DNA from: Sulfurisphaera javensis
Lineage (GTDB): Archaea; Thermoproteota; Thermoprotei_A; Sulfolobales; Sulfolobaceae
DNA length: 64,000 bases
NCBI RefSeq assembly: GCF_041154675.1
Contig: NZ_AP031322.1
Location: 1,240,001-1,304,000 of the forward strand
Direction: 5' to 3'
A model generated the notes under the pieces. That model saw only the letters and a program-made list of their open reading frames with translations, had not been told where the DNA came from and did not search any database. Shown one piece after another: positions 1 to 64,000 of the stretch; positions within the stretch are counted from its first letter, which is position 1; each line of letters starts with the position of its first letter. The position numbers and the translations under genes are program-made.

Positions 1-329
1 AATTTTAACGATATGTTAACGACGCTTTTGTTTTTTGCACTAACTGAAATTTTTAACGTCTCTTTTCTATACGAATCTTCGAATTCTTTTATTTTAAAAA
101 ACCCCCCGGGATTAGTCGAATTAGTCGTTTTTTGCATAGAGTCTGAAATAAACGACGAATTCGAAGAATGGGTAGGGGTATTTGTTAACACATTGAAATT
201 ATTTCTTCTAGATTGTACATTTTGATCGTTGACAGTTTGAGAGTTTTTGATAGAAGTTTTTGCAAACGATTCAGATTTACCTTTATTCTGTTTTTTCGCG
301 TTTAGAATTTCACTTAGTCTTTTCGCCAT
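1..329 (-). CDS. Element protein, N-terminal part, unknown function (runs off left edge)
   Basis: The frame is open from an ATG at 329 to the window edge (109 codons visible). The start overlaps the stop of the upstream gene by one base (TAATG), so the two are translationally coupled. The N terminus is rich in Lys, Ser, Asn and Thr, polar and probably disordered; no domain is recognisable. Codon use (TCG, ACG, GCG) matches the rest of the element. It is the last visible gene of a leftward operon that begins with the ribbon-helix-helix gene at 1176. Function unknown. Confidence 0.6.
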   Translation of the reverse strand, partial: MAKRLSEILNAKKQNKGKSESFAKTSIKNSQTVNDQNVQSRRNNFNVLTNTPTHSSNSSFISDSMQKTTNSTNPGGFFKIKEFEDSYRKETLKISVSAKNKSVVNISLK

Positions 330-661
330 TACTCATCACCCAAAAGTATGAATCGTTCTACGTCAATTCCTTTAACGAGAATATCGCCCTTCCTAACGCC
401 TTTTGCATCTTCGTCTTTTAGATTAAGAACGACACGATAATTCGCTAATTCTTTCGCTTTATACCATTTCTTATTTTTACTATCGTAATAATTACCGTCT
501 AAGGGTTCTATCTCTACGCCATAGGAGTATCTCGATTTGAAGGGATTATTTAGAACTTTGGCGATAATACTTTTGCCAGGATATACGTAGATAGTTTTCT
601 TATTAGCGGTAGGCTTTTTATTTTGATTTGCGTTATTAGATTTTGAACTGAACACCTTCAT
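329..661 (-). CDS. Element protein of 110 residues, unknown function
   Basis: I place the start at the ATG at 661 because GGTGG lies a few bases upstream; a GTG nine bases earlier falls inside that ribosome-binding site. The first 25 residues are Lys/Asn/Ser-rich. The rest looks like a compact beta-rich domain with alternating charged and hydrophobic residues, ending in VERFILLGDE. I do not recognise a family; a small nucleic-acid-binding protein is possible but unproven. It is coupled by TAATG to the next gene. Confidence 0.6.
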   Translation of the reverse strand: MKVFSSKSNNANQNKKPTANKKTIYVYPGKSIIAKVLNNPFKSRYSYGVEIEPLDGNYYDSKNKKWYKAKELANYRVVLNLKDEDAKGVRKGDILVKGIDVERFILLGDE

Positions 662-719
662 TCCGACCACCTTATTTTTTCTGAAAACCCATTAGAAGAG
701 AGGATTTAAAAAGGGCCTT

Positions 720-1001
720 TTACGGTTTCATGTGTCGTTTTTCCGAAATTGCACGCCTTTCCTTAATCTTTAGTACTTTTTGAACTATTTCGTTAAATAA
801 TTTGTTATCATACGCTAAAATCCTAGCAACTTCGTCTACGTTATCTCTTACGATTCTTTCTATTTCGTCATCGCTAAACTCAATATCTTCTACGTCAACA
901 TCAAATTCAGTATTATAACAGACTGGATAATATTCGCCGTGGTCTTTATCGACTTCGCAACTTTCTACCATTTCGTCCCCTTCAATTTCGATTTTAGCCA
1001 T
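720..1001 (-). CDS. Acidic element protein of 93 residues, unknown function
   Basis: The ATG at 1001 follows an AGGAGGG-like ribosome-binding site that lies inside the end of the upstream ribbon-helix-helix gene; the two frames overlap by 8 bases. The middle of the protein is very acidic (FDVDVEDIEFSDDEIERI) and the C terminus is a basic amphipathic helix. No family recognised. Acidic small proteins next to a repressor in archaeal elements can be partners or antagonists of DNA-binding proteins; that is only a suggestion. Confidence 0.6.
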   Translation of the reverse strand: MAKIEIEGDEMVESCEVDKDHGEYYPVCYNTEFDVDVEDIEFSDDEIERIVRDNVDEVARILAYDNKLFNEIVQKVLKIKERRAISEKRHMKP

Positions 1002-1176
1002 TTTTATTAGCCCTCCTTTCGACGAATTCTCTTAACGCCATTCGTATCAATTCGCTCCTATTGTTTATCCCGTACTTTGCTCCGATTTTCTCGATTTCTT
1101 CCACGAACTCGGGAGTTGCATAAAAAACGAATCTTTTGACTTTAGGTTTCGATTTTTGTGACACATTTTGTGTCAT
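994..1176 (-). CDS. Ribbon-helix-helix (CopG/Arc-type) regulator, 60 residues
   Basis: The Arc/MetJ/CopG pattern is clear. A short beta strand (KRFVFYATPEF, about residues 14-24) is followed by helix A (EEIEKIGAKYG), the turn GINNRSE and helix B (LIRMALREFVERR). An in-frame open stretch continues upstream, but the ATG at 1176 fits the domain and the promoter spacing. A 17-bp palindrome covers this start codon, which suggests autoregulation as shown for CopG-type repressors of Sulfolobus plasmids. It leads the leftward operon and is divergent from the AbrB-like gene. Confidence 0.85.
   Translation of the reverse strand: MTQNVSQKSKPKVKRFVFYATPEFVEEIEKIGAKYGINNRSELIRMALREFVERRANKNG
1159..1175. 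promoter_or_regulatory. 17-bp palindrome over the RHH start codon (probable operator)
   Basis: TGACACA-TTT-TGTGTCA is a perfect inverted repeat (7-bp arms, 3-bp centre) spanning 1159-1175 and overlapping the ATG of the RHH gene. Ribbon-helix-helix dimers bind such short palindromes, so self-repression is likely. A half-site-like TTTTTGTGAC recurs near 1493-1503. Confidence 0.6.
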
Positions 1177-1210
1177 ATTTCGTCCCTTATACTTTATCTT
1201 TACGTACGTA

Positions 1211-1218
1211 TATATAAA
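1211..1218 (-). promoter_or_regulatory. TATA box of the RHH operon
   Basis: On the minus strand TTTATATA lies about 25-30 bases upstream of the expected transcript start. This gives a leader of roughly 12 bases before the ATG at 1176. Confidence 0.5.
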
Positions 1219-1235
1219 CCTTTCTATCATAAAAA

Positions 1236-1245
1236 GTTTATAAAT
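1236..1245 (+). promoter_or_regulatory. TATA box of the AbrB-like gene
   Basis: GTTTATAAAT is centred about 26 bases before the ATG at 1267, so the mRNA is probably leaderless. It is back-to-back with the RHH operon promoter. Confidence 0.55.
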
Positions 1246-1266
1246 AGGCGAAGAATAAGGTACCAT

Positions 1267-1440
1267 ATGAGACCGTTTGTAAGAAAAAGTGGCGCGGGTA
1301 ACGAAGTCTATTATCTTAATATTCCTAAAGATGTTGTTGAGGCTTATCAGATATCTAGAGATGATAACTTTATCCTTAGCGTAGAGAAAGACTCTGAAGG
1401 GAATCTTGTGTTGAAATACACTAGGGTTAATAAGGCATAG
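1267..1440 (+). CDS. AbrB/SpoVT-type DNA-binding protein, 57 residues
   Basis: The sequence fits the swapped-hairpin AbrB fold: a basic start, then VYYLNIPKDVVEAYQISRDD (strand, 'IPKD' turn, short helix), then a beta hairpin FILSVEKDSEGNLVLKYTR. Such proteins act as dimeric transcription regulators or antitoxins. The ATG at 1267 is favoured over longer frames because a TATA box is placed for a leaderless mRNA. It is divergent from the RHH gene. No toxin-like partner is visible next to it, so a regulator role is more likely than an antitoxin role. Confidence 0.75.
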   Translation: MRPFVRKSGAGNEVYYLNIPKDVVEAYQISRDDNFILSVEKDSEGNLVLKYTRVNKA

Positions 1441-1450
1441 GTTTTTTTTA
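1441..1450 (+). terminator. T-run terminator after the AbrB-like gene
   Basis: A run of eight T directly after the stop codon, followed by a CT-rich stretch, is the usual archaeal intrinsic termination signal. Confidence 0.45.
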
Positions 1451-1522
1451 CTCTCTCTATCTATATTCATTTTGAGCGTACCCCCCTACCGATTTTTGTG
1501 ACGAACGCTTATGCGTCTGACT

Positions 1523-1666
1523 TTATGATGACGCCTCTTTTAGGTATCTATCTATTGCTAAGCGTATGATGTCATTCATACTTACTCCCGTCTGTTTGCT
1601 AATCCTCTTTAGGGTTTCGTACTTTTCTGGGGTCAAGTTTAGTTTAAATGATTTCGTGTTTACCAT
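1523..1666 (-). CDS. Second ribbon-helix-helix (CopG) protein, 47 residues
   Basis: A short gene with a strong GAGGTGA ribosome-binding site 6 bases before the ATG at 1666. The product has the CopG layout: strand KSFKLNLTPEKYE, helix TLKRISKQTG, turn VSMND, helix IIRLAIDRYLKEA. It matches the size of small fuselloviral and plasmid RHH repressors. A 15-bp inverted repeat covers its ribosome-binding site, so binding by its own product could block both transcription and translation. It lies between the AbrB-like gene and the integrase. Confidence 0.85.
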   Translation of the reverse strand: MVNTKSFKLNLTPEKYETLKRISKQTGVSMNDIIRLAIDRYLKEASS

Positions 1667-1672
1667 ATTTTC

Positions 1673-1687
1673 ACCTCTGATAGAGGT
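1673..1687. promoter_or_regulatory. Inverted repeat over the ribosome-binding site of the 47-residue RHH gene
   Basis: ACCTCT-GAT-AGAGGT has 6-bp arms and a 3-base centre and includes the GAGGT of the Shine-Dalgarno site. It could be a repressor operator, or an RNA hairpin hiding the ribosome-binding site. Confidence 0.45.
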
Positions 1688-1847
1688 CTTTTTACATAAT
1701 ACTTGATAAAATATTGGGGGATAAATGAGGTAATACTTACCCTAAACGCTTAAATATGAATTACAAAGGATTGTCTCGCGATATCCGAGTATTATTTTTT
1801 CATTTTTTCTCGCCGATAAGGATTCTTTGCCGTCTTCTTTCAATTCA

Positions 1848-1905
1848 CCGTAATATCACGGCAAAATTTACGGGTTGCCAAAGACTTATAAATCAAAATT
1901 GGCAA
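1848..1905 (+). promoter_or_regulatory. Integrase promoter flanked by inverted repeats
   Basis: The likely TATA element ACTTATAAAT (1884-1893) lies inside an inverted repeat with arms TTGCCA (1875-1880) and TGGCAA (1900-1905). Just upstream is a smaller repeat CCGT-AATATC-ACGG (1848-1861). A GGAGTGG ribosome-binding site follows at about 1918. A regulator bound to the outer arms would cover the TATA box. Confidence 0.45.
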
Positions 1906-1933
1906 TCGTAAAATTAGGAGTGGGGTTTTAGGG

Positions 1934-2236
1934 GTGTCCCCTAAAGAAAAAACGAGATATAAGTATGGTGATGTGATAATAAGGGAAAGAAAAGGTCGGT
2001 ATTATGTTTACATTCTAGAGAACGTGAATGGTGAGATAAGGGAATCTTACGTTGGTCCTTTAGATAAGGTCGTAAAATCATATATTGAATTGAAAAGTGG
2101 GGGTGTGGGGGTTGTACCCCCACAATGGGCCCGCTGGGACTTGAACCCAGGACCTCCGCCGCGTCAGGGCGGCGTCCTAACCAGACTAGACGACGGGCCC
2201 ATAAAACCAATAAGATTATTTTTAATTGGACTTTAA
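1934..2236 (+). CDS. int(N): SSV-type integrase, N-terminal fragment int(N)
   Basis: The GTG at 1934 opens a protein whose first 55 residues (TRYKYGDVIIRERKGRYYVY, then ESYVGPLDKVVKSYIELK) match, from memory, the N terminus of the SSV1 tyrosine integrase. The frame then enters the tRNA-Val gene on the opposite strand and stops at 2236. The int gene carries attP, so integration splits it, and this is the N half, with no catalytic domain. The C half with the R-H-R-Y residues should be at the far end of the element, outside the window. Codon use is that of the element, not the host. Confidence 0.9.
   Translation: MSPKEKTRYKYGDVIIRERKGRYYVYILENVNGEIRESYVGPLDKVVKSYIELKSGGVGVVPPQWARWDLNPGPPPRQGGVLTRLDDGPIKPIRLFLIGL
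2105..2123. repeat. GC-rich hairpin between int(N) and tRNA-Val
   Basis: GTGGGGG-TTGTA-CCCCCAC is a perfect 7-bp stem with a 5-base loop, two bases from the tRNA 3' end. Similar but non-identical hairpins occupy the same place at the other two int(N)-tRNA junctions in this window. Confidence 0.7.
2126..2200 (-). tRNA. tRNA-Val (GAC)
   Basis: Reading the minus strand: acceptor GGGCCCG/CGGGCCC, anticodon stem CCGCC/GGCGG with loop CTGACGC giving anticodon GAC, T arm CTGGG-TTCAAGT-CCCAG, discriminator A. No intron. The 3' half serves as attachment site for the element on its left; the gene remains intact. Confidence 0.95.
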
Positions 2237-2277
2237 AAGATTATAGGTTTAATGTAACGGAGGATATACCTTAAAAC

Positions 2278-4203
2278 TTATACTACTCTAAGGCTATCAA
2301 GTATCTGCGGTGCATAAACTCTTGTTCCATTTAATCCTATTTTAGTCTTCTCTCTCTCTACATATCTTCTAAAGGATTCAATTGATCCAGGCTCACCGTG
2401 GTTCAAAACTAAGTTCTTAGGCTTTGAATTGAGATTCCTTAAGAAATTCAATAATTGTCTTCTATCTGAGTGTCCAGAAAATCCTTCTACTCTTTGGACT
2501 TCCATCTTTATTTGTATATTCTCTACCCTTCCATCTCTATCAATTATTTGAATTTCAGTGGCTCCATCGCTTACTTTTCTTCCTAAAGTGCCTTCTGCTT
2601 GATAACTAACGAAAATTATCGCATTTCTACTGTCTGGAGCCATTGTCTTGAAAAATTCTACGGCTGGTCCTCCATTAAGCATTCCAGAGGTTGCTAATAT
2701 TATTGAAGGTTCACCTTGTGCTATATCTTCTCTAAATCCTTCAATTCTGTGGAAGAATTCTGACATGAAAGGATTTTCATCTTTATAAAGTATTGCTTCT
2801 CTTACTTCTCTACTTAACATTTCTGGATAGGCATTATGTATTGCTGTTATTTCTTCAACTAAACCAGTAACGTATATTGGTACTTCTGGTATGAGTTTCT
2901 TCTTCATTGCATCATTAAGGACAAGCATTATTTCTTGTCCTCTTCCAACCGCAAGTACTGGAATTAATACTCTACCTCCTCTACTTACAGTTCTGTTGAT
3001 TATCTCTATAAGTTTCGCTTCAGCCTCTTCTCTCCCTTCTTGCTCATGGTCACCGTATGTTGTTTCCATAATCATTGTATCTACTCTTGGGAACTCGTCA
3101 TTAGCTTTGTCAAGTAATTTTGTTCTAGCATACTTAAAATCACCAGTATAGACTATATTATGTGTTCCATCACCTATATGTAGGTGTGCCATAGCTGAAC
3201 CTAAAATATGTCCAGCGTTATAGAAAGTTAGTTTTATATCTGGTGCGATGTCGGTTACTTCTTCGTAATCTAGAGTTATTGTATGTAAAAGTTCTTTTCT
3301 AACTTCTTTTGCTGTATATGGGAGTGGTCTTCCTTCTTTTTCAGCTACATCTAAAGCATCTAATTGCATTAATGCCATAATGTCCCTTGTGGGAGAAGTT
3401 GTATATACTGGTCCATCATAACCATATTTAAATAGTAATGGTACCATACCGCAATGATCTAAATGAGCGTGAGTTATTACTACGGCATCAATGTCCTCAA
3501 GTCTTACTTGGTCTATATCAAGTTTAGGAAATAATCTTTCTCCATAACTAACGCTTGGATTCAATCCAACATCAAGTAGTACTTTACTTTCTGGAGTTTC
3601 AACTAATACGGCTGATCTCCCAACCTCTTGAAATCCACCTAATGCTGTTATTCTTACACTTCTATCTTTAAATAGAAGTTCTCTGTGTATTCTCTCTCCA
3701 AAGACCTTAAGCATTTTAGATCTATATTCAGTTTCATTGTAAATATGAGTTAGAATGCTGTCATAAGTTCTGGATTTAATTGGAGGCTCTCTAACTATTA
3801 TTGGTCTCCAAAAAGTTTCAAAAAATATCTTGTTTTGTATCGTTCCTCCTTTTCCTATAACTAAACCAGGTTTCTTCGCTTTAATTAGAACTTCACCGAG
3901 TTCTTCATCAAATTTTATATCAGTTATTTCTGCTTCTTTAGGGACTATATTCTTTATAATTTCTATTGTTTCTTTCTTATCTCTTCTAGCTTTTTCATCA
4001 GCTTTTAGTACAATTCTTTTTCGTATATCTTTTGCTATTTTCTTAAATAATTCTGTCTTATCTGCTAGGACTGATGGGTTCTTTACATATATAGCTATCT
4101 CTGGTCCTTCAAACTCTATTTTTGTTATTCCAGCTTCTTTTGGTATATTATTATATATTGTTGCTATTATATTCAATCTAAGAGAGGACACACATTTCAC
4201 CAA
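2278..4203 (-). CDS. fttA: Transcription termination factor FttA / aCPSF1 ribonuclease
   Basis: 641 residues with the layout of the archaeal CPSF73-like factor that cleaves nascent RNA and ends transcription. Two KH domains fill about residues 1-150 (GKGG at 117-120). A metallo-beta-lactamase domain follows with the zinc motif HAHLDH at 245-250, then later conserved Asp/His positions ([14 protein letters not shown]), and a beta-CASP insert. The start is TTG or the next GTG; a shared AT-rich promoter lies between this gene and egsA. It is convergent with the tRNA-Val/element side. The family is universal and highly conserved in archaea. Confidence 0.95.
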
Positions 4204-4245
4204 CTATAAGAAGTAGATATACAAAGTACATATGCTAACTTTTAA

Positions 4246-4254
4246 TATTTAAAT
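4246..4254. promoter_or_regulatory. Shared TATA region of fttA and egsA
   Basis: TATTTAAAT is near-symmetric. On the plus strand it is spaced for a leaderless egsA mRNA (GTG at 4271); on the minus strand it would give fttA a leader of about 20 bases. Confidence 0.45.
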
Positions 4255-4270
4255 TCTTGTTATATAAGTT

Positions 4271-5323
4271 GTGGAACTAAAGGAACACATTATTGATTTA
4301 CCAAAGAAAGTTTATATTGGTTATGATATAATTGAAAATACTAAAGATTATATTACTTCACTCAATCTTTCTGGGCCATTTCTTATAGTTACTGGACCTC
4401 TAGTTAGGAAAATAATAACAAATAAAGTTCTAGAAACTTTAAGGGATGAAAAACTAGAAGTAATAGAGGTAAAAATTGCTTCAATGGACGAAGTAAGTAA
4501 AGTTGAAGAAGTAGCAAAAAAAATAAACGCTAACACCATAATAGGAGTTGGCGGAGGTAATATAATAGATGTTGCAAAATATGTAGCCTATAGAATTGGA
4601 AAGGAATTTATAAGTATTCCTACAGCTCCTTCTCATGATGGAATAACTTCTCCTTTTGCGTCAATTAAAGGATTAGGTAAACCGACTTCAGTAAAAGCTA
4701 AAGGCCCTATAGCAATAATAGCAGACATTAATGTATTATCTTCAGCACCTAGAAGGTTAATAAATGCTGGAATAGGAGATACAATAGGTAAAATAACTGC
4801 CGTTAGAGATTGGCAATTAGCAGCAAAACTGAGAGGAGAGTATTACGGAGATTATACTGCTTCCTTAGCTTTAATGTCAGCTAAACATGCTATATCTTGT
4901 GCAAAAATTCTTGATAAAGATCTGAAAGCTGGAGTCAGAATACTTACTGAAGCTTTAATAAGTAGTGGTGTTGCTATGGGAATGGCTGGAAGTACAAGGC
5001 CAGCAAGTGGTTCTGAACATTTATTTGCTCATGCAATTGAAATTTTATACCCAGATAAAGCCTTACATGGAGAGTTAGTAGCCTTAGGAACCATCCTTAT
5101 GGCTTATATTCATGGGATTAATTGGGTTAAAATAAAGAATGCAATGAAAAAAGTTGGTTTATCTACTAAAGCGAAACAGTTAGGAATTCCAGATGAAATT
5201 GTAATAAAAGCATTAACCATTGCACATACAATAAGGCCAGAAAGATACACAATTTTAGGTGATAGAGGTATAACTTGGGAGGCTGCTGAAAAAATAGCTA
5301 AAGAAACTGGAGTTATCGACTAA
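4271..5323 (+). CDS. egsA: sn-Glycerol-1-phosphate dehydrogenase
   Basis: 350 residues. It makes sn-glycerol-1-phosphate from DHAP with NAD(P)H, the step that fixes the stereochemistry of archaeal ether lipids. The Rossmann nucleotide site GVGGGN (about 92-97) and the downstream [14 protein letters not shown] motif are diagnostic. Zinc ligands of the iron-alcohol-dehydrogenase fold appear in [16 protein letters not shown] and ALHGE. The GTG start fits a leaderless mRNA. Its end overlaps the convergent FKBP gene by 11 bases. Confidence 0.95.
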
Positions 5324-6014
5324 AAACATCTTTATTATAATTTTCGATGAAAGTTATCGTAGAGTCTGGTAATACGTAGTTAATTATGTCTTTTGCTAGC
5401 ATATATTTTCTTACTTGGATGTCCTCAACTAAGAATAATTCTTTAGGCAGAGTAAATTTTACATTCTTCTTCTCATCTAACTCCATGTTCAATTTATCAA
5501 CGTAAGAGGAGCCTAACCATCTTTCAATTAACGCTTTTATCTTATCTGCCTCACTTTCCAATACTTTAACTATCTTTACTTTATATACAAGAGTTTTACC
5601 AGCTAATGGGTGATTTAAATCTAATATTACTCTACCTCCAGATACACTTTTAATTACAGCTAACGAACCATTAGATAATCTAACGACCATATTTGGATAT
5701 GGGCTTATTCCTTGTCTCTTCAAATCCCCTAAAGGTATTGTTTTGACTTTTGTATTATCTCTTAGGCCATAAGCTTTTTCTGGAGGTATTTCGATCTCTT
5801 TTTCTTCTCCGGGGTTCATTTGATATAATGCTTCTTCAAGCCCTTGGATAACGTTATGCTCACCTAATATAACTAATTTTGGTCCGTATTTATTTTCTTT
5901 ATTATAAATATTAGCTTTCTTTGCTTCTTCTTCAATAGTCGTATCGAAAACTTCCCCAGTATCTTTTACTTTTGCAATGTAATCTATATAGACAAAATCT
6001 TTATCTTTTAACAT
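5313..6014 (-). CDS. FKBP-type peptidyl-prolyl isomerase, long archaeal (SlyD-like) form
   Basis: 233 residues. The N-terminal FKBP half ([19 protein letters not shown] ... [26 protein letters not shown]) is interrupted by an insert-in-flap domain, then resumes at [23 protein letters not shown]-terminal extension of about 80 residues (from residue 155) is typical of the archaeal 26-30 kDa type. The family catalyses proline isomerisation and acts as a chaperone for unfolded proteins in the cytoplasm. It is monocistronic and convergent with egsA. Confidence 0.9.
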
Positions 6015-6103
6015 TTTTCAATCTAAAATCAGTAGGGCTTGTAGTTTATAAAGCTAAGTGGAAGGTTAAAGTTTTAATTTAGTGTCTTTATCTTTTTAAT
6101 GAA

Positions 6104-6289
6104 ATGAAAGGTACACCTTCATTCGGAAAAATGAACAAATCGCCGACTCACGTTAGATGCAGAAGATGTGGTAGAAATTCCTTTAACGTTAGAAAAGGTT
6201 ATTGCGCTGCTTGTGGATTTGGTAGAACCAAAAAAATAAGAAGATATAGCTGGCAGAATAAGAAAGTAAATGGTCTGAGGCTTGTATAA
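6104..6289 (+). CDS. rpl37e: Large ribosomal subunit protein eL37
   Basis: 61 residues with a four-cysteine zinc site (C19, C22, C34, C37) in a very basic chain, ending [12 protein letters not shown], as in archaeal/eukaryotic L37e. The stop codon is immediately followed by the ATG of the aminopropyltransferase gene, so the two are probably one transcript. Confidence 0.95.
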
Positions 6290-7192
6290 ATGTATGAATG
6301 GCATTGGCATATTGAATGGCAAACGCCATATGAATTTCATGGCCATGCAATAACCAAAGTAATAGCGGAAGAGAAAACACCTTATCAAAGAGCTCTTTTA
6401 GTTGAATTAGCTAGATTTGGTAAAGCATTAATATTAGATGGGAAAATTCAATCATCATTAGCAGATGAGTTCATCTATCATGAAGCATTAGTTCATCCAT
6501 TACTTTTATCACTCAATAACCCAGAAAAAGTCCTAATTTTAGGAGGAGGTGAAGGAGCTACTCTAAGAGAGGTTTTAAAGCATAAAAGTGTTAAAAGTGC
6601 AACAATGGTTGATATAGATCCAGTTGTAATTGACTTTGCTAAGAAATATTTACCAGAATGGCATCAAGGATCATTCGATAATCCAAGAAGCAAATTAATA
6701 ATAAAAGATGGTTACAAATTTATAAAAGAAACTAAGGAAGTTTATGATGCAATAGTAATAGATTTAACTGATCCAATAAAAGATTCTCCCTCTCAGTTAT
6801 TATACACTAAAGAGTTTTATGAAGATCTAAAGAAAATAACTAAAGGCGGAATAGTAACTCAAGCAACTTCTCCTTCATTCAGTTTAGAAACTTTCTCCAT
6901 CATCTATAATACTATAAGGCAAGTATTCAAGAAAGTAAGTGCTGGAATAGTCTATGTACCAGCATTCGACGGATTATGGGGATTTGTTTACGCATCAGAT
7001 AATGTAGCGCCTACTGAATTAACAAAAGATGAAGTCAACAAAAGAATAAAAGAAAGAATTCAGGGAGAATTGAAATTTTATGATGGTGAAACACACTATA
7101 CCATGTTCAGTATTCCTAAGCATATAAGAGAGGTAATAGAAAAAGAGAAAAGGATTTCGACAAAGGAAAATCCTGTAGCTGTTCCAGCATAG
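6290..7192 (+). CDS. speE: Polyamine aminopropyltransferase (spermidine-synthase family)
   Basis: 300 residues. It transfers aminopropyl from decarboxylated SAM to a polyamine acceptor. The family signature is clear: [30 protein letters not shown], the SAM site [13 protein letters not shown] (about 84-96), MVDIDP, and the catalytic-loop DLTDPI. In Sulfolobales the acceptor may be agmatine as well as putrescine or spermidine. An agmatinase-family gene is at 13235-14122, so the window carries a polyamine pair. Follows rpl37e with no gap. Confidence 0.92.
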
Positions 7193-7223
7193 TTTTTATT
7201 TTTAAGAATCTAATTTTATATTT

Positions 7224-7333
7224 GCCGGGGTGCCCGAGCGGACCAAGGGGGTAGGCTCGAGACTTTTCCAGCGTTTAAGGCGGGCGACCTACTGCCTCTC
7301 TGAGGCACGCGGGTTCAAGTCCCGCCCCCGGCG
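7224..7333 (+). tRNA. tRNA-Ser (CGA) with intron
   Basis: Acceptor GCCGGGG/CCCCGGC, long class-II variable arm TGCCTCTCTGAGGCA, T arm GCGGG-TTCAAGT-CCCGC, discriminator G. The anticodon stem GTAGG/CCTAC is split by a 25-nt intron at about 7262-7286 after position 37; the loop gives anticodon CGA. Confidence 0.93.
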
Positions 7334-7368
7334 TAAATTTAAAACTACAAAAGAGAAAAATAAAGTAA

Positions 7369-7469
7369 GCGGGGGTGCCCGAGCAAGGTCAAAGGGGACG
7401 GGCTCAGGACGTAAAAAGTGAGATCCCCGTTGGCGAAGGCCTGCGTGGGTTCAAGTCCCACCCCCCGCA
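7369..7469 (+). tRNA. tRNA-Leu (CAG) with intron; attachment site
   Basis: Acceptor GCGGGGG/CCCCCGC, T arm GTGGG-TTCAAGT-CCCAC, class-II variable arm, discriminator A. Anticodon stem ACGGG/CCCGT with loop CTCAGG gives CAG; an intron of about 16 nt (7409-7424) follows position 37. The last 19 bases of the gene plus two recur exactly at 9359-9379. Confidence 0.9.
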
Positions 7470-7471
7470 TT
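7451..7471 (+). repeat. attL copy (tRNA-Leu 3' end)
   Basis: First copy of the 21-bp direct repeat, inside tRNA-Leu(CAG) plus two bases. Confidence 0.8.
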
Positions 7472-7649
7472 TTATTACAATATTGTTTATTTTTCAAAGA
7501 AGAACTAAATTGATATAAAACTTAATAGATCTAAAATTCTCACAATTTAAATTAATATGTTAAAGAAATTCTAATCAATTTTATAGAGAAATTTCATTTA
7601 AATTCTTCTTTTGAAAATTTTTATGAAAAGTTAAAGGATAGTATAATAT

Positions 7650-9302
7650 ATGTCTTCTCAAGAGCCTCAAGAGCAAGTGTTAAAGCAAATAGCAGATAAT
7701 TCAGCTGGATATGAGTACGTGATACAATCGTATATTAGACAATACATTCAACTAGAAGAATTATACAAATATGCTTATTATACAAATTATTATTCATTAT
7801 TAGTTGAGGCTATAGCATCAAAACAATTATCAGAACAATATGCTTTACGATTAGAGGAAGAAGCAAAATGCTTAGTAACAGGAAATTATGATACATACAA
7901 TCAAAATAAGTTCTGGCTATACCCAGCAATAGCTATAGCTGAAAGCATAGCTTCAACAACAAACTCACTCATAGACATTATAAGACAAGGTATTATAGTA
8001 CAAGAGAAAGATTCAGATATACTATATTATATTGGAGGATGCTCAAAATATTGGAGATCTGGTAATATAATAGTATTCCAAGGAGGAAAACAATTCGGAA
8101 CAGCAGATAAACAAAGAGTAAAAGTTCACGGAGTAGGCAAACTCAAGGCTAACCAACTAGACATCTATTCCAATTCTATTACAGATGATTTAATGGAAAT
8201 ATGCATAATACCAATACTACCCCCTAAAGGTTTCAATTGGATAAACCCAACATACTACTCACTACCAAATGCAAACTATCAAGAATCAGTAAACGAAAAC
8301 GTACTTAAAATAGCTATAGCACAATTATTAACATACCAACCAGATATAATCTACTTAACACTTACGTATTCCAAGAACTTTTATTATACTAGTAATGGAC
8401 ATTATTACATTAGTCTTGGAATAATTAATTTCTTATCTTCAGTGAGTGGTGTTTTTCCTTATCCTTATCCAGCATATTATACTTCTGGTGTTGAGTATGC
8501 TGGAAACTATGATCCATCAATATTTTTAGGCAAGGTATATGTCTTAGCAGATTCAACAAAATCTTCACCATTCTACTCTAAAAAGGGAATATTATATCCA
8601 GAAAAATATAATGGACTAACATCTTCCTTATTCACTATTAATAAGGCTTCTATTGGTAGTCCTGTTTTTACTAGTACTTGGGCTGGTGGTACTTCTTGTA
8701 GTAGTTATGGTGTTGTTGGTTTGGTTTCTGGTATTGTGAACTATTGGGTTAAGATTGGGAATAGTGTGGTTTCTAAGGCTCAAGATAGTAGTATATTGGA
8801 AAGTGTTCCGGATGATTTTGATATTGGTTTATATATTTTGCCAGTTATTAGGCTTCCTACTGATTTTACGCGTCAAGGTATGTTAAAATTTGCTGCTGGT
8901 TTAAAGCAAGAGAAGGCTGTTGAGATAGGATTGGAGGTTATAAGTAAGGCTAAGAGGGCAATGAGTGAGTTAATTTCTGCTGGTATCTTATCTAGTATTG
9001 CGTTTGCAGCAGTTGTAGCAGTGGATGAGTGGGATGAGGTTAATCAAATAGTTCAAGATGCTAAACCTTATGTTGAAAAATTAAATAAGGTTTATAATGA
9101 AGTACTTTCTCAAGTGAACTCTTGTATAGAAGCACAACCAAATTTACCAAGGAATGCGAAAATAATGTATGAACAGCAAGCACAACAGTATTTAAACGGA
9201 TTAATGAATTATATGAATGCGAAAGCTGATGAAGATGAATTAATTGAACTATTAATATCTGAAATGGATAACTATCTTGAAAGTCAAGGAATAGAATGCT
9301 AA
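7650..9302 (+). CDS. Large protein of unknown function, only gene of the tRNA-Leu unit
   Basis: 550 residues; no confident family. Residues 1-115 are helical and Tyr/Gln-rich; 130-400 look beta-rich with many aromatic residues; 410-545 are helical (coiled-coil-like, one hydrophobic helix at about 437-458). A stretch NKASIGSPVF...YGVVGLVSG (331-361) resembles the last motif of trypsin-like folds, but the residue expected to be the nucleophile reads Ile and the other catalytic positions cannot be placed; this is a weak hint only. No signal peptide. A TATA-like TTTTTATG near 7617-7624 fits a nearly leaderless mRNA. Codon style changes sharply at about 8640, from A- and C-ending codons to T- and G-ending ones, which suggests a mosaic gene. 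Confidence 0.85.
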   Translation: MSSQEPQEQVLKQIADNSAGYEYVIQSYIRQYIQLEELYKYAYYTNYYSLLVEAIASKQLSEQYALRLEEEAKCLVTGNYDTYNQNKFWLYPAIAIAESIASTTNSLIDIIRQGIIVQEKDSDILYYIGGCSKYWRSGNIIVFQGGKQFGTADKQRVKVHGVGKLKANQLDIYSNSITDDLMEICIIPILPPKGFNWINPTYYSLPNANYQESVNENVLKIAIAQLLTYQPDIIYLTLTYSKNFYYTSNGHYYISLGIINFLSSVSGVFPYPYPAYYTSGVEYAGNYDPSIFLGKVYVLADSTKSSPFYSKKGILYPEKYNGLTSSLFTINKASIGSPVFTSTWAGGTSCSSYGVVGLVSGIVNYWVKIGNSVVSKAQDSSILESVPDDFDIGLYILPVIRLPTDFTRQGMLKFAAGLKQEKAVEIGLEVISKAKRAMSELISAGILSSIAFAAVVAVDEWDEVNQIVQDAKPYVEKLNKVYNEVLSQVNSCIEAQPNLPRNAKIMYEQQAQQYLNGLMNYMNAKADEDELIELLISEMDNYLESQGIEC

Positions 9303-9358
9303 TTTAAATAAGCAACATATTATCATTTTTCTTCTACATTTTGCTAGAGTTATTTAAC

Positions 9359-9379
9359 TCAAGTCCCACCCCCCGCATT
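9359..9379 (+). repeat. attR copy (21-bp repeat of tRNA-Leu 3' end)
   Basis: Exact copy of 7451-7471 without the rest of a tRNA. On the minus strand it forms the last codons and stop of the nucleotidyltransferase-like gene. Confidence 0.8.
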
Positions 9380-10099
9380 AGAATCTACCTTAAATTGACC
9401 AACTTCTTCTGGTTCTTCATACCATTTAACTTTTCTTCCAATCTTAGCTCTCATTTTCCACTTTAATGTTTTTGGTTCTTTTTCTATTCTTTCCTTTAAT
9501 GCTTTCAATTTTTCAGCAACATTTTGTGGAGGATTAAACTCATTTAATAATCTATCAATATTATCAGTTACGGTTGTATAAAATCCCCAGTCATCAGAAA
9601 GCAATTTAGAGATATAATTCATATCTATAGTTTTTTCATCATCATGATCCCCTAAGCTTAGATCAGTAAGGAGAGCGAAAACATCTTTTATATCATTTTC
9701 AGTTAATTTTACAATTTGTAATTTAGTTAAGAGAAGATCGGAAGGGGGAATAGTATAAGGCATTATGGTTAGCCTGTCTTTTAGGTCTATCTTATGGCAC
9801 ATCTCAAAAATGTCTAAAAAAACGTCTATCGTAGAATCTATTTGTGGGTCGTAAAACATTAATCTTCTATCGCCATGCAAAGCGTTAAAACGCTTATTCC
9901 CAATCATTCCAACGCTCTCTAAAACTTCGCTTATTTTCTTACTTTGGCTAGAAAGTCCAAAGAAATCTATATCTTTATATTTTCTTGCAAACATCTCACT
10001 ACCTTTTGGGGCGAGTATTGCTACTGCAGCACCCCCAATTAATCTCAGTATTATATTTTTATCTCTGGCTTTATCAATTATCTCTTTGCCTCTTTCCAA
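9359..10099 (-). CDS. Nucleotidyltransferase-like protein (MNT/AbiEii-type fold)
   Basis: 246 residues. RLIGGAAVAILAP followed by RKYKDIDFFGLSSQS is the G-G-x-A ... D-x-D arrangement of minimal nucleotidyltransferases; a further acidic position is in DSTIDVFLD. Such proteins adenylylate or otherwise modify nucleic acid or protein targets and often serve in toxin-antitoxin or abortive systems, but no HEPN or AbiEi partner is visible here. Only a weak TTG start at 10099 is available; the frame opens shortly upstream without an ATG, so the 5' end may be altered. The last codons (N-A-G-G-G-T and TGA) are supplied by the att repeat, so the natural C terminus may have been replaced by integration. 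Confidence 0.65.
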   Translation of the reverse strand: MERGKEIIDKARDKNIILRLIGGAAVAILAPKGSEMFARKYKDIDFFGLSSQSKKISEVLESVGMIGNKRFNALHGDRRLMFYDPQIDSTIDVFLDIFEMCHKIDLKDRLTIMPYTIPPSDLLLTKLQIVKLTENDIKDVFALLTDLSLGDHDDEKTIDMNYISKLLSDDWGFYTTVTDNIDRLLNEFNPPQNVAEKLKALKERIEKEPKTLKWKMRAKIGRKVKWYEEPEEVGQFKVDSNAGGGT

Positions 10100-10314
10100 T
10101 AGTTTTTCTTTAGTTATTGCTATTTCTTTTCACCACAAATAGGTTTATACATGAGGAGGATTTAAGTGTTATAGCAGAAATCTAAACAATTTTAAAGTAT
10201 CAATTTATTATGCTGAAAAGAATTTTGACTTTATGAAAAGTTCAATTTTATGTTTGACAAAAATAATTGCTTAATAAATTTCGTTTTCAATATCTATAAT
10301 GATGAAAGATTGTA

Positions 10315-10470
10315 TATAAGTGTGGCGATATAATTATAGAGAAATAGAATGGAAGTAATACGTCTATAAAAATGGTGATGTGAAGTAAACTTATATCGGT
10401 CCTTTAGATAAGATTGTCGAATTATATCACAAATTCAAAATGGAGGTTGAAGGTGGACATAGTCCTTCAA
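10315..10470 (+). pseudogene. int(N): Decayed SSV-type int(N)
   Basis: Conceptual translation across one frame change and in-frame stops gives YKCGDIIIEK, then YVYKNGDVK-stop-TYIGPLDKIVELYHKFKM. It lines up with YKYGD-II-RE ... YVY ... YVGPLDKVVKSY of the intact int(N) at 1934. It is a fossil of an SSV-type element that used tRNA-Glu. Confidence 0.85.
10447..10470. repeat. Hairpin at the int(N)-relic/tRNA-Glu-relic junction
   Basis: Arms TTGAAGG (10447-10453) and CCTTCAA (10464-10470), 10-base loop, ending right where the tRNA-like sequence begins. Confidence 0.6.
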
Positions 10471-10512
10471 TGCTGCGACCGAGATTTAATCCGGGCCACG
10501 AGCTCGAGAGGC
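10471..10512 (-). pseudogene. Decayed copy of the tRNA-Glu 3' half (relic att site)
   Basis: About 40 bases match the 3' half of the intact tRNA-Glu gene (11184 onward), from the discriminator through the anticodon arm, with scattered substitutions and one deletion. It directly follows the int(N) relic, as an old attachment site would. Confidence 0.8.
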
Positions 10513-10720
10513 TAGAAAATGTTTCAGAATAAACATGGAAATTAACGTAAAATGTTTCATGTTTCAAAGAAAATAGATTGAAAGTATAACAGAAACTTAG
10601 AATAAAATTTTATCACAATGTAATACTTGTTTATTTCAAATTTGCTTCCCAATAAGCTGAAACAAATAGTATGGAAAGCAACATAGTTAAGCTTATTTTA
10701 GTATAAGGAGAGAGAACTAA

Positions 10721-10792
10721 GGGGGTATGGGGTGGCCTCTGACCCTCTGTCTCAGTTGCCGGGTGCCGGGTAACTCATCATCCCCTACCCCC
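10721..10792 (+). ncRNA. Candidate GC-rich structured RNA
   Basis: A GC-rich island in AT-rich DNA. Arms GGGGGTATGGGG (10721-10732) and CCCCTACCCCC (10782-10792) can form an 11-bp stem with one bulge; inside, CCGG-GTG-CCGG forms a second hairpin flanked by GTT/AAC. A TATA-like CTTATTTTA (10692-10700) is placed about 26 bases upstream of the first arm, and the segment is followed by AT-rich DNA. GC islands in AT-rich hyperthermophiles often mark structured RNAs. Family not recognised. The minus strand shows ATGATGA and CTGA, but with spacing wrong for a C/D guide. Confidence 0.45.
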
Positions 10793-10970
10793 GTTTCTAA
10801 TTCAGAATTTTGAGGATTTAAACCTTTATGTTTTTATTTCTATTCTATTAATATCGCATTAGAAATAATATTGTAAAAAATATGAAAAGAAGGCCTTTAG
10901 GCTAGGATGAATGCTTACAAAGTTCAAAAAACGCTATCAAAAAATGATGTAGTATAAATACAGCAAACAT

Positions 10971-11015
10971 GGGAAGGGGTCTCTGCCTCCAGACTGCCCC
11001 TCAGATGAGACATTA
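10971..11015 (+). ncRNA. Second candidate structured RNA
   Basis: A strong TATA box (AGTATAAATA, 10951-10960) precedes a GC-rich segment in which GTCTC (10979-10983) can pair with GAGAC (11007-11011), and GTCT/AGAC gives a smaller alternative hairpin. It shares the pyrimidine-rich flavour of the segment at 10721-10792. No protein frame. Function unknown. Confidence 0.3.
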
Positions 11016-11183
11016 AACTTGAATTAATGAGGGAACCTTTGCTTTATGCGGAAAAATCAGATCAATTAGCATACTAAATCACTTTACTTATAAGAAAGTG
11101 AGGCTGTTCCAAAATAAGGATTGATGTTTCATTTACGGCTTTATAAAGAGAATGTAAAACCTTTCAATTTAATACAAAATTAG

Positions 11184-11273
<90 letters not shown>

Positions 11274-11330
11274 GTTATAATATAGTCTTCTTATCCTAAA
11301 AAATTTAAGCTTGAAGAAATGGAATTTATG

Positions 11331-11606
11331 TTAATAGCTGGATCCGCGACTTTTTTGGTTAAATATCCATGGTAATATGAAAAATATTATTGCAATTATT
11401 GTAAATATTATGCCAAATGTAAATAAATATGGTAATTGAGAAGAATTACCAGCTCCTATTATTATTGGAAATGGTCCAATAAATATTACTCCAGTAAACC
11501 CTCCACTTGTAGTAGTTTGTGATATAGGTATATTGCTAATCGAAGCTAAAGTTAAAATAATAATACCAAGAAAGAGTAATCCTATGCCAGCATAAACTAG
11601 TTTCAT
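11331..11606 (-). CDS. Small membrane protein, DUF131/TIGR00304 family
   Basis: 91 residues with two membrane helices (about 3-24 and 62-83) around a Gly-rich loop GGFTGVIFIGPFPIIIG, the hallmark of this archaeal family. N terminus MKLVYAGIGLLFLGII acts as the first membrane helix. The role of the family is unknown. It is monocistronic and divergent from tfb. Confidence 0.7.
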   Translation of the reverse strand: MKLVYAGIGLLFLGIIILTLASISNIPISQTTTSGGFTGVIFIGPFPIIIGAGNSSQLPYLFTFGIIFTIIAIIFFILPWIFNQKSRGSSY

Positions 11607-11676
11607 AATATCTTATTTGTAGTGTGACTTTTAACTTTTATTCGAATAAATTTCATTGAAACATATTTAGAGAAAA

Positions 11677-11685
11677 GTTTATATA
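11677..11685 (+). promoter_or_regulatory. TATA box of tfb
   Basis: GTTTATATA at 11677-11685 predicts a transcript start near 11707 and a 40-base leader with AGGTGG (11738-11743) ahead of the ATG at 11748. A leader with a Shine-Dalgarno site is unusual for a first gene in Sulfolobales. Confidence 0.55.
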
Positions 11686-11747
11686 CCAGTGAAGGGTAAA
11701 ATTTTTAATTGGGTTTTAAAACTTTATGCCCCCTTCTAGGTGGTTCT

Positions 11748-12674
11748 ATGTCAGAAACTAATAAATCTCAAGCTTCTGCAACTCCTTGTCCTCCTGATAA
11801 AATAGTTTTTGATGAGGAAAGAGGAGAATATATTTGTACAGAAACTGGTGAAGTAATAGAAGAGAGAGCTATTGATCAAGGGCCTGAATGGAGAGCTTTT
11901 ACACCAGAGGAAAAAGAGAAGAGGAGCAGAGTTGGTGGTCCTCTTAATCAAACTATACATGATATGGGTATATCTACTGTAATTGACTGGAAAGATAAAG
12001 ATGCTATGGGTAGGACTTTAGACCCTAAGAGAAGATTAGAGGTATTAAGATGGAGAAAGTGGCAAATTAGGGCTAGGATTCAATCTTCAATTGATAGAAA
12101 CTTAGCTCAAGCTATGAATGAATTAGAGAGAATAGGGAACTTATTAAACTTACCTAAAGCTGTAAAAGATGAAGCAGCTTTAATATATAGGAAGGCGGTG
12201 GAGAAGGGATTAGTGAGAGGAAGAAGCATTGAGAGTGTGGTTGCTGCTTCAATATATGCAGCATGTAGAAGGATGAAGATGGCTAGAACTTTAGATGAAA
12301 TTGCTCAATTTACTAAAGCTAATAGGAAAGAGGTCGCTAGATGTTATAGGTTAATATTGAGAGAACTTGATATAGAAGTACCAGTGAGTGATCCTAAGGA
12401 TTATGTAACTAGAATTGGTAGCCTATTAGGCTTAAGTGGAGCTACAATGAAGATGGCTATTGATATTATAGAAAAAGCTAAAAGTTCTGGTTTGACTGCT
12501 GGTAAAGACCCAGCTGGATTAGCTGCTGCTGCAATTTATATTGCTGCATTACTTAACGATGAAAGAAGGACTCAAAAAGAGATTGCACAAATTGCTGGTG
12601 TTACTGAAGTAACAGTTAGAAACAGATACAAGGAATTAACACAAGAATTAAAGATTCAAATTCCAAATCAATAA
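11748..12674 (+). CDS. tfb: Transcription initiation factor TFB
   Basis: 308 residues from the ATG at 11748, chosen over an upstream in-frame TTG because AGGTGG precedes it and the N terminus then matches known TFB1. The N-terminal ribbon ([22 protein letters not shown]) keeps only two of the usual four zinc cysteines, as in Sulfolobus TFB1. The B-reader stretch [12 protein letters not shown] follows, then two cyclin folds (about 110-200 and 205-300) with a C-terminal helix-turn-helix for BRE recognition ([23 protein letters not shown]). It recruits RNA polymerase to TBP-bound promoters. Confidence 0.96.
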
Positions 12675-12713
12675 AAGTTTTGTCTTTATTTTTCTTTTTT
12701 CCTTTTCTTTTCA

Positions 12714-13016
12714 TTACTCTATTATTATTATATTAGATTCTGGATACCCCATTTTCATTAATAGTTCTTTTACTTTTTCTCTATGATCTCCTTGTAACTC
12801 TATTTTCCCATTTTTAACAGTGCCACCAGCAGCTAATTTTGATTTGAGTTCAGAAGCTATTTTCTTTAATTCCATGTCAGAACCAGATAAACCTTCTATT
12901 ATAGTTACTTCTTTTCCATATCTTCTTTTTTCTACCTTTATTTTTATGAATTGTTCTTCTTTATTTAGTTGTTCACATATTTCTGGTGGTAAACCTCCAC
13001 AAAGATTATCAGACAT
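12714..13016 (-). CDS. Translation initiation factor aIF1 (SUI1 family)
   Basis: 100 residues from the ATG at 13016; a TTG two codons earlier is less likely. The eIF1/SUI1 fold is shown by [23 protein letters not shown], then [24 protein letters not shown] and [15 protein letters not shown]. It binds the small ribosomal subunit near the P site and enforces start-codon selection. It is divergent from rpo12 and convergent with tfb. Confidence 0.93.
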
Positions 13017-13101
13017 TCTCAAAAATTCATATTGTATTAGGGATTTTTCAACTTTTCTGTTAACAGTTAGGTTTTTAACTATGTTGTTTTTATTGTGTTT
13101 T

Positions 13102-13248
13102 ATGGCAAGGTATAGATGTGGAAAGTGCTGGAAAGAATTTGATGATGAACAATTGAGAGCTTTACCGGGTGTTAGATGTCCATATTGTGGATATAAAATA
13201 ATTTATATGGTAAGGAAACCAACAATTAAGGTTGTTAAAGCGATCTAG
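13102..13248 (+). CDS. rpoP: RNA polymerase subunit Rpo12 (RpoP)
   Basis: 48 residues with a zinc ribbon: C6, C9 (RCGKC) and C26, C29 (RCPYCGYK). The line [10 protein letters not shown]...[12 protein letters not shown] is the Rpb12/RpoP signature. The 3' end overlaps the convergent agmatinase gene by 14 bases. Confidence 0.93.
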
Positions 13249-14122
13249 CCTTATATATTTGTGCTGCTGTTTCTAGTATTATTCTTGCTGCTAAAACAGA
13301 AGTTATTCCAGTAGGGTCATATGGTGGAGAAACTTCTACTACATCAAATCCTATGACTCTTTTATCTATGACTAATGAGATTATATCTAAAACTGTAGAT
13401 GGATCTAATCCTTCTGGTTCTGGTGTAGCTACTCCAGGAGCGTATGAAGGATCTATTCCATCCATATCATATGTTATATAGATTTTTTCACATTCTCTGA
13501 AATTATTTACTATTTTTTGTGCTGTCTCTCTCACTCCCATTAACTTTATTTGATGTGGTGTTATGTATGCTATACCATTTCTGTTAGCATATTCTATTTC
13601 TTCTCTGGATATTGCTCTAGTCCCAATTTCCATTATTTTGATTCCTTGCTCCGATATCCGTCTCATTACACATGCGTGATCATATCTATAACCCATATAT
13701 TCTTCTCTTAGGTCGAGATGTGCATCTATGCTTAATACACAATCGGGTTTAATTCCTCTTGTAGTTCCTACAGTTATTGAATGTTCTCCACCTATACTAA
13801 TGACTATTTTTCCTTTTTCAGCAAAATAGCTTGTTACATCTGATATTCTTTTTATATTTTCTTCGACGTCTGAGGGGTGCATTACAACATCTCCAACATC
13901 GTTAAATCCTATTTCTCCCATATCAATTCCAGTCCTTATTGAATAAAATTCTATATATTGTGCATATTCTCTTATAGTTGAAGGTGCAAATCTAGACCCT
14001 GGTCTAAAACTACTTGTTATATCTAGTGGTAAACCTATTATTACAAATGGTGATGTAGGTTTATTGAAGCCTGCAAATAATCTGCTATTTTCATTCAAAT
14101 ATAATAATCTACTGTCTGACAT
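13235..14122 (-). CDS. speB: Agmatinase/arginase-family ureohydrolase
   Basis: 295 residues. All metal-binding motifs of the ureohydrolase fold are present: GGEHS (about 119-123), DAHLD (about 137-141), and [11 protein letters not shown] (about 220-230). Members split agmatine (or arginine, guanidinobutyrate) into an amine and urea with two Mn ions. Given the aminopropyltransferase gene at 6290, putrescine/spermidine formation from agmatine is the most likely pathway, but substrate cannot be read from sequence alone. Confidence 0.88.
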
Positions 14123-14163
14123 GAGAGTAGAAATTTTTAATCTCGTTTATATGCTTATCTCGT

Positions 14164-15879
14164 ATGAGTGAGAAGTTAATAGAATTGGCAAAAAGAAGAG
14201 GAATCTTTTGGCCGTCTTATGAGATTTATGGTGGCGTGGCTGGACTTTACGATATAGGTCCTATAGGTGTTAGAATTAAAAACAAGATAGTTGAATTATG
14301 GAGAAAATTCTTTGTTTATGATAATTCTGATTTTGTAGTAGAAGTTGAAACGCCAGTTATAACGCCTTATAAAGTTTTAGAAGCCAGTGGACATGTTGAA
14401 AACTTTACTGATCCAATAGTAGAATGTACAAAATGCCATAAGATATATAGGGCTGATCACTTGATAGAGGAAATAGCTAAAATTAACGTTGAGGGTTTGT
14501 CTCCTTCAGAATTAGATAGAATAATTAGAGAAAAAGGCATTAAGTGTCCAGCCTGTGGTGGAGAGCTTAGTGAAGTAAGGCTATTTAACTTACTTTTTAG
14601 TACCAACATTGGTCCATATAGTGGAAATCAAGGGTTTTTAAGACCAGAGACAGCACAAGGTATGTTTACTTCATTTAAGAGGGTTTACGAAGCTTTTAGG
14701 CAGAAATTACCAATTGGTATTGCTCAAGTAGGGAGAGTTGCTAGAAATGAGATTTCACCTAGGCAAGGGTTAATACGAATGAGAGAATTTACGATAATGG
14801 AATTAGAGTTCTTCTTCGATCCAGAAAGCAATGTAAATCCGCCTTTAGAAAAGTTTGGAAATATGAAGTTAAATATTCTTAGGGGGGAGGATAAAGTAAA
14901 AGGGGAGAAGCCTAAAGAATATTCGATTCAAGAGTTACTTGAAGAAAAAATTGTTTTAAATCCATGGATGTTATACTGGATGGCTACAGCTACAAAATTT
15001 GTTTCTGCACTTGGAATAAATTCATATTACTTTGAGGAAAAATTACCTCATGAAAGGGCTCATTATTCTAAACAAACATTTGATCAAATTGCTGTAATAG
15101 GGGAGGAGAAGGTCGAAATATCTGGTCATGCCTATAGAACTGATTATGATTTAAGCAGGCACATGAAGTATAGTGGGCAAGATATGACAATATTTAAGAA
15201 ATATGAAAGTCCTAAAATTATAAAGAAGAAAGTGGTAGTAATAAATAAAGATAAACTTAATAAAGAAGATAAAGAGTTCGTAAAGAATCTTATGACTTTT
15301 ATAAATTCTAAGAGGCCAGAAGAAATAGAAGAACTTATTAATAAAGGAGAAAAAGTAGATGGTAAAAACATTGGAGATTATGTTAAGATATTAGAGAGGG
15401 AAGAAAAGGTCGTTGGTGAGAAGATTATACCTCATGTCGTGGAACCCTCCTTTGGCGTAGAGAGATGTTTATATTTAACTCTTCTTAATGCATATAGAGA
15501 AAAAGACAATAGAATTATATTATCTTTACCTAAATATATAGCACCTTACGAAGTAGCTGTCTTTCCTCTCTTAGAGAAAGAAGAGTTAATAAAGAAGGCC
15601 AAGGAAGTTTACGAAATTGTGAGAGAGAAGTTTGACGCAATTTTTGATGATTCTGGAAGTATTGGGAAAAGGTATGCAAGAGCTGATGAAATAGGTATTC
15701 CATATTCTATTACAATAGATCCTCAAACTTTAGCTGATAATACTATTACTATTAGGGATAGAGATAGTTGGCAACAAATAAGAGTTAGTATTAATGAGAT
15801 TATATCAGCATTAGATAGGTTATTCAAAGGTGAAGAGTTTAATAAGGTAGGTAAGCTAATTAATAATGAAAATGAGTAA
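14164..15879 (+). CDS. glyS: Glycyl-tRNA synthetase (alpha2, class II)
   Basis: 571 residues. Charges tRNA-Gly; a tRNA-Gly(CCC) gene lies at 59219. Class II motifs: motif 1 in the N-terminal region around [17 protein letters not shown], motif 2 [25 protein letters not shown] (longer stretch, about 188-212), motif 3 [14 protein letters not shown] (about 426-439). A zinc module [12 protein letters not shown]...CPACGG sits in the first third. The C-terminal anticodon-binding domain begins near residue 460 (PYEVAVFPL). An ATG start with a short leader; the end overlaps the next gene by 14 bases. Confidence 0.96.
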
Positions 15880-16222
15880 GGAGGAAAAAGAAGAGGAAAA
15901 GAAAATTGATGTCAAATCTTTAGTAAATATCATACCACCAGCGTCATCACTAAAGAAAAGTAAAGCTCCTCCTAAAGAAAAAAGAGTGAAAATGAGGAAA
16001 AGGCCGGATGTAGATCAGGGCATTATTTTAATTTCTAACAAGTTGGCTAATGAGTTAGGAATAACTGAAGAGGTTGAAGTTTCTGTAAAAGGAAGAAGAG
16101 CAAAGTTTAAGGTTATAATTCAAGATGGTTTACCAGAGACTGAAATATATGGAAATGAGGCTGATATGATTAAACTTGGTCTTGAAGATAATAGTACTGT
16201 TAGTGTGAGGGCCTCTAAATGA
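15866..16222 (+). CDS. Conserved small protein with possible beta-barrel domain, unknown
   Basis: 118 residues (or 116 from the second ATG). A charged Lys/Glu-rich N-terminal 55 residues is followed by a compact domain: [34 protein letters not shown]...[20 protein letters not shown]. The pattern of 'LGI-x-E' and 'LGL-x-D' turns resembles the double-psi barrel seen in VAT/Cdc48 N domains and AbrB-like proteins; this is a by-eye impression. It is co-transcribed with glyS and overlaps the next gene by 4 bases (ATGA). Confidence 0.65.
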
Positions 16223-16617
16223 ATGAAAATGATATTGAGATAGGTAGAGTATTATTACAATTTGATCAAGTAATTGAAGAACATAATTCATACTTAGAAG
16301 AGCTAGAGAATTTAGTAGAATTGCCAGAAATAGAGACAGAGAGATTATCTAGGCTTTTAAGAAGAATGAGGAAAACTAGAAAACAGATATTAGGAGGGAT
16401 AAGTAGTATTGTCGAACATATCAAAAATTCTAATGATCCAAAACTAAAGGAAGAAGCTTTAGGAATTATGAACTATTTTTACGTCGTAGGAATTAATGAT
16501 GAGGAAAGAGCCTTAAGGAAAGTAATGGAGATTGAAATGAGTTTGAAGGAAGATATTGAAAAAGATATTGAAATGTTAGAAAAAATAAGGTCATTAGTAA
16601 TGCAATTTATTTATTAA
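16219..16617 (+). CDS. Helical protein of 132 residues, unknown function
   Basis: Almost wholly helical and charged, with heptad-like spacing (LEELENLVELPEIETERLSRLLRRMRKTR). No known motif. It overlaps the upstream gene by 4 bases and precedes a PhoU-like gene. The neighbouring helical protein suggests a complex of coiled-coil proteins, but nothing in the sequence identifies its partner. Confidence 0.6.
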   Translation: MNENDIEIGRVLLQFDQVIEEHNSYLEELENLVELPEIETERLSRLLRRMRKTRKQILGGISSIVEHIKNSNDPKLKEEALGIMNYFYVVGINDEERALRKVMEIEMSLKEDIEKDIEMLEKIRSLVMQFIY

Positions 16618-16623
16618 CCATTA

Positions 16624-16646
16624 CTCATCTTTCTAACATAGATGAG
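16624..16646. repeat. Inverted repeat over the start of the PhoU-like gene
   Basis: Arms CTCATCT (16624-16630) and AGATGAG (16640-16646), 9-base loop; the second arm contains the ATG at 16642. In mRNA this would hide the start codon. Confidence 0.4.
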
Positions 16647-17271
16647 TGTTCCAGAACTGAATATTGAAGAGCAAATACAAAATATACTTAATAACATTCT
16701 TGACCAACTAAGATTATTATATCAACAATTTAATGAAAATGAAGTTAATCATATGCAGATATATTCTAAGATTGATGGCTTGAAGTCAGTTGTAGAAGAT
16801 TCTAAATATAAAGCTGGTGAATATATAATAAAGGTGAAAGAAGGAATAGAAACTGCCAGCTTATACTTAGATATATTAAATTACATAGAAAAAGTTGCAC
16901 AGAATTTAAGTGCTGTTTCCTATAGATACTCTGTTCTTCAAAGCAGAATTAAAATAGAGGATAAAATATTACATTCACTTTTAGTAAGTATGATAGAGAA
17001 ATTAATTGCTGCTACAAGTAGTGCATTAGAATCCTTTAGATTGCTTTCTCTTAATGCGAAGAAATCTGCAGAAAAAGCTAGAAATATAATTAAAATAGAA
17101 GAAGAAGTTGATGATTTATATAGGAATTTTGAGTTAAAGTTATTTGAGAAAGAGAATGAGTTAGCATTTATGATGCTGACAAAAGATATAGGGGATAGGT
17201 TAGAGGATTGTGCTGATTTACTTAGGGATGCTGCAAATAACATGCTTTATATCAGTTATTTAAGGGAATGA
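16642..17271 (+). CDS. PhoU/DUF47-like helical protein
   Basis: 209 residues, all-helical. The C-terminal part (EEEVDDLYRNFELKLFEKENELAFMMLTKDIGDRLEDCADLLRDAANNMLYI) follows the pattern of DUF47/PhoU-like proteins: 'E-x-x-D-x-x-x' in one helix and 'D-x-x-E-D-x-A-D' in another. Such proteins are linked to phosphate transport, but no Pit or Pst gene is adjacent. It sits 6 bases before endA in the same operon. Confidence 0.6.
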   Translation: MSVPELNIEEQIQNILNNILDQLRLLYQQFNENEVNHMQIYSKIDGLKSVVEDSKYKAGEYIIKVKEGIETASLYLDILNYIEKVAQNLSAVSYRYSVLQSRIKIEDKILHSLLVSMIEKLIAATSSALESFRLLSLNAKKSAEKARNIIKIEEEVDDLYRNFELKLFEKENELAFMMLTKDIGDRLEDCADLLRDAANNMLYISYLRE

Positions 17272-17276
17272 AATAG

Positions 17277-17819
17277 ATGATAGGAGAACTTCTAAAAGAT
17301 AAAATTATTATAAAAAACATTGAAGATGCAAGAAAAATTTATAAACTAGGATATTATGGAAAGCCACTAGGTATTTCTAAGCCTAAGTCAGCAGAAGAAG
17401 TTAATAGCGAATTAATTCTATCACTTATAGAAGGATTATATTTAACTAAAAAAGGAATTTTAGATGTAACATATAACGGTGAAAAGCTGGATTTTCAGAA
17501 GTTATATGATATAGGAATAAAGCAGATTCCAAGATTTAGAATTCTTTATACTGTTTATGAAGATCTAAGGGAGAAGGGGTATGTTGTAAGATCTGGGATT
17601 AAATATGGAGCAGATTTTGCTGTTTATACAGTAGGTCCTGGAATAGAACATGCTCCTTATCTTTTAATAGCTTTAGATGAAAATTCAGAAATAACTTCTA
17701 ATGAAATATTAGGCTTTGGTAGAGTTTCACATAGTACAAGAAAAGAGTTAATATTAGGTATTGTTAATTTAAACACTGGTAAGATAAGATACATAATGTT
17801 TAAATGGTTGAAGATGTAA
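17277..17819 (+). CDS. endA: tRNA-splicing endonuclease EndA
   Basis: 180 residues, the crenarchaeal catalytic subunit. The catalytic triad can be placed: Tyr in [12 protein letters not shown] (about 119-130), His in GIEHAPYLL (about 133-141), Lys in [11 protein letters not shown] (about 158-168). It cleaves bulge-helix-bulge motifs. Crenarchaeal enzymes pair with a second, structural subunit, which gives a wider substrate range; no second copy is in this window. Five intron-bearing tRNAs and the intron in cbf5 here are its likely substrates. Confidence 0.95.
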
Positions 17820-17857
17820 TATGATTATAGGCTTCATAAAAATTGGGTGATAAGTAA

Positions 17858-18250
17858 TTGAACCCTAGAGACGGCAACTTTAGACAAAAACCCAGTTTTA
17901 CTGCTGACGAACCTAAGCCCATGCCATTAGGTGATAAATGTAACTATTTATGCCCATATTTTAGATGTAATAAAAAGGCATTAAACATACAGAAGAAATA
18001 CATCAAAGGAACTCCTCAAAAAATAGGCTACTGTATGTGGGTAGGAGATGTATGTATTACTGGAGATTGTCAATATGCTTATTGTGAAAAGAGAGCTCTA
18101 TTGCCCGGGAATAAATGTGCTTTTGCTATAAAGAGAACTGAAAATGGGGAAGATATGGAAAAAGAGTTAAAGAAAGAAGAGGAATACGATAGCAAAATGA
18201 AAGATATATTATCTAAGAGATTTGGTCACAAGGGATACGATTTACTGTAA
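17858..18250 (+). CDS. Cysteine-rich conserved protein, unknown function
   Basis: 130 residues from a TTG preceded by GGGTGAT. Eight cysteines (C28, C32, C37, C59, C66, C71, C76, C87) lie in the first 90 residues, in groups [10 protein letters not shown] and [11 protein letters not shown], suggesting one or two metal or iron-sulfur sites. The C-terminal 40 residues are a charged helix. I do not recognise the family. Its 3' end overlaps the convergent ubiX-like gene by 38 bases. Confidence 0.65.
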
Positions 18251-18851
18251 CACTATTCCAATGTTTATATAAGGAATTAGGAATTTTTAGTAAATCAAGG
18301 ATTTTTCCTACTATGAAGTTGATAAGGTCGTTTATGTTCTGAGGATTATGATAAAATCCTGGAGATGCAGGCATTATTATTCCGCCTGCTCTAGAAACTT
18401 TTAATGCATTTATCAGCTCTATTGTACCTAAAGGAGTCTCTCTAATAACCAGAATTAGTGTTTTTCTAACTCTAAGAAAATTTAAAGCTGATCTAGAAAG
18501 TAAATTTGAAGCTATTCCATTTGCTATTTCTGCTAATGTTTTTATGCTACATGGCACTATAACCATGCCCTCAGTTTCTACTATATGGCTTGAACTAGAA
18601 GGTGGTGCTTCTATCTGATCTTCCTCATAAACAACAGAATTTAATCCATTAAAGAAAGATTCTAAATCTATTCCACATTCTACTTTTGCTACCTTCTTTG
18701 CTTCTTTACTTAAAATAACTTCTGTATGGTAACCCAATTCATTTAATATTTTAATTGTTCTTATTCCATAAATTACACCACTCGCCCCGCTTATTCCTAT
18801 AATAACTGTCCCTTTCTTGTCCCTACTTTCTGTTCTTGCCTTCTCATCCAC
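18213..18851 (-). CDS. ubiX: UbiX-type flavin prenyltransferase
   Basis: 212 residues from the GTG at 18851, which follows GGTGAG; an in-frame TTG at 18863 is an alternative. It makes prenylated FMN, the cofactor of UbiD decarboxylases. Motifs: [14 protein letters not shown] (FMN phosphate loop), [34 protein letters not shown], and [32 protein letters not shown]. The start lies within the upstream TRASH-domain gene, so the two are coupled. Confidence 0.9.
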
Positions 18852-19003
18852 TCTCTCACCCAATTATTATAGCATTGCTTACTACAAAAAACCCAAGGTT
18901 TATTATTGCAACAAGTTTTTACTACAATAGGATTTTCCTTTATTATTTTTCCGCACCAACTGCAATGAAGCTGATTTACTTTCGTATCTAGTTGAAAAGG
19001 CAT
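18797..19003 (-). CDS. TRASH-domain zinc protein, 68 residues
   Basis: Cysteine pattern CSWCGKII...[18 protein letters not shown] is the TRASH (MYM-like) metal-binding fold, usually used in archaea for metal sensing or trafficking. The C terminus is basic. It overlaps the start of ubiX by about 55 bases. No DNA-binding domain is attached, so a metal chaperone or a small adaptor is more likely than a regulator. Confidence 0.75.
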
Positions 19004-19081
19004 GAGGGTATATTTGTGTTATTAAATAAATAGATTTTTCATAAAAATGCTATATTAGCTACTTTATAACTAACTTAATTC

Positions 19082-19882
19082 ATGGATTCAAACTCAATAA
19101 AGGTAAAACAAGTAGATGAGGTTAAGATAAGTAAGTATATTTTAAGATATACATTTCAAGATTGGGAGAACATAGTAGAAAGCGATGTTGTTATTGTAGG
19201 CGCAGGACCGTCTGGAATGACTGCTGCATATTATCTTGCTAAAGCTGGATTAAAGACTGTAGTTTTTGAACGTAGACTAAGTTTTGGTGGTGGAATAGGA
19301 GGAGGAGCAATGCTATTTCACAAAATAGTTATTGAAAGCCCAGCAGACGAAGTTCTAAAAGAAATGAACATTCGATTAACAAAAGTTGAAGATGGTGTAT
19401 ATATTGTAGATTCAGCTGAATTTATGGCCAAGCTAGCAACTGCAGCCATAGATGCTGGAGCAAAAATATTACATGGTGTAACTGTAGACGATGTAATATT
19501 TAGAGAGAATCCATTAAGAGTTGCTGGAGTAGCAGTTGAATGGACAGCTACTCAAATGGCAGGATTACATGTTGATCCCTTGTTCATATCAGCTAAAGCA
19601 GTAGTAGATGCTACTGGTCATGATGCTGAAGTAATATCAGTAGCTGCTAGAAAAATACCTGAGTTAAATATTGTTATTCCCGGAGAGAAATCAGCATATA
19701 GTGAAATTGCTGAGGAATTAACTGTAGAAAATACTGGAATGGTTGCACCTGGTTTATATGCTACTGGAATGGCTGTAACTGAAGTAAGAGGTTTACCGAG
19801 AATGGGACCAATATTTGGTGCTATGGTTTTATCAGGGAAGAGGGTTGCTGAAATAATTATAAAAGATCTCCGTTACTCTTAA
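19082..19882 (+). CDS. thi4: Thiazole synthase Thi4 family
   Basis: 266 residues. It makes the thiazole part of thiamine from NAD, glycine and sulfur. The dinucleotide site [21 protein letters not shown] (long; about 36-56) is followed by [20 protein letters not shown] and the C-terminal [21 protein letters not shown]. By eye, the position of the sacrificial cysteine of yeast Thi4 (after GHDGPFGAF) reads Ala in [13 protein letters not shown], so it should be of the catalytic type that uses external sulfide. A TATA box near 19051 makes the mRNA leaderless. Confidence 0.92.
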
Positions 19883-19908
19883 AGCCTATAATTATATTTT
19901 TTACTTCG

Positions 19909-20271
19909 ATGAGTGAAGTACAACAAACAAAAATTAAGATTTCAGATAAAGCTGAAGGAATAGTAGAAAGAGATGTTAAAAATAATGCGATAGGTAGAAG
20001 AGAATTATATATTAAGGTTTTTCATATAGGTAGTGGGACTGTTTCAAGAAAAGATGTGATTAAGGCAATAGCTTCTGCCTTTGGTGCTCAAGAGGATCTT
20101 ATAGTAATCAAGAAAATCCATACAGTTTATGGTGCTGGAATAAGTTACGTTAGAGCTAATGTATACAATGATAAGAAAACTTTACAAGAATTCGAACCTC
20201 AATATTTAATAGGTAGAGATACTGGACAAAAAGTAAAGAAAGGTGGTAAAGGTGCCCAAAAACAAGGATGA
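19909..20271 (+). CDS. rps24e: Small ribosomal subunit protein eS24
   Basis: 120 residues: [34 protein letters not shown] and [18 protein letters not shown] are eS24 signatures. It begins the cluster eS24-eS27-kae1-bud32-rdgB, in which each gene overlaps the next. Confidence 0.95.
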
Positions 20272-20443
20272 AAGCCAAAAAGCAATAGTTAGAACTTATT
20301 ACGTCATAGAAGGCGATAAGATAAAGTTAAAGAATAAAAAATGTCCTAGATGTGGCAGTATAATGGCGCATCATCTCAAGCCTGTAGAGCGTTGGGCATG
20401 CGGAAAATGTGGTTATACCGAGTTTATAGGTAAAGGGAAATGA
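20252..20443 (+). CDS. rps27ae: Small ribosomal subunit protein eS31 (S27ae)
   Basis: 63 residues from the GTG at 20252, chosen because the protein then begins (M)PKNKDE as in relatives and GGTGG lies upstream; a GTG at 20243 is possible. Zinc ribbon CPRCG...CGKCGY. It lacks a ubiquitin fusion, as in other archaea. Overlaps rps24e by 20 bases and kae1 by 4. Confidence 0.92.
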
Positions 20444-21432
20444 TTGTTTTAGGTATTGAGTCTACTGCACATACTTTTGGTGTGGGTATAGTTTCTGATT
20501 CTCCTTTATCTATATTAGCAAATGAAAGAGATACTTTTGTTCCAAAACAAGGGGGTATGAAACCTAGTGATTTAGGTAGGCATCATGCTGAAGTAGCCCC
20601 AGTAATAATAAGTAAAGCTTTAGAAAAAGCAAAATTACGGATAGAAGATATAGATTATATAGCAGTTTCTTTAGGCCCTGGAATAGGTCCAGCTTTAAGA
20701 GTTGGAGCAACTATAGCTAGAGCTTTAGCCTTAAAATATAAGAAAAGTCTTGTTCCAGTTAATCATGGTATTGCTCATATCGAGATAGGTAGATTTACAA
20801 CTAAAGCTGAAGATCCTTTGATACTTTACTTATCAGGTGGAAATACTATAATATCGACTTACATAGATGGAAGATATAGAGTTTTTGGGGAAACTTTAGA
20901 TATAGCCTTAGGTAACATGTTAGATACATTTGTTAGAGAAGTGGGTCTTGCTCCTCCATACGTGGTTAATGGTGTTCATCAAATAGATATATGTGCAGAT
21001 AAAGGGGGAAAATTCATTGACTTGCCATATGTAGTAAAAGGGCAAGACATGTCGTATAGTGGTTTATTGACAGCCTCTTTAAGAGCTGTAAAAAACAATA
21101 AGCTTGAAGATGTTTGTTATAGTTTAAGAGAAGTTGCATTTGATATGCTTTTAGAGGCGACTGAAAGAGCATTAGCTTTGACTGGTAAGAAAGAGATTTT
21201 AGTAGTTGGTGGCGTAGCAGCAAGTGGTAGTTTAAAAAATAAGTTATATAATCTTGCTAAGGACTGGAATGTTGAAGTAAAAATAGTGCCACCAGAATAT
21301 TCTGGAGATAATGGGGCTATGATAGCATATACTGGATTACTTGAAGCCAAGCATGGTGTAACTATACCAATTGAAAAATCTATAATTAGACCTAGATGGA
21401 GAGTTGATCATGTGGATGTAGTATGGAGATAA
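20440..21432 (+). CDS. kae1: KEOPS subunit Kae1 (tRNA t6A synthesis)
   Basis: 330 residues. It transfers threonylcarbamoyl to A37 of ANN-decoding tRNAs. The ASKHA fold is shown by [16 protein letters not shown], the metal motif GRHHAEV (about 47-53) and [10 protein letters not shown] (about 108-117), LYLSGGNT (about 128-135) and [13 protein letters not shown] separate Bud32 kinase gene overlaps its end by 10 bases; in many euryarchaea the two are fused. Confidence 0.96.
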
Positions 21433-22079
21433 TAAGAGAAATAAAGAGAGGTGCAGAATCGATAATTTATGAAGGTTATTTTGCTGGCATTCATTCTATA
21501 TTTAAAAAGAGAATTTCAAAATCGTATAGGGATAAACAACTTGATGAGAAAATAAATAGTGAAAGAACTAAGTTGGAAGCTAAACTTATGTTTTCAGCAA
21601 TGAAGAATGATATCAATGTACCAGCTATATTATTAGTTGACCCTTTTGAATATTTAATTGCAATGGAGTATATTGAAGGATTTCCCATAAAAGATATGAT
21701 ACCAAAATTGAAAGATAGATTATTAGCAATTGGTGAAAACATAGGGGAGATTGCTGGGAAGCTTCATAAAATTGGGATTTCTCATGGTGATTTTACAACT
21801 AATAACTTAATATATACTCTTAATGGAGAAATATTTCTTATTGATTTTGGATTAGCTAAGAGAAGTGATGATATTGAAGATTTTGCCACCGATGTACACG
21901 TTTTTTTAAGGAGCCTAGAAAGTGTTCATTATGAATATAAGGACGTGATTTTTAAAGGATTTGAGAGAGGCTATTCAAGATTTAGAGATTTTGATAAGAT
22001 TATGAATAAGGTTAAAGAAATAAGAATGAGAGGGAGATATGTTGAAGAACGTAGAAATAAGCGTGGTAACATCAAATGA
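21423..22079 (+). CDS. bud32: KEOPS kinase/ATPase Bud32
   Basis: 218 residues, a small kinase without the usual N-terminal Gly-rich loop. Motifs: [31 protein letters not shown], catalytic [10 protein letters not shown] (about 121-130), and the DFG-like [26 protein letters not shown] (long; about 141-166). It activates Kae1. The end overlaps the rdgB-like gene by 41 bases. Confidence 0.95.
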
Positions 22080-22608
22080 AAACAAGTTTAGAGAGTTAGC
22101 AGAGTTAGCCAAGGAATATAATATAAAACTAAGATGGATTAATTTACCTAAAGTTGAGATTCAAGCTGATTCTTTAGAAGAGATAGTAAGAAATTCTGCA
22201 ATCATTGCTTATAACATGATTAAATCTCCTTTAATAATGGAAGATAGCGGATTATTTATTGAAGCGTTAAATAATTTCCCTGGTCCTTACACAAACTATG
22301 TAAGAAGAACCATAGGATTAGAAGGAATACTAAAAATAATGCAAGGGATAGAAAATAGGAATGCCTATTTTATGACAGCTATTTGTTATATTGACGATAA
22401 GATAGTGAAAGTTTTCACTGGAAAGATAAATGGCAGGATTTCATATAGTATTAGAGGAGACAAAGGATTTGGGTTTGATCCTATATTTATTCCAGAAGGA
22501 GAAGATAGAACTTTTGGGGAGATGAACTTAGAAGAAAAAAATAAATATTCTCATAGGGGGAAAGCATTCAAGGAGTTTGTAAAATTTTATCTTACTTATA
22601 TCTCTTAG
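22039..22608 (+). CDS. XTP/dITP pyrophosphatase (Ham1/RdgB family)
   Basis: 189 residues. It removes deaminated purine nucleotides. Motifs: [39 protein letters not shown] and [16 protein letters not shown]. The ATG at 22039 has GGGAG upstream, inside bud32. Last gene of the eS24 cluster; tail overlaps the convergent aldo-keto reductase by 17 bases. Confidence 0.93.
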
Positions 22609-23569
22609 TTTCTTCGATACTTTCATTATTTAACTCTGAAAAATGAGTTATTGAGTATTCATAAAGATATTTATAATCTTCATCTGTCAAGTCCGGTAAT
22701 TTTTCTACTTGGATATATTCTTCTAATTCTTTGAGGCTTGATATATTAGGAAGAACAGAAGTTACTTTACTGTTATATAAGATGAATTTTAAAGCTAGTT
22801 GTGATAATTTTATCCCCTTACTTTTTGCATATTCTAAAAGGGGTTTAGATAGCTCTACAGCTTTTTTGATCCAGTTAATATCTTTTAAGCTTCTATGAAG
22901 TTTTGGATTATTAAAAATAGGCCATTTTTCCTCTATTAATGCATCTGACGCATGGGGTACTCTTACAAAATGTGCTATATCAAAATTTAAGAAATCGATT
23001 CCAGGTTTTAACTCTATTATATTATAAATATATTCTAAGCTTTCATATCCCATTTTTATTGCTTCTAATCCTTCTTCTCCCCATCCTAGAGTAGGACCTA
23101 GTGCAACTCCAATTACTCTAACTTTTCCATCTTTCTTTAAACTATATAAAAAATCAAGAACTTCCTTATTTTTAATAATTTGCATCTTAGGATTATGAAT
23201 CATTAAGATATCAATGTAATCAGTGTTTAATCTTTCTAAGCTCTTCTTAAATGCAAAGTCTAAGTAATCTAAGTCAAATCTCTGAATAGCTCTATTATTT
23301 ATTTTATTATAGAAATCATATCCTATTTTAGTCAAGATTACAATTCTATCACGTTTCGTATTGAATACTTTTGACAAAATAGTTTCTCCTAGTCCTTCTC
23401 CATATATGTCAGCTGTATCAAAGAAATTAATACCATTTTCGTAAGCTTTTCTAAGAATATCTTCTGCTTTATTAACTTCAGCCCCCCACCAATCAGTGAC
23501 AAGGCTCCAAACTCCTATACCAATTTCAGATACTTCAATGTTAGTATGATTTATTTTTCTTAGTTTCAT
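22592..23569 (-). CDS. Aldo/keto reductase
   Basis: 325 residues, TIM-barrel AKR. Catalytic residues are seen in [12 protein letters not shown] (Asp/Tyr), VILTKIGYD (Lys) and ILMIHNP (His). The NADPH-binding C terminus is [15 protein letters not shown]. Substrate unknown. Monocistronic. Confidence 0.88.
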
Positions 23570-23626
23570 GTAATACCTCGCCTAATGTTAAAATCCTTTT
23601 TGATATTATAAAAACCATTATACATA

Positions 23627-23953
23627 ATGCTTGTAAAAGTACCAGAGAAAATATTTGATGAAATACTTAGGAAACTAAAAATTCAAGTATATGAATATAA
23701 TTCAAAAATAAAAGAATACGGAGTCTATTTAAAACCGTATCACATAGTTTATAAAAATGGTAAACAGTATATTTATATAGGTAAGTACTGGTATAAATTA
23801 GAGAAGAAAGAAGGAAAATTGAAGTGGATATATTTAGGCAAGAAAAAACCTATTGAAAAAATGCCTGACCCACCTGCAATACCAGATTATACAATAATAA
23901 GAGATGTTGAAGGATATGTTATAGATGAAAAAGTCCTAAATGAGTTCAAATGA
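23627..23953 (+). CDS. Conserved small protein of 108 residues, unknown
   Basis: Very Lys/Tyr-rich, with repeated beta-strand-like pieces (HIVYKNGKQYIYIGKYWYKLEKKEGKLKWIYLGKKKP in all). The Tyr-rich hairpins resemble small nucleic-acid-binding beta proteins of Sulfolobales, but I cannot name a family. An ATG start about 25 bases from a TATA-like TTATAAAAA suggests a leaderless mRNA. Convergent with the ATPase subunit C-like gene. Confidence 0.6.
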   Translation: MLVKVPEKIFDEILRKLKIQVYEYNSKIKEYGVYLKPYHIVYKNGKQYIYIGKYWYKLEKKEGKLKWIYLGKKKPIEKMPDPPAIPDYTIIRDVEGYVIDEKVLNEFK

Positions 23954-24901
23954 TAGCATCTTTTTTACTTTATCTATTATTCCTAACTTTATTCCATTTA
24001 TAATCATAGTAAGGTCTTCATAATCTAATTTTATTAACTCTGAAATTGCTAGAACAGTAGCCGGGGTAAACGGACTTCCCATAAATGCTTCAATGGAGGA
24101 TTTTCTTGCATTTACTCTAGCTAAATGATGAAAGCTAGCTAAAGCCTCATAAACATTAGTTGTGATCAAACTTTTCGAGTAAGGAGTCCTAGATAAAACA
24201 TCTAGTACTTCTTTTTCTGTGTTAGCCCCTGCAATATCTTTTAAAGAAGCTTCATCCATTTTGCACATTACATCCCCAATTAAATGAAGTTTGTAAGCAA
24301 GTGCAGTTGAATAGTAATCTTCATATGTACAAATAATGTCTTGAGCTTTTGATTTCCAATCCCCTCTAAACTCATTTACTATCTTTGATAACTTATATAT
24401 AAAGTAAAATTCTAGAAGAGAATTAATTTCAGAAGGAGTCTTCTTGTTTGCTCTACTTAATGCGAATTTAAGTCCCTCATTAATTATACCTTTTGAAAAA
24501 TTCATCACATCATCAAGGCTTTGAGGGTTTGAATCTGCTAATTCCTTTATTAAGATAAAATTATTAGTTAATTTTGCCCCAGTTAACAGAGAGGAAATAA
24601 GGGGCTCTAATTCACTTAAACTAAAAAGATATAAGTATAAATCTACTATATCAGAATTTACTTTTGTATTGCTTACATATTTTCTAATTTTAGTAAGAAA
24701 ATTTATTGCTCTCTGCTTAAATTTTCTTTCAGCATCATCAATGGTGCTTGGAATTTCCTCTATAAATCCTCTATCCTTAAGCAAGCTTAAAGCGTCTTTC
24801 CACTCTGCAGTTGTTAAAAGTTCATTTACTGTTCCTTTAGTTAATACAAACGATTTATATAATCTCGCTATAGATGTAGAGTAAGCTAGTGTACTACTCA
24901 T
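23936..24901 (-). CDS. V/A-type ATP synthase subunit C-like protein (AC39 family)
   Basis: 321 residues, almost all helical. The beginning TLAYSTSIARLYKSFVLTKGTVNELLTTAEWKDALSLLKD and the ending with a repeated three-bundle layout resemble the C (d) subunit that links the rotary A1 stalk to the A0 ring. The gene directly upstream encodes a peripheral-stalk-like coiled coil, which supports the assignment. The catalytic A and B genes are not in this window. Confidence 0.65.
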   Translation of the reverse strand: MSSTLAYSTSIARLYKSFVLTKGTVNELLTTAEWKDALSLLKDRGFIEEIPSTIDDAERKFKQRAINFLTKIRKYVSNTKVNSDIVDLYLYLFSLSELEPLISSLLTGAKLTNNFILIKELADSNPQSLDDVMNFSKGIINEGLKFALSRANKKTPSEINSLLEFYFIYKLSKIVNEFRGDWKSKAQDIICTYEDYYSTALAYKLHLIGDVMCKMDEASLKDIAGANTEKEVLDVLSRTPYSKSLITTNVYEALASFHHLARVNARKSSIEAFMGSPFTPATVLAISELIKLDYEDLTMIINGIKLGIIDKVKKMLSFELI

Positions 24902-25231
24902 CTATTTAAATACCTCCTCGATCTTTTTTAGTACAAATTGGGTAGCTTTTTCTAGGTTCTTTTGGCCTTTCTCCTTAATCTTTGATATTTGTTTTTCTCT
25001 GTCTTCAGCATATTTTTTACTTAATTCATTAATTTTATCACTAGTGTTTTTATCTATTTCTTGTGAAATTTGATTTAGTTCTTCTTCAGCTATAGACCTA
25101 AACTGTGTGGTAAGAGATTCTGCAAATATAACAAGTCTTTTCGCATCATCTGCAATATTTTTTTCTATGTTTTTTAGTTCTTCTTCATATCTTACTATCA
25201 AATTCGCATATGTTGATAATTTTGAAGACAT
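24902..25231 (-). CDS. Coiled-coil protein, probable A-type ATP synthase peripheral-stalk subunit
   Basis: 109 residues forming one long helix with heptad pattern (NQISQEIDKNTSDKINELSKKYAEDREKQISKIKEKG). Composition and length fit subunit H/G of archaeal ATP synthases. Its stop codon abuts the ATG of the subunit C-like gene, so the two are made together. Confidence 0.55.
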   Translation of the reverse strand: MSSKLSTYANLIVRYEEELKNIEKNIADDAKRLVIFAESLTTQFRSIAEEELNQISQEIDKNTSDKINELSKKYAEDREKQISKIKEKGQKNLEKATQFVLKKIEEVFK

Positions 25232-25244
25232 CTTAGTATATAGT

Positions 25245-26018
25245 TTAAGTTGAGCTTTTTAATGATTTTCTTCCTCTAATAATATAACCCGTGTGCATTA
25301 CCCCTATATTTTTAGGTCTTGTTGCATTTTCTTTAATCTGATACTCTCGTAAAATTAATTCTTCTGCATGTATATCAATAAATCCACTATTTTTTAATGC
25401 GATGCCTACTTTCTCAATTTGATTTGTGGTAGGAACAAAAATTACTATTGAACCAGATGGCTTTAAAGCATCATATGCATGTTTAGCAACATTCCAAGGA
25501 TCTGGCATATCTAGAAAAATGGCATCCACATTGCTTTCTTCAAATCCTTCTCTAACATCTTTTAATTTAAACGTTACCCTATCTGTGAGGTTAAGTAATT
25601 CTATGTTTTTCTTCGCAATTTCTTGCATGTCTTGTCTTATATCGTAAGTTATTACTCTCCCTTTTTCACCCAAGTAATAAGCTAAAGATATGGTAAGGAA
25701 ACCAGACCCGGTGCCAGCTTCTAAAACAATATCTCCAGGTTGTATTCCGGAGGAGTATATCATATAAGCTACATCTTTGGGATAAAGAACTTGCGAGGGT
25801 CTTTTAAGTCCATTATAGATATCTATTAATGAGGGTTTTAATACATAAGCTTTATTTCCAGTAGATAATGTTACCTCTGAGCCATATTCTAATCCTATTA
25901 TTGAGTCTAAATTTATAGCTCCTTTATCACTTCCAAATTTTTTACCTTTTTTCACTTTAATAAGATAAGTTCTTTTCATATCAATCCAAAACGTTATAAC
26001 ATCATCTTCTTTTATCAT
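25245..26018 (-). CDS. trmI: tRNA (adenine-N1)-methyltransferase TrmI
   Basis: 257 residues. It methylates A57/A58 in the T loop. A small N-terminal beta domain is followed by the Rossmann domain with [18 protein letters not shown], the SAM site [16 protein letters not shown] (about 99-114), ITYDIR, and the catalytic-region LDMPDPW (about 170-176). First gene of a leftward group with the ATPase-like genes. Confidence 0.92.
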
Positions 26019-26049
26019 CAGAATTAGAAAGATAAAAGTAACTTAAAAA

Positions 26050-26098
26050 TCAGTTCTGGTGTCTTATTTCATTGATCAAAAACACCAGCTTTCATCAC
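26050..26098 (-). ncRNA. C/D-box guide sRNA
   Basis: On the minus strand: box C GTGATGA (26098-26092), 12-nt guide AAGCTGGTGTTT, box D' TTGA, 3-nt spacer, degenerate box C' ATGAAAT, 12-nt guide AAGACACCAGAA, box D CTGA (26053-26050). The 12-3-12 layout is that of an archaeal 2'-O-methylation guide. Box C overlaps the stop codon of the RHH gene. The two guides are partly complementary (CTGGTGT/ACACCAG), so the segment can also form a hairpin. Confidence 0.7.
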
Positions 26099-26244
26099 TG
26101 GTCGTTTACCCATAATTCTTTTCTTATAAACTCATTTAATGCTGCTCTTATTACTTCACTTCTTGATGTATATCTACCAGTATTTATTAATTCATCTATT
26201 GCTTCCAAAAATTGTTCTGGTAATTTTACGGTTATTATTCTCAT
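26095..26244 (-). CDS. Host ribbon-helix-helix regulator, 49 residues
   Basis: A short gene. [43 protein letters not shown] is a standard CopG/NikR-N type: strand, helix, turn with SRSE, helix. The ATG at 26244 has no clear ribosome-binding site. Its stop codon (CAG-TGA-TGA) doubles as box C of the sRNA, so the sRNA may be cut from this mRNA. Confidence 0.85.
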
Positions 26245-26280
26245 TATAGGTCAATTATTTTGCTTTGAGGATATTATCTT

Positions 26281-27027
26281 TTAAGCATTATCCCTATTTT
26301 TATCAGCCTTTTCCCATAAATACTCAAAATAAACTTTGCCTATTTCAACAAAATAGATATGATTTGAAAACATTCCTAACAACGTATTACCTTGTGTTTT
26401 TATTATTAAGAAAATTGAATTTGATGTTATTATGCCACTTCCAAACATCGAATCTAAATATCTAACTTGAAGGACGTTGCTATCTACTTTTAGACTTTTA
26501 CTTAGTATAACTTTAACGTCATGTTTATAGGAGTTAGCTTCAAGTAATTTAACAAGTTCTTGTGATAATATTTCTGGAAAAGATATTGCAACATAATACT
26601 TACTAGAGTTCTCAGAGAGTATTTGTTGAAGTGTTTGGTTAATAGCATCTTGCTGAACAAGAGCTATATTATAGAAAGAAGTTTGAGAAGAGAGTAAAAC
26701 AGATATAGGTAAGATTAAATCTCTTTCTATTTTTTCTAAGCTGTCAAAGATATTTTTCTTCACATTTTCCCATACTTCTCTAATTGGATTAGCTATATAA
26801 TAAGATGGCCTTTTTCCTATTCTTCTTATCCAACCTCTTCCTTCTAATTTAGTTAAAATAGGGTATATCTTTGTATAAGAAATGTTAATTTTATCAGATA
26901 ATTCCTTGGCTGTCATCTTCCCATTAAGAAGTAATATAAAATATAGTTTCAGTTCATTTCTACTTATTCCAAAAGCTCTAGCTATATTTCCTATTTTACT
27001 TACGATATCATCAATATTTTGGGACAT
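26281..27027 (-). CDS. TrmB-type helix-turn-helix regulator
   Basis: 248 residues. The N-terminal winged helix (about 15-85: NGKMTAKELSDKINISYTKIYPILTKLEGRGWIRRIGKRPSYYIANP) is TrmB-like, followed by a coiled coil and a C-terminal sensor-like domain of about 150 residues. The family senses sugars or other ligands. It is divergent from rps25e. Ligand unknown. Confidence 0.85.
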   Translation of the reverse strand: MSQNIDDIVSKIGNIARAFGISRNELKLYFILLLNGKMTAKELSDKINISYTKIYPILTKLEGRGWIRRIGKRPSYYIANPIREVWENVKKNIFDSLEKIERDLILPISVLLSSQTSFYNIALVQQDAINQTLQQILSENSSKYYVAISFPEILSQELVKLLEANSYKHDVKVILSKSLKVDSNVLQVRYLDSMFGSGIITSNSIFLIIKTQGNTLLGMFSNHIYFVEIGKVYFEYLWEKADKNRDNA

Positions 27028-27074
27028 ATTAACATTTTTATTTTCAAGCCACTTATTAATAAACGGTGTATCAA

Positions 27075-27404
27075 ATGGGTGGCGCCAGTAAGAAACCCAT
27101 ATCTACAGTAGAGAAAAGAATGAAAAAAATGGCTGAAGAGCAACAAAAGAAACAACAAAAGAGAGCCCCTACAAAGACTGGAAAAGAATTAACGAGCAAG
27201 AATGTTATAGTTGATAATGAGACTTTGAAGAAAGTTCAGGAAGAATTAAAGAAAGAAATAATAGTTACTCCTTATACTTTATCAAGTAAATTAAACGTCA
27301 CTATAAGCGTGGCAAAGAAAATATTGGAAGAGTTAGAGAGACAAGGAGTTGTTAAAATAGGTACCAAAGATAGAAGAACTGTAGTATATGTAGCTGCTTC
27401 ATAA
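27075..27404 (+). CDS. rps25e: Small ribosomal subunit protein eS25
   Basis: 109 residues from the ATG at 27075 (MGGASKKP). A Lys/Gln-rich tail of 45 residues is followed by a winged helix with VTPYTLSSKLNVTISVAKKILEELERQGVVKIGTKDRRTVVY. Start chosen because the family begins MGG and a TATA-like ATTAATAA lies upstream. Convergent with the nitrilase-fold gene. Confidence 0.93.
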   Translation: MGGASKKPISTVEKRMKKMAEEQQKKQQKRAPTKTGKELTSKNVIVDNETLKKVQEELKKEIIVTPYTLSSKLNVTISVAKKILEELERQGVVKIGTKDRRTVVYVAAS

Positions 27405-27407
27405 AAA

Positions 27408-28298
27408 TTATTCTTCTTCCTTTTCTTCTCTTTGTTCTTCGACTTTTTTTGTTACATTAGTCTTCATTTTTTTAATACTTTTACAGAAAGTTTGAAGAAC
27501 AGAATCTATGTTGCTTATGCTCCCTATTTTTTCTCTATTAGCTTCCTGCGTTAACACAGTAGATTCAACATATACTACAGTATCTTCTTCTTCAGCTTGC
27601 TTATAAATTAATGTGTTAGTACTTGTTACAAATGTTGGTGAAGACCCTATTATGTCCCCGTTCTCATCTTCTATTGTTTCTCCAACAATAATATATGGTA
27701 ATCCATTTTCTATTGTTCTTGCTATTGCCATATACTTTATTATATCATATCCATTTCTAGGATAAGCTTTCATTGTCCCAATTATTGCAGATACATTATT
27801 TAATGATAAAAGTTTATTGATTTCAGGTGAAAATAAGTCATCTTCAGAGATTATACCATATCTTTTATCTAATGACATATAAACTGGTTCTTTTCCAGAC
27901 GAAATTCCAAGTCTTACATCTTTTTCAGACACTATTATTTTCCTATATTTTCCTAATATTTCTCCTTGCGGAGAAATAATTAATGTTGTCAGAAATATTT
28001 TTGGTCCAGCTTGTTCAAGTATTGGACCAGCAATTAGATGAACTTCTCCTTCCATTGATAAATTTATTAAAGTGTCTGTTACACTACCCGGTATTTTTTC
28101 AGCAAGATTCTTAATTATACTCCTCGCTTTCTTATCATTCTCGTAAATTTCAAATATATTTCCTGCTGGAAATAAAGATGGAAGTATAACTAACTTAGCA
28201 CCTTTATCTTTAGCTGCCTTAATTAATTTCTTAGCTTTTTCTATATTATATTTTTTGCTCATTTCTCTCAATTTTAAATGAAGTAATCCGATGAGCAT
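27408..28298 (-). CDS. Nitrilase-fold (CN-hydrolase) protein with altered catalytic residues
   Basis: 296 residues. The fold is recognisable from [33 protein letters not shown], and [19 protein letters not shown]. Active enzymes need Glu-Lys-Cys; here only the Lys (GKYRK) is kept. The Glu expected in 'LPE' reads Ser (LPS), and the Cys expected in 'ICYD' reads Ser (IISEDD). It is therefore probably a pseudoenzyme. The C terminus is a Lys/Glu-rich tail. It lies 4 bases downstream of the reverse gyrase gene, likely in the same transcript. Confidence 0.75.
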
Positions 28299-28302
28299 AA
28301 TA

Positions 28303-31300
28303 TCACCTAATCTTATTTATTTCCTCATAAATATCCTTTAATACATTTATGTAATCTTCTTTACCTTCCTCCACCATATCCATCAACTGTAATAGAGTTC
28401 TTGTTCTGTTCTCAGATACAAAACTACTAAACTTTTGATTTAAATAGTTATTTACCTCTTTGCCTAAGGTAGTTGGAATAAGTTTTTTTGTTTTTTTACT
28501 TTCAATTGCATACCCTCTTTTTAATATTGTACTTATAATAGTGGCATAAGTACTAGGTCTTCCTATTTCTTTTCTCTTCATCTCAGCAACTAAATCAGCC
28601 TGAGTATATAAATTCACGGAACTTTTTGCAAAAGATCCTTTAAGCTCTACTGTATATATTATCTCGTCTTCGCCAGATGCCTTAATTTTTTGAATAACAC
28701 TGCCTTTCACAATTCTAGTTGTTGGCAAATATAAGAACTTAGAATAATCTATTTGAATAGGGAGTTTAATATCTGTTATAAACTCAGCTAAGTTCTGGAA
28801 TGTCTTTAATTCGGTCTGGCATTTTTCATCTTCACAGATTTTATATTCTATTTTCTCTTTAATAGCTTTGATAGGAACTAATTGGCTAGTGATAAATCTT
28901 CTAAATATTAAATCATATACAAGGAAATGAACTTTTGATATCTTTTTAGCTAATTCTATTTCTCCCTCATCAATTAATAATCTTAGCTGATCAACATCTA
29001 AAGGTCTCGTAGGTCGAATAGCTTCGTGAGCACCACCTTCTCCCCAAGTTCTAGGTTTAAAAATATTTTGATAGTTCTCCCCAATGATTTGTTTTAGATA
29101 ATTCTCTGCTATAGATATACCCGTGCTTGATATTCTAGTACTATCAGTTCTATGATATGTTATAAGTCCTAGTTCAAATAGGTCTTGAGCTATTTTCATT
29201 GCCTCTTGTGCTGATATCCCATAAAATTGATTTGCATCATATAGCAAAGTGTCAGTAGTGTATGGTGGTAAAGGATTAATTTCCTCTTCTGTAGTATTCA
29301 TATTTACAATCTTTACATAAACTACTGAATTCTTTCTTATCTTGTTATTCTGCTTAGGTACATAAATTTTAAGCTCTTCAATTCCTTTAATGTTTCCGTA
29401 ATAAATTTTCATCTTATTTTTCTGATATTCGTCATATCTACTTACTATCCAATTTAGTACTGGTGATTGCACTCTTCCAGCACTTAAGTTTCTATTTTCT
29501 AAACTATCACACTTATAATGACTACAATAATAGTTTCTCCAGAAATCTTCTTGAAGTTTAGTAGAAAGTTTGAATCCTATCCATCTATCTTCTATTCTTC
29601 TAACTATTTGCGATTTAACTAAATTCACATTAAACTCTCTTGGATTGTTAATAGCTTGTAGTATCGCTTTCCTTGTAACTTCATGGAATTCAGCTCTTTT
29701 TATGTTAGAGTTAAATGGTCTGAGTGCTAGATAAATATCCCAAGCAATTTTTTCACCTTCAGTATCTGGGTCGGTTCCTATAAGAATCTCATCCACTTCT
29801 AACGCTAATTTTCTTAAAGCATCTATCGTGTTATTCTTATCTAAAACTATTTCTGTTGTTCCGCATCTAGGGCATCTATTTCCTTCAGCATAATCAGTAA
29901 ATTGATGCCCATTTCTACATCTTTTTATAGTATTATAATAAGGAATAAATAATAAATGAGAGTTACTTTTAACTTCTATTCCATAAATTCCTATATTTTG
30001 CGTTGTTAAGTCATAAACATGGCCTCCAGAAGCAGCTACTATAAGAATTTTGTCCTCTAAAACGGTCTCAAATGCCCTAATGTTTTCTATTTGTCTAATA
30101 CTAGGCCTAGAAAAGAAATTAGAAATAGTTTTTGCTTTATTGGGAGATTCTACAATAAACAAAACTGTTTTGACTTTTTCTAAAGACGGTTCTACTTCTC
30201 CTTCTTTTTTTATCTTATATATTCTCTCTCTTTCGCTCTTTATCTTGTTGACAATATCATCTAAACTTTCATTTTCTATCTTATTATTTTGTAAATCTAA
30301 TTCTTTCCATGAAATTTCATCTAAGATAAGCGATAATTTTTTATTTAAAATATTGAATAAACTGAAATCATCTACTAAAAGAACTGAGAGCCCAGTAGTT
30401 AACTCTCCACCATATATTCTAGAAGTCCTTCCACTGGCTTGAATGTACGTAAGATAATCAGGGATAAGGATATTACCATTAGATATAACTAAATCTCCAA
30501 TTTCTGCTACTTTCTTTAAAATTTCTTTATCTTCAAGGTATTTATTAGCTATTTCATAAGCTTTTAATAGAACTTCATCCTCTAATTTTCCTTCTTTTGC
30601 TTGCATAGACAACATTGAAATTGCTGCTGGGCTTAATCTTCTAATTTTTCCTCTTACTCTTCCTGCTAGTCTTATTATTTCTTGATCTCTAGTAACTAAA
30701 CCTAATATACTTAATATTCTAGATAGTGCTACAATATTCATTACTTCTCCTATTCTAAACTTAAATTTTGGTATGCCAACAAAAATTGCATATTTTACTC
30801 TCCAAGGAATATCAATTCCTCTAACCAGAATACCATAATGTGTAGCAGAACCAATTAGTGCATAAATGTCTCCGTTAGCAAACTCATCTATTTTACCTGT
30901 ATTTGTTGAAGTTATAGCAGCAATTTTAAAACTATCACTTAACTGTTGCTCAAGCCATTTTGCATACTCTTGTCCTTTGTCTATGGGAACAAAAATTAAG
31001 CCTCCATCGCCTAATTTACTTAATAACTCTTTAAGGTATGCTACGATTTCCTCGTTAGTTTTAGGTAAAGGAGAGTAAGTGTCTATTATTTTTCTTAAGT
31101 ATATCACTGAACTACCCGGCCTAAATCCCATAAGGGCTGATAATACTGGATTTCCTCTAGTTAATGTGGCTGATGAAAACACTATTGTCTTTCCTTTAAT
31201 TTTATTTCCTCTTATTTCCTGGATCTTGTTATATATTGTTTCATCTTCTTTAGCTTTCTTTAATAGTTCTTTTACTGCTGTTATGTCATCTTTTGTGAAA

Positions 31301-31995
31301 CCAGCTAGGTTTAATATTGTCTCTGAGCTTTTGCTTGATTTTAGAGCAGTATCTACGTCGTCAACAAACATGAAATCGTACCTAATATTTCTAAGTTCGT
31401 TGATTTTATCTATGAAAAATCTATTTGTAGAGACGAAGATATTAAATTCTCCTTCATTAAGTGATTTATAAAGCTCTTGTTTTTGTGATTCATTTAAACC
31501 AGAATGATAGTAAAGTAGCTTTGTTTCTAGGTTAGCTTTTCTTGCAAATGTCGATATTCTATCAACAGCTTGTTTTACTAAGCTTCTAGTTGGGAATATG
31601 AGTATTGATCTTCCATTTTTAGTAGAATAATATAATGACGTTATCATTCCAAACGTAGTCTTACCTAAGCCCGGTGGAGCTATAATAGCGAAGCTTTCTT
31701 TCCTTAAGACTCTAATTATCCAACTCTTTTGTGGACCAAAAGGAGGAAAACCAATAATATTTTTGAATAATTCTACGAATTTATCGTATTCTTCAATTAT
31801 ATTTTTGATCTCTAGTAATTTTTTCAGGTTATTGTTCTTCTCCAATTCTTCAATTAAATTCCTTATATTTTTAAATTCTAAATCCTTTCCAAGGCATTTG
31901 TTACATACAGACCCTTTATAGAGTCTCTCAGCTGTAATAAACTCACCACAGTTTGGACAAGTGTTCATATAAATTGATGGGGGAATATCGTTCAA
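28303..31995 (-). CDS. rgy: Reverse gyrase (TopR1-type by synteny)
   Basis: 1230 residues. ATP-dependent positive supercoiling enzyme found only in hyperthermophiles. Order: N-terminal zinc finger CPNCGEF...CNKC (13-34); helicase-like domain with Walker A APPGLGKT (106-113) and motif II MFVDDVD; a latch; then topoisomerase IA from about residue 610 with [11 protein letters not shown], a second zinc finger CRNGHQF...CPRCG, and catalytic Tyr in [13 protein letters not shown]. Sulfolobales have two copies; the location beside cdc48 suggests TopR1. TTG start at 31995 fits a TATA box shared with cdc48. Confidence 0.96.
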
Positions 31996-32028
31996 GTTTC
32001 CCTATCACTAATTTATGTAACAGTTAGA

Positions 32029-32040
32029 CTTATTTAAAAG
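32029..32040. promoter_or_regulatory. Shared TATA element of rgy and cdc48
   Basis: CTTATTTAAAAG is centred 26 bases before the cdc48 ATG (leaderless) and, read on the minus strand, gives rgy a leader of about 13 bases. Confidence 0.5.
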
Positions 32041-32059
32041 ATTGTATAGTTCAAACATA

Positions 32060-34303
32060 ATGAGTCAAGAGGTAACTTTAAGAGTAAGTGAAGCAAGACA
32101 AAGAGATGTTGGAAAAAAAATAGCAAGATTATCTGATTATATTATGAAGAAAATAGGTATTGAGACCGGTGATTACATAGAAATTACAGGTCCGAATGGC
32201 TCTGCTCTTGCACAAGCAATGCCTTCGTATGACATATCTGACGACGAAATCAAAATTGATGGATACATTAGGAAATCAATAGGAGTAGGCATTGGAGATG
32301 AGGTTAAGGTTAAAAAGGCTAATGTTAGCCCCGCGTCTAAAATTACCCTTGCTCCCACTCAACCTATAAGATTTGATAGAAGCTTTGTTGAATACGTAAA
32401 AGATCAGTTAATGAACAAACCGTTAGCTAAGGGAGAAACAGTTCCTATACCAATTTACACTGGAACTTTAGACTTCATTGTAGTAAATACTCAACCCTCA
32501 AATTACGTTTATGTGACAGAGTCAACTAACTTAGAAATAAGAGAGGAACCTGCAAAAGAAAGTGAACTAGGTGGATATCCTAAAGTTACATGGGAAGATA
32601 TTGGAGATCTGGAGGAGGCAAAGCAGAAAATTAGGGAAATAGTAGAATGGCCTTTAAGACATCCAGAATTATTCCAGAGACTAGGCATAGAACCTCCTAA
32701 AGGAATTTTACTTTATGGGCCTCCAGGTAATGGCAAAACTTTGCTAGCTAGGGCTTTAGCTAATGAGGTAGGAGCTAGTTTTTATACGATTAATGGACCA
32801 GAAATTATGAGCAAATTCTATGGAGAAAGTGAACAAAGACTAAGGGAAATATTTGAAGAGGCTCAGAAAAATGCTCCTGCTATAATTTTTATTGATGAAA
32901 TAGATTCTATAGCACCTAAAAGAGAAGAAGTAACTGGAGAAGTAGAGAAAAGAGTTGTTGCACAGTTACTTACTTTGATGGACGGAATAAAAGGTAGAGG
33001 AAAAGTAATAGTAATAGGAGCTACAAACAGACCTGATGCTGTTGATCCGGCATTAAGAAGACCAGGTAGGTTTGACAGAGAAATAGAGATAAGACCTCCA
33101 GATACTAAAGGTAGAAAAGAAATCTTGCAAGTTCATACTAGGAACATGCCATTATCTGATGATGTTGATTTAGATAAATTAGCTGAAATTACGTACGGAT
33201 ATACTGGAGCTGATCTAGCAGCTTTAGCCAAAGAGGCTGCAATGAATGCTTTAAGAAGGTTTATAGCGGAAAAGAAGATCAACTTAGAGCAAGAACGAAT
33301 ACCAGCTGAGATCCTAAAAGAGCTAAAAGTAACCATGCAAGATTTCCTTGAGGCTATGAAATCTATTCAACCTACGTTGCTTAGAGAAGTTTATGTTGAA
33401 GTGCCTAAGGTACATTGGAATGATATTGGTGGATTAGAAGATGTAAAACAACAACTAAGAGAGGCTGTAGAATGGCCTTTAAGATTTCCAAATGTGTTTA
33501 GCAAAAGTGGAATAACTCCACCTAAGGGTATTTTGTTGTTTGGTCCTCCTGGTACTGGTAAGACTATGTTGGCTAAGGCTGTTGCTACTGAGAGTGGTGC
33601 TAATTTTATTGCTGTTAGGGGTCCGGAAATATTATCGAAGTGGGTTGGTGAGAGTGAGAAGGCAATTAGGGAAATATTTAGAAAGGCTAGACAAGCAGCA
33701 CCAACAGTAATATTCTTTGATGAGATAGATGCAATAGCACCAATGAGAGGATTATCAACAGATAGTGGAGTAACAGAAAGAATAGTAAACCAACTACTAG
33801 CAGAAATGGACGGAATAGTACCATTAAATCAAGTAGTAGTTATTGCTGCTACTAATAGGCCTGATATTCTTGATCCTGCTTTGTTGAGGCCTGGTAGGTT
33901 TGATAGGTTGATTTATGTTCCTCCGCCAGATAAGAGGGCTAGGGTTGAGATTTTGAAGGTTCATACTAGGAATGTTCCATTAGCTGAGGATATTACTCTG
34001 GATGAGTTAGGTGAAAGGACTGAAGGATACACTGGAGCGGATATAGAAGCTCTAGTACGAGAGGCAACAATTAATGCAATGAGAAAGGTATTTGGTGAGT
34101 GTGATAAAAAATCAAAAGATCAGTGTGGCAATAATGTAGATTGTTATAATGTAAAAATGAAAGAGTGCATGAATAATACTAATATTGTTGTGTCAAAAGA
34201 GGACTTTATGAAGGCTTTAGAAACTGTAAGACCAAGTTTAACTCAAGCTGATATTCAAAGATATGAAAGAATGGCTAAAGAACTAAAGAGGTCTACTCTA
34301 TGA
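32060..34303 (+). CDS. cdc48: Cdc48/VAT-type AAA+ ATPase
   Basis: 747 residues from the ATG at 32060. N domain (1-180) with a double-psi barrel, then two AAA rings: D1 Walker A GPPGNGKT and Walker [14 protein letters not shown]2 Walker A GPPGTGKT and Walker [13 protein letters not shown]. It unfolds proteins, probably for the proteasome. A Cys-containing insert ([23 protein letters not shown] in all) lies in the D2 C-terminal part. Codon choice switches in blocks within D2 (see findings). The stop overlaps the apgM start. Confidence 0.96.
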
Positions 34304-35541
34304 AGAAATATAAAATATTATTCTTTATTGCTGATGGTCTAGGGGATAGACCAGTAAATAAATTAAACGCTAAAACTCCATTAGAATACGTAGAAAAGCC
34401 TAACATTAAAGAACTATTGAGGAACTCAATAGTAGGGTTGATGGATCCTATATCACCGGGAGTAATAGCTGGCAGTGACACATCTCATTTATCAATGTTT
34501 GGATTAGATCCTCATAAGTATTATAGGGGTAGAGGCGCTTTTGAGGCAATAGGTGCTGGTGCTAGATTAAAAGCTAATGATGTTGCCTTCAGAGGAAATT
34601 TCGCTACAGTAAATAATGATTTAATAGTAATTGATAGGAGAGCGGGTAGAAAGATTGAAGAGGCAGATGAGTTAGTAAAAGAATTAAATGATAAAATTGG
34701 TGAAATAGATGGAATAAAAGTTAGATTTTACCATGGTACTGAGCATAGAGTTGCTGTAGTATTAAGTGGAAAAGGGTTAAGTGATAAAGTTAGTGATACT
34801 GATCCTCATGAGGTTAATAAAAAAGTTTTGGAAAGCAAACCTTTAGACAATTCACCAGAAAGTCAATTTACTGCTACTATAGTTAATAAATTAACTCATA
34901 AGATTTTTGAGGTTTTAAACTCCTCAGAAATAAATAAAACTAGAGTAAGTAAAGGAGAACTCCCTGCTAATATTGTTTTACTTAGAGGAGCAGCTGAGTT
35001 TGTTGAACTCCCTCCATTTGAAAGCTATACTAAATTAAAAGCAGCTGCTGTTTCTGCAACTGCATTAATAAAAGGAATTTGTGAACAAATTGGAATGAAA
35101 GTAGTTACCCCAGCTGGTGCTACTGGTGGTTTAGATACCAATTATCTAGGTAAAGCCGATGCTGCAGTTGAATTATTAAAAGAGTATGACTTTGTCTTTT
35201 TGCATTTAAAAGCTACGGATGCAGCTTCTCATGATGGTAATGTGGATGGTAAAGTCTATGCTATTCAGAAAATGGATGAAATGATTGGAAGGATAATCAA
35301 TAAGTTTGGGAGTGAATTAGTTATAGCTATAAGTGGTGATCATTCTACTCCAGTAGAGGTGAAAGAACATACAGGTGATCCGGTTCCTTTCTTATTATAT
35401 GTTCCTTATAGTATAGTTAATGATCAAGTAAATGATTTTAATGAAAGAGAAGCGAGAAAAGGTTCATTAAGAATAAGGGGATTAGATGTAATAAATATTT
35501 TACTTAATTATTCTAATAGAGCTGAGAAGTACGGTGCGTGA
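34300..35541 (+). CDS. apgM: Cofactor-independent phosphoglycerate mutase (archaeal)
   Basis: 413 residues. It interconverts 2- and 3-phosphoglycerate in glycolysis/gluconeogenesis. Alkaline-phosphatase superfamily metal sites are in [25 protein letters not shown] (catalytic Ser/Thr region), [13 protein letters not shown] and [13 protein letters not shown] overlaps the cdc48 stop by 4 bases. Its stop codon lies inside box C of the following sRNA. Confidence 0.94.
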
Positions 35542-35586
35542 AGAGGCTCGAAAGGGCTGAAAAGTGATGAGCCCGCGCAGGTCGGA
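35538..35586 (+). ncRNA. C/D-box guide sRNA
   Basis: Box C GTGAAGA (35538-35544), 12-nt guide GGCTCGAAAGGG, box D' CTGA (35557-35560), 3 nt, box C' GTGATGA (35564-35570), 12-nt guide GCCCGCGCAGGT, box D CGGA (35583-35586, one mismatch). The layout is canonical for a 2'-O-methylation guide. Box C includes the TGA stop of apgM. GC content is well above the surroundings. Confidence 0.85.
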
Positions 35587-35588
35587 TT

Positions 35589-36125
35589 TCAACAATTTTT
35601 TACGTAAAATTTCTCTAATATTTGTTTCACTCTAATCCTAGTAAGTTGGTTGTTAATTATTACTACAGCTCCAGCATTAGGTTGCCCATAGATTATAATG
35701 TCCTTATCTCTTCCAAAAAGCACAACTGGAATAACAAGTAAGTCTTCTTCTCCATCAACTAAAATTATACTCTTTTTACTGTAATTTTCATTTAAAATAT
35801 CCTTAATTGTTTTAATACTCGATAATCTTATTGTTGATTTTTCATTTCTTATTTTTATTAAATGATCTTCCTTTAGATCAATTTTTATATTTCTTTTTGT
35901 TTTCCCATCAATAATAGATAAAAAAGGAATTATTCCATTAGTTCTCAAAGTTTCTGTTACTACGTCACCTACAGTAATTATTCTCTGACCTTTATTTAAG
36001 AGAAGAAAGTTTATGAGCGAATTTTTATCAGTAAATAAAAAACCGTAGGGTCTCGATAATTCCTTTTTCAAATCTTCAGGCATTACAAAGCAATACTCTA
36101 CTTCACTATTATCGCGTATCTCCAA
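35589..36125 (-). CDS. GTP-dependent dephospho-CoA kinase (DUF359)
   Basis: 178 residues. This archaeal enzyme performs the last CoA step with GTP. Family motifs: ITVGDVVTETL, KTKRNIKID, ILVDGEEDLLVIPVVL and IYGQPNAGAVVI. It is the last gene of the operon eS6-aIF2gamma-PIN-rpo7-spt4 and overlaps spt4 by 28 bases. Confidence 0.9.
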   Translation of the reverse strand: MEIRDNSEVEYCFVMPEDLKKELSRPYGFLFTDKNSLINFLLLNKGQRIITVGDVVTETLRTNGIIPFLSIIDGKTKRNIKIDLKEDHLIKIRNEKSTIRLSSIKTIKDILNENYSKKSIILVDGEEDLLVIPVVLFGRDKDIIIYGQPNAGAVVIINNQLTRIRVKQILEKFYVKNC

Positions 36126-36301
36126 GGTATTGTTACCCCAAGTAGTTTAGCGGTTTCTGAAGAGGGATCTATGATAATTACCATACCGCTCCAATCGTCA
36201 CTAAAACTTGTTGATCCGCAGACTGGGCATTTGGGAGTATCTGAAGGGACTAATGCTCTACAATTTTTGCAAGCTTTAAACTCTTTATTTTTCTCTGGCA
36301 T
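36098..36301 (-). CDS. spt4: Transcription elongation factor Spt4 (RpoE2)
   Basis: 67 residues from the ATG at 36301, which overlaps the rpo7 stop (TGATG). Zinc ribbon ACKNCRALV...CPVCGSTSFSDDWSG. It pairs with Spt5 (not in this window) to raise RNA polymerase processivity. Confidence 0.94.
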   Translation of the reverse strand: MPEKNKEFKACKNCRALVPSDTPKCPVCGSTSFSDDWSGMVIIIDPSSETAKLLGVTIPWRYAIIVK

Positions 36302-36852
36302 CACTTGCTCGCCTTTGTCAACTCTTGTGTAATCCATTCAATTTTTCCTAAATAAGGTTGTTTCATCGTAAGAGCTATCCTTGGCATTCTTCCTCCACTA
36401 GTAGATACGCTAATTATTCTTGCTCTAACTCTATCGCCTTTTTGAATAACTTTCTTACTTTTTTCTCCAAAGAGAATACCTCTATTTTGATCATATTTTA
36501 AATTATCATCAGTTATCTGAGATATGTGAGCTAAACCATCTACAGGTCCTATATTAACATATACTCCATAATTATCAACCTGGTTAACTTCTCCTTCTAC
36601 AACTTCTTGGATTACTGGAACAAAAGTTAACATTTCAAAACTTACTTCATGATATGTAGCTCCGTCTCCAAATATAATATAACCTTCTTCATTTACTTTA
36701 GCATTTAATACAGCTAAAACTAAACCTAAATCCTTAACCATTTTTTCCTGGTATTCTTGTCTTAAAATTTGTAGAGCTATTTCATCCAGAGGTTGTCCAA
36801 AATATTCTGGCGGTATACGTATTATACCTCTTGCTTTAATTAATTTAAACAT
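36301..36852 (-). CDS. rpoE1: RNA polymerase subunit Rpo7 (RpoE1)
   Basis: 183 residues: N-terminal tip domain ([27 protein letters not shown]) and C-terminal S1/OB domain ([27 protein letters not shown]). It forms the stalk with Rpo4 and contacts nascent RNA. Start of the Rpo7-Spt4 pair in the aIF2gamma operon. Confidence 0.95.
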
Positions 36853-36863
36853 AAAATATCAGA

Positions 36864-37295
36864 CTAGATAATAATGTCTACCTTTATATTTTTACTCTTC
36901 TGTCTAAGATAAATAACTTTCACTCCTTCACGCTTTGCCTTATATCTAAGTTTAGTATCATTTGTAAATAAAAATAAATTATAATATTTGCAGATATTTA
37001 TTAATGCATCATCAACTCTTAGATTCTCGTAACCATCTATATTCTTCCAATAAGTTTTATACTTATCTAAATATAACAAAGCTAAATTAGCTTTTTTACT
37101 CATTAATACACTCTTAGAATTAAGAAACTTGTTTAACTCTTTAATTACTACATTAGGTATGTAAAAAGTTGGTTTATAATCTAGGAATTGTATTATTTTT
37201 TCAAAAGGATCAAAACCGTAATATATATATAGAAGAATATTAGTATCTACTACTACTCCTAAATTTTTATTATTCCCCAACCTACTAATCTCCAT
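36864..37295 (-). CDS. PIN-domain protein
   Basis: 143 residues. Acidic residues of the PIN nuclease site are at [30 protein letters not shown] and [10 protein letters not shown]. The conserved location between aIF2gamma and Rpo7 and the lack of an antitoxin argue for a role in RNA processing or ribosome assembly (like Fcf1/Nob1-type PIN proteins) instead of a toxin. It overlaps the aIF2gamma gene by 37 bases. Confidence 0.8.
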
Positions 37296-38515
37296 CTTCC
37301 ACTAACTTGTCTACTTATAACAACTCTTAAATCTTTATCCCATACTACTAAAGGTCTCTTCAATTCAACCTCTAGCTCGTCGTTTTTAATACTTTTTGCC
37401 ACACCCAAAGTTGTTGAAGAACCTAGCGTAAGCATTAGTACCTCTCCTTTCTTTATGTTTTCAACTTTAACTAAATCTTTTGCCCCAACTACTCTTTCTA
37501 ATAATTGATAATTTTCTATTCTCAAGTTCCATAGTACTTGTACGTTTTTATTATTTGATTTAACTACAACACTTCCAACTAAACTATCAGCTTTTACATA
37601 TGAAGGATCTAAATTTGTTCCAAGTGCTACTAGTCCACCAGGTTTTGCTTCCTTAACTTCTAGATCTGAAAAACGAATAGATGTTATAGTTGTATACATT
37701 GGTTCATATTCAACTTTACCACCAGCTTTTTCATATCTTATTCCTGGCAAAATCTTTATTTCATCTCCTATCTCTAATTTCCCTTGAATTATGCTACCTC
37801 CTACTACTCCGCCTTTTAATTCATTATAAGGTGTTCCCGGTTTATTCACATCAAAGCTTCTAATGACTAGCATTATTGGATCTTTTGTTAAGTCTCTATT
37901 AGGTGTAGGAATATATTTTTGTATACCTTCTATTAAAGCATCTATATTTATCTTGTGCAGTGCACTTACTGGAATTATCGGCGCATCTTCAGCCCAAGTA
38001 CCTTTTAAAAATTCTTTAATTTGCTTATATTGCTTATAAGCTTCTTCTTTGCTTACAACATCTACTTTATTTTGAACAATAATAAGATTTTTAATATTAA
38101 CAATACCTAATGCAACAAAGTGCTCTCTGGTTTGTGGCTGTGGAAAAGGTTCATTTGCTGCCACTACCAGAAGCGCACCATCCATTAATGCAGCTCCAGA
38201 AAGCATAGTAGCCATTAATATTTCATGCCCTGGGGCGTCAATAAAAGATACTTTTCTAAGGAATTGTGGTTTTTCGTCACTGCCACATTGGTTGCAAGAG
38301 TATTCTGTTACGTATGCTTCTGGTTTGTTACAATGAGGACATAAGCCAATGCTAGCTTCAGCATAACCTAATTTTATTGTCATGCCTCTTTTTAATTCTT
38401 CGCTATGCTTTGAAGTCCAGACGCCAGTAATAGCCTGGACTAGAGTAGTTTTACCATGATCTACATAGCCAACTACACCTATATTAACTTCTGGTTGAAC
38501 TTGTGGCCAAGACAA
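37259..38515 (-). CDS. eif2g: Translation initiation factor aIF2 gamma subunit
   Basis: 418 residues from the TTG at 38515 ([13 protein letters not shown]), chosen because GGTGAT lies 8 bases upstream; the GTG at 38527 is inside that site. GTPase motifs: [10 protein letters not shown] (G1), DAPGHE (G3), VQNKVDVV (G4). A zinc module [10 protein letters not shown]...CNQCGS is present, then two beta barrels. It carries Met-tRNAi to the ribosome. Confidence 0.96.
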
Positions 38516-38523
38516 AAGGATAA

Positions 38524-39165
38524 TCACCTAATAATTATACTGTTAATCTGAACTATATCTTGAGTAATCATATTACCCCTAACAGTTTTTTTCTTTCTTA
38601 TTCCATCTTCGTCTGGATAGAACCCAGGAGGACCACTAAGTAATAATCTTCTTTTTGCACCTCCAGGGACATCAAATCTCATTGGAAAGCCAGAATTATC
38701 TGAACCACCAGTTATCTTGACTTTAAATAGTAAACCAGAGATATTTAACTCTACAGTATCACCTATTTTAGCTCCTATTAAATTACTTAACTTTGATTGA
38801 TCAATAGAAATTTGAAAGGATTTAGTTCTATAGGCTAATGCCTCAAACTCATTAGCTCCATATTTTTCTGCTATACTTGGTGAAATCCAGACTTCATCTG
38901 CAGGTATATTGTTATCTATTTCAACTTTAAAATGAGTTTTTACTTTTACCTTTTTGTCTCCTTCTTGCTTTACTATCTGTAAAGTAATTAGTGTATCTAG
39001 TCCAAGTTCTTCCTTTAATTTTTGGCTAAGTTTGGCTATTGGTAAAGCTTTTCCTTCTTTCTCTCCTTGTATAGATTGAACTTGATCAGATGTTTTAACC
39101 TTAACTTTCTTTATTTTTGGCTCTTTTGTTTGCGGATCAGATATGACAATTTTAAAGTCTGGCAA
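38524..39165 (-). CDS. rps6e: Small ribosomal subunit protein eS6
   Basis: 213 residues. The eS6 core ([46 protein letters not shown] in all) occupies residues 130-210. The first 125 residues are an extra domain ([26 protein letters not shown]...), which gives a longer protein than in most archaea. It is first in the aIF2gamma operon. Confidence 0.9.
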
Positions 39166-39230
39166 GTTAGTATCACTTGGTAAGGTAAATTAGAATACAA
39201 GTATTTAAAATCGAAGTATATAAATTACGT

Positions 39231-39593
39231 ATGCTTGGTGTCTTACTAGTTTTACATGGAAGTAAAATAAAAGAGTGGCAAGATGTGGCTATTCAATATG
39301 CTAATCTGTTAAGAAAATATTTTGATTTAGTTGAATATGGTTTTATAGAATTTAATCAGCCTAGTATAACTGAAGCAGCTAAAAATCTTGTAGCTAAAGG
39401 AGCGGATACAATTGTTGTTGTTCCATTACTTTTTGCTGCTGGAACTCATTTTAAGAGAGATATACCAAAACAGTTAGAAGAAATAAAGGGTGTAAAAATA
39501 ATTATTGCTGATCCTATAGGAATAGATAAAAGAGTTGCTGAGATCTTGAAAGAGAGAGTTGAAGAAAGTTTACGTAGCTCCGGAGGCCAATAG
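39231..39593 (+). CDS. cbiX: Sirohydrochlorin cobaltochelatase-like protein, short CbiX
   Basis: 120 residues, the single-domain CbiX(S) size. VLLVLHGSK holds the metal-binding His (residue 9), and [18 protein letters not shown] holds the second. It inserts Co (or Ni/Fe) into sirohydrochlorin for cobalamin or sirohaem. cbiA lies at 42799. Convergent with rps15, overlapping by 24 bases. Confidence 0.9.
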
Positions 39594-40028
39594 TTCTGCT
39601 TTTTCTGGCTCGTATTTCCACTCCATTGGTAATTTTCCTACTCTTTTATAATACTCAGCCAATCTTCTTATTTTGGACTCGATCTCCTCTAATCCTCTTT
39701 TAGCTTTTTTATCTTTAGGATGTTCAAAAAGATGTCTTCTCACGTTTGCAGCCTTCCTAATCAAGTTAAATAGATCTTCAGGGATCTTTGGTGCTAATCC
39801 TTTCTCTTCAAGAATAGTAGTTATTTTTTTACCAGTAATTTGTTTTACTAGAGGAACTCCATATTGATCTCTAAGAATTAATCCTATCATACTTGGAGAG
39901 TATCCTTTCTTAGCTAATTCTTCTACTAGTAATTCTACTTCCTCTCTAGTAAACCTTACCCACTTTGGGGCACCACTTCTAACGGGTCTTGTTGAATGCG
40001 ATTTACCGTTAGGTCTTTTCTTGTTCAC
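39570..40028 (-). CDS. rps15: Small ribosomal subunit protein uS15
   Basis: 152 residues with the archaeal N-terminal extension ([20 protein letters not shown]) and the uS15 core ([49 protein letters not shown]). Six bases downstream of the methionine synthase gene. Confidence 0.95.
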
Positions 40029-40034
40029 AATACT

Positions 40035-41051
40035 TCACCTATTTACTAATGGCTTTAACGAAGTAGTATTATAACCCTTATTTTTAAGTTCTTCTCTTAT
40101 AATCTTTGTTCCTTTTACCATGTTAACTAGTTTTTGAAATGCTATCTTTCTTGGCAATAATTTGAGTCCACAGTCTGGATTTACCCATATCATTTCTGGC
40201 TTAAAATAATTCAGTAGCATTCTCAAGTCTTTAGCAACTTCTTCAGCAGTTTCAACTCTCCTATTATGCACATCAATTACACCAACTCCTATTTCTCTAT
40301 CCCATTTAGTAAATAGCTTTACTGGTTCATAGTTATAGTTCTTTAATGCAAGATTTATTTGATCTACATTTAATTTATCTAGGTAAGGTTCTAGGTACTT
40401 ATATTCACCATAACAGACATGCATAACAACCTTCACATTGATACCTTTTATAGACTCATTAACTGCTTCTATTGCCCATTCAACTTCATCTTTATGAGTA
40501 TGTATAGCTGGCTCATCAACTTGAATAATTTTAGCTCCAGCCTCTATGAGGTTTTTAATTTCTATATTAATCACTTTTGCTAAATCAAAAGCTAAATCCC
40601 TTTTGTTTTTATAGTACTCATTATAAGACCATTCAGCGATTGTATAAGGACCTGTTATAGTTATTTTTAGGTTTTCTGTATACGATGCTGACTTTGCGAA
40701 GAGAAATTCATCTACTAACATTGGTTTTATATATTCTACTTTTCCAACAACTGATGGTTTCCTATAATAATTAGTTCCCCAAACTCTTACTGGACCATAA
40801 AATTTAAATCCAGCTAATCTCTCCGCAAAGAACTCTACCATTTCATCTCTTCTCATCTCTCCATCAGTTGGTACATCAACCCCAGCTATTTGATGGTCTC
40901 TTAATACTGTGACTACAGCATCATCAAAAGCTTCTTGTAAGTCTTCGTCTGATATTTTGCCGAGTTTATGTAATCTAATTGCTTCTCTTAGCCATTTAGG
41001 TCTGGGATAACTACCTATAACTGTAGTAGGAAGAATTGGTAGCTCATCCAT
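40035..41051 (-). CDS. metE: Core methionine synthase (MetE C-terminal type)
   Basis: 338 residues, the archaeal form lacking the N-terminal MetE half. It methylates homocysteine with a zinc-activated thiolate. Ligands: H211 and C213 (MHVCYGE), C294 ([10 protein letters not shown]). The Glu ligand of bacterial MetE reads Ala in [12 protein letters not shown] by my alignment. [14 protein letters not shown] and VDEPAIHTH are typical. Such core enzymes probably take methyl from a carrier other than methyl-folate. It overlaps a MetE-like paralogue upstream by 8 bases. Confidence 0.88.
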
Positions 41052-42012
41052 TCATTATCATCTCCTTAGCTTTTTGTAATAGTTTAAATTTTTTCTGGAC
41101 TATTATTTCTGGTATAAAGTCATTAAATGAAGAATTTCCTATTATGAGTCTTTCAATTCCCTTTTCCTCTGCAGTGTTAACTATCCTTTTTATAGTTACT
41201 ATTTTTTCCATCTTAGTTGTTCTAGAATCTAAAACTCCAAAGTAAATCTGTTTTCCTTTCAATAGCTGATAAAGTCTTCCAAGTTTATTTTTGTTGTTTT
41301 CTGTTACGTCAAATCCATATATGTTTGCTGGGATCTTCATATAATACTCAATTCTATCGAAGTCTATGTCAAAATAGGATAATAGATGAACTTCATAATT
41401 TATATTTGCTAACATAGACTTGTAAATTTCTGGTAATAATTCAAGAATTTCTTTCTTTATTCCTTTTTGAAAAATTGAAGGTTCATGAATTTCTATTATA
41501 TCGCTTCTTATGTTAGAAAGCAAAGAGTTTACCGCATTAGCATAATCTCTCATAAGTTCTTCCTCGTTTTTATAATATTGGTTTTCAGAAAGCTTAAGAA
41601 AAGTTAGTGGACCTAAAATTACTGCTTTTAATTTTATTCCATGACTTTTTGCAAGTTCGTTTGCTTTTTCAAAGTATTTAATATAATTGTTATCTTCTTT
41701 GTAAGTTAGCTTATTTTTTATTACTATTTGTCTGTAATAGAAATTATTATCAAAAAATCTTGTCAGACTTTCTTTTTGCACATTGCTTAGAAAAGAATAT
41801 GTTAAATCTTCTATATCATCCCACTCAATCATGCTGTCCGTAGAAAAATCTACCTTAAAGTCTTTCATCATAGAGAAGAAACTGTTCATAAATTTATATA
41901 TTTCTTCTTGAAATTTCTCTTCAGATATTTTCCCATTATTTCTTTTTGATATTATTTTTGCTATTTTTATTGGTTTTGGATAACTTCCAATTAACGCAGT
42001 TTCTAACTTCAT
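41044..42012 (-). CDS. MetE-fold paralogue lacking zinc cysteines
   Basis: 322 residues, homologous in outline to the gene downstream (start [35 protein letters not shown]). The zinc-site positions have changed: the H-x-C motif reads HLLSY and the last Cys region reads GNSSFND, so two ligands are missing. It may act as the second half of a two-subunit enzyme, binding the methyl donor as the N-terminal half of MetE does. It directly follows pcna3 and is coupled to metE. Confidence 0.75.
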
Positions 42013-42749
42013 TAAGATAATTTGGGGGCAAGCAAATAAGTAACTTTCCCCCCTCCTTCCATATTGAATTCAAGTTGCATAGGTTTTTGCTCCGCAAACG
42101 CTACCTTAACATAGTCCGAAAGTTTTGTGAGTGAAATTATATCATTTAAATATTCTATATCATACGATGATGAAGATTCCTTATTAAATTCTATTTCAGC
42201 TAGGCTTCCAGTTTCTTTTGAAAATTCTACTTCAACTTTATTTTCGCCTTCTCCTCTAACAACCACTTTCTCTTCATTAGCAGTTATTGATAAAGTATCT
42301 GATACCTCGGCTATTTCACCAATTGCATTTTTAAATCCGCTAGCATTTATTGAAGCTTTTATATCAAATTCTAGATTTATTTCAGGTACCTCAGGTGGTA
42401 ATACTTCCAAGTTATTAACGTTAAACACTCTATTGAGAGCACCACTTAATGTTAATTTAACAATCTCTGGAGAGTCCGCTTCAATAACAATCTCTTCTTT
42501 TCTTTTAGCCGCTTTAAGAAGCTTGCTCATGTACTGAGTATTAAAGCCGAATTTGAACTCTTCTGGGACATCATATTCTTTGAAAATTTCTTTTGGTAAG
42601 TCAATCTTTATGAGAGAAATATGAGCCTTATCTATTGCTATTAACTGTATCCCATCTGGCTTTATATCAAATAGTGCTTCATCAACAAGTTTAAGTAAAG
42701 CTTGAACTATTGCTTTTAAATCTCTCACATCATCATAAACTATTCGCAT
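42012..42749 (-). CDS. pcn: PCNA sliding clamp subunit (PCNA3-type)
   Basis: 245 residues from the ATG at 42749; the upstream open frame is not coding. Two PCNA folds, from [25 protein letters not shown] to [16 protein letters not shown]. Sulfolobales use a heterotrimer of three PCNAs; sequence and position match PCNA3. The stop overlaps the next ATG by one base. It is divergent from cbiA. Confidence 0.93.
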
Positions 42750-42798
42750 ATTCACTTTCCCAAATTTATTTAATCTAATCACTTTCTTATTTTTTCTT

Positions 42799-44106
42799 AT
42801 GGAGTTTCCTCGTATAATCATTTCTTCAGATAGGAGCGATTCTGGTAAGACTTTAATTTCCTCAGCTTTAATGAAAATTTTATCTAAAAAGATGAAAGTC
42901 AGAGGATTTAAAGTAGGTCCTGATTTTATTGACCCCAAGTACCACAAAATAGCCTCTGGTTCACCTTCAATTAATCTTGATTTGTGGTTAATGGGTAAGG
43001 AAGGCGTAATAAAAAGCTTAGTGAAATATGGTAAAGGTTATGATATAGGAATCATTGAAGGCGTAATGGGACTTTATGATGGTATAGATACAAATTATAG
43101 CACTTATGAACTTTCAAAAGTTTCTGGAACTCCAATAATTTTAGTTCTGAATTGTAGTAATGTAAGCAGTACCATAGGAGCAATAGTAAAAGGCCTAAAA
43201 GAATACAAAAATGTAAATATCCTAGGAGTGATATTTAATCAGATTGGTTCAGAGACTCACTATAATTATTGCAAAAATTCTGTAAATGAAGTAGAAGTAC
43301 TAGGCTATGTAAAGTATGATAAACGATTTGTAGTTCCTTCTAGGCACTTAGGACTTTACACTACTGAAGATTATAGGGAAGCTAATGATACTTTAAACAT
43401 AATTGCAGAAGAGATAGAGAATTCAATAGATATCGATAAAATAATTGAAATAGCAAAAAATGCTGAGACATTACCAGATATTTTTGAAGAGGAAGATAAG
43501 AGAGTAAATAAAGGTAAAGCTGCTATAGCGTATGATTCAGCATTTAATTTTTACTATGAAGAAAATATAGATTTACTTAGAAAAAAGTATGAAATAGAGT
43601 TCTTTAGTCCTATTATGAATGAACAAGTGGATAAAGATGTTGAATTAATTTATATTGGTGGTGGCTATCCCGAATTACATCTGAAAGAATTAGAAAATGC
43701 TACTAAAACCAAGAGCTGGATTAAAAAAGAAGCAGAAAAAGGAACTAAAATTTTAGCAGAATGTGGCGGTTTAATGTATTTATCGAGAGAGATTATAGAA
43801 GATAAAAGTTATAATATGGTAAATTTATTTGACATTAGCATAAAAGCCAAAGATAAATTAACCATAGGTTATACAGAATTGGAGACTTTGTATGACAATA
43901 TATTAAGCAAACAAGGTGAAATAATTAGGGGTCATGAATTTCATGTATCTAAGGCCATAAACGTAGGATTAGATGTAAAATTTTCATTAAAAAACAGGGT
44001 AGGAAAAGGCATTTGGGAAAGAAAAGATGGAGCTACAGTTTATAACGTGTTAGCTTCATATTCTCATTTTCATTTTTCAACTACTAGAGGATTGTTGTCT
44101 TCTTAA
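42799..44106 (+). CDS. cbiA: Cobyrinate a,c-diamide synthase
   Basis: 435 residues. ATP-dependent amidation of the corrin ring. N-terminal ATPase with a P-loop [15 protein letters not shown] (about 11-25), [11 protein letters not shown] and [10 protein letters not shown]-terminal class-I glutamine amidotransferase with the nucleophile in [10 protein letters not shown] and the His in YSHFHF. With cbiX it supports cobalamin synthesis or salvage. Confidence 0.93.
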
Positions 44107-44844
44107 CTCTAGTTTTTTAACTCTGTCTAATACTTCTTCCAGTCTATCTATTTCAGTAGTATATAATCTTATTTTGAAAGGTAATTTTGACGTGGATGAG
44201 TGTATTTCTATATACCTTTTCTCTCTATTTTCACTAATTTCTGCGTTTACTAAGTGTCTTGAATGTAAGAATATTCCGCTTTTATCAGTTGAAAGTATCC
44301 CTTTTTCAGTTATTTTATAACTTTGAGGTGCCATAACTTCCATCATTTGTACTTTTACTAATCTTCTATAGACAAACATGTTAAACAAGAATAATGCTTC
44401 AAAATATGCTATATACACTAATAATCTTTCATAACCGATTACACCGTTTACAATTTTTAATAGTACCTCATCGTAAAATACAAAAATCGCTATAATATAT
44501 ATTATCATGTACATAAATGATTTAAAGTTAGCCATTGCAAATTCTTGCATTTTCCTCATATATTCCTCGTCTTTTTGAAGTATTTCCCCAGCTTTCTTTT
44601 CTTCAAAAAGGGTTCTAGCATTAGTGATATCAGATAAATATTTCCTCTCGCTTAATAACGGATTACTTCTCATTGTCATAACGCTGGTAATTCCCAAGAT
44701 AACAATTATATAAAGAATATATACGGGTAAGAAATATTGAGGATATAATGATAGTACGAATGATAATACTATCATTAGTGCTTGAGATATTAGTATCATT
44801 TTCCAATTGTAAGGATTAGGGTATCCTTGGGGATAGGTAGACAT
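44077..44844 (-). CDS. Membrane protein (DUF2208-like)
   Basis: 255 residues. Four hydrophobic segments (about 16-33, 38-56, 106-125, 138-158) precede a soluble C-terminal domain with [38 protein letters not shown]. Archaea-specific, role unknown. Divergent from a small secreted or membrane protein gene; the two ATG codons overlap. Confidence 0.65.
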
Positions 44845-45385
44845 GCCTAATATTAATATCTTTATTACCTTAATAAATATGTGTTTACTTGTTCTTGTTT
44901 TATTATCTTTACCAACATCATCAATGACTCTAATTAGTCACTATACTTATAATATTCCAGCAACTAATAATATCTTAAATATCTATGTTATCGAAAATTA
45001 TAAAAATATCCCTCTTAAGATAGACGTTATATTTAATTTAACTTATGTTGCTATATGCATATTTAATAATTCAAAATTAAATATTACATACACAAATAAT
45101 TCAATATTACAAAAGCCACTCATAAGTGTTTCTAATAACAAAACATTAATCGAAGTAACTTATCTATTCGCATCCAACATGACATTAATCATATCTTCAC
45201 AATCACAAATGGTAAAGATAATTGGAAATGTAAGTTATATAAACGAATCAGTAGTGTCTTTACCATCTTATATAGATTCTAGTAATTCTTCAAATGATTA
45301 TAATCTAGCTTATACTGTATATATATTAATATTAATAATTTCAGTGATAATGTTTATTATACTTAGGAGATATAAAGGTCATTAG
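44843..45385 (+). CDS. Membrane-anchored extracellular protein, unknown
   Basis: 180 residues. N-terminal hydrophobic signal or anchor (about 5-25), an Asn/Ser/Thr-rich outer domain with many N-glycosylation sequons (NLT, NNS, NIT, NMT, NVS), and a C-terminal membrane helix (about 155-173) followed by RRYKGH. This is the usual form of a glycosylated Sulfolobus cell-surface protein. Function unknown. Confidence 0.65.
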   Translation: MPNINIFITLINMCLLVLVLLSLPTSSMTLISHYTYNIPATNNILNIYVIENYKNIPLKIDVIFNLTYVAICIFNNSKLNITYTNNSILQKPLISVSNNKTLIEVTYLFASNMTLIISSQSQMVKIIGNVSYINESVVSLPSYIDSSNSSNDYNLAYTVYILILIISVIMFIILRRYKGH

Positions 45386-45420
45386 TATATACGCTTTTAT
45401 ATTTTTGATTTAATGTATTT

Positions 45421-46080
45421 GTGATGATACTAAAATCGGAACTAAGGAAAAATCTTGAAGAAGGACTTCCAGTGCTAATATATGATTTCGATGGAAGAGA
45501 AGAAGAAGTTGATATGATGTTTTATGGTGGAAAAATAACGTGGAAAAGTATAAACTTGTTAAGAAAAGACGCTGGGGGACTAATATGTTACGTTACTACA
45601 GAAAATTACGGCAAAAAATTAGGCTTAGACTTTATGGTTAATATAGTTAAAGAAAAATATCCTAATTTAGCTAAAAAACCAGTTTATGGTGATGAGCCAG
45701 CCTTTTCACTTTGGGTCAATCATGTAGCAACAAGAACTGGGATAAATGATTATGATAGGGCGAAAACAATTAATGAACTTCATAATGTTATTTCACTTAT
45801 AAACCAAGATGAAACCTTAGCTAGAGAAAAATTTGAAAAGGAGTTTTATTCACCAGGCCATGTGCCGATTTTGCTTTCTAGAGGTTTAAATAAGAGAAAA
45901 GGTCATACGGAGTTAAGTATATCTCTGCTTGAGTATGTAGGGCTAGAAAAAAGTGCAGTCATTGCAGAAATGCTTGATGATGGAAAAAGCATGAGTAAGG
46001 AGAAAGCATTAAGATACGCAAAATATAATGGATTTCTATTCATTGAAGGAAATGAAATTCTAAAAGAGGTGTCATTATGA
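45421..46080 (+). CDS. ribB: 3,4-Dihydroxy-2-butanone 4-phosphate synthase
   Basis: 219 residues. It forms the four-carbon unit of riboflavin from ribulose 5-phosphate. Motifs: VLIYDFDGREEEVDM (Asp/Glu for Mg), GGLICYVTTEN, SPGHVPILLSRGL and KGHTELSISLLEYV. First gene of a five-gene riboflavin operon; GTG at 45421 or ATG three bases later. ATGA overlap with ribC. Confidence 0.93.
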   Translation: MMILKSELRKNLEEGLPVLIYDFDGREEEVDMMFYGGKITWKSINLLRKDAGGLICYVTTENYGKKLGLDFMVNIVKEKYPNLAKKPVYGDEPAFSLWVNHVATRTGINDYDRAKTINELHNVISLINQDETLAREKFEKEFYSPGHVPILLSRGLNKRKGHTELSISLLEYVGLEKSAVIAEMLDDGKSMSKEKALRYAKYNGFLFIEGNEILKEVSL

Positions 46081-46541
46081 GGAAATATGGAGTTGTTGAT
46101 ACTACGTTTTCAAGGGTAGATATGGGGAGTATAGCAATTAAAGTTATAAGATCTGAGGATCCAGATGCCGAAATAATTAGGTACACAGTACCTGGAATTA
46201 AAGATATGCCAGTAGCTGCTAAAAGGTTATTAGATGAGGGTTGTGACGGTGTTATAACATTAGGTTGGGTAGGAAAGACTATGTTAGATAAATATAGTTA
46301 CTTAGCTACGAGTATTGGGCTTATCATGACTCAAATATTAACTTCTAGACATATAATAGATGTTACAGTTCATGAGGATGAAGTTGATGATGAAGAGAAA
46401 CTTAAGGAGTTAGCCATAGATAGAACTACAAAACATGCTAAAAACTTAGTTAGATTAGTGAGAGATGGAAAAAATGCTTTAACTCCTTATGCTGGGAAAG
46501 GTTTGAGGCAGGGTTATGAAAATGCAGGACCAATCGATTAA
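46077..46541 (+). CDS. ribC: Riboflavin synthase, archaeal RibC type
   Basis: 154 residues, related in fold to lumazine synthase, unlike bacterial riboflavin synthase. Motifs: [38 protein letters not shown], and [10 protein letters not shown]. It makes riboflavin by dismutation of two lumazines. The end overlaps ribH by 26 bases. Confidence 0.92.
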
Positions 46542-46989
46542 TCTAGGAATAGTAGTTGCTGAATTTAATTATGACATAACATATTTAATGCTACAACGAG
46601 CAATATCTCATGCTAAATTTTTAGGAGCTAATATTAGGATAGTGTTCAAAGTACCAGGAAGTTATGATATGGCTATAGCAGTAAAAGAATTATTAAAAAG
46701 GGATGATATTGATGCTGTTGTTACATTAGGTGCAGTAATTAAAGGTGAAACTAAGCATGATGAAATAGTGGCTACTCAAGCTGCGAGAAAATTGCTAGAT
46801 TTATCAGTAGAATTTGGTAAGCCAGTTACCTTAGGTATTATAGGTCATGGTGTTACTCATGAACAAGCAGTAGAAAGGATAGAGGAGTATTCTACTAGAG
46901 CTGTAGAGTCAGCAATAAAATTAGCCAAAAGATTGAGAATGTTGCATAATTTACAAATATCTAGAGAAGAGATGGTGATAATAGAATGA
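46516..46989 (+). CDS. ribH: 6,7-Dimethyl-8-ribityllumazine synthase
   Basis: 157 residues. Motifs: [67 protein letters not shown]. Forms lumazine for RibC. ATGA overlap with the GTP cyclohydrolase III gene. Confidence 0.94.
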
Positions 46990-47654
46990 AAATAGCTGAG
47001 ATAAACCTAGAAGGATATAAAGAATGGACTGAAAGTTTAGGTTATGATAGGGAGTGGAAAATACAAAGTTTTCAACATAATTTTTTATCTGAATTAACGC
47101 AGCTAGCTTCAGAGATAAACTCCTTTGCTGTTACTTATAGATACGATTCCTACATATTACTTTTAGACGGCGCCGAAATAAGCAAAATAGATCAAGTCAT
47201 AAGCAAAATAAGAGATCTTTCGCCAGTACCAATCAAAGTATGCTATGGATACGGAAAAACTTTCTTAGAGGCTGAGAAAAATTGTGAACATGGAGAGAAA
47301 ATAAGCGATTTTAACGATGAAAAAATACTAGTCGCTCATTTTGATTTAGATGGTTTTACAAGGAGGAGATATTTGTTTGATGCGTATCTAGAAATATTTG
47401 AAGTTTATAACAAGATATTCAATATTATGCAAAATCTAGGGGGTTTGGCCTATTATTTTGGAGGAGATAATATTGGCGCATTTTTAAATGTAGAAATGTT
47501 AAATCATGTTAAAGACATTGTAGAAAGTATATCTGGGCTAAAAGTTGGAGTAGGAATCGGTAATAATCCAAGAGAAGGCTTAAAAAACGCAGCTAAAGCA
47601 TTACACATTATTAGATTATATAGAGATAGGAAGATTGAAATTGTCCAATCTTAG
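46986..47654 (+). CDS. gch3: GTP cyclohydrolase III
   Basis: 222 residues. It opens GTP to a formylamino-pyrimidine (FAPy), the archaeal entry to riboflavin. The palm-like nucleotide fold is shown by [15 protein letters not shown] and [12 protein letters not shown] (metal residues), repeated from an earlier degenerate half. Its product still bears a formyl group, so a separate deformylase is required. Confidence 0.9.
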
Positions 47655-48753
47655 AATAAATCTAGGAGGAATTCTTTTAGGTGAAGAGTTAGAATTAAAA
47701 GAGAACGTAAACGTTGAATTAAGTGAAAATAACGAAATTCTACATGTGGGTAATGGTTATGATTCAAGTGCAATAGACATGAGACAATTTATAATGCTAC
47801 CCCCTTTAATAAATGCTCATACTCATATAGCTGATTTTACTTTTCCAGAAATTGGAATAGATAAAAGCATAAAGGAGTTGGTAGGTGATCCTAACAGTGA
47901 AAAATATAAGTATCTAAAAATCTATTCTAATAAGATTATTGATGGTATAAAGAATTTTGTAATTAAATCATTAAAGTTTGGAATTGTGGGATTAATAGAT
48001 TTTCGTGAAGAAGGAATTATCGGTATAGTAAAAGCCAAAAATGCATTGAAAGAGTTCGTGAATATAAGATATTATGCTCTAGGTAGATTAGATTCTTTCG
48101 ACGAAAAAGAATTAGATAAGTTATCAAAGATAGCTGATGGATATGGTTTACCTGATTTAAAATATCACAATGAAAAAGAGTTAACAAAAATATATCAATA
48201 TTTTTCTGTAAAAATAAGAGCTGTTCATGTAGCTGAAACTAAAAAACAGTATATAAGAGATAATATCGAGAATTTAATTTCAATTTATTCTCCGAATCTT
48301 GTGATTCATGGCACCCACTTCACCGAAGATGAGTTTAATAGCCTCAAGGAGAAAGAAATACCCATAGTATTTTGCCCTAGGAGTAATCTTTGGTTTGGTG
48401 TTGGAGTACCTAATATTGCATTAGCTTATGATTCTGGGGTTAGTGTACTTTTTGGTAGTGATAACGGAAGCTGGATATCTCCAAATCTTTGGAAAGATTT
48501 AGAGCTGGCTTTACTTATAACGAGAATACAAAGACCAGGTAGCAACTATGCAAAAAATATTCTTTTATCGGTAACTGTAAACTCTTATAAATTACTTAAT
48601 ATTGATCTTAGCATAAAAGAAGGCAATAGGACTTATCCTATTTTGATTAAAGGAGAAGAAATTTTTCAAGCTCACGAAAAATATGTAGCGATAATAAAAA
48701 GAGCTTCAGATAATGGTATTTACAGTCTAGGAGCTATCCAAAATATTAGCTGA
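47635..48753 (+). CDS. Amidohydrolase-superfamily protein in the riboflavin operon
   Basis: 372 residues from a TTG. TIM-barrel metal hydrolase: NAHTHIADF (about 56-64), HVAETKKQY (His), VIHGTHFTEDE (His), and LFGSDNGSW (catalytic Asp) follow the deaminase/chlorohydrolase subgroup. It overlaps the GTP cyclohydrolase III gene by 20 bases. A role as deformylase or deaminase of an early riboflavin intermediate is suggested by position only. Tail overlaps pcna1 by 34 bases. Confidence 0.8.
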   Translation: MKLSNLRINLGGILLGEELELKENVNVELSENNEILHVGNGYDSSAIDMRQFIMLPPLINAHTHIADFTFPEIGIDKSIKELVGDPNSEKYKYLKIYSNKIIDGIKNFVIKSLKFGIVGLIDFREEGIIGIVKAKNALKEFVNIRYYALGRLDSFDEKELDKLSKIADGYGLPDLKYHNEKELTKIYQYFSVKIRAVHVAETKKQYIRDNIENLISIYSPNLVIHGTHFTEDEFNSLKEKEIPIVFCPRSNLWFGVGVPNIALAYDSGVSVLFGSDNGSWISPNLWKDLELALLITRIQRPGSNYAKNILLSVTVNSYKLLNIDLSIKEGNRTYPILIKGEEIFQAHEKYVAIIKRASDNGIYSLGAIQNIS

Positions 48754-49466
48754 CCTCCAGAATCAGTAGGAACTTCTATTTTCATCGGTATATTATTTCC
48801 AAATCCAACAGTCACGTTTTGAGAAATAGAACTCACTTTAAGTACGTCTTTTAATACTTCTATACTATATACTGCTTTTGACTGTGATTCTATATTTAGA
48901 GATTTTAAAGGTTTGTCTTGTCTCAAAACTGATCTGTAAGTTTTCCCAGACTCTTCTACGTAAAATACGATACTATCTTCTTCTGCAGATATCTGTACCT
49001 CTTCACCAATCAAACTCAAGTCTCTAGCAATATCTTTTAATACATCACCGTCAGTTGTAAAAGAAGCACTCAAATTTACTTTTGGTTCAGTAAGTTGATC
49101 TATTGACACTTTCTCCCCTTTTATGTATATGTTGCTTCTTGTACCAGTCTTTTCATCCCTTACAGTTACCTTTAATCCTGCTTCTGTTTCTTCAAAAGTA
49201 ACTGTTGCACTTTTCGACTTAGCTTTCCCAAGAATTTTCTTTAAATCATCTATTTTAATCTTTATTCCTTGTGGTTTATCTATCGTATAATCATCAAGAA
49301 ATTCCTTTGAAATCTTCAGTATAACCATTAGTACTTTGTCTTCTGTTAAATACCTTGAAAAAATACTATCTTCAGAGAAATTTAATACAATCTCGTCTGT
49401 AACTTTAAGTAACCCAGATAATAAGGAGTAAAAATCTTTCGCATTGGGATATGTTGCTTTAATCAT
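48720..49466 (-). CDS. pcn: PCNA sliding clamp subunit (PCNA1-type)
   Basis: 248 residues. Begins MIKATYPNAKDFYSLLSGLLKVTDEIVLNFSEDSIFSRYL and ends GGQLIFWIAPRL, as PCNA1 of Sulfolobus. It differs clearly from the clamp at 42012, as expected for a heterotrimer. The ATGA overlap with rpo13 puts clamp and polymerase subunit in one operon. Confidence 0.94.
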   Translation of the reverse strand: MIKATYPNAKDFYSLLSGLLKVTDEIVLNFSEDSIFSRYLTEDKVLMVILKISKEFLDDYTIDKPQGIKIKIDDLKKILGKAKSKSATVTFEETEAGLKVTVRDEKTGTRSNIYIKGEKVSIDQLTEPKVNLSASFTTDGDVLKDIARDLSLIGEEVQISAEEDSIVFYVEESGKTYRSVLRQDKPLKSLNIESQSKAVYSIEVLKDVLKVSSISQNVTVGFGNNIPMKIEVPTDSGGQLIFWIAPRL

Positions 49467-49807
49467 TCTTCTTCATTTGATTTTTGTTGCTTAACTTTTT
49501 TAGTCTTTTTTGCTACCTTTTTCCTTTTCTTCCTATCAGATGCAGAATAATGAGAGGCTAACTCTTCAAACATCTTTTTGGCTTCTTCAATACTAATCTT
49601 ACCATTAAGTAGATTATCCCAGATTTCGGTATTCTTCATTAAAAGTTCTATATCAGCTACACTTAATGCTGGAAGTTCTTCTTCTTCTGTCTCAGCTTCA
49701 ATTTTCTCTTCTTGCTCTTCTTCTTTTGGTGTAAGTTCTTCTTCTGTCTCAGTTTCTGTAGATTCCTCTTCTTCTTTTTCTTTGTCATTTTCTTCCTCAT
49801 CAAACAT
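49463..49807 (-). CDS. rpo13: RNA polymerase subunit Rpo13
   Basis: 114 residues. An acidic, disordered N terminus (Glu/Thr/Asp-rich to about 45), a helix-turn-helix core LSVADIELLMKNTEIWDNLLNGKISIEEAKKMFEEL (long; about 48-83), and a basic Lys-rich tail. The core is almost the same as in Sulfolobus Rpo13, which sits in the polymerase clamp near downstream DNA. Specific to Crenarchaeota. Overlaps its upstream neighbour by one base. Confidence 0.93.
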   Translation of the reverse strand: MFDEEENDKEKEEEESTETETEEELTPKEEEQEEKIEAETEEEELPALSVADIELLMKNTEIWDNLLNGKISIEEAKKMFEELASHYSASDRKKRKKVAKKTKKVKQQKSNEEE

Positions 49808-51471
49808 TATAAATCACCATATGCTAAGTTTAGTAGATATAAATCACCCCTTAATAAATCTCTAGTTACGCAAAGCCCCCTTGGTAATTTTTGTAATGTT
49901 TCGTAGATTGCTGAATAGATATGCGAATCATAACCACCTATTAATTTGCTAGCATAATCCAATTCTTTTGGATCTATAAGGTTAAAGACAAAAATGTAAC
50001 TCGAGTTATTTATTAACTCTTTTATATACTCACTTGTCTGTGAAATTAAAATAAAACCAAATCCAAATTTTCTTCCTTCAGCAAAAAGTCTCTCAATTAG
50101 ATTTTTGCCTGATTCTTTAGATAGAATAAATGGAGCTTCATCTATAACAATAATTTTCTTTAACTTTGATATACCAGAAATATACATGAAACTTTGTATA
50201 GATTTCAATAATGTTTCAATAATTATATATTTTATTTCATTAGTTGGAACTTTAGAGAAATCTATTATAAAATTTTCCTTAAATATATTTGACAAATCAA
50301 TGTTCGAGTTACTGAAAATAGAAGAAGTGAGAAATTGAATATAAGGTTCAATAGACTGATATTTTGATAAATCTTGTGTTGTTGTAGCTAATTTCTTTTT
50401 CTTTTCTAATAATAAAAGAACATCTCTAAAAGTAGGTGGAGTATTACTCCAACTTGTTTGGTTGTCTTCATCTATTCCTTTTTCCGCATAAGCTTCAAGT
50501 ATAAGATTCGTTAATTCCATTGTTTGAATATTGCCTAAATTAAAGAGACTTTTTAACATCAATGATATTTCTAATGCTCTTTCTTTTGGACTTCTTCCAA
50601 ACAAACTTAATGGATTTATAGTAATCTGAGAAGCATCAATTCTTTTCGCATTGTTTATTTCATATTCTCCATGAACATCGAAGACTAAATAAGATACATT
50701 TAGAGAATTAAGTATCTTTTTAGCTAATGTTGACTTTCCTACACCGCTAGTTCCCAATATTATAACATTATAATTTTTACTAAAAGAGAAATCAAGGTAA
50801 TACATACTATTATATCTTATCCACTTATAGTTAGGATCGCTAGTTAAAAACACAGTGTCTACTGCAGTAGCTTTACCTAATTTTCCTATAATTTTTCCAA
50901 TTATAATACCGTTTTTACTTGTTATACTATTTTTAGGAATGACTAAGTAAGGAAATATAATCCAGCTTAAGGTTACTAAAGGTAGCTCATAATTAGATCC
51001 ATAGAGAGATAAAGTAATACCTGCCAATATACTTCCTACAAGCAAGAAGGGATTATAATACAAATACCAATAGAGTAGGATTGAAATAATCATGCTTATA
51101 GCAAGTTTTAAAGGAGAAAAAGAGATTTTATTTTTCCTTAATTCGTCCCAAAGAAAATCATAAAAATTTCTTTTTACAAGTGAGTAAAGAAAGAAAATAA
51201 ATAATGAAATTATAAAATAATATGGAGCATAATAACTTATTAGAAGAATTGTCTCATAAAAATCCAATTTGAAGAATATACTATAAATTGCAAAGAAAGT
51301 AGGCATTGATAATATGGATAAAGTTATAGAATTAAAAAGGATGAAAGCCAATACCCCATCTGCAATAATAAATATCATCATTAGCATAAAATAATATAGA
51401 GAATTTTGAATAATATATAGAGTTCCCATCTCGATAAATAATATAAGTATAAAAATTATGTAAGCCCTCAC
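49807..51471 (-). CDS. Membrane-bound HerA/VirB4-like ATPase
   Basis: 554 residues. About six hydrophobic segments (1-25, 28-50, 53-72, 78-100, 118-140, 142-180) precede a HerA-type ATPase with Walker A GTSGVGKSTLAKK (about 239-251), VFDVHGEYEI, Walker B KKIIVIDEAPFIL, and FGFGFILISQTSEYI. Such ATPases pump DNA or remodel membrane complexes. It resembles CedB in outline, but its place in the rpo13-pcna1 operon instead of near cedA leaves the identity open. Confidence 0.8.
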   Translation of the reverse strand: MRAYIIFILILFIEMGTLYIIQNSLYYFMLMMIFIIADGVLAFILFNSITLSILSMPTFFAIYSIFFKLDFYETILLISYYAPYYFIISLFIFFLYSLVKRNFYDFLWDELRKNKISFSPLKLAISMIISILLYWYLYYNPFLLVGSILAGITLSLYGSNYELPLVTLSWIIFPYLVIPKNSITSKNGIIIGKIIGKLGKATAVDTVFLTSDPNYKWIRYNSMYYLDFSFSKNYNVIILGTSGVGKSTLAKKILNSLNVSYLVFDVHGEYEINNAKRIDASQITINPLSLFGRSPKERALEISLMLKSLFNLGNIQTMELTNLILEAYAEKGIDEDNQTSWSNTPPTFRDVLLLLEKKKKLATTTQDLSKYQSIEPYIQFLTSSIFSNSNIDLSNIFKENFIIDFSKVPTNEIKYIIIETLLKSIQSFMYISGISKLKKIIVIDEAPFILSKESGKNLIERLFAEGRKFGFGFILISQTSEYIKELINNSSYIFVFNLIDPKELDYASKLIGGYDSHIYSAIYETLQKLPRGLCVTRDLLRGDLYLLNLAYGDL

Positions 51472-51507
51472 TTATATTAATCCCAAAAACTTATTATTAT
51501 TGGCTAA

Positions 51508-54243
51508 ATGATAAGTGTTTCTAATGATTTTGTATCAAAGCTTAAGGAATTAGGTTATGTTAGTCTTACTCCCATACAAAAGTTAGCTATACCAATAATT
51601 CTAAAAGGAAAAAACACGTTAGTTATTGCCCCTACTGGGTATGGAAAAACGGAAACTGCTATTTTCCCTGTTTTTTACGAAATTTACTTAGAAAATTCAT
51701 TACCTATTTCTGCTTTATATTTAACCCCACTGAGAGCACTAAATAGAGACATAGAAATAAGGTTAAAAAAACTAGGAGAAGCGTTAGGGATTAAAGTTGC
51801 TGTAAGACATGGTGATTCTACCGAAAGTGAAAGAAGAAGGATAATTAATGATCCACCTAAACTTCTTTTGACTACACCAGAAACACTACTTTATTTATTG
51901 GTTAATAATAAATATCGAGAGCTATTTTCTAATCTAAAATGGATAATAATTGATGAATTGCAAGAAATGTTAGATGAGAAAAGAGGTTATGAATTATTAT
52001 TAGCATTAGAGCGAGTAAAGAGGATTAGTAAAAATAAAATTCAATTTATTGGCTTATCAGCAACTATAGGAGATATAGATATTGCTAAAAAGTTTTTAGG
52101 AGATGAAGTTGAAGTAGCAAAAATTGACGCAAGAAAAAATATGGAAATATCTCTCATAATTCCAGAGTTAAAAGATGAGTATACTGACCTATCTTTAAAA
52201 TTTGGTTTAAATCCAGAGGTAATCGCTAGATTTAAAGAAATAGAAGAAATAATTAAAAAGGAAAAGCCAGTTTTAATCTTTACTAACGTCAGAGAAACTA
52301 CTGAGTTTATAGCAAACGAACTTTCAAAAATTACTCAACTTAAGGTTTTAACTCATCATGGTTCCTTATCTAGAGAAGTTAGAATTGAAGCAGAGAAAGA
52401 ATTTAGAGAAGGGAAAATTGACGCATTAGTTGCAACATCAAGTCTAGAATTAGGAATTGACATAGGTAAAATTAACGCTGTTATTCAGTACATGTCGCCT
52501 AGGCAAGTTTTAAGATTAGTACAAAGAATTGGTAGGAGTGGGCATTCAATAAATAAACTGTCTAGAGGATATGTAATACCTTCAAATGACATTTATGATA
52601 TTTTAGAATGTAAAGCTATAATTGATAAACTGAAAGAAGGATATTTAGAGAAGCCGTTAGTTGAAAGAAAGCCATATGATGTTATTGCACATGAGATTGC
52701 TGGATTAGTTTTGGAAGGTTATACTGATATTAATGAGATTTACAGTATTATCAAAAGTGTATTTTTATTCAATGATTTATCCATAGAAGAGTTCGATAAC
52801 ATATTAAGTATGTTAGAATCAGCAAAAATAATAAAAAGAAATAAAGATAAAGTTTCTCCTTCATTCAGACTTTGGAGATATTACTATGAAACTAATATGA
52901 TACCAGATTCGTTAAAGGATTACTTAGTAATTGACTACGTTACTAACTCAAAAATTGGGACTTTAGATGAGGAATTCATTTCAGCCTTAGATGAAAACAC
53001 CGTTTTTGTATTGGGAGGAAAACTTTGGAAAGTAGTTACTATTGAAGATGGAAAAGTTTACGTAGAGCAAGCCCAGTTAAAAAGCGGTATATTACCTAGC
53101 TGGTTTGGAGAATCTATTCCAGTTGAAAAAGAAGTCGCACTGAAGGTATATGAGTATATTGAAAAGGTAAAAAGAGGTGAAGATATTGATCTTCCAGCTC
53201 ATATAGTTCAAAAATTGCGAGAAATAATAGAAACCCAAGAAAAAAGAGGGTATCCATTACCTTCAAGTAAAGAGATTTTAATAGAAATTAATCATGATCT
53301 AATAGTCATTCATTCAGCCTTTGGTACCAGAGGTAATAACACATTAGGTGCTTTAATTTCTGTATTGTTATCTCAAGTAAAAGGAATAAAAGCTAATTAT
53401 AGATCCGATTCTTATCACATAGCTATTGCTACAATAATTCCAGTATATAAGAGTGATATGGAAAAGGTAATTAATTTATTAGTTTCCATGAAGGAAGAAG
53501 AGTTAATAGAATTGTTAAAGGTTGCTATTAAAGAAAGTCCTCAATTTAAATGGAAATTGCTAGTGGAAGCAGAAAGATTTGGGGTAATAGACAAGGAAAA
53601 AGACATTGATGTAACGTCTACTCTTTTAAGACCATTTATAGATACTGTTGTTGGGGAAGAGGCAATTAAAGAACTATTAACGAAAAACTATGATTTGGAT
53701 TTAATAAGAAATGATTTACAAAGAGTGACTTGGAAAATTATAGAAGTGCCTAGTTTTTCTCCTCTAGCTAAAGAATTTTTAGATAAACTTCTAGTATTTC
53801 ATTCTAGTGAAGACAAGCCAGTTATGATAGAGGTCTATAAGAGAAAACTAATGTCAAAAGAAGTTAAAATAATATGTATGGTCTGTGGTTGGAGTAGTAA
53901 CTATCGTGCAAATGAGGTACCATCAAAATGTCCAAAGTGCAGTTCAGTTTTCTTGACCGTAACCAGTCCAGAAGATAATGATAGTATTCAGATAATAAAG
54001 AAGGCCTTAAAAGGTGAAAAAATTCCTAGAAAAGATATGAAAAAGTTAGAGGAATTAAAACGTATATCCTCTTATTACTCTCAATACAATAAGTATGTTG
54101 CAATAGGCTTATCTGCCCCTGGTGTAGGTGTTTCAAATATAGCTAAAGCATTAGAAAAATTAAGAGAAGGAGAGGACAAATATTATGAGGCTTTACTTGA
54201 CTTAGAAAGGAAATTCATAAGAACGCGTAAATACTGGCACTAA
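51508..54243 (+). CDS. Lhr-type superfamily 2 helicase
   Basis: 911 residues. Q-motif-like LGYVSLTPIQKLAIP, Walker A APTGYGKTET (about 44-53), motif II IIDELQE, SATIGD, then SSLELGIDIGK and LVQRIGRSGH, the typical Lhr motifs IV-VI. The C-terminal half is the Lhr extension, with a zinc finger CMVCGWSSNYR...CPKCSS (about 790-815) and a basic tail. Lhr proteins unwind DNA/RNA forks. Divergent from the HerA-like ATPase. Confidence 0.9.
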   Translation: MISVSNDFVSKLKELGYVSLTPIQKLAIPIILKGKNTLVIAPTGYGKTETAIFPVFYEIYLENSLPISALYLTPLRALNRDIEIRLKKLGEALGIKVAVRHGDSTESERRRIINDPPKLLLTTPETLLYLLVNNKYRELFSNLKWIIIDELQEMLDEKRGYELLLALERVKRISKNKIQFIGLSATIGDIDIAKKFLGDEVEVAKIDARKNMEISLIIPELKDEYTDLSLKFGLNPEVIARFKEIEEIIKKEKPVLIFTNVRETTEFIANELSKITQLKVLTHHGSLSREVRIEAEKEFREGKIDALVATSSLELGIDIGKINAVIQYMSPRQVLRLVQRIGRSGHSINKLSRGYVIPSNDIYDILECKAIIDKLKEGYLEKPLVERKPYDVIAHEIAGLVLEGYTDINEIYSIIKSVFLFNDLSIEEFDNILSMLESAKIIKRNKDKVSPSFRLWRYYYETNMIPDSLKDYLVIDYVTNSKIGTLDEEFISALDENTVFVLGGKLWKVVTIEDGKVYVEQAQLKSGILPSWFGESIPVEKEVALKVYEYIEKVKRGEDIDLPAHIVQKLREIIETQEKRGYPLPSSKEILIEINHDLIVIHSAFGTRGNNTLGALISVLLSQVKGIKANYRSDSYHIAIATIIPVYKSDMEKVINLLVSMKEEELIELLKVAIKESPQFKWKLLVEAERFGVIDKEKDIDVTSTLLRPFIDTVVGEEAIKELLTKNYDLDLIRNDLQRVTWKIIEVPSFSPLAKEFLDKLLVFHSSEDKPVMIEVYKRKLMSKEVKIICMVCGWSSNYRANEVPSKCPKCSSVFLTVTSPEDNDSIQIIKKALKGEKIPRKDMKKLEELKRISSYYSQYNKYVAIGLSAPGVGVSNIAKALEKLREGEDKYYEALLDLERKFIRTRKYWH

Positions 54244-54284
54244 GTTTAAATTTTTATTAATACGTTTTTTCATAGGTAATAACC

Positions 54285-54575
54285 ATGCCTGCAATAGAGG
54301 TCGGAAGAATATGTGTCAAAACTAGAGGGAGAGAAGCCGGTAAAAAATGTGTTATTGTAGATATTATAGATGAAAACTTCGTTCTAGTAACGGGTCCCAA
54401 AGACATTAATAAAGTCAAAAGGAGAAGAGTAAATATTTTACATCTAGAACCAACTGATAAGAAGATAGATATAAATAAAGGAGCTAGTGACGATGAAGTT
54501 AAAAAGAAATTAGAAGAAGCAGGGCTTATCGAATTTATGAAACAAGATGTGAAACCCAGAATACCTGTGATTTGA
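54285..54575 (+). CDS. rpl14e: Large ribosomal subunit protein eL14
   Basis: 96 residues. [33 protein letters not shown], and [13 protein letters not shown] are the KOW-type core of L14e. Its gene is one base before cbf5, as in many archaea. Confidence 0.95.
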
Positions 54576-54576
54576 T

Positions 54577-55624
54577 ATGCAACTATACGATTTTATTTAT
54601 AAAATAGATTCTTTTTGTGATTATAATAATAATTGGAATATTATGAAAGATTTATCTACTGATGAGAAATACGGTTATTTTGCTGATAAAAGACCGATTG
54701 ATATTTTGATTAAAAATTCTATTATAAATATTGATAAACCTCCAGGTCCAACAAGTCATGAGGTTGCTTATTGGATAAAACAAATGTTTAAAGTTTCAAA
54801 AGCTGGACATGGTGGAACCCTAGAGCCTTGAGGGTCAAACCCTCAGGCGGGGAGATCCTAAAGTAAGTGGAGTTTTACCAATAGGCTTAGAAAATGCTAC
54901 AAAATTAATGAATTATATTAGTTCGTCAGGCAAGGAATATGTATGTCTAATGCAAGTTCATTGTCACTTTGATTTTAAAGAACTAGAAAATATACTAAAA
55001 AAGTTTATTGGAACAATATATCAGAAACCGCCTGTAAGATCTTCAGTAAAAAGAAGGACAAGAAAAAGAAATGTCTATAACATTGAGATATTAGATCATG
55101 AAGGAAAATTTGTTCTGCTTAAAATCTCTTCAGATCCTGGTACGTATATGAGAAAAATTTGTCATGATGTAGGTATTATCTTAGGTTGTGGAGCTCATAT
55201 GAGAGAATTAAGAAGAATAAGATCTGGTATCTTTACGGAAAAAAACTTAGTTACATTACAGGAAGTATCTGAGGCTTTATACATGTGGAAGAATTGTAAG
55301 GATGAGACTGACTTAAGAAAATTGCTTTTGCCAGAAGAGTTTGCCACTTGCGGAATTCCAAAAGTTATAATTGACGATAACGCGGTAAATGCGATAACTT
55401 ATGGAGCTATGCTTACAGCCCCTGGTATAGTGGCATTTCAGAATTTCAAAAGTAAAGATAATGTGGCTATACTAACTTTAAAAGGAGAACTAGTCGCTAT
55501 AGGAGAAGCTGAAGTAAACTCAAGTCAAATATTAAATATGAAAAAAGGAATTGTTATAAGACCTAAAAGAGTTATTATGCCCCGAGATATATATCCTAGA
55601 TCTTGGAAGAAACATGAGCAGTGA
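54577..55624 (+). CDS. cbf5: rRNA/tRNA pseudouridine synthase Cbf5, gene with a 31-nt intron
   Basis: Exon 1 (54577-54822) gives 82 residues ending GHGGTL; exon 2 (54854-55624) begins D-P-K-V-S-G. Joined, they make a 338-residue Cbf5/dyskerin with TruB motif GGTLDPKVSG and the PUA domain at the C terminus (KVIIDDNAVNAITYGAML...). Without splicing the frame ends at 54831 as GGTLEP-stop. The intron falls at the codon for the catalytic Asp. It isomerises uridine in rRNA under H/ACA guides and can act on tRNA. The end overlaps the methyltransferase start by 11 bases. Confidence 0.95.
54823..54853 (+). other. Archaeal intron in cbf5 mRNA
   Basis: 31 nt; ends could shift by up to two bases because GA is repeated at both borders. 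The intron holds CCT-GAGGGT...ACCCTC-AGG, a strong hairpin, and the flanks can form the bulge-helix-bulge cut by EndA. Cbf5 introns are known in Crenarchaeota. Confidence 0.9.
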
Positions 55625-56171
55625 ATTCATAGTTAATGATGTAGTTAACGGAATTCCATTATCTTTAGTTAGCAGTCGTGGAGTGTTTTCAAAAACTAAG
55701 TTAGATTTAGGTACAAAGGTTCTTCTTGAGAACTTAATTTTACCAGAAAAAGGGATTGTATCAGATATAGGTTGTGGATATGGACCTATTGGCATTTACA
55801 TTGCATTAAAAAATCCTAATCTAAACGTTATTATGATAGATATTGATGAAAAAGCTGTTTATTTAGCTGAAAAAAATGTAAAAAGATATAAACTAGAAAA
55901 TAGAGTAAAAGTAATAAAAAATAACATCTTAGAAAATATAGATATAAAATTTAATGGAATATATTCAAATCCACCGTTAAAGGCTGGAAAAGCCTTTATA
56001 GAGAAAATGTCTGAACAAAGCTATCAAAGGCTTGAAACTAATGGAATAGTTGAAGTGGTAGTTTATAAAGGCGAAGAAAATGTGATTAACCTTTTCAGAA
56101 GATATTTTAATGAAGTCAAGGTCCTAAAAAGGATCAAAGGGTATTCGATTATAATGGCGGTTAAAAATTAA
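55614..56171 (+). CDS. Class I SAM-dependent methyltransferase, RsmC-like
   Basis: 185 residues. Motif I SDIGCGYGPIGIYIALKNP (about 48-66), motif II MIDIDEKAV, and the nucleobase-amine motif SNPPLK (about 122-127) place it with RsmC/MTS-type RNA methyltransferases. Being coupled to cbf5 supports rRNA as the substrate. Confidence 0.88.
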   Translation: MSSEFIVNDVVNGIPLSLVSSRGVFSKTKLDLGTKVLLENLILPEKGIVSDIGCGYGPIGIYIALKNPNLNVIMIDIDEKAVYLAEKNVKRYKLENRVKVIKNNILENIDIKFNGIYSNPPLKAGKAFIEKMSEQSYQRLETNGIVEVVVYKGEENVINLFRRYFNEVKVLKRIKGYSIIMAVKN

Positions 56172-56177
56172 TAGTAA

Positions 56178-56468
56178 TTATTCATATAATAATATTGCCG
56201 GGGTGCCCGAGCGGACTAAGGGGCTGGCCTTGAGAGCCAGTGGGGATTTCCCCGCGCGGGTCCGAATCCCGCCCCCGGCGCTGAAGGGGGGTACCCCCTT
56301 CAACCCCATTTTCAAATTTACGTAAGATTTTACGACGTCATCTAAAGGACCAACGTAATGTTCCTTTCCGTCACTACTCGACGTTTTCGATAAATAGACA
56401 TAATACTTACTTTTAACTTCACGTATGATTATATCGCCAAACGTATAAGTCCTTTGTTTTTGCGTCAT
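56178..56468 (-). CDS. int(N): SSV-type integrase, N-terminal fragment int(N)
   Basis: Starts with ATG at 56468. QRTYTFGDIIIREVKSKYYVYLS and KEHYVGPLDDVVKSYVNLKMG parallel the int(N) at 1934. The frame then reads through the complement of tRNA-Ser(TGA) and stops at 56178. As at tRNA-Val it is the N half produced by integration; no C half is present up to 57245 and host genes resume there. Confidence 0.9.
   Translation of the reverse strand: MTQKQRTYTFGDIIIREVKSKYYVYLSKTSSSDGKEHYVGPLDDVVKSYVNLKMGLKGVPPFSAGGGIRTRAGKSPLALKASPLVRSGTPAILLYE
56197..56280 (+). tRNA. tRNA-Ser (TGA); attachment site
   Basis: Acceptor GCCGGGG/CCCCGGC, anticodon stem CTGGC/GCCAG with loop CTTGAGA giving TGA, long variable arm TGGGGATTTCCCCG, T arm GCGGG-TCCGAAT-CCCGC, discriminator G. 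No intron. Its 3' end borders an int(N) fragment. Confidence 0.95.
56283..56301. repeat. GC-rich hairpin between tRNA-Ser and int(N)
   Basis: GAAGGGGG-GTA-CCCCCTTC is a perfect 8-bp stem with a 3-base loop, two bases after the tRNA 3' end. Confidence 0.7.
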
Positions 56469-56626
56469 TTTTTCGTCAATATTACGCTTAACAAAAAACT
56501 ATTTTTAAGCTTTGTTAACACGTTAAAAGTTATCAGAATTATCAGTAAATTGAAAGAAAGCGTTAACTGTTCCACACCGGCGAGAAAAAATGAAAAAAGT
56601 TATCCCGTTAAAAGATACGTGACCAT

Positions 56627-56797
56627 TTACTCGTGCTCTTTAGCTCTTTTCTTCTTAGCCGTGACTAAGTAGACCGAAAAGAGGAAATCGCCAAAAAATC
56701 CCAAAGCTAATAAAGGTTCAATAGCTAACGATATTCCTATACTCATGCCCGACATTAGCGATATTACGAATTCCTTACGTAATCTTAATGATGGCAT
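56627..56797 (-). CDS. Small membrane protein of the tRNA-Ser element, 56 residues
   Basis: ATG at 56797 with GAGGTGA 10 bases upstream. One or two membrane helices (about 10-33 and 30-46: SGMSIGISLAIEPLLALGFFGDFLFSVYLV) end in a basic tail KKKRAKEHE. Size and form fit small fuselloviral or plasmid membrane proteins; no family named. It lies upstream of int(N) on the same strand. Confidence 0.65.
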   Translation of the reverse strand: MPSLRLRKEFVISLMSGMSIGISLAIEPLLALGFFGDFLFSVYLVTAKKKRAKEHE

Positions 56798-57245
56798 TAA
56801 TCAGACTCACCTCTTTTTGTCCTTCGTTTTTGATACTTAAGATTAATATACGTTTTAAATTAGGTCGTTAAACGCTAATATTCCCGGGAAATTTTTAGTT
56901 TCTATTTGGTTAGGAAGATACAGAGAATAGGCTAAAAACTTTCTTGGTTTAGTAATGGTTACACTATTAATTACGGAAAGTCTTTAGACAAGTAAAATCA
57001 AAAAATTTGTGTTATGCAAAGACTTTCTGGAAACAGTAGCGTTATTTTTTGTTAAATTTTAATTCATATTATAGTTACTAAAAAGAGTTTATTAGAAAAT
57101 GACAACTACAAAAGGTTGTAAAAAGGCAAATATGACAAACGCAAAGACAATGAAAATTCCTTAGTTCTTAATTAAAGATTTAAAAACAAGATAAACAATA
57201 AAGACATATCGTTTTATTAAATGTTCTTTCTTATCAATACTAAAT
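56798..57245. other. Non-coding stretch with an inverted repeat
   Basis: AT-rich, no convincing gene. Contains GAAAGTCTTT (56976-56985) and AAAGACTTTC (57018-57027), a perfect 10-bp inverted repeat 32 bases apart. The remainder shows nothing I can interpret. Confidence 0.5.
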
Positions 57246-58436
57246 TTATCTAAGAGTTAAGCTTGCTACCATTAGGTAATCTCTTAATTCTCTTGTAATT
57301 AAGAAGTTCTTTCTCACATGTTCTCTTCCATTTTTGCCTAATCTTTCTCTGACTTCTTTATTTCTAAGTAAATATAAAGCATAATGTGCGGCTTCTTCTG
57401 GGGTACTAACTAAATATCCTGTTATATTATTAATTACTTGCAATGGAATTCCTCCAGTATTACCTCCTATGACTGGTCTTTCTTTCCATAAAGCTTCACT
57501 AACAGTTAGTCCAAATCCTTCTTTTATTGACTTTTGCATTACTATAGTTGCTCCGCGTTGAAATGCATTTATTTCAAGATCACTATTAGGAGGAAGCATA
57601 AGTAATTTGATATCATTATCATTCCCAGCAGCTTGTAAAGTCTCTTTGTATACTATTTCTCCTTCAGGATCATCAGTGGCAGGACTTCCTACATAAACAA
57701 GCTGTACATCAGTGTGTCTCTTTACTAATTTATATGATTTGATGACTCCTAGTGGATCTTTAGCTCTATCAAACCTTGATACTTGGGTGATTATAGGTCT
57801 ATCTGGATCTATATCAAATTTGTATAATATTCTTTTGATAGTTATTTCTGGAATTGGTCTGTTCTTTATGCTTAAAGGATCTATCGATGGAGGTACAACG
57901 TATTGAGGCTTCAGTAAATCATCTCTTCCAAATACTGGTGAAGAGATTATTATGCTATCATAGTTTTGTACATATTGTTTTAAGAAATTCCATACTGGTT
58001 CATAAGGATTTGAGATATCTATATGACATCTCCAAATCCATTTTCCTTTTTTCTTAAACTTAATTAATCCTGCAGGCTGAGGATCATGAATGAAAATTAT
58101 GTCATAATCTAAGTCTAATTCATTCCCATTAATTTCTTGCCATTTATTATATGTTTCAAATGCGCCCTGAGGAAGTTCACCATAGCCATTTTGCAAAGAA
58201 TTATGAAAAGATTTTGTTACTGTGAAGAAGTCCTTATCTCCTCTGATTACTTTCCAATCAGTGTTAATTCCCAATTCTCTCATTAGTGGTACTAATTTAC
58301 TTAATATTTCAGCTACTCCTCCACCTGCGGGAGTAGAATTAACGTGAAGAACTGACATTCCTTTCAATTTTTCAGCAATTCTTATAATACTATCTAGCTC
58401 TTCTTCTCCTATTATCTCTGCATATTTCTCTATCAT
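57246..58436 (-). CDS. treT: Trehalose glycosyltransferring synthase (GT4)
   Basis: 396 residues. It joins NDP-glucose and glucose to trehalose. GT-B fold: N-terminal VLHVNSTPAGGGVAEILSKLVPLM, WRCHIDISNPY, and C-terminal ITQVSRFDRAKDPLGVI (about 216-232) and KEGFGLTVSEALWKERPVIGGNTGGIPLQV (donor site). Downstream of a DUF5752 gene with an ATGA overlap, a pairing typical of TreT. Confidence 0.9.
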   Translation of the reverse strand: MIEKYAEIIGEEELDSIIRIAEKLKGMSVLHVNSTPAGGGVAEILSKLVPLMRELGINTDWKVIRGDKDFFTVTKSFHNSLQNGYGELPQGAFETYNKWQEINGNELDLDYDIIFIHDPQPAGLIKFKKKGKWIWRCHIDISNPYEPVWNFLKQYVQNYDSIIISSPVFGRDDLLKPQYVVPPSIDPLSIKNRPIPEITIKRILYKFDIDPDRPIITQVSRFDRAKDPLGVIKSYKLVKRHTDVQLVYVGSPATDDPEGEIVYKETLQAAGNDNDIKLLMLPPNSDLEINAFQRGATIVMQKSIKEGFGLTVSEALWKERPVIGGNTGGIPLQVINNITGYLVSTPEEAAHYALYLLRNKEVRERLGKNGREHVRKNFLITRELRDYLMVASLTLR

Positions 58437-59092
58437 TTGAACATAACCTCCTCTATTTTTCTTATTATATCTTCTCTTAATTTTTCCTCATCTGTATAAG
58501 TTTGTGGATCTATTGATGATAAAGAATCAGATATATCCTTTAAACCATAATTTTCTTCTATCCATAATGAAAAGTCATTTTTTGTAGAGTACCCCATCAC
58601 CCTTTTAAATATGAAATGATAAGCAATTGATCTAATTGATATTGTTGCTATAGTATCAAAGAACTCTCCTAAATTTCTAGCTACTTTTCCGGTCTTATAA
58701 ATAACTGGAGAGCAAGATACAAAGTAAAATGGTCTTGTAGCTCTTCCACTCACTTTATTTTCGCTTAAAATTTTTATAAGATCTTCTCTAACATCTTCTA
58801 CTGTTCTAGGTTCCTTTCCTTCAATATCAGAAATTATTTGGGCTAATTCTAAGTTATGTAATTCATCTCTTATCCATACAGCAAAGTCGTTATGCATATC
58901 CTCTGGAATAACATGACTAGAAAAGAGAGGATGAAATATATGATAGAAAATAGATAATCCATCTACTTTCTTTATTCCTTCTATTAGTTCATCAACTGTA
59001 TATGCCTTTAATCCAGCATATCTTGGTGGATAATAAGCTGCTTCAAATTCAAATGGAGTTTGTGCTGGTTTATCAAGTAACTCCTTATTCAT
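58433..59092 (-). CDS. DUF5752-family protein, partner gene of treT
   Basis: 219 residues, no signal or membrane segment. Two similar halves: SIFYHIFHPLFSS...DFAVWIRDELHNLELAQIIS and YHFIFKRVMGYSTKNDFSLWIEENYGLKDISDSLS, so it is probably an internal duplication. The family occurs next to trehalose synthases; role unknown. First gene of the pair. Confidence 0.75.
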   Translation of the reverse strand: MNKELLDKPAQTPFEFEAAYYPPRYAGLKAYTVDELIEGIKKVDGLSIFYHIFHPLFSSHVIPEDMHNDFAVWIRDELHNLELAQIISDIEGKEPRTVEDVREDLIKILSENKVSGRATRPFYFVSCSPVIYKTGKVARNLGEFFDTIATISIRSIAYHFIFKRVMGYSTKNDFSLWIEENYGLKDISDSLSSIDPQTYTDEEKLREDIIRKIEEVMFK

Positions 59093-59218
59093 AAAATTAC
59101 TATTATATACAAAAATATTTAAAACATCTTTGCTCAGATTTTCCAGCGAAAATCATCAATCTTTCGACCCTCTTTTCATCATCAAAAATTTATTATCTTG
59201 TTATTTAAAATATATATT

Positions 59219-59309
59219 GCGGCCGTCGTCTAGCCTGGATTAGGACGCTGGCCTCCCAAGGCTAGACGAAGAAAGCCAGTAATCCCGGGTTCAAATCCCG
59301 GCGGCCGCA
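59219..59309 (+). tRNA. tRNA-Gly (CCC) with intron
   Basis: Acceptor GCGGCCG/CGGCCGC, T arm CCGGG-TTCAAAT-CCCGG, anticodon stem CTGGC/GCCAG with loop CTCCCA-A giving CCC; a 15-nt intron (59259-59273) follows position 37. Discriminator A. Confidence 0.93.
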
Positions 59310-59324
59310 TAATTGTTCTCTATG

Positions 59325-59400
59325 TTGGGACCTCTGGAGACCCTATCTCATCGAACCCGTTTTGGGTATCTCGATAGAGTGTCGCCAGGTCCCTACATAA
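59325..59400 (+). ncRNA. Candidate H/ACA guide RNA
   Basis: Between two tRNA genes. Outer stem GGGACC (59327-59332) with GGTCCC (59388-59393) and TGG/CCA continues it; an internal loop follows; the upper part pairs ATCGA with TCGAT and ACCC with GGGT. ACA (59395-59397) lies right after the stem, as required for an H/ACA guide. The internal loop would be the pseudouridylation pocket. It could share a transcript with the tRNAs. Confidence 0.6.
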
Positions 59401-59445
59401 AAAATAACCATTAAACCTTTAAATTCATGTATCATAATATTATAT

Positions 59446-59533
59446 GCCGCCGTAGCTCAGCCCGGGAGAGCGCCCGGCTGAAGTAATGCACGCAGTGACC
59501 GGGTTGTCCGGGGTTCAAGTCCCCGCGGCGGCA
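59446..59533 (+). tRNA. tRNA-Phe (GAA) with intron
   Basis: Acceptor GCCGCCG/CGGCGGC, D arm GCTC/GAGC, T arm CGGGG-TTCAAGT-CCCCG, anticodon stem CCCGG/CCGGG with loop CTGAAG-A giving GAA; intron of 14 nt (59484-59497). Discriminator A. Confidence 0.93.
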
Positions 59534-59546
59534 CTTATTAAAACAG

Positions 59547-60089
59547 GTGTTTCTATTGTATAAAGTGCTTATAGTAAAACTCACGAATATTGATAAAAAT
59601 GTGATAAATGAAATTGTAAATCATCTCTCAAATCTTGGCTTTCATGTAGATGTTCTCGGTGAAATAAATCATATTAATATAACCTATTTTGATTGGGAAA
59701 GATCTCAGTTTAAGGCTGAAAAAATATTAGAATTTATATCAAATAAATTCAAGAACTTTCCTTATGATTCTATTATAGCTATTGGGGAAATTGATGCATA
59801 TGCAAATGGTTTAAACTTTGTGTTCGGATTGTCTACTAAAAAATTTGGCACTGTTTATTTATCTAGGTTAAAAAATGAATTTTATAGGAAAGAATGTGAT
59901 ATTCAATTATTTATAAACAGAGCAAAAAAAGAAGTAACTCATGAGTTGGGTCATACATTAGGTCTTTCTCATTGTTCTAATCCTAATTGTGTGATGAACT
60001 TTAGTAATTCTGTTCAAGATGTTGATAAGAAATCTGCATATTTTTGTGAAGAATGTAGACTGAAATTAAATATCAACAACAAACGTTAA
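59547..60089 (+). CDS. amzA: Archaemetzincin metalloprotease
   Basis: 180 residues. The zinc motif HELGHTLGLSHCSNPNCVM (about 131-149) has the HExxHxxGxxH core followed by CxxxxC, which defines archaemetzincins; further Cys at CEECRLKL gives a second zinc site. Probable aminopeptidase; no export signal. Start is TTG-like or the first ATG after the tRNA-Phe. Overlaps the convergent archease by 24 bases. Confidence 0.92.
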   Translation: MFLLYKVLIVKLTNIDKNVINEIVNHLSNLGFHVDVLGEINHINITYFDWERSQFKAEKILEFISNKFKNFPYDSIIAIGEIDAYANGLNFVFGLSTKKFGTVYLSRLKNEFYRKECDIQLFINRAKKEVTHELGHTLGLSHCSNPNCVMNFSNSVQDVDKKSAYFCEECRLKLNINNKR

Positions 60090-60485
60090 AATATAATATC
60101 CATTTTCATTTTCTATGTTCATCTCATGATAAGTCATTGCTTTGACAACGGTTCTTCTTTCATGTTTATCTGGATTGAATTTTTCTCCCCAAGCTTTTGC
60201 TTCAAGGGTTAAGTTTTTTTCATCGATATTTACATCAAACTTACTAAATAATAATAATTCTGAATCATAATAAACTAATAAACTTTCTATCCATCTATAT
60301 AGTAAGTTTTCAAGATCGTATCCGTCTACTTTAATTTCTCTCATTTCCTTAGGCTCTACTTTACTAGTGTCTGTCATTACTTCAAATACAGCTAAAGCAG
60401 CATTTTCAAAAGCTTCATTAAGGTCTTTTCCGTAAGCTCTAATACCAATATCTGCAGTATGATCAAAGAACTCAAACTTTTGCAT
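60066..60485 (-). CDS. Archease
   Basis: 139 residues. FFDHTADIGIRAYG with the metal-binding Asp near residue 12, and VKAMTYHEMNIE and VVDI-stop with the C-terminal Asp are archease signatures. It activates the RNA ligase RtcB, which joins tRNA halves after EndA cleavage, so it fits the intron-rich RNA genes nearby. Confidence 0.93.
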   Translation of the reverse strand: MQKFEFFDHTADIGIRAYGKDLNEAFENAALAVFEVMTDTSKVEPKEMREIKVDGYDLENLLYRWIESLLVYYDSELLLFSKFDVNIDEKNLTLEAKAWGEKFNPDKHERRTVVKAMTYHEMNIENENGYYILTFVVDI

Positions 60486-60529
60486 AAATTATAAAAGGCT
60501 GTAGAGATTTTATTTTTAATTGAGCAAAA

Positions 60530-60625
60530 GTGGGAGGAAGACAAAAGACTACATTATTTATGACAAAGGAAGTAAAAAAGGAAGCTAAAAAAGGTGTAAC
60601 TACGCAACAAACTTCTCAAAAATAA
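60530..60625 (+). CDS. Possible very small basic protein (31 residues)
   Basis: GTG at 60530 opens MGGRQKTTLFMTKEVKKEAKKGVTTQQTSQK. A TATA box TTATAAAAG (60489-60497) is 25-30 bases upstream; an overlapping TTG frame from 60520 (22 codons) is an alternative. Highly basic, so a ribosome-associated peptide is conceivable. Weak support. Its end overlaps cedA2 by 26 bases. Confidence 0.25.
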   Translation: MGGRQKTTLFMTKEVKKEAKKGVTTQQTSQK

Positions 60626-60755
60626 ACTTTATCCCAAAAAGTATTGATAACCCTATTATGATACCTAAAGCTAAATATTCTATGTTTTTTAAATATAGGT
60701 AAACTAATATTGAGTCAAATATAATAAGATACGAAACTAACTCATAGCTTTTCAT
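60600..60755 (-). CDS. cedA2: CedA2-like small membrane protein
   Basis: 51 residues; ATG at 60755, five bases after the cedA stop. Two hydrophobic helices (about 7-22 and 27-46) in YLIIFDSILVYLYL and YLALGIIIGLSILFGIKFIF. Size, two-helix form and position match the third gene of the Ced DNA-import operon. Identification rests on context. Confidence 0.65.
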   Translation of the reverse strand: MKSYELVSYLIIFDSILVYLYLKNIEYLALGIIIGLSILFGIKFIFEKFVA

Positions 60756-60760
60756 TTTTA

Positions 60761-61519
60761 TCACACGATGTCTACTAAGAATGGTACTCTACTTCCATAG
60801 CCACCAATAGCATTTCCAAGACCTATGCTCAGACCGCTTAAAAGTATTATATAGCTTGTAGGTGCTAGTAGATTGGCGATAAAGATTTGAGGAATTTCAT
60901 ATTGTAATACTATAGATATATTGGGATTAGGCGGCAAATTCATTTTGAGTATATTTAGATCTAACTGAGTTAAGAAAGTAGGCAAATACGGTAACCCAAT
61001 GTAGAACACTATTGATGCTGCAATAAATGAAGCCCCTATTGATCTCCCAATTCTAAAAGGCAATGCCATAAGTAAAATCCCCATTGCAATAAAAAGCCCA
61101 GAATACTGATATATCATTTGAGATATTATTGTTAAGAATTCTATAAATGACGTGGCCATCGATAAAAGAAATGAAAACATCATAAAGGGTGCAAAGGCTC
61201 CGGCAATATACTGTATTGAGTCTAATATTCCTTTAACTATCTCATATTGTAAAATATCATAGTTTTCTACTGTATATAACCATTGAAAATATGAAGGCCA
61301 TGATGCTCCTAACATATCTAGTAGTTGTTGCATAAATGCTAAAACTGCTGTATAAATTGTAACCCAGACTATGACATAAATTGAATCTGTAATTAGTTTA
61401 GGACCCCATTTCTTTACTCCATATACTGGAATTGGCAATGCATAAAACAATGAACCAAGAGTATATGTTAGTGAGGCTAAGATTTGTGCATAGAATAAAA
61501 AGTCAAATACACTCCACAT
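60761..61519 (-). CDS. cedA: CedA, membrane channel of archaeal DNA import
   Basis: 252 residues with about six membrane helices (8-28, 45-68, 100-128, 130-150, 155-175, 220-240). CedA works with CedB and UV-induced pili to take up DNA from neighbours for repair in Sulfolobales; it resembles VirB6 of type IV secretion. The N-terminal 70 residues look like CedA1 (ALPIPVYGVKKWGPKLITDSIY against GSPIPIFRIKRGGQDLIEDAI). Operon cedA1-cedA-cedA2. Confidence 0.85.
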   Translation of the reverse strand: MWSVFDFLFYAQILASLTYTLGSLFYALPIPVYGVKKWGPKLITDSIYVIVWVTIYTAVLAFMQQLLDMLGASWPSYFQWLYTVENYDILQYEIVKGILDSIQYIAGAFAPFMMFSFLLSMATSFIEFLTIISQMIYQYSGLFIAMGILLMALPFRIGRSIGASFIAASIVFYIGLPYLPTFLTQLDLNILKMNLPPNPNISIVLQYEIPQIFIANLLAPTSYIILLSGLSIGLGNAIGGYGSRVPFLVDIV

Positions 61520-61522
61520 ATC

Positions 61523-61756
61523 TTACACCTGTGATGCTATGTAAGATATAACATAAAATATAGTACTACCAATTGCTAAGAAAAATGCTGCTATAATAGC
61601 ATCTTCTATTAAATCTTGTCCTCCTCTTTTGATTCTAAATATTGGTATAGGTGAGCCTCTTAAGGCCCAACCTACTGCCCACGCTAGTACAAATACACTC
61701 CAAGCAATTTCTGTTACAGTAGAGTTTAAATTTTCTATGAAGCTCAAAAGTGTCAT
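61523..61756 (-). CDS. cedA1: CedA1, VirB2-like pilin
   Basis: 77 residues with two membrane helices (about 13-32 and 52-72) around the loop RGSPIPIFRIKRGGQDLIEDA. CedA1-type proteins have been shown to form conjugation-like pili. Three bases before cedA. Confidence 0.85.
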   Translation of the reverse strand: MTLLSFIENLNSTVTEIAWSVFVLAWAVGWALRGSPIPIFRIKRGGQDLIEDAIIAAFFLAIGSTIFYVISYIASQV

Positions 61757-61798
61757 TTCACATCTATTTTTTAAAATGTGCTAAATAATAGAGACTCT

Positions 61799-62338
61799 CT
61801 AGCGAATATTTTTTGATAATGAAAGAATGTAAGTTTCAATTATTTTTGCTATATCGTCCGGTGAAAGAAAGTTCGTATTTATAACTAGATCGAAAACAGA
61901 TAAATCAAACAAATCTATTCCATAGTAAGAAAGAAATCTCTTTCTATGACTTTCTTCTCTTTCAATTATTTGTTCTAAAGCTTCTGAAAAAGGTATATTA
62001 TCTCTCTTTGATATTCTTTGTGCTCTAACTTCTAAATCTGCGTTTAGATAGACAGATAAATCAGAAAGGCCTTTTAATAACCATCCGCCAATATGTGATT
62101 CTATTACTAAATTTTTCTCATCTTTTACTAGTCTAAGTATTTCGTAATCTATTTTCCTATCAATATCAAAGATTACTTCTGCTTTCTTATTAAGTTCTAA
62201 TAAACTTAACCCTTCAGACTCAGCCAATTTTCTAAAAATTGAACCTGCTGATATATATTGTAAAGAAAATTTTTTCGATAAAATTTTTGCTACTGTAGAT
62301 TTTCCACTCCCAGGAGGACCACTGATAACAAGAATCAT
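61799..62338 (-). CDS. cmk: Cytidylate kinase
   Basis: 179 residues. P-loop [16 protein letters not shown] (5-20), [25 protein letters not shown] and [17 protein letters not shown] match archaeal CMP kinase. Coupled by ATGA to rpl34e in the secY-adk operon. Confidence 0.93.
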
Positions 62339-62598
62339 GAGCTTCCTCTCAAGCTTTGCTTAATTAGAATTTCAAGGCAATGATGACAAATATAACCTCC
62401 ATATATCCTTTCTGGTCTTTTTTCTGTTTTACTATATTTTGAAAGGAAGTTAGTTTTTACACCTTTTAATGGTTTTTTACATATTGCACACTTAGCTACA
62501 TTATTTTTTCTTCTCTCATAATGTATAGTTGATTTGCTTGATGGCAATCTTACGTGAATCTTTCTATATGAAGTTGATCGGTAGTGAGGGTTAGGCAT
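62335..62598 (-). CDS. rpl34e: Large ribosomal subunit protein eL34
   Basis: 87 residues. [20 protein letters not shown] and a zinc site [11 protein letters not shown]...YICHHCLE typical of eL34. Between the EMC3-like and cmk genes. Confidence 0.94.
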
Positions 62599-62620
62599 AT
62601 ATAAAAATTATAAGTAGGTT

Positions 62621-63055
62621 TTAAATAGTCTTCGGTCTTCTTAACGATAAAGGAGTAAATAAAAGGAATGAAATAATATAGATAAATAAATTACTTATTA
62701 TAAACTTTCCATGATAACTAATTGTCAAAGGTGTATTATAAGGAAAATATACGGGCAAATTTATGTAATCAATAACTATAAAGAGTCCTATCATATACAC
62801 AAAAATCAAAGTTAATGACTGAATAAACATATAATTTCTTAGTTTAGCCGTATAATAATCTACGTCTTTTGATATCTTTTTCATTGTTTTGTCTCTCCTT
62901 TTAGGAGAAGAAATTTTAACAACCCTATCTTCATATTCTTTTATTTTTTCTATCGCTAGATTCATTTTGTTCAATAGATATAATTTATACTCAATATATA
63001 ATAAGAAATTTAATAAAAAAGATAATCCAATTATATAAAAAATACCTAAGTTCAT
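62621..63055 (-). CDS. EMC3/TMCO1-like membrane insertase (DUF106)
   Basis: 144 residues with three membrane helices (about 3-22, 74-92, 117-136) and a coiled coil between the first two (LAIEKIKEYEDRVVKISSPKRRDKTMKKISKDVDYY). DUF106 proteins are the archaeal Oxa1-superfamily insertases. Next to adk and secY, as is common. Confidence 0.8.
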   Translation of the reverse strand: MNLGIFYIIGLSFLLNFLLYIEYKLYLLNKMNLAIEKIKEYEDRVVKISSPKRRDKTMKKISKDVDYYTAKLRNYMFIQSLTLIFVYMIGLFIVIDYINLPVYFPYNTPLTISYHGKFIISNLFIYIISFLLFTPLSLRRPKTI

Positions 63056-63059
63056 ACGA

Positions 63060-64000
<941 letters not shown>

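Follow-up and report, generated by a model that had tools for sequence, protein, structure and literature searches.

The window analysed here is a 64,000-nucleotide stretch of the Sulfurisphaera javensis genome (G000), and it carries at tRNA-Leu(CAG) a unit with a single gene which, on comparison with the corresponding sequence of three congeners, is a lineage-specific insertion. The gene belongs to an undescribed and unannotated family with about 50 loci. The unit has been inserted at its present place, it shares a recent copy relationship with a second unit of the same genome, its family is associated with stable RNA genes, and the encoded protein is kept by purifying selection. The explanation that we prefer, with a probability of roughly 0.55, is that this is a recombinase-less single-gene unit from a family that lives beside the stable RNA genes of Sulfolobaceae and spreads from one flank to another, which would have entered here at the tRNA-Leu(CAG) 3' end by recombination of a circle in trans, with a later inversion beside it. 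What would move is a promoter with one open reading frame, passing from RNA-gene flank to RNA-gene flank without a recombinase of its own.

The unit is bounded by a direct repeat. The sequence TCAAGTCCCACCCCCCGCATT, consisting of the last 19 bases of tRNA-Leu(CAG) plus two, is found perfectly at both 7451-7471 and 9359-9379, giving a start-to-start distance of 1,908 bp. There is no third match in the window, even allowing 3 mismatches, and no such repeat appeared in 100 shuffles; no terminal inverted pair bounds the unit. The only plausible gene between the repeats is the 550-codon gene at 7650-9302 on the + strand. Its protein belongs to no Pfam or PHROG family, and the unit contains no integrase gene, no int(N) or int(C) sequence and no member of an integrase family. 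The sequence-only reading, which had described a perfect tRNA-Leu(CAG) repeat at these positions enclosing one gene and no integrase, was therefore accurate in both respects. By eye, a TATA-like TTTTTA can be recognised at 7618-7623, about 30 bp upstream of the ATG. The nucleotidyltransferase-like host gene to the right of the unit matches Pfam NTP_transf_5 only below the Pfam cut-off.

Table 1. Features of the unit at tRNA-Leu(CAG) and its right flank, in window positions.
Feature	Position	Strand	Remark
tRNA-Leu(CAG), 16-nt intron	7369-7469	+	insertion site; ARAGORN, Rfam tRNA 43.8 bits
21-bp repeat, left copy (tRNA 3' end + 2 bp), attL-like	7451-7471	+	
Left flank of unit and promoter region	7470-7649	+	
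550-codon gene	7650-9302	+	member of Sulfolobaceae-specific family, function not assigned
56-bp spacer, stop codon to right repeat	9303-9358	+	missing from tRNA-Leu(TAG) sister copy
21-bp repeat, right copy (tRNA-Leu 3' end), attR-like	9359-9379	+	
Nucleotidyltransferase-like host gene, displaced right flank outside unit	9359-10099	-	homology from 9386

The congeners G001, G002 and G003 all have the same order of speE, tRNA-Ser(CGA) and tRNA-Leu(CAG), and in all three tRNA-Leu(CAG) has neither the family gene nor a second repeat; it is for this reason that we regard the unit as an insertion. An empty site in relatives is thus found three times. In G001 and G003 the nucleotidyltransferase gene lies on the + strand about 380 bp past tRNA-Leu, and in G002 an additional 1.1-kb insertion separates the tRNA from this gene, again on the + strand. 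Homology between the window and the congeners stops at 7477, which is 8 bp past the tRNA, and restarts at 9386 in inverted orientation: the nucleotidyltransferase gene is reversed in the window, and its last codons (the 3' end) have been replaced by the right repeat. When the site is compared with a collinear attB, it is therefore empty in three congeners, with the right flank of the window inverted and truncated. Since the right repeat is fused to an inverted, truncated host gene, the right end is not simply an attR followed by the original flank.

It is worth adding that at three G000 loci with family units an adjoining segment is inverted in situ when compared with congeners. The flipped segments are the nucleotidyltransferase gene (window 9359-10099), tRNA-Gln and tRNA-Arg separately, and tRNA-Ser; the coordinates of those outside the window are L009 6107-6192 and 9084-9561, and L012 5037-5173. 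A degenerate copy of the 3' part of tRNA-Phe is present at 10471-10512 on the - strand, 0.7 kb from tRNA-Phe itself (11183-11273), and the interval from tRNA-Leu to tRNA-Phe in the window resembles a rearrangement hot spot.

The same genome has a decayed sister copy of the unit downstream of tRNA-Leu(TAG) (L010 4925 to 4121), with 91-98% identity to the window unit. The identity is 92% from the tRNA through 7540 (tRNA and flank) and 91% over 7587-7914, then after an internal deletion 98% over 9094-9302, and it ends at the stop codon; the parts of the left flank common to both are 7470-7540 and 7587-7649. The two tRNA genes share the 20-nt 3' end TCAAGTCCCACCCCCCGCAT exactly, and tRNA-Leu(TAA) of the same genome has it with 1 mismatch. 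Because this end is common to several tRNA-Leu genes, the right repeat could derive from any of them. In the simplest geometry there would have been a circle of 1,908 bp with a single tRNA-Leu 3' end, which arose at the tRNA-Leu(TAG) locus or is shared with it. Recombination between this end and its counterpart in tRNA-Leu(CAG), through an integrase or homologous recombination acting in trans, would have inserted the circle, and the nucleotidyltransferase segment would have been inverted after the insertion. No circular form of the unit and no helper integrase for it was seen.

A different origin of the right repeat, which we consider unlikely, is that the host once had another tRNA-Leu gene here in direct orientation and that the repeat is what is left of it. 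The unit would then have been copied between the two tRNA-Leu genes by homologous recombination or gene conversion, without site-specific integration. The shared 20-nt end is consistent with this, as is the similarity of the sister, which extends through the tRNA-Leu gene itself; moreover a family gene lies between two complete direct-orientation tRNA-Leu genes in three other genomes (G016, G024 and G028) and between two tRNA-Lys genes in G023. However, the congeners have a single tRNA-Leu(CAG) at this place with no second tRNA-Leu, the match ends abruptly after 21 bp and nothing of the remaining tRNA can be recognised, and other recent copies of the family exclude the adjoining tRNA.

Homologues were collected by searching first the genome itself, then the genomes of relatives, and finally with a profile of 22 members. 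The profile has matches in 16 of the 31 Sulfolobaceae genomes and none in the other 15, and a single-protein query found no match in any of the 29 genomes that represent other families of the order. Searches with the 22 members against Pfam, PHROGs, NCBIfam and PADLOC, and with a profile against PDB, gave only chance-level matches, scattered over coiled-coil and helical regions, and membership of a known protein family was rejected on this basis. In the part of the literature that was covered, no RNA-gene-adjacent family was found to have been described for Sulfolobales. The open reading frames of the family units have about 470-590 codons. Values of dN/dS are 0.14-0.46, both between orthologues and between recent copies, from which it follows that the protein is maintained.

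The alignment of 45 members offers some clues as to what the protein is not. The columns conserved in at least 72% of members consist mostly of C, G, P and W; the others are A, Q, S and L, with one R and one Y, and no D, E, H or K column reaches this level; nor was a conserved catalytic set (R-H-R-Y, DDE, HUH or Ser) found. The lack of conserved D, E, H and K argues against a nuclease, a transposase or a tyrosine recombinase, and it is unlikely, as judged from these alignments, that the family protein is itself a recombinase. The suggestion that it takes part in recombination, one of three options in the sequence-only reading, loses its appeal accordingly. A region of the form IGAPVF...G.vGLV recalls, by eye, trypsin-like proteases without the catalytic serine; an inactive trypsin-like fold is only a lead, as the single-sequence AlphaFold2 model has a pLDDT of 38 and is unusable.

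RNA genes at the fetched loci were identified with Rfam and ARAGORN and tabulated for each locus across 16 genomes. Nearly every member adjoins a stable RNA gene, either a tRNA (on either side), the downstream side of 23S, the upstream side of 16S, or SRP RNA together with tRNA-Ser. Relatives at other tRNA genes are therefore at hand, including the one at tRNA-Leu(TAG) in the same genome. The location was tested on 28 separate loci in G000, G011 and G023, using complete tRNA maps of these three genomes; some loci are orthologous, so that the 28 are not fully independent. Of the 28, 21 are no more than 1 kb from an RNA gene, against 1.6 expected, and 27 are no more than 4 kb away, against 3.4 expected; the chance of the 1-kb association is 8e-5 or lower in each genome. 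The exception is G000 685273 (L153 4386-5876; G000 ~684385-685875), with no Rfam or stable RNA gene within 5 kb, where there may be an unrecognised RNA gene or a true exception. Two dispersed MITE-like repeats from the same genus, rather than other single genes, served as the control, at 40 places: 2 of the 40 lie within 1 kb of a tRNA, compared with 20 of the 28 family loci (Fisher P=6e-9). The two repeats are exemplified by L104 3000-4073 (with inverted ends of about 45 bp) and L104 2653-3390. As they show no preference for tRNA flanks, a general tRNA-hotspot effect was rejected, and read-through from the RNA genes was rejected because side and orientation relative to them are mixed.

The same location data fit both delivery to the flanks and selective retention there. 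The family could be an ordinary host paralogous family that needs stable RNA neighbours to work, for instance because its protein affects transcripts made close by or the chromatin of the locus; movement would then be incidental and copies elsewhere would have been lost by selection. Purifying selection is in keeping with such a role, and so are the old clades specific to one location at 23S, tRNA-Asp and tRNA-Ala. We nevertheless find it rather improbable, given the sporadic presence of the family (with 15 of 31 Sulfolobaceae genomes lacking it), its frequent decay to fragments, and its occurrence on either side of the RNA gene and in either orientation.

These old clades come from a tree of 56 members (made by a quick method, with uncertain long branches), in which each of them is tied to one location, and younger clades are spread over several; G023, for example, has four close copies at tRNA-Pro, tRNA-Gly, tRNA-Lys and tRNA-Gln/Met. 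Because the deep clades keep one location, much of the RNA-gene pattern reflects old residence and not ongoing movement. Four recent copy pairs do, however, connect one RNA flank with another, and what they have in common is mostly the promoter and the open reading frame. In G001, L103 and L104 are 99.7% identical across 1,471 bp, a stretch that starts 72 bp upstream of the ATG and reaches the stop region, and the L104 copy is 268 bp from a 3' fragment of tRNA-Met. In G023, L138 and L141 (at tRNA-Pro and tRNA-Gly) are 95.8% identical across 1,505 bp; here the shared stretch starts about 75 bp upstream of the ATG and ends 30 bp beyond the stop. The units at tRNA-Leu(TAG) and tRNA-Leu(CAG) of G000 are another such pair, and in the last a fragment between tRNA-Met and tRNA-Asn of G000 matches, at about 90% identity, the copy that lies between tRNA-Gln and tRNA-Arg; in G001 tRNA-Met and tRNA-Asn are separated by 136 bp only. 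Filled and empty sites are also found: G023 has a copy at tRNA-Pro and none at tRNA-Ala, and G025 has one at tRNA-Ala and none at tRNA-Pro. At tRNA-Gln both G001 and G003 have a copy, and the site is empty in G002, where the overlap is 8 bp.

When the ends of the recent copies were aligned and inspected by eye, neither terminal inverted repeats nor a clear target duplication was found. As a general copying route, homologous recombination through the tRNA was considered; it is possible for the Leu/Leu pair, and was rejected for the family since the Pro/Gly and L103/L104 copies exclude the tRNA. One member (L012 5303-6823) is chimeric, belonging mostly to the tRNA-Gln/Arg clade and in its last ~100 residues to the tRNA-Leu clade, which implies that family copies recombine with each other. 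In G014, L120 3358-18960 contains five full-length copies and one partial mosaic copy downstream of 23S rRNA, in both orientations, which have about 50 bp before the ATG in common and differ in their last codons.

A direct repeat of part of a tRNA surrounds the family gene at only 1 of 33 loci, which is the window copy, and integration by a tRNA att site is therefore not the general route of the family, since relatives also occupy 23S, 16S and SRP RNA loci as well as the 5' flanks of tRNA genes. The mobility proposed from the sequence alone thus holds as regards the insertion, the relatives at other tRNA genes and the missing integrase, and fails as regards the repeat as a mode for the whole family. 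This restriction of the 21-bp repeat to the window copy, its length below the usual 40-50 bp, the rearranged right flank without a clean attR and original flank, and the old residence of the deep clades all count against the explanation that we prefer. Among the three options originally offered, movement in trans is the most plausible, with the enzyme supplied in trans being our inference. The option of a smallest remnant of something larger is disfavoured for the family, since each of its recent copies was transferred as a bare gene, some 1.5 kb long.

For the window unit in particular, we think it very unlikely that it is the last remnant of a larger, decayed virus or plasmid integrated in tRNA-Leu. 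Integrating elements of archaea do usually target tRNA genes, and an SSV-type int(N) is present at another tRNA of the window (56178-56468), but no relative of the family was present in 50,697 phage records or 72,556 plasmid records, the recent copies are sharply delimited bare genes, and 23S, 16S and SRP RNA loci are unusual integration sites. The only lead from IMG/VR, a weak one (L100, 27% over 73 residues), was dropped, as it was not recovered when the L100 open reading frames were entered into the family profile search. The int(N) just mentioned is an N-terminal remnant of an SSV-type integrase (Pfam PF07935, E=2.6e-17), lies on the - strand at tRNA-Ser(TGA) (56197-56281), and points to a past fusellovirus-like integration there.

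The consequences differ according to which account of the RNA-flank bias is correct. If copies are truly delivered to the flanks of RNA genes, there would be an archaeal targeting system, a one-gene unit with no known recombinase, that no described element explains. If selection keeps them there instead, the action of the protein must take place close to stable RNA genes, which would point to an unrecognised component of the machinery by which Sulfolobaceae express or protect such genes. Either way, some 50 unannotated loci gain a strong and testable context.

Among known systems, the tyrosine-recombinase elements of SSV and pNOB8 type resemble the window unit in having a direct repeat of the tRNA 3' end around an insertion that is absent from relatives (PMC8371274). 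The window unit differs in having a single gene, no integrase gene or fragment, and a repeat of 21 bp, compared with the 40-50 bp usual for the tRNA repeats of Sulfolobales integrases (PMC8371274). Furthermore, the relatives of its gene lack such repeats and are found also at rRNA and SRP RNA genes. Archaeal MITEs and IS elements are likewise short units, with a need for enzymes in trans, but the family has a full-length conserved open reading frame and neither terminal inverted repeats nor a clear target duplication, and the two MITE-like repeats of the same genus do not share its preference for tRNA flanks. The fusellovirus satellites pSSVx and pSSVi replicate, have several genes and measure 5 kb or more. 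The window unit resembles them in being small and in that it would depend on functions in trans; unlike them it consists of one gene of unknown kind, with no replication gene and no viral homologue. The RNA polymerase III-targeting retrotransposons Ty1, Ty3 and Dictyostelium TRE (PMC5911963) also have copies that cluster beside tRNA and small RNA genes in a compact genome, whereas the archaeal family has a single open reading frame without reverse transcriptase or integrase, is found also beside 23S and 16S, and has a movement that is putative. We suggest tentatively, and with rather less than even confidence, that specific delivery places the Sulfolobaceae units beside stable RNA genes (tRNA, 23S, 16S and SRP RNA), in which case they would be a counterpart of the eukaryotic Pol III-gene elements in their targeting and not in their machinery.
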